Assembly (NCBI GenBank): GCA_003697105.1
Contig: RFFQ01000175.1
Span: 1 to 16,980, forward strand
Source: Gemmatimonadota bacterium
GTDB taxonomy: Bacteria > 4572-55 > J002
DNA: 16,980 bases
Reading direction: 5' to 3'
Shown one piece after another: positions 1 through 16,980 of the stretch. The first letter of the stretch is position 1. Each line of letters starts with the position of its first letter. The position numbers and the translations under genes are program-made. The notes beneath the pieces are model-generated. The model ran no database searches. It was not told the origin of the DNA and saw only the letters and a list, made by a program, of their open reading frames with translations.

Positions 1-67
1 ATATAGGATAAATCAAAACATCAGGCAAGAGTTTTTTTTATAATAACTCGGTTTTACAAGTTTTCTG

Positions 68-96
68 TTGATATTGGATGATAATACGTGTACAAT
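68..96 (+). promoter_or_regulatory. Sigma70-like promoter for the NACHT gene
   Basis: TTGATA at 68-73 and TACAAT at 91-96 are separated by exactly 17 bp, which is the preferred spacing for a sigma70/sigma A promoter. Transcription would begin near 103, giving a leader of about 90 nt that contains the octamer repeat array. The match is by eye only. Confidence 0.6.
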
Positions 97-132
97 TTGC
101 ATGAATAGTAAGCAGTTTTCAGCTTGCAGTGT

Positions 133-191
133 ACAAAACTCACAAACTCACAAACTCATCAAACTCACAAGCTCGTAAAACTCACAAACTC
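133..191 (+). repeat. Seven tandem copies of an ACAAACTC-type octamer abutting the NACHT start codon
   Basis: The stretch reads as consecutive units: ACAAAACTC (133-141), ACAAACTC (142-149), ACAAACTC (150-157), ATCAAACTC (158-166), ACAAGCTC (167-174), GTAAAACTC (175-183) and ACAAACTC (184-191), followed at once by ATG at 192. Units of 8 or 9 bp do not preserve a reading frame. This argues that the array is untranslated leader and not the start of the protein. It contains no Shine-Dalgarno sequence and is A/C rich and G poor, so it should be unstructured in RNA. Confidence 0.85.
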
Positions 192-1661
192 ATGCCGGAA
201 CTGATCCCCATCTATCGTCAAAAATTACGTGAGCAGATGCAAGCGATTCGGGAAAATGACCCGCTCCAAGCGCAGGATTTAGAGCACATATATGTGGCGC
301 TCAGTGTGCGAGTAGAAGCCGAGGAACGCGCCATTCGCGAAACAACAGATGTGATCGATATTGAGGAAAGCCAAAAAACTATCGCCGCCTTGGAAGCCAT
401 TACTGAATATCCGCTTTTGCTCATTTTCGGTGATCCCGGCAGTGGCAAAACCACACTCTTGCGCCATTTGGCATATCTTTACGCTCCGGCACAAACCGAA
501 TTTTTACCCTTTTTCGTCCGGTTGCATGATTTTGCGGCTCGAAATCTCGCGCTAATCGAGTATCTGGCGCAAAAAATTCGGGAAGAGCACCGGTTACCGG
601 TTTCTGCCGAAAATATCCATCACTGGTTTGATCAGCAGCGGGTACTCCTCTTGTTAGATGGGTTGGATGAAGTGAATCCGAACCGGCGGCAATGGACTCT
701 ACGCTATTTGAACAACGAATTGCAAACCTTGCCCGGGGTGGATCACCGTATTTGTGTGACCTCGCGGATGTCCTATCATTTAGCCTCATCGGATGTCTTT
801 TTTGCCAGTTCAGAGTTGGAAGATTTTCAGGTGGCGGTCTTGAAACCCTTTGACCACCATCAGATTGTCGAATTTATCCACCGGCACGTTGAACGGGACC
901 CCCAGCCGTTAATCACCCAAATAGAACAAACCTCCTCGTTACATCGGTTGGCACAAACACCGATCCTGCTGAAAATCATCACCATTGTGTACGACCAATC
1001 CCCACCGGATCGAACATTACGCTCGCAACGGACAGACCTCTATGCCGATTGTGTGGATTTACTGCTAGATCGCTGGAACCAACAAAAGCAAGTGGTACGG
1101 CTCAACCGGTTTCCCAAAGGAGTCCGGTTGCGAGCCTTAGCCGCGATGGGCTTTGCGGCTCATTTGCAGCAACAACGGTTTATCTCTGAGGAAATTCTCG
1201 CCGCTGCAATCAAAGAACGCTTGCCGGATTTTGTTTCGCGTGATATTTTGTACGAAATTGCTGAAAATAGCGGTATTTTACGTCCCGTCGCTCAAGCTCA
1301 TTATGAATTTCTGCACTTGACCTTTCAGGAATACTTCGCCGCCCGAGCGATGTGGGCAATGCCAGCCAAAGTGGAGGTCGCGGTAGATTCCCGCAAATTG
1401 GCGTGGTGGCGAGAAGCTTTTTTGCTGTATGCCGAGATGGCAAACGATGCCACACCACTACTGGAATACCTCACACAGGCAAAAGATAATATCTTTCGGA
1501 GTTATCTTTTTTTAGCCGGAGAATGCCTGCCGCGCGCGCGTTGCCAACGCGAAGTGCGAGAAAACATCCGCCGGCAATTAGCTAAAGTCCATAAAAAAGA
1601 CCGGTATCGCAAACTCCGCGAGATTGCCGGTCAACTCCTCAAAGCGGAACTAAACGGATGA
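192..1661 (+). CDS. Compact NACHT-family NTPase (STAND ATPase)
   Basis: A 489-residue STAND-class NTPase. Walker A GDPGSGKTT lies at residues 80-88, the NACHT-type Walker B LLLLDGLDEV at about 152-161, a CVTSR sensor strand at 188-192, and the family signature FLHLTFQEYFAA of the winged-helix part at about 373-384. Only about 100 mostly helical residues follow, without the long HEAT/LRR/WD sensor array many family members have. The roughly 60 N-terminal residues hold the conserved segment before NACHT (LEHIYVALSV) but no recognisable effector domain. NACHT proteins switch between ADP and ATP states and act in signalling; bacterial ones include antiphage proteins. ATG at 192 is preferred over the in-frame GTG at 129, because the extra 21 codons would only translate the octamer repeats. 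There is no Shine-Dalgarno before either start. The stop overlaps the next gene's ATG (ATGA), suggesting translational coupling. A defence role is possible but unproven. Confidence 0.88.
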   Translation: MPELIPIYRQKLREQMQAIRENDPLQAQDLEHIYVALSVRVEAEERAIRETTDVIDIEESQKTIAALEAITEYPLLLIFGDPGSGKTTLLRHLAYLYAPAQTEFLPFFVRLHDFAARNLALIEYLAQKIREEHRLPVSAENIHHWFDQQRVLLLLDGLDEVNPNRRQWTLRYLNNELQTLPGVDHRICVTSRMSYHLASSDVFFASSELEDFQVAVLKPFDHHQIVEFIHRHVERDPQPLITQIEQTSSLHRLAQTPILLKIITIVYDQSPPDRTLRSQRTDLYADCVDLLLDRWNQQKQVVRLNRFPKGVRLRALAAMGFAAHLQQQRFISEEILAAAIKERLPDFVSRDILYEIAENSGILRPVAQAHYEFLHLTFQEYFAARAMWAMPAKVEVAVDSRKLAWWREAFLLYAEMANDATPLLEYLTQAKDNIFRSYLFLAGECLPRARCQREVRENIRRQLAKVHKKDRYRKLREIAGQLLKAELNG

Positions 1662-2488
1662 GCCGATACCTCATCATAATATGGCTGGTGATGATCGCCG
1701 GCACTGCTGGAGCCAGCGTGACGGTCTCCCCCAATGGAACACCCACCAACCCCGGAATGATTCGCTACACCAAGCCCGGGGCATCGCCAGTGCTGACCTA
1801 CTGGTTGCAAAATACAACCCACCAACCCCAAACGGTCATCCTCAAGCCCGAACTGATCGGCAAAACCATCTACCTTGCCCCCCACCGGTTGCAGACGGCA
1901 ATCGATCTGAATCAAAATGGAGAATGGGACGCCGGAGATCGAAAAACCACTACGGTGGAAGTGCTCCCCCAGATGATGCAGACCCTCTTCCTGAAAGTGT
2001 ACATCCCCATTTATGCCACGATGGGTGACTCCTTACTGGTGAACCTGATTGCAACGGCGGGAGACCATACCGATCAGGATAACGTCGCCGTTTTGCGCTT
2101 GCAAACGATTTCGGCGCCGCCAGTTAAACCTCCGGTCACACTGCCGGAATTACCGTATGACGTCCAAGAACAGACGATTACGGATTCCAGCGGAACGGAA
2201 AAAGTGTTTATCATTGAAATTCCGCTGGAAGATGTGCCCGATTCGGTACCGGAACACCTCCCAGAGATATTTTCGGATTCGCTCTTACCCGCCCGCAAAG
2301 ATTCCTTTCCCCCCGCCAAAGGAAACACGAGCGCTCCCCAAACCTTCCGGCACTACCAAGCCCCTGCAGTAGATTCACCCTGGAAAGATATGTACTTTTG
2401 GCTACTTATCGGCGGTATTCTCCTCTTTCTGGTGGTGTTCGGCGGTATCGCCTCCAACTCGAATTTCCGGTCTCGATTTTTAGGTTAA
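1658..2488 (+). CDS. Secreted, C-terminally membrane-anchored protein of unknown function
   Basis: A 276-residue protein not recognised as a named family. Residues 1-19 form a signal peptide with a likely cut after AGA. An ectodomain of probable beta-sandwich type (about 20-152) looks like the Ig-like domains that bind or present partners in the periplasm. It contains DLNQNGEWDAGD (83-94), which has the spacing of an EF-hand or dockerin-like calcium loop. A proline-rich, acidic linker (about 153-240) leads to one transmembrane helix at about 245-265 and a short basic tail. The topology therefore puts nearly the whole protein outside the cytoplasm, tethered to the inner membrane. It starts inside the NACHT stop codon and is followed after 3 bp by the barrel gene, so the three are probably one transcript. 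Confidence 0.75.
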   Translation: MSRYLIIIWLVMIAGTAGASVTVSPNGTPTNPGMIRYTKPGASPVLTYWLQNTTHQPQTVILKPELIGKTIYLAPHRLQTAIDLNQNGEWDAGDRKTTTVEVLPQMMQTLFLKVYIPIYATMGDSLLVNLIATAGDHTDQDNVAVLRLQTISAPPVKPPVTLPELPYDVQEQTITDSSGTEKVFIIEIPLEDVPDSVPEHLPEIFSDSLLPARKDSFPPAKGNTSAPQTFRHYQAPAVDSPWKDMYFWLLIGGILLFLVVFGGIASNSNFRSRFLG

Positions 2489-2491
2489 GAG

Positions 2492-4402
2492 ATGAAACAC
2501 CTTGTCATCCTGATGTTCATCATTACCACAATTACCACACCTTGGGAGATATTCGCGCAAGATGAACCCCTTGAAGTGGATATTGAGGATGAAAGCGAAT
2601 CCACCCGTTGGAGCGAGCTACTCGACGATCTACGCCAAAACCCACTCGACCTCAATCGCGCTACGGCAACGGAACTGGAACAACTTTTTTGGATTTCACC
2701 TCTGGTAGCGCAATCGATTGTTCAATGGCGACAGCAACACGGGGTATTTGAACACCTGACGGACTTGCTACGCTTTGATGGTGTCGATCCTGCGTTATTG
2801 GCACAGATTGAACCCTATGTGGTGGTACACACCCCGCCCCGGCGCGAAATTCATCTGGAAAGCCGCCACCGCTGGATCGATCCCGATGCCAATGAGGGAG
2901 TACATCTGGATGCCACCGGCAAAAGCTACCAACGACTGCGCGTAGAGTACGGCGAGCATCTGGCAATCGGCGCTTTGGCTGAAAAAGACCCCCAAGAAAC
3001 CCATTGGGCTGATTTTTGGAGCGGCTATGTGGAACTTCAACATTATCATGGTATAAGACGAGCTGTCGCTGGGCATTATCAGGTGCGTTTGGGGCAAGGC
3101 TTGCTGTTTTCCAACCGCAGTACCCTTGCCAAAGAACTGCGATGGATCAAAAGCAACGGCACGGGCATCAAACCATACACCGCCAGCCATGAAAATCAAG
3201 GACACCGGGGAATCGCCGCCGAAATTGCCTACCACCGCCTCACCACACGACTCTTTTACGGTAATACCCGACGTGATGCGACTAAAAATGAAGATGGTAC
3301 CATTAGCGGATTGGATGATAGTGGCGACCATAGCGGCAGTGGTGCGGATAAAAAAGATGTGTTAGCAGAGCAATTGATCGGGTTCAACATAAATTACGCA
3401 ATCCAGCCTGAAATTCAGATGGGGTTGACGGGGTACCACAACCGGTATAACCGGGTATTTAATCCTGCCATCGGAGAAAGCGACGCATTTTACCGGTTTC
3501 GCGGCGAGGAACAGACAATGCTGAGCGCCGATTTCAATCTCTACACCACCGGTTGGAATCTTTTCGGTGAGGTTGCCACCGACACCGGGGCGGGAAACGC
3601 ACTGGTACTGGGAGGCATAACCCAGTGGAAACCGCTAAAAATAGGGATATTGTACCGTCATTATGATGTGGATTTTTACAGCCCGCATGGACAGGCATTC
3701 CATGAATATGACACTCGTAATGAGGAAGGTTTTTATTTGGGAGGGGAACTCAAAGCCACCACCAACAGCCGCATCACCGGTTATATCGATCTGTTCTGGC
3801 GACAATATCGCAGTTATTTTGAGAAATTACCGCCGTATGGCTACGAACAGTATTTGGAACTTCAGTATCGTTTTACACCACACATCACGTTGACCATCCG
3901 GCAAAAAGTACGGGGCAAGGAGAGCCGTTCTACCATTCATGGCACCGCTGAAACCCGGTGGGAAACCCGAATACATCGCCGCTTACAACTGGATTACCAG
4001 TTGAGCCAAACCTTATCTGTACGGGGGCGGCTGGAGTGGTACCGGCAGTCGTACCGGCATATCCATCCCGGGCTGGAATCCGAATTGATGTACGGACAAA
4101 TTCGTTGGAAACCGGCGTCAAGCATCACCCTTACGGGTCGATGGACGATGTTTGGGGAGGGAGAATCTGCCGCCATCTCGTCCCGATTGCCGGTTTACCA
4201 GTATGAAACCGATTTACCGGGCATGAGCCGGACAGTGGGCTTGTACGGGAAAGGTTCAAAGTGGTTTGGAGTGTACCAACAAAAAATTGGCGATCAGGTT
4301 CTCCTGACCGCCAAATATGAACATCAACTTCAAAATGATAAAAATGATCAGGGATACCGCTCTTTACGCCAATATCGCCTTCAACTGGATACCCAATTTT
4401 AG
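2492..4402 (+). CDS. Helix-hairpin-helix domain plus outer-membrane beta-barrel protein
   Basis: A 636-residue protein with a signal peptide (1-22, cut after IFA), an acidic stretch, then a ComEA-like helix-hairpin-helix region at about 50-110 (NPLDLNRATATELEQLFWIS and a second half). From about residue 118 to the end there are alternating amphipathic strands rich in Tyr, Arg and Trp, ending in LDTQF. A terminal Phe is the usual signal for insertion into the outer membrane by the Bam machinery. HhH-plus-barrel proteins are widespread in Bacteroidota-like phyla, usually annotated only as helix-hairpin-helix proteins. DNA binding or uptake at the cell surface is a reasonable guess by analogy with ComEA, not a demonstrated role. 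The start lies 3 bp after the preceding stop, with only a weak AAGAG upstream. The stop (4400-4402) directly abuts that of the convergent response regulator. Confidence 0.82.
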   Translation: MKHLVILMFIITTITTPWEIFAQDEPLEVDIEDESESTRWSELLDDLRQNPLDLNRATATELEQLFWISPLVAQSIVQWRQQHGVFEHLTDLLRFDGVDPALLAQIEPYVVVHTPPRREIHLESRHRWIDPDANEGVHLDATGKSYQRLRVEYGEHLAIGALAEKDPQETHWADFWSGYVELQHYHGIRRAVAGHYQVRLGQGLLFSNRSTLAKELRWIKSNGTGIKPYTASHENQGHRGIAAEIAYHRLTTRLFYGNTRRDATKNEDGTISGLDDSGDHSGSGADKKDVLAEQLIGFNINYAIQPEIQMGLTGYHNRYNRVFNPAIGESDAFYRFRGEEQTMLSADFNLYTTGWNLFGEVATDTGAGNALVLGGITQWKPLKIGILYRHYDVDFYSPHGQAFHEYDTRNEEGFYLGGELKATTNSRITGYIDLFWRQYRSYFEKLPPYGYEQYLELQYRFTPHITLTIRQKVRGKESRSTIHGTAETRWETRIHRRLQLDYQLSQTLSVRGRLEWYRQSYRHIHPGLESELMYGQIRWKPASSITLTGRWTMFGEGESAAISSRLPVYQYETDLPGMSRTVGLYGKGSKWFGVYQQKIGDQVLLTAKYEHQLQNDKNDQGYRSLRQYRLQLDTQF

Positions 4403-4774
4403 CTATTCCCCAATCAAGTTACGAATGCGTTCCAACACTTCATCCGCATCAAATGGTTTAATGATATGTCCATCCGCACCAATGCCTTTGCTGATCCGGT
4501 CATAAATCGGTTCTGATTTGGCGGTCAGCACAAGCACCGGAATATCTCGGGTTTCTTCATGTTCCCGAATAGAGTGGAATGCTTGATACCCATCCATTTT
4601 GGGCATCATAATATCTAAGATGATAGCATCTGGGGTTTCTTCAACGGCGGTCTTAACGGCTTCTTCTCCATCTGCCGCAGTAACCACGTCATAACCGTCG
4701 TCTTCTAAGAGTAATTTCAAGAGTTCGCGAATGTGTTCTTCATCATCCGCAATCAAAATCTTCTTTTTTGGCAT
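4403..4774 (-). CDS. Stand-alone CheY-like response regulator (receiver domain only)
   Basis: A 123-residue single REC domain. The acidic pocket is D10/D11, the phospho-acceptor is D54 (LDIMMPKMDG), the switch threonine is T84 (LTAKS) and the conserved lysine is K106 (KPF). There is no output domain, so it must act by protein contact, as CheY or Spo0F do, or pass phosphate on. The start is ATG at 4774, because AGAAAGG sits 8 nt upstream (4783-4789). The longer in-frame GTG at 4795 lies upstream of that Shine-Dalgarno. No histidine kinase is adjacent; the only one in the window is about 5 kb further right on the same strand. The gene has its own promoter and faces away from the 5011 gene. Confidence 0.95.
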   Translation of the reverse strand: MPKKKILIADDEEHIRELLKLLLEDDGYDVVTAADGEEAVKTAVEETPDAIILDIMMPKMDGYQAFHSIREHEETRDIPVLVLTAKSEPIYDRISKGIGADGHIIKPFDADEVLERIRNLIGE

Positions 4775-4782
4775 TAGACTAA

Positions 4783-4789
4783 CCTTTCT
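4783..4789 (-). promoter_or_regulatory. Shine-Dalgarno that fixes the response regulator start
   Basis: On the minus strand AGAAAGG lies 8 nt before ATG at 4774. It would be internal to the coding region if the GTG at 4795 were used, so it decides in favour of the shorter protein. Confidence 0.7.
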
Positions 4790-4836
4790 ATCCACAAATG
4801 AACAGATTAAACCGATCCGGCTTCAATGTTCATGAC

Positions 4837-4864
4837 TATATAAAATACTCTAGTTCACTGTCAA
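4837..4864 (-). promoter_or_regulatory. Sigma70-like promoter for the response regulator
   Basis: Read on the minus strand, a perfect TTGACA (4859-4864) is followed after 16 bp by TATATA (4837-4842). The expected start of transcription is near 4830, leaving a leader of about 55 nt before the ATG at 4774. Confidence 0.65.
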
Positions 4865-4937
4865 GTAGTTTTTTGAAAGCCCGCAAAATGGGAACACAAG
4901 ATGTTCAGCCATCTACCGCCAAACCCGGAGATTTTGC

Positions 4938-4966
4938 TTGACTATTTTGCCAATTTCGGAGATAAT
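4938..4966 (+). promoter_or_regulatory. Sigma70-like promoter for the 5011-7356 gene group
   Basis: TTGACT (4938-4943) and GATAAT (4961-4966) are spaced by 17 bp and point towards the gene at 5011. Together with the minus-strand promoter at 4837-4864 this makes a compact divergent control region with about 70 bp between the two -35 boxes. Confidence 0.6.
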
Positions 4967-5010
4967 AGGCACATTTGTTCTGATCATCCTCGTAAAGAAA
5001 AAGAGGTGCA

Positions 5011-5349
5011 ATGCCAAACCACCACCTGTGGATCGAATCCATTTTAGAAAATGAAGCCCTCACCGACGGGCTGACCGATACCGACGCCCAAATCCTAATC
5101 GATTGGGTAATTTCGCGGCTTAAAACCGCCCATTCAGAAACAGAAGCCGATCACTGCCGCCACCAAATGCGGTATCTAAGCAAAGCGACCCAAGCAATTT
5201 GGGGCAAAAGCAGTGAGAAAAAATGCCGGTTTTATCTGGGGAAGCTCTTTCCTGAAGCCCGCCTTTCGGAGATCCAAACGGCAACCACCACCCTCGCCAC
5301 GCCCACCGACGTATTAACGTACCTTTTGAACCATCTTGATGAGGCTTAA
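5011..5349 (+). CDS. Small helical protein of unknown function
   Basis: A 112-residue protein I do not recognise. It has no signal peptide or membrane segment, and its composition (charged, Leu/Ala rich, few Gly) suggests an all-helical cytoplasmic protein. Residues 38-55 carry a small cluster of His and Cys (TEADHCRHQM), with one more Cys in KKCRFYL, but the spacing is not a clear metal-binding motif. The ATG at 5011 has AGAGGTG just upstream, a good Shine-Dalgarno at short spacing, and a sigma70-like promoter lies at 4938-4966. It is the first gene of a group with the PLD lipoprotein, whose start follows its stop by one base, so the two are probably cotranscribed and coupled. Confidence 0.72.
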   Translation: MPNHHLWIESILENEALTDGLTDTDAQILIDWVISRLKTAHSETEADHCRHQMRYLSKATQAIWGKSSEKKCRFYLGKLFPEARLSEIQTATTTLATPTDVLTYLLNHLDEA

Positions 5350-5350
5350 G

Positions 5351-6502
5351 ATGAATATCACCAAGCGTTTACTGATACTTATCCTTCTGATCACGGTCTG
5401 GGGATGCCAGCCCCTGCCGGAACAGAACGCCCCCGCACATTCCGGCACAAATGAATCCCAAACAGAGACCACCCCGGAAAGCGTGGCATCCGAGAATACA
5501 CCCCCCGTTGATCAAGCACCGGCAGAATCTGCCCCAACGATTGAGGTCTTTTTTAGCCAAGTTGATGACGGTCCAGAAGCCGCCGCCGCCAACCCGAACA
5601 ATATCGATAAAAAATTAGTGGAAAAATTAGACCTCGCAAAAACATCCATTGATGCCGCGTTACATGAAATCGATAGTGAGCGCATCGCCGAAGCTCTGAT
5701 GCGTGCCAAAGAACGGGGCGTAATGGTCAGTGTGGTTACCGAAACGGATTACATGGACGAATTTTCAATTGAACAGCTTCAGGAAGCCGGTATCCCGATT
5801 GTGAATGATAACGGGCGTAGCGGCTTGATGCACAACAAATTTATTATCATTGATGGGGAATTTGTCTGGACGGGTAGCCTGAATACTACCGATAACGGCG
5901 CCAACAAAAACAATAATAACGGGGTGTTTATCCACTCCCCCGAACTGGCAGAAAATTTTGCCGCTGAATTTGAGGAGATGTTCAACAACCAATCCTTTGG
6001 GAAACGCTCTCCAAAGGAGATCCCCCACCCAGTGGTACAACTACCGGATGGCACGGAACTCCTCGTCCGATTTTCTCCAGAAAATGAGGTGGATCAACTC
6101 ATTATTGATGAAATCGGCACTGCCCACACCCAAATCCGATTTATGGCGTTCAGTTTCACCCATGATGGAATCGGAGACGCCCTGCTCCAAAAAGCGGCAG
6201 AAGGGGTGGAGGTGAAAGGGATTTTTGAAAAACGCGGCTCCACCACCCGTTACTCCGAATTGCCGCGCTTGTTGGAAGCCGGTTTGGATGTGCGTCAGGA
6301 TGGAAATCCCTATGTCTTGCATCATAAAGTGATTGTCATTGATGATCAAACCACCATTTTAGGATCATTTAATTTTAGCCAGAACGCAACCAAAACCAAC
6401 GATGAAAATCTGCTGGTGATTCGCCATAATAAAGCCGTCGCCGATCAATTTTTACAGGAATTTGAACGGTTGTACGCAATTGCCGCCGTACCGGCATCGT
6501 AA
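5351..6502 (+). CDS. Phospholipase D-superfamily lipoprotein (two HKD motifs)
   Basis: A 383-residue PLD-superfamily protein with both catalytic half-sites: H161-N-K163-(x4)-D168 with GSLN downstream, and H324-H-K326-(x4)-D331 with GSFN downstream. Paired HKD motifs form one active site through a phospho-histidine intermediate, used by phospholipases, cardiolipin synthases and Nuc-type nucleases. The GS-N follow-up and lack of other domains resemble the nuclease or unclassified PLD-like group, so the substrate (lipid or nucleic acid) is open. The N-terminus is a hydrophobic helix ending TVWGC, a lipobox with an unusual Trp at -2, then a Pro/Thr/Glu-rich linker to about residue 62. This implies lipid anchoring and catalysis outside the cytoplasm. 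ATG at 5351 is chosen because GAGG lies about 7 nt upstream and it gives a normal signal; upstream TTG (5336) and ATG (5339) only add residues before it. mscS follows after 32 bp. Confidence 0.88.
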   Translation: MNITKRLLILILLITVWGCQPLPEQNAPAHSGTNESQTETTPESVASENTPPVDQAPAESAPTIEVFFSQVDDGPEAAAANPNNIDKKLVEKLDLAKTSIDAALHEIDSERIAEALMRAKERGVMVSVVTETDYMDEFSIEQLQEAGIPIVNDNGRSGLMHNKFIIIDGEFVWTGSLNTTDNGANKNNNNGVFIHSPELAENFAAEFEEMFNNQSFGKRSPKEIPHPVVQLPDGTELLVRFSPENEVDQLIIDEIGTAHTQIRFMAFSFTHDGIGDALLQKAAEGVEVKGIFEKRGSTTRYSELPRLLEAGLDVRQDGNPYVLHHKVIVIDDQTTILGSFNFSQNATKTNDENLLVIRHNKAVADQFLQEFERLYAIAAVPAS

Positions 6503-6534
6503 TTTATCTCACCTTTTGGGTAGGAGGCATTTCA

Positions 6535-7356
6535 ATGGATAATCTTATTTCGCAAGCCCTCACATTTTTAACCACGACCGGGGTTTCCTTTTTAGTTCGT
6601 ATCGTGACCGCAATCCTGATTTTTTATGTTGGGAAATGGATTGCCAAACGGATTGTCAAATTCGCCAATACGTCGATGACAAAAGGCGGGATGGAGGATA
6701 CTCTGGTTAAATTTCTAACCAGCATTATGGACGTGGCATTGATGACGCTGGTCATCATTGCGGCGTTAAGCCGGTTAGGGATTCAAACCGCCTCGTTTAT
6801 TGCGGTCTTAGGGGCGGCAGGGTTAGCCGTTGGGTTTGCCCTGCAAGGCACGCTTTCCAACTTTGCCACCGGAGTGATGATCGTCCTGTTCCGGCCGATT
6901 AAAGCCGGGCAATTGGTGGAAGTTGCCGGAGTTTTTGGCCGGGTGAAAGAAGTTCAAATTTTCACCACCATCATCCTCACCCCGCAAAACAAGCAGGTGA
7001 TTATTGCCAATTCCAATGTATTGGCGGGGAACATCGTCAATTACAGTGCCGAAGGGCATATTCGTCTTGATCTGGTTTTTGGGATTGGTTATGATGATGA
7101 CCTGCGGAAAGCAAAACGGATACTGGAAGAGATTGTCGCCAGTGATGAGCGAATCTTAAAAGACCCGGCACCAACCGTTGGCGTGCTAGAACTGGGTGAT
7201 AACAGTGTCAATTTTGCCGTAAATTCTTTTATCGATCCCGAAGATTACCGGGCCGTGCTGTTCGATCTGCATGAGCGGGTTAAACTGCGCTTTGATGAAG
7301 AAGGCATCTCGATCCCCTATCCCCAACGCGACGTACACCTGTATCAGGCGAGCTAA
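6535..7356 (+). CDS. mscS: Small-conductance mechanosensitive channel, MscS family
   Basis: A 273-residue protein of typical MscS length, acting in the inner membrane as an emergency valve under hypo-osmotic shock. Three membrane helices lie at about 15-37, 60-82 and 85-118. The third carries the family pattern of small residues that lines the pore (VLGAAGLAVGFALQGTLSNF). The conserved beta domain follows (PIKAGQLVEVAG, then IANSNVLAGNIVNYS at about 157-171), then the C-terminal alpha/beta vestibule. The start is certain, with AGGAGG 7 nt before the ATG. It lies 32 bp behind the PLD lipoprotein and probably shares its transcript, with a strong terminator directly downstream. It could be a paralogue with a different gating ion, which sequence alone does not settle. 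Confidence 0.95.
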   Translation: MDNLISQALTFLTTTGVSFLVRIVTAILIFYVGKWIAKRIVKFANTSMTKGGMEDTLVKFLTSIMDVALMTLVIIAALSRLGIQTASFIAVLGAAGLAVGFALQGTLSNFATGVMIVLFRPIKAGQLVEVAGVFGRVKEVQIFTTIILTPQNKQVIIANSNVLAGNIVNYSAEGHIRLDLVFGIGYDDDLRKAKRILEEIVASDERILKDPAPTVGVLELGDNSVNFAVNSFIDPEDYRAVLFDLHERVKLRFDEEGISIPYPQRDVHLYQAS

Positions 7357-7387
7357 GCGAAGCGCCTGACGTTTAGTAAACATCGTG

Positions 7388-7428
7388 ATAAAGTGCCTTG
7401 TAACACACCCCGTTACAGGGCACTTTAT
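7388..7428 (+). terminator. Strong intrinsic terminator after mscS
   Basis: A 17-bp stem (7388-7404 against 7412-7428), perfect apart from one G-T pair, encloses a 7-nt loop (ACACCCC) and runs into TTTATTT. It closes the 5011-7356 group and separates it from folC. A smaller inverted repeat (TCAGGCG 7344-7350, CGCCTGA 7363-7369) overlaps the mscS stop codon and could form a preceding hairpin. Confidence 0.85.
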
Positions 7429-7469
7429 TTAGCCAAACGGAACCGCATCACCGGAATACAAAATAGACG

Positions 7470-8795
7470 ATGACCCTTGACCAGCGCTATCAGGAAATTT
7501 TAAACTATCTCTATTACGAAATTGGACACTTCAACGTCAAATTGGGGTTGGAGAATATCACGGAATTGCTACGACGGTGGGGAAATCCCCAAAATCGCTT
7601 TTGGAGCGTGCATGTGGCGGGTACCAACGGGAAAGGCTCGGTTTGTGCCACCACCCAAGCATTGCTCACTGCGGCAGGCTACCGGGTCGGGATGCTCACC
7701 TCACCACATCTCGTCGATTTTCGGGAGCGCATCCGGATCGGCAACCAACTGATTTCAAAGGCGGATGTGGTGCGCTGGATCGAGCGCCTCCGCCCCGATG
7801 TGGATGACATCGGTGCAACCTTTTTTGAGACTCTGACGGCTCTCGCTTATCTCTATTTCGCCGAAAATAAAGTAGATTACGCCGTGATTGAAGTTGGTTT
7901 GGGCGGCAGATTGGACGCCACTCGTTTAATCAACCCCGCCGTGACCGTCATCACCAATATTGCCCTTGACCACCAGCGTTTGTTGGGCGACACCGTGGAA
8001 AAAATTGCCTACGAAAAAGCGGGTATCATCAAACCATCTATTCCGGTGATAACTGCCGCCACCCAGCCCGAAGTGTTAGAGGTGATATGTGGCGTTGCTG
8101 CCGAAGTGGAAGCTCCCGTCATCCCGGTGCAACGCGCGGCAACCTGGGACAACATCTCCCTGATGCCCACGGGAACACAATTTGATTATCACCGCAATAA
8201 CCACCATCTGGAGCACCTCCAATTTGCTTTGCTGGGTGAACATCAGGTGATAAATGCGGTTACGGCACTTCTGGCGGTGGAACATCTTCCAAAATTGAAT
8301 TTGACGGAAACCACCATCCGTAAGGGTCTGCAAGAGACCCAATGGCACGGACGGTTGCACCGGATCCAACGGGACCCGTGGATTGTCACGGATGGTGCCC
8401 ACAATCCGGCGGGGATGATGACCCTCATCACATCCTTACCACACATTTTTACCTATGAGCGGTTGATCTGGGTATTCGGGGTACTGAAAGGGAAAAGATA
8501 CGAAGAAATGATGGCCCAGATGGAACCTATCGCGGCGGAAATCATCTGTACCCAAGCAGAAAGTGAGCGCGCGGTGGATTGGCAGCTCTTGACGGAAGAT
8601 GTGAGCCAATTGGTGGCATTGCCGGTGGTCGGCGCATCCCGCGTAGCCGAGGCAATCCAAATAGCGCTGGCAAAAGCCACCCCACAAGACCTCATCTGCA
8701 TTGCCGGATCGCTCTACATGGTGGGGGAAACGTTAGCCTATTTTAATCAAACCCCAGAGCAATTACTCTCAAATTCAAACATACTCACCCCGTGA
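7470..8795 (+). CDS. folC: Folylpolyglutamate synthase / dihydrofolate synthase
   Basis: A 441-residue Mur-ligase-family enzyme of the cytoplasm that adds glutamate to dihydropteroate and/or to tetrahydrofolates in an ATP-dependent reaction. Seen in order: P-loop GTNGKGS (51-57), the folate-loop region LTSPHLVDFRERIRI (about 76-90), the VGLGGRLDATR magnesium/ATP segment (about 142-152), KAGIIKP, and DGAHNPAGM of the C-terminal Mur ligase domain (about 309-317). Length is normal. No Shine-Dalgarno precedes the ATG at 7470, which stands only 42 bp after the terminator. A TACAAA at 7457-7462 is placed like a -10 box for a leaderless message, but no -35 box supports it. The CULT gene follows after 18 bp and is probably cotranscribed. 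Whether it has one or both activities is not decided by these motifs. Confidence 0.96.
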   Translation: MTLDQRYQEILNYLYYEIGHFNVKLGLENITELLRRWGNPQNRFWSVHVAGTNGKGSVCATTQALLTAAGYRVGMLTSPHLVDFRERIRIGNQLISKADVVRWIERLRPDVDDIGATFFETLTALAYLYFAENKVDYAVIEVGLGGRLDATRLINPAVTVITNIALDHQRLLGDTVEKIAYEKAGIIKPSIPVITAATQPEVLEVICGVAAEVEAPVIPVQRAATWDNISLMPTGTQFDYHRNNHHLEHLQFALLGEHQVINAVTALLAVEHLPKLNLTETTIRKGLQETQWHGRLHRIQRDPWIVTDGAHNPAGMMTLITSLPHIFTYERLIWVFGVLKGKRYEEMMAQMEPIAAEIICTQAESERAVDWQLLTEDVSQLVALPVVGASRVAEAIQIALAKATPQDLICIAGSLYMVGETLAYFNQTPEQLLSNSNILTP

Positions 8796-8811
8796 CCACG
8801 GCGGAGTCACG
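8791..8811 (+). promoter_or_regulatory. Short hairpin presenting the CULT gene Shine-Dalgarno
   Basis: CGTGAC (8791-8796) and GTCACG (8806-8811) pair over a 9-nt loop. The loop holds most of GGAG (8803-8806), the likely Shine-Dalgarno for ATG 8814, and the left arm overlaps the folC stop codon (8793-8795). Ribosomes finishing folC would melt it. A regulatory role is only suggested. Confidence 0.3.
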
Positions 8812-8813
8812 CC

Positions 8814-9215
8814 ATGCCAATTTGGAACGAACCCGCGACCCCAACGATTGCAACCCCGCACCGGCAGACATGGATGAAACCCCAAACGGAAATCCGGCCA
8901 GATGACTGGCTGTGTGCCCAATGCCGAGCCTTCATCACGTCCGAACGGGATCGATTTCTATACAACGGATTTAGTGAATTTGAATTTACCAACCCGGGCG
9001 GCTATACGTTTGGGATTATCACCTTTTCCCGCGCGCCGGGCTGCGTGGTGGAGGGTACACCCACCCTAGAATACACCTGGTTTGCCGGGCATACGTGGAC
9101 GATCTGTCTCTGCCGCGGGTGTGCCCTGCATCTGGGCTGGCGATACGATGGGCAATATCAATTTTTTGGTCTGATCCGGCGTCGCTTAATTCGGGCAAGC
9201 ACAATATTTAATTGA
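8814..9215 (+). CDS. Stand-alone CULT-domain protein (bacterial cereblon-type)
   Basis: A 133-residue single-domain protein matching the CULT domain, the thalidomide-binding part of eukaryotic cereblon, also known as stand-alone bacterial proteins. Zinc ligands are two CxxC pairs: C34/C37 (CAQC) and C100/C103 (CRGC). The cage of three tryptophans that holds cyclic imides is intact: W89 and W95 in TWFAGHTW (human SWFPGYAW, W380/W386) and W109 in LGWRY (human IGWKF, W400). The human Tyr384 position is His93. The fold start (CAQCRAFITSERD) and FTNPGGYTFGI segment also fit. There is no signal peptide, Lon domain or other partner domain, so it should be cytoplasmic. Ligand and role in bacteria are not established; binding of modified peptide ends (cyclic imides) or of uridine-like molecules has been discussed for the family. 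GGAG lies 7 nt before the ATG. It is probably cotranscribed with folC. Confidence 0.9.
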   Translation: MPIWNEPATPTIATPHRQTWMKPQTEIRPDDWLCAQCRAFITSERDRFLYNGFSEFEFTNPGGYTFGIITFSRAPGCVVEGTPTLEYTWFAGHTWTICLCRGCALHLGWRYDGQYQFFGLIRRRLIRASTIFN

Positions 9216-9238
9216 TTGAAACCGGCTAAGCGGCAGAT

Positions 9239-9835
9239 TCATGGCGTCGTATCCTTACCCGCCGGCGCTACAAACAACGATCCGAGCCGTAGTTTTTCGC
9301 CGGTGGTGGGTTCTTCCCGCAACAGTTCTTCCAATTCATCCACACTGGGCAGCTCCGCCAAATCCCGCAGACCGAAATGTTCTAAAAATTTAGGCGTTGT
9401 ACCGTACAACAACGGACGCCCCACATCATCGGACTTCCCTTGGATTTCGATCAGATTCAATTCCAGCAATTTACGGATGACACCGGAACTATCCACCCCC
9501 CGGATATGGGCAATTTCCGCGCGGGAGATGGGCTGTTTGTAGGCAATAATTGCCAATGTCTCTAACGCGGCAGGCGATAACCGCACGTTTTTAACCTGAG
9601 TATATAATTTTGCCACCCATTCTGAAAATGCCGGTTTCGTCATCAACCGGTATCCTTCCCCGACTTCCACAATCGAAAAGGCATGATCCGCATAATGCCG
9701 GTTGAGCGATTGAATTGCCGCCCGAATCGCCTCCGCGGATGTATCTTCCAAAAGCTGGTGCAAATCGGTAATCTTCAGGGCATTATCCGCCGCAAACAAG
9801 AGTGCTTCAATCGTTTGTTCTAAGGGTGTCAACAT
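9239..9835 (-). CDS. scpB: Segregation and condensation protein B
   Basis: A 198-residue kleisin-associated winged-helix protein that works with Smc and ScpA in chromosome condensation and segregation. The N-terminal helix pair (LEQTIEALLFAADNALKITDLHQLL), the strongly conserved SPAALETLAIIAYKQPISRAEIAHIRGVDS (about 87-116) and GRPLLYGTTPKFLEHFGL (about 139-156) are all typical, and the length is normal. GGAAG stands about 9 nt before the ATG. It lies 12 bp downstream of the histidine kinase gene on the same strand, so it is probably read from that transcript. The common partner scpA is not in the window. The gene converges on the CULT gene with 23 bp between stops and no obvious terminator. 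Confidence 0.96.
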   Translation of the reverse strand: MLTPLEQTIEALLFAADNALKITDLHQLLEDTSAEAIRAAIQSLNRHYADHAFSIVEVGEGYRLMTKPAFSEWVAKLYTQVKNVRLSPAALETLAIIAYKQPISRAEIAHIRGVDSSGVIRKLLELNLIEIQGKSDDVGRPLLYGTTPKFLEHFGLRDLAELPSVDELEELLREEPTTGEKLRLGSLFVAPAGKDTTP

Positions 9836-9847
9836 GGTCTGTTCTTC

Positions 9848-11737
9848 CTATCCTGAAGTGGGCAGATGCAAAATAAAGGTGGTTCCTTCGCCTTCCGTGC
9901 TTTCAACACGTAGTGTGCCGTTGTGTTCCAGCACAATTTTATGAACCAGTGCCAGTCCTAAACCAACCCCGCTTGCTTTGGTGGTAAAAAACGGGTTAAA
10001 AATTTTCGGCAGGATTTCCGCTGGAATCCCATGACCGGCATCGTGGATATGAAGTTCAATCAATTGCTGTTGGGGCAAGGATGTAGCCTGTATCCGAATG
10101 TGTGCGGGGTCACCGGTGCGGGCTTCAATAGCATTGTGGATCAAATTGAGGAAAACCTGACGTAACAAGTTTTCATCACCAGCCAGATGCGGTAAATCTG
10201 CCGGAATCTCCCGTTGAATGACCACCGGTTCCCGCGATTCAATTCCCTTGCACACCTGATCCAGAAGCGTCTCTAGGTTTACAGCGGTTAGGGTCAATTG
10301 GGAGGGACGGGCAAACGCCAGAAAGTCCCGCACGATTATTTCTTGCGTTGCTGCTTCCTTGAAGACGGCATCCAATAGCGCCCGGCGCGGGTCATCTTCC
10401 GCTAATTTTTTTTGCAACAATTTGGCATAGCCGATAATCGCCCCCAACGAATTCCGTAATTCGTGCGCGATACCGGCGGACATCTCACCTAAAGCAGAAA
10501 GCCGCTCTTTGAGGTTGATCTGCTCTTGCAAATGCTTGATCTCGGTGAGGTCGTTGATGAGTAAGGTTGCCCCCAACAGTGTACCGTGATCATTGTATAA
10601 GGCGGAAAGACTCACATCAACCCATATCGCTGGTTTATCCTCAAATTCCAGCAAAACCTCTTGATGTGCCAGAGGTTGATTTTCTGTTAAAATGTTCTCG
10701 ATGAGGGCTTGCAAAGCGGGATTTTGCCGGAAGAGTGTTGTGAAGTGTTGTCCTCGGGCAGCCGCTTCCGTTCTGCCTAAAATTGCTCCGGCAGTCCGGT
10801 TGAAAACCGTCACGTTGCCGGTGGTGTCAAAACTGATCACCCCACTGCCGATACTGCGCAAGATATAATCATTGTAATTTTCGATCCGTTCGGCGCGTTG
10901 TTCTGCCTGAGCGTACAGTTCTCGCAAGCGCTGTTCTTTCTCTTGCAGATCGGCAACCATCTCGCGGAAGGTTTCCAGCACAACGCGGAGGTCGGTCTCG
11001 TTGGTATCCACATGGCGTTCGCCACGTCCGGTGCGGTACTGGTGTGCTTCCTCCGACAGTTGCCGGATTGGGCGCACTGCCTGCCGGATAAACAAAAATG
11101 AAAGCCCTAACCCCACAATGATGCCGACAACCCAGATGATCAGTGTGATGCGCGTCAATAGATCAAGGTGGCGCACGTCACTAATCTCGATCTCCGTCTG
11201 GATAACCCTTTCAATCCGGTTGCTTTGGACATTCATGAGCGGGGTGTAATACGCACGATACCAAAGCCCCTGCACCGGATAGGATTTGGAAAACACCGCC
11301 AATCCTTCCCCCACATAAAAGCGTTGCTCCGCCGTCAACCCCGCCCAAACGGCGATAGAATCTCCCGAGTTTTGCCGGGTAGAGAACACCACGGTCTGAT
11401 TCAAATCCATGATCTGAATATGATCGACTAACGAGAGATAGCCATTTTCCGTGATGAACGTCACGAAGGGGTCAAGTTGATCGGGCGAGGGACTGGCAGT
11501 ACCCCGAAGGAGTGGCACGCGCAGGCTATATTCCCGAATCGCCGTCGCGACCGCCACCAGATTATCATTTTGGCGGGATTCCAACTGCTTCTTGGTCTGA
11601 AAGACGACATAAAACGTGATAAAGTTAATGGTCAGTAAAAACGCCATCAGCACCATCACCAAAAGGCGTAACCGGACGCCAAAATCGGTATAATCGCGGC
11701 TGAGTTGCCAGAGAGACGGTTTGGATTCGGGAGTCAT
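9848..11737 (-). CDS. Membrane sensor histidine kinase, HAMP-PAS-HisKA-HATPase (NtrB/AtoS-like)
   Basis: A 629-residue sensor kinase. TM1 is at about 22-45, a periplasmic sensing region at about 46-195, TM2 at about 196-217, and HAMP plus coiled coil at 218-288. A PAS domain follows at about 289-400, then HisKA with H425 in IAHELRNSLGAIIGYAKLL and the catalytic domain at about 515-627. The latter has N-box N535 (NLIHNAIEAR), G1 DAGHG (566-570), NPFFTTK and G2 GVGLGLALV. The H-box and TTK-x-GVGLGL pattern are those of NtrB/AtoS-type kinases that usually serve sigma54 activators. The signal is unknown. Start: AGGTGATG lies just before ATG 11737. No response regulator is next to it; the nearest is the single-domain one at 4403-4774. 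It lies 73 bp downstream of the 11811 gene, with scpB 12 bp behind. Confidence 0.95.
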   Translation of the reverse strand: MTPESKPSLWQLSRDYTDFGVRLRLLVMVLMAFLLTINFITFYVVFQTKKQLESRQNDNLVAVATAIREYSLRVPLLRGTASPSPDQLDPFVTFITENGYLSLVDHIQIMDLNQTVVFSTRQNSGDSIAVWAGLTAEQRFYVGEGLAVFSKSYPVQGLWYRAYYTPLMNVQSNRIERVIQTEIEISDVRHLDLLTRITLIIWVVGIIVGLGLSFLFIRQAVRPIRQLSEEAHQYRTGRGERHVDTNETDLRVVLETFREMVADLQEKEQRLRELYAQAEQRAERIENYNDYILRSIGSGVISFDTTGNVTVFNRTAGAILGRTEAAARGQHFTTLFRQNPALQALIENILTENQPLAHQEVLLEFEDKPAIWVDVSLSALYNDHGTLLGATLLINDLTEIKHLQEQINLKERLSALGEMSAGIAHELRNSLGAIIGYAKLLQKKLAEDDPRRALLDAVFKEAATQEIIVRDFLAFARPSQLTLTAVNLETLLDQVCKGIESREPVVIQREIPADLPHLAGDENLLRQVFLNLIHNAIEARTGDPAHIRIQATSLPQQQLIELHIHDAGHGIPAEILPKIFNPFFTTKASGVGLGLALVHKIVLEHNGTLRVESTEGEGTTFILHLPTSG

Positions 11738-11749
11738 ACCATCACCTGT

Positions 11750-11778
11750 GGGGGTTGTGGAGAGGGGTTTTGGGGAGG
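11750..11778 (+). other. G-rich cluster upstream of the kinase gene
   Basis: The runs GGGGG (11750-11754), GG (11759-11760), GGGG (11764-11767), GGGG (11772-11775) and GG (11777-11778) lie in a 29-nt stretch of the + strand, the template strand for the kinase gene. A two-tetrad quadruplex is possible. GGGGTTT (11764-11770) can instead pair with AAACCCC (11791-11797). Confidence 0.3.
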
Positions 11779-11810
11779 ACGTTTGCCGCCAAACCCCATC
11801 TTACCGGTGA

Positions 11811-12290
11811 TCATTTCTGCCCGGCAGTACCACGGTTCGAGTCCGGTTGCGGGGAGATAAACGTAGGGGCATCTACCGGTAGATCGTGATGAAAAATCAG
11901 CTCGGCTTCTTGAGTGAGTCCTTCGTAAATGTAAGTCGCAATCACGTGTCGATTTTGATCGGGGTTGAGGTCGGTGTATTTCTCGTGGATGCGGGGTGAA
12001 TAGTGCGGGTCATCAAAAAAATAGATTTTCAGCGTCTGGCGTTTGTTGTGGCGGTGTTGGGATTGCAACATTTTACAAAAGGCGTTGATGTCTCGCTGGG
12101 TGGGCGTTTCAATCGCGTAGGCAATCACTTTTAAGCCCCCCACCTTAAAATAGTCGATCAAATGAAAATCACCATAATCCTGTGGCGGTGGGCGTTCCGG
12201 TAGTAGGTCTCGTCCGGTCAGCCAGAGAAAACTCACCAGCGTCAAGACAACCCAAATGCCTAATGCCCAGCGAATCCGTTTGTCCTTCAT
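11811..12290 (-). CDS. Small single-pass membrane protein of unknown function
   Basis: A 159-residue protein when started at ATG 12290, which has TTAGG about 6 nt upstream. It shows a short basic N-terminus (MKDKRIR), one transmembrane helix at about 7-24 (WALGIWVVLTLVSFLWL) and a soluble domain outside the membrane, probably alpha/beta (GLKVIAYAIETPTQRDINAFCKML, LKIYFFDD, HVIATYIYEG). I do not recognise the family. The frame remains open upstream to a TGA near 12510, and that upstream part encodes a TPR unit. A longer product with a start at 12395, or a single fused protein from 12562 through one frameshift, are therefore alternatives. Its C-terminal SNRGTAGQK ends opposite a T-arm-like GGTTCGAGTCC on the other strand, but no tRNA is there. 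Confidence 0.6.
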   Translation of the reverse strand: MKDKRIRWALGIWVVLTLVSFLWLTGRDLLPERPPPQDYGDFHLIDYFKVGGLKVIAYAIETPTQRDINAFCKMLQSQHRHNKRQTLKIYFFDDPHYSPRIHEKYTDLNPDQNRHVIATYIYEGLTQEAELIFHHDLPVDAPTFISPQPDSNRGTAGQK

Positions 12291-12562
12291 GCGCAACCTA
12301 ATGTTTTGGAGATACAACCCCACGTTACAAAGTACCGCATTACCGACCGGTTCATGCTCAACATAAATCGTCGCCATGCCGTTCAGCGCGGCCAATTCTC
12401 CGGCAATGTCGCCTAGCGCCTGAAAAATCGATAAACTCTGCTCCAGATAAGCGAGTGTCGTCTTATAATCCCCTGGTGCAGCATAAATTTGAACCCTTCC
12501 CGCCGGATGCGTTCCAATTCCTCACCGGCAATTTTCCATGTACCAACGGTTTTTTTTGGCAT
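12291..12562 (-). pseudogene. Frameshifted TPR gene remnant behind the BatA gene
   Basis: ATG at 12562 stands 2 bp after the stop of the BatA gene and opens MPKKTVGTWKIAGEELERIR, but this frame ends after 49 codons at TAG 12413-12415. In the next frame the same DNA encodes VQIYAAPGDYKTTLAYLEQS followed by LSIFQALGDIAGELAALNGM, a clear tetratricopeptide unit of the GDY..AL.YLEQSL.I...LGD...E...L type, continuing into the 11811 frame. Restoring one G in the GGG run near 12492-12496 joins both parts as ...ERIRREGVQIYAAPGDY... without a stop. So a TPR gene here lost one G, either truly or by an assembly or sequencing error. After ATIYVEH the TPR pattern fades, which favours real decay. Confidence 0.6.
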
Positions 12563-12564
12563 GA

Positions 12565-14697
12565 TTAATCTTCATCCAGCCGGTCTTTATTATCGCGGGC
12601 GATGAGCATCTCCGCCACCATCAACCCCAGCACAATCCAGAGGAATTCCTTCCAGAGTTCGCGCCCGTAGCGGGTTTTGGTGATCGCGCTAGCAAGGTTT
12701 GCCTGCTCCGGCACCAGGATTGCCTGCGGCAGCAAGTCCGCGGTCTGATCCGGTTGGCGGCGGGTCAAATCACTTTCGCGAGTGTCCACATTCACGGCGT
12801 ATTTTGCAATCACGCGAGTACCGACCCTTAATTGGTAAATCCCTGCCAGATCGGTATGGGTAATTTCGATCAAGACATGGTCTTGTTGGATTTTCGGTTC
12901 GATCAGCGTGGTTTGGTCTTGCGGGTCTAGCACTTGCACGGTCTGTCCGAGTGGAATACTGGGCAGTTGGGTGCGGATGGGCATCCCGACCCGATAATCG
13001 GTGTGGTCACCCACAGTGCCGCTTGCCAGATATTGCACGGTACGGTGCATTAGCGGTAGGAAAATCCCTTTAACCGGTAAGTTGCTCCAGACCATATCTG
13101 GATTGCTGCCCATCACCAAAATGGCACCTTTTCCCTTTTTGCCCTCCACCAGCAGGGGAACATTGTTGTTAAATGTTGCCAGAACAAAGGTGTTGGGTCC
13201 GGGCAACAGCGTGAAGGCTTTATAAAATTGGGCTTGTTCCAAGCTACCGTTCTTTTTATCAGCAAAGACCTGCAAAATAGGGTGGTTCACATCCGCCTGA
13301 TCGACCGTGATGTAGGTTTGGTGGCGGGTTTCATCGCCAATAGGGGCGGCGATGCTAATCGGGGCAAATTTGGGTAGGAATTCGCGGTTGTAAAATTGGG
13401 GGTCGATCCGGTCGCCGAGCATCACTAGCAAGCCACCGCCTTGATCGACGAAGTTTTCCAATTGGGCAACGGCGGTGATGGGGAGGTCGGTGACATTTGC
13501 CAAGACAACCGTTTGGTAATCGCTCAAGGATTGGCGGCTAAGGTCTGCCACGGTAATGCGATCTGGCTGGGCAAGAACTTCACTGCCGCGTTGGGGCTGT
13601 AGCGCCACACTCAAATAAAACGCTGAATTGCGAAACGGATCGGCTTCAGCCGGGGGCATATCCTCCACAATTAACACGCGGGGACTACTCTGCAAAGTGA
13701 TCGTAAAATAGTAGCGATTATCCACCGGCAGGACATCATCCGCCAATTCCACATAGCCACTATAGGTGCCTTCTTCTTCAAAAGTGACACTGAGTGCAAC
13801 AGTATTCACCCGTCCCGCTTTGACACTGATCCCCGCTTGTGCGCGCCGTTCACCCTCGATAAAGAGTTGTACTAATCGATCCGAAACATCCGTTTCACCC
13901 AAATTTGCCACTTGAATCCGAAAAACAACCGGTTCACCGAGCCGCAACAGTTGGTTGGAATAATCCACAGCTTGGACCGCCAGATTCTCGGTTTCTTCTG
14001 GCAGAATTGGGATGATGTAAGTCCGGGTGGCGTCGTCCAGTTCCAATTCAAGGGGGGATGCCACCAAGCTATCCCAACCAGAGGCTTGGAGGTCGGTGAT
14101 GAGATACAGTTCCTTATTCAGGTTTTTCGAGGCTTGCAACTGCTCATACGCCTGTACCAGTGCCGGTTTGACATCTGTTGGGCGGTGAGAAAGCGGTGCC
14201 GCCCGAATTTCGTCTTTCAGCAGATCAAAATTATAAGTGGGTTGTTCAAAAACCGGCTGGGGTTGGTCTGCAAACAACGTCAGATAGGCTTCATCGCCTT
14301 CTCCCAATAGTTCCGTGATAGCCAGTGCCTTGCGTTTTGCCGCCGAGAAGAGCGAACCATCCTGCCGGAGCGCATCCATGCTGAAAGAGTGATCCAGCAC
14401 AATGTTGATGGAGGTCTTCGCTTGCGCGATCACGCCGGCGCCAAATGCACCCTTCAAAGTTGGGCGAGCCAGTGCCAGCGCACAGAACAACACAATTAAG
14501 GTGCGCAGGATCAGCAATAAAATCTGACGGACTTGCAAGCGACGGATTCGTTTACGATGGGAAAGGCGCAAAAAGCGGACAGTACTAAAATCAACGGTTA
14601 TCGTCTTCTGGCGACTAAACAAATGAATCAGAATGGGTAAGATCGCGGCAATCGCACCCGCTAAAAACGCCGTATTTAAAAAGGTAATACCAAACAA
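12565..14697 (-). CDS. BatA-type membrane protein with von Willebrand factor A domain
   Basis: A 710-residue protein. The N-terminus is the BatA/aerotolerance region: FLNTAFLAGAIAAILPILIHLFSRQ (TM at about 6-27), the conserved VDFSTVRFLR, and a second helix at about 58-77. A VWA domain follows (about 95-215) with metal site D102-H-S104-F-S106 (DxSxS) and ITDLQASGWDSL. Then come an Ig-like section (about 235-360), a GATase-like Rossmann section (YQTVVLANVTDL ... GGGLLVMLGD, about 410-450) and a last TM helix at about 680-700 with a charged tail. Such proteins belong to Bat/MoxR-type clusters tied to envelope stress, with VWA acting as a protein-binding module; the exact role is unknown. No AAA+ MoxR or DUF58 gene is in the window. 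The start codon is TTG (14695-14697) with AAAGGAG upstream; no ATG or GTG is available before the conserved first helix. Confidence 0.9.
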   Translation of the reverse strand: MFGITFLNTAFLAGAIAAILPILIHLFSRQKTITVDFSTVRFLRLSHRKRIRRLQVRQILLLILRTLIVLFCALALARPTLKGAFGAGVIAQAKTSINIVLDHSFSMDALRQDGSLFSAAKRKALAITELLGEGDEAYLTLFADQPQPVFEQPTYNFDLLKDEIRAAPLSHRPTDVKPALVQAYEQLQASKNLNKELYLITDLQASGWDSLVASPLELELDDATRTYIIPILPEETENLAVQAVDYSNQLLRLGEPVVFRIQVANLGETDVSDRLVQLFIEGERRAQAGISVKAGRVNTVALSVTFEEEGTYSGYVELADDVLPVDNRYYFTITLQSSPRVLIVEDMPPAEADPFRNSAFYLSVALQPQRGSEVLAQPDRITVADLSRQSLSDYQTVVLANVTDLPITAVAQLENFVDQGGGLLVMLGDRIDPQFYNREFLPKFAPISIAAPIGDETRHQTYITVDQADVNHPILQVFADKKNGSLEQAQFYKAFTLLPGPNTFVLATFNNNVPLLVEGKKGKGAILVMGSNPDMVWSNLPVKGIFLPLMHRTVQYLASGTVGDHTDYRVGMPIRTQLPSIPLGQTVQVLDPQDQTTLIEPKIQQDHVLIEITHTDLAGIYQLRVGTRVIAKYAVNVDTRESDLTRRQPDQTADLLPQAILVPEQANLASAITKTRYGRELWKEFLWIVLGLMVAEMLIARDNKDRLDED

Positions 14698-14759
14698 AAT
14701 TCGGGTTCTCCTTTGATTGAAATGTCATCGAACGGGGTGTTATACTTACGTATTTTAAC

Positions 14760-14822
14760 GGGGAAATTCAAGGGTAAAATCGTGTGGAATTCACGGGTAA
14801 GCGTGCGAGCTGGGGAAATTCA
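14760..14822. repeat. Three degenerate ~26-bp repeats (GGGAAATTCA..GGGTAA..CGTG)
   Basis: GGGGAAATTCA occurs perfectly at 14760-14770 and 14812-14822. Between them a variant, TGGAATTCACGGGTAAGCGTG (21 nt counted from 14785), mirrors the first copy's continuation AAGGGTAAAATCGTG. The three copies begin about 26 bp apart, two to three helical turns, which would put bound proteins on one face of the DNA. The third copy is cut short and runs into the GCTGGGG hairpin. Confidence 0.55.
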
Positions 14823-14864
14823 GCCCCAGCCGGTGACTGCTCTCTTTCAGGGAGATTTTAAATA

Positions 14865-14893
14865 TTGACAATACCTTGCTTTTTTGATATTGT
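14865..14893 (+). promoter_or_regulatory. Sigma70-like promoter for the secreted protein, with overlapping palindrome
   Basis: A perfect TTGACA (14865-14870) and TATTGT (14888-14893) are separated by 17 bp. The -35 box lies inside the exact palindrome TATTG-A-CAATA (14863-14873), and its half-site TATTG recurs in the -10 box (14888-14892). This could be an operator. Transcription from about 14900 would leave a leader of nearly 250 nt before the ATG at 15146. Confidence 0.55.
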
Positions 14894-14986
14894 GAACCCA
14901 CTTAACCCCGCGTATATTAGCCTACCTTTAGGGAGGTTTAACTCTCATATTTTCCAACAATTTACATATTTTACGATAAGGAGGTG

Positions 14987-15109
14987 ATGTTCCCCAACGT
15001 ACATATTCAATCTGTTGACTTCAAATGGTTTAGTTGGCAACTGATGATTTCATTTTTTGAGTCGATGTCTTGTCCGGTTTCAGATGAAGCAGATATCGGG
15101 CATCCATAA
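14987..15109 (+). CDS. Possible 40-residue leader ORF
   Basis: An ATG at 14987 opens a 40-codon frame (MFPNVHIQSV at the N-terminus, SDEADIGHP at the C-terminus) ending at TAA 15107-15109, inside the leader of the 15146 gene. TAAGGAGGTGAT (14977-14988) matches the complement of the 16S rRNA tail over 12 nt. However, the AGGAGG core ends only 2 nt before the ATG, which is too close for normal initiation. The peptide resembles nothing I know. It may be a leader peptide, a ribosome-holding site, or chance. Confidence 0.3.
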   Translation: MFPNVHIQSVDFKWFSWQLMISFFESMSCPVSDEADIGHP

Positions 15110-15132
15110 ACCCCCAAATTTATTATCCATTT

Positions 15133-15140
15133 TAAGGAGG
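15133..15140 (+). promoter_or_regulatory. Strong Shine-Dalgarno for the 15146 gene
   Basis: TAAGGAGG ends 5 nt before ATG 15146. It fixes the start of a gene whose coding frame runs off the window. Confidence 0.85.
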
Positions 15141-15145
15141 AAGTT

Positions 15146-16980
15146 ATGAGCAGATTTGTGTGGCTATCTCTAGTGTTGAGTATCGCACTTGTGTTTGCCA
15201 GTTTTACGAGTTCACCGGCGGAAACCTGGGAAGACGATTGCGGTTACTTTGCTATCGATAGCAATGAAAGTGGTGGTCCCGTATTTGAGTGGGTCGATAT
15301 TAGTGATGTAGGTGAAGAGGTCACCGCCGGTTTACAAGATGATAACTTCATCGGTCCCTTTAATATTGGGTTTGATTTTCCCTACTATTGGTACACCGTA
15401 AGCCAATTTTGGATCGGTTCCAACGGCTATGTCAGCTTTGAACCCGGTCTGCTTGCCCAGCCGATGCCGGCTATCCCCAGTACCCGTACCCCCAACAACT
15501 TTTTAGCCGTCTATGCGGCTGATTTTATTTTCAACGACATTCCCAACTCCCCCAGCAAATGCTACTATTACCACGATACCGAAAATGGTCGGACGATCAT
15601 CTCCTTTGAAGATGTCCGTTGCTGGCTTCAAGAGGGGAATCAAGGCGATCATACCTTCCAGATTATCCTGTATGAAGATGGAACAATTGTGTACAACTAC
15701 CGTGAAGATGAAGGTCCCATCTCCAATAATTCCATCAGTATCGGGATTGAGAATATCACCGGTGATACGGGAATTCAAAATTATTTTGGAGTACAACCCC
15801 CGTCCAACTACTCGATTGAATTTCGCTATCCTGAAGAAATTCAGTGTGAAGTCCATGATGTTGCGGTAGAATGGGCATTGACCGAAACCAACCAGGGGCT
15901 GTTCAGCCTCGTGGGTCAGGAAAACCCGATCTATGTAAGTGTGTTAAACACCGGTACCGAACCCGAAACCAATATTGAAGTGGAAGTGGATGTATTGCAG
16001 GGGATTTTCCTCGATCCGACCGATTACCGGGATCAAATTCAGACCATTGATGCCCTCGAACCGGGGGAATCTGTGTTACTTACCTTTGAAGGGTGGGTAC
16101 CGGAAGTCGAAGATATTTTTGCCGCCTATATCCAAGTGGATATGAGTGGTGATGAAGTCCCAGCAAATAATGATGTGTTCAGTGAATATTCCGCCGTGGA
16201 TTACACCGGGGGAGCAACCCTCTCCTTCTGCGACGATACCAACGAAAGTTCAATTTCGTGGATCGGCGGTGAAGGTAACGGGATGGCGGTAGGCTTCCCC
16301 GTACCCCAGCCCACAAAAGTTAATGCGATTCACTTCTTTGTGTTGCCGGGTCAAGAAGGCGCGACCACTTTTCGTGGACGCATTTATGATGACAGTGGTG
16401 AAGGCGGTCTGCCCGGCAATATTCTGGTAGAGCAAACCCTGCCGATGACGACCAATCAAAATGGCGAATGGGTAACGATGGACGTCTCCGATGAAAATAT
16501 TATTATCAATGATGGCGCGTTCTACGGTGTGTTTGTCCAAGATGGGGATGATCAGATCGGGACGGATCAAGCCCAACCGATCTCCCGCCGGAGCTACGAA
16601 TTTATCGGCGCATTCTCGCCATACCGGAGCGGTGATACCGATGATGTCATGATCCGTGCCGATGTGGAATTGGGTGAATTTGCGACCATTACCGGAACGG
16701 TCACGGCAGAAGGGTCTGGCGATCCATTGCGGGCAAGGGTCTGGGCAGAAGCCACGGACGGTTCAGTAGTCCAAACCCGCGCCGGTGAAGATGGCGCCTA
16801 CACATTGATCGTCTCCCCCGGTACGTGGACGGTCTATGCTGAATTCTTCGGCTATGCCCAGTTCGTCAGTAGCGCCTATACGGTGGAAAATGAAGACGTA
16901 ATCACCCTTGATATCGCTTTGGAAAGCCTGCCAAACGGTATTCTGCAAGGGAATGTAACCGATCTGCAAACCGGTGAAGG
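15146..16980 (+). CDS. Large secreted multidomain protein, N-terminal part (cut by window end)
   Basis: An open frame of 611 codons that runs off the right edge. A signal peptide (1-25, cut after PAETW-side Ala25 or nearby) is followed by a beta-sandwich domain (about 32-230) with NIGFDFPYY, WIGSNGYVSF, FLAVYAADF and ILYEDGTIVYNY. This pattern is like nidogen-type or similar surface domains found in large secreted proteins. A CARDB-like Ig section follows (about 234-350, VHDVAVEWAL ... PIYVSVLNTGTEPETNIEVEV). Next is a second beta-sandwich (about 358-510, KVNAIHFFVLPG ... GLPGNILVE), then a carboxypeptidase-regulatory-like domain from about 513 (ATITGTVTAEG ... GEDGAYTLIVSPGTWTVYAEFFGY). A second such repeat begins at about 600 (GILQGNVTDLQTGEG). 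Cys occurs in only a few places. It is probably exported and exposed on or released from the surface; catalytic or sorting domains would lie beyond the window. Confidence 0.82.
   Translation, partial: MSRFVWLSLVLSIALVFASFTSSPAETWEDDCGYFAIDSNESGGPVFEWVDISDVGEEVTAGLQDDNFIGPFNIGFDFPYYWYTVSQFWIGSNGYVSFEPGLLAQPMPAIPSTRTPNNFLAVYAADFIFNDIPNSPSKCYYYHDTENGRTIISFEDVRCWLQEGNQGDHTFQIILYEDGTIVYNYREDEGPISNNSISIGIENITGDTGIQNYFGVQPPSNYSIEFRYPEEIQCEVHDVAVEWALTETNQGLFSLVGQENPIYVSVLNTGTEPETNIEVEVDVLQGIFLDPTDYRDQIQTIDALEPGESVLLTFEGWVPEVEDIFAAYIQVDMSGDEVPANNDVFSEYSAVDYTGGATLSFCDDTNESSISWIGGEGNGMAVGFPVPQPTKVNAIHFFVLPGQEGATTFRGRIYDDSGEGGLPGNILVEQTLPMTTNQNGEWVTMDVSDENIIINDGAFYGVFVQDGDDQIGTDQAQPISRRSYEFIGAFSPYRSGDTDDVMIRADVELGEFATITGTVTAEGSGDPLRARVWAEATDGSVVQTRAGEDGAYTLIVSPGTWTVYAEFFGYAQFVSSAYTVENEDVITLDIALESLPNGILQGNVTDLQTGE

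Follow-up and report, generated by a model that had tools for sequence, protein, structure and literature searches.

A CULT-domain gene encoding a protein of 133 amino acids was found at positions 8814 to 9215 on the forward strand of the window, the whole 16,980-nucleotide stretch of DNA that was analyzed. The gene lies 18 bp downstream of folC (7470 to 8795, forward strand), which encodes a Mur ligase family protein of the folylpolyglutamate/dihydrofolate synthase type, and 23 bp from the convergent scpB gene on the reverse strand (9239 to 9835). A probable ribosome-binding site was read in the GGCGGAG region (8799 to 8806, forward strand), and support for the start codon at 8814 comes from this GGAG, approximately 8 nt upstream, and from homologues in Ignavibacteria that are likewise exactly 133 amino acids long and whose ends align with those of the window protein. 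The base composition of the gene (GC, 0.54; GC3, 0.58) is near the range of its neighbors and carries no visible transfer signature, and promoter and terminator predictions near the gene showed no excess over chance. The source genome contains one CULT copy. Elsewhere, the window encodes a lone NACHT-type NTPase of 510 amino acids with no second domain found (129 to 1661), a stand-alone response regulator (4403 to 4795), a phospholipase D family protein with two PLD-like stretches and a likely lipoprotein signal, a Cys following a hydrophobic stretch (5336 to 6502), and, on the reverse strand directly behind scpB, a PAS histidine kinase (9848 to 11737).

The first CxxC zinc pair of the CULT protein (C34 and C37) was read at codons 34 to 37 (8913 to 8924, forward strand), and the cage with the second zinc pair, W89-F-A-G-H93-T-W95...C100-xx-C103...H106-L-G-W109, was located at 9078 to 9140 (forward strand) by DNA pattern and alignment. 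The cage tryptophans W89, W95, and W109 are accompanied by N60, P61, E86, and Y111, while H93 occupies the position of human Tyr384. The coordinates, the length, the folC gap, both cysteine pairs, the three tryptophans, and the histidine at the Tyr384 position are all as a first-pass annotation of this DNA had claimed. Both CxxC pairs are in register with those of MsCI4 from Magnetospirillum and are kept in all CULTs surveyed among the matches listed, with C34 and C37 invariant across 117 aligned sequences drawn from those matches. N60, P61, G63, G76, H106, F117, and L120-I121, none of which was required by the search pattern, are nearly invariant in the family and present in the window protein. 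A cage-plus-zinc DNA pattern occurred once in the window and in none of 200 shuffles, and across 386 genomes, nearly all from other lineages, the window gene was the sole match.

In a phmmer search of the PDB, the best match was MsCI4 (E value, 8.6e-19), followed by cereblon (approximately 1e-11 to 1e-13), a similarity well outside the range of chance. The protein scored 22.4 bits against PF03226 (Yippee/Mis18), below the Pfam gathering cutoff of 26.6; this family has a related beta-tent fold, and the three-tryptophan cage is a CULT feature. Since there is only this subthreshold Pfam score and no match in NCBIfam, standard annotation of the gene would probably be "hypothetical." No further Pfam domain was detected in the open reading frame between its stop codons, and the Pfam scan of the 133 residues found neither a Lon domain nor a DDB1-binding region, in agreement with the earlier description of a protein free of Lon and ligase-adaptor parts.

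AlphaFold2 was run with the window protein and 80 natural bacterial relatives as input, and the resulting model of the window protein had a pLDDT of 92.6. Superposition of such a prediction on known CULT structures had been proposed with the first-pass annotation; in VIA-align, ligand-bound MsCI4 ranked on top (Z score, 19.3), followed by human cereblon complexes (Z score, approximately 17.6). The MsCI4 alignments had an rmsd of 0.9 to 2.1 Å over 93 to 104 residues at 36 to 40% identity, the best 50 rows were CULT structures throughout, and Foldseek concurred with a probability of 1.00. The residues that contact the ligand ring in MsCI4 are Trp79, Trp85, Trp99, Phe77, Glu76, and Tyr101 (PMC8900816), which by alignment correspond to W89, W95, W109, Y87, E86, and Y111 of the window protein. 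Because every ring-contact position thus has a counterpart, "complete cage" is a fair description at the residue level. The retained Tyr111 is of particular weight: in MsCI4, Tyr101 contributes a third hydrogen bond, which increases affinity and has no counterpart in human cereblon. The backbone superposition implies that the side chains of W89, W95, and W109 would line one pocket. Sequence, fold, and residue comparison together support the earlier reading that the product of the window gene is a lone bacterial CULT domain whose thalidomide-type cage is complete at the residue level.

The nearest characterized protein, MsCI4 (MGR_0879, "cereblon isoform 4") of Magnetospirillum gryphiswaldense (PDB 4v2y), is likewise a bare bacterial CULT domain. 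It shares the fold of the window model (Z score, 19.2; rmsd, 1.5 Å), the zinc cysteines, the three tryptophans, the Asn-Pro hairpin, and the tyrosine at position 101 (Tyr111 in the window protein), with an overall identity of 38 to 46%, varying by alignment. From MsCI4 to the window protein, Tyr is replaced by His at position 93, the hairpin DHEH by FSEF, and the strand WCF by ITF. The thalidomide-binding domain of human cereblon shares the fold (Z score, 17.6) and the cage tryptophans (W380, W386, and W400); unlike the bare window protein, it sits in a 442-amino-acid ligase adaptor with a Lon domain, and it has Phe at the Tyr111 position and Tyr384 at that of His93.

A degenerate DNA pattern comprising the cage and the second zinc pair was searched in 84,980 species genomes and matched at least 117 stretches, 115 of those listed being CULT proteins. 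Two listed matches (L044 and L111) are not CULT proteins. The listed CULTs belong mainly to Thermodesulfobacteriota and Pseudomonadota, with others in Myxococcota, Acidobacteriota, Spirochaetota, Nitrospirota, Melainabacteria, and Ignavibacteriota. This taxonomic range is wider than that described in 2015, which covered mainly deltaproteobacteria, a few alpha- and gammaproteobacteria, and one spirochete (PMC4287342). CULT genes are thinly distributed: they occur in one of the two genomes examined from the window's own phylum, in 5 of 391 genomes of the class to which one of the closest homologues belongs, and in 1 of 386 genomes drawn mostly from other lineages. No relatives were found in plasmid, phage, and viral collections, so carriage by mobile elements is without support. 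The match in an Ignavibacteriota bin assigned to Stygiobacter (L035) has an aligned core matching the Magnetospirillum gryphiswaldense CULT; it probably lies on a contaminant contig and was excluded from the tree. Bacterial CULTs have been described since 2014 to 2015, and the window protein, although genuine, is an unremarkable addition to this known family.

The remaining point of interest is the protein's place in a distinct subfamily of the Ignavibacteria type, in which the surroundings of the cage are changed. In a tree built from few columns and weak at its deep forks, the window protein clusters with Ignavibacteriota homologues with support of 100/99, and the stem of this group measures 0.91 changes per site. 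The Ignavibacteria CULTs (L059, L071, L131, L132, and L133) are its closest relatives, with 132 to 133 amino acids and 47 to 53% identity. Like the window protein, they start with DW-C, lack the HxH pair and C70, and have Asn as the last residue of the C-terminal tail. The same His as H93 is present in four of the five. Most bacterial CULTs have the HxH pair and C70: among 117 aligned rows from the matches listed, His54 occurs in 90, His56 in 103, and Cys70 in 106. The window protein has S54, F56, and T70 instead, and both features are absent throughout the aligned members of its subfamily. The Ignavibacteria-type CULT at L133:6959-7357 has Asn-Tyr in its cage loop, where Gly-Tyr or Gly-His is otherwise seen. 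His at position 93 was also found in 15 of the 115 other listed CULTs, several of them distant in the tree, a count that is uninformative on further residues at this position because the search pattern allows only Tyr or His there. The exchange of His for Tyr384 is a recurrent variant and not peculiar to the window protein.

The first-pass annotation had taken the linkage to folC as a clue to function, with a folate or pterin ligand in mind, and had called for a survey of related genomes. That survey revealed no conserved neighborhood. Within three genes on either side, as far as the 8-kb tiles reach, a FolC-like protein was encoded at none of the 115 other listed CULT loci, nor was folC within three genes of CULT at three further Ignavibacteria loci. 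Gene settings differ among all five Ignavibacteria loci, with folC nearby in none, unlike the window locus. The search was sensitive, since the same query located folC elsewhere in all 12 CULT genomes tested (32 to 44% identity). On the complete chromosome of Desulfosarcina widdelii, the two genes lie near 0.82 and 7.25 Mb. The single other genome examined from the window's phylum, which is of the same class, carries folC between PBP2 and radical-SAM genes and scpB on a different contig, and it has no CULT. Among the loci surveyed, the adjacency of folC and CULT in the window is a one-off.

These results make it very improbable that FolC and the CULT protein act together on a metabolite of the folate, pterin, or glutamyl type. 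The 18-bp spacing on the same strand speaks for such a partnership, as does a 6-pyruvoyl-tetrahydropterin synthase (PTPS)-type gene directly downstream of CULT at three gammaproteobacterial loci of a separate lineage (L007, L020, and L081), the sole additional indication among the listed loci of a pterin gene in the vicinity of CULT. However, 64 other CULT genes, about half of the listed loci, lie within 100 bp behind a same-strand gene. Of these close upstream genes, 55 were scanned after the redundancy among the cobA-hemD and CysZ cases had been reduced by removing near-duplicates, and they contain 43 Pfam families, with no family in more than four. CULT genes thus often sit closely behind any neighbor, and the 18-bp spacing is as expected. 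With the folC neighborhood not conserved, the folate/pterin proposal loses its basis, an outcome that the first-pass annotation had itself named as removing the functional link.

Other neighbors recur among the listed loci, each bound to its lineage, and none is common across lineages. A cobA-hemD fusion (uroporphyrinogen-III methyltransferase/synthase) directly precedes CULT, often overlapping it, at nine Desulfobulbales-type loci (L010, L021, L024, L054, L069, L074, L078, L086, and L109), and a gene for a CysZ/EI24 membrane protein does so, often with a 4-bp overlap, at seven Desulfobacteraceae-type loci (L008, L013, L043, L061, L079, L084, and L098). A HAD hydrolase gene is a recurrent neighbor at five loci. 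The lack of a neighbor common across lineages argues against inferring function from any single operon, that with folC included.

The stand-alone CULT protein is a small, zinc-stabilized beta-tent; by homology, its three-tryptophan aromatic cage would accommodate one edge of a ring of the cyclic-imide or uracil type. Two hydrogen bonds from the backbone, at residues 87 and 89, would hold the ring, a five- or six-membered imide or a uracil, together with the hydroxyl of Tyr111. We consider it very likely (with a probability of about 85%) that the cage binds cyclic-imide or uracil-type rings, the cyclic-imide binding being inferred by homology. MsCI4 binds thalidomide and uridine with low micromolar affinity, and departure of the ligand unfolds one third of its domain (PMC4449219); in the window protein, ligand binding would probably order the cage half of the domain. 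As the protein lacks enzyme, Lon, and ligase-adaptor parts, its likeliest role would be that of a reader or scavenger of a cyclic-imide or uracil-type group in the cell.

C-terminal cyclic imides of damaged proteins are degrons of cereblon and have been described as its physiological ligand (review, PMC13001092). The native ligand that we favor here, speculatively and at less than even odds, is likewise a cyclic imide at the C terminus of a damaged peptide or protein. The PIMT gene, a possible aspartimide source, is present in the source genome, and PIMT was found in 22 of 24 genomes searched, a figure that has no matched baseline; the gene is also common in control genomes (8 of 14), and this co-occurrence is weak support for an imide ligand. 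Two CULT-bearing Melainabacteria genomes have no detectable PIMT, so that a PIMT-made ligand is not universal.

Alternatively, the native ligand may be uridine, uracil, or a related nucleobase, with the protein acting as a pyrimidine sensor or buffer. MsCI4 takes uridine like thalidomide, was cocrystallized with deoxyuridine, and does not bind thymidine or cytidine (PMC4449219), and PDB 4v31 is among the best fold matches of the window model; yet no pyrimidine gene stands out as recurring beside CULT at the 115 listed loci, and the authors of the MsCI4 study found no biological context for uridine (PMC4449219), and we regard a pyrimidine ligand as unlikely. The MsCI4 YW/AA mutant is binding deficient (PMC4449219), and by analogy with human Tyr384 and Trp386, on our own reading of the residue assignment, H93 probably replaces the Tyr mutated there. 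Because the window protein lacks both the HxH pair and C70, its ligand specificity may differ. A more radical reading, in which the subfamily has lost or changed imide binding and His93 and the lost HxH pair mark a different ligand, could draw on the long, well-supported stem of the clade, on the loss of HxH and C70 throughout, and on His93 in all but one member. But every direct ring-contact position and Tyr111 are retained in the window protein, most of the 15 other CULTs with His at position 93 keep one or both HxH histidines, and the human domain binds thalidomide yet has no HxH pair, which makes such a loss or change quite improbable. That the window protein and its Ignavibacteria kin, with the HxH pair and strand Cys lost and the cage-loop Tyr mostly His, form a distinct subfamily whose ligand specificity is unlike that of MsCI4 and cereblon is a tentative and rather doubtful proposal.

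Bacterial CULT proteins serve as a working model for the binding of thalidomide-type drugs, and with our survey the family gains members from Ignavibacteria and from a phylum that has been little sampled. With its naturally altered cages, the Ignavibacteria-type subfamily lends itself to experiments on the residues that determine ligand preference.
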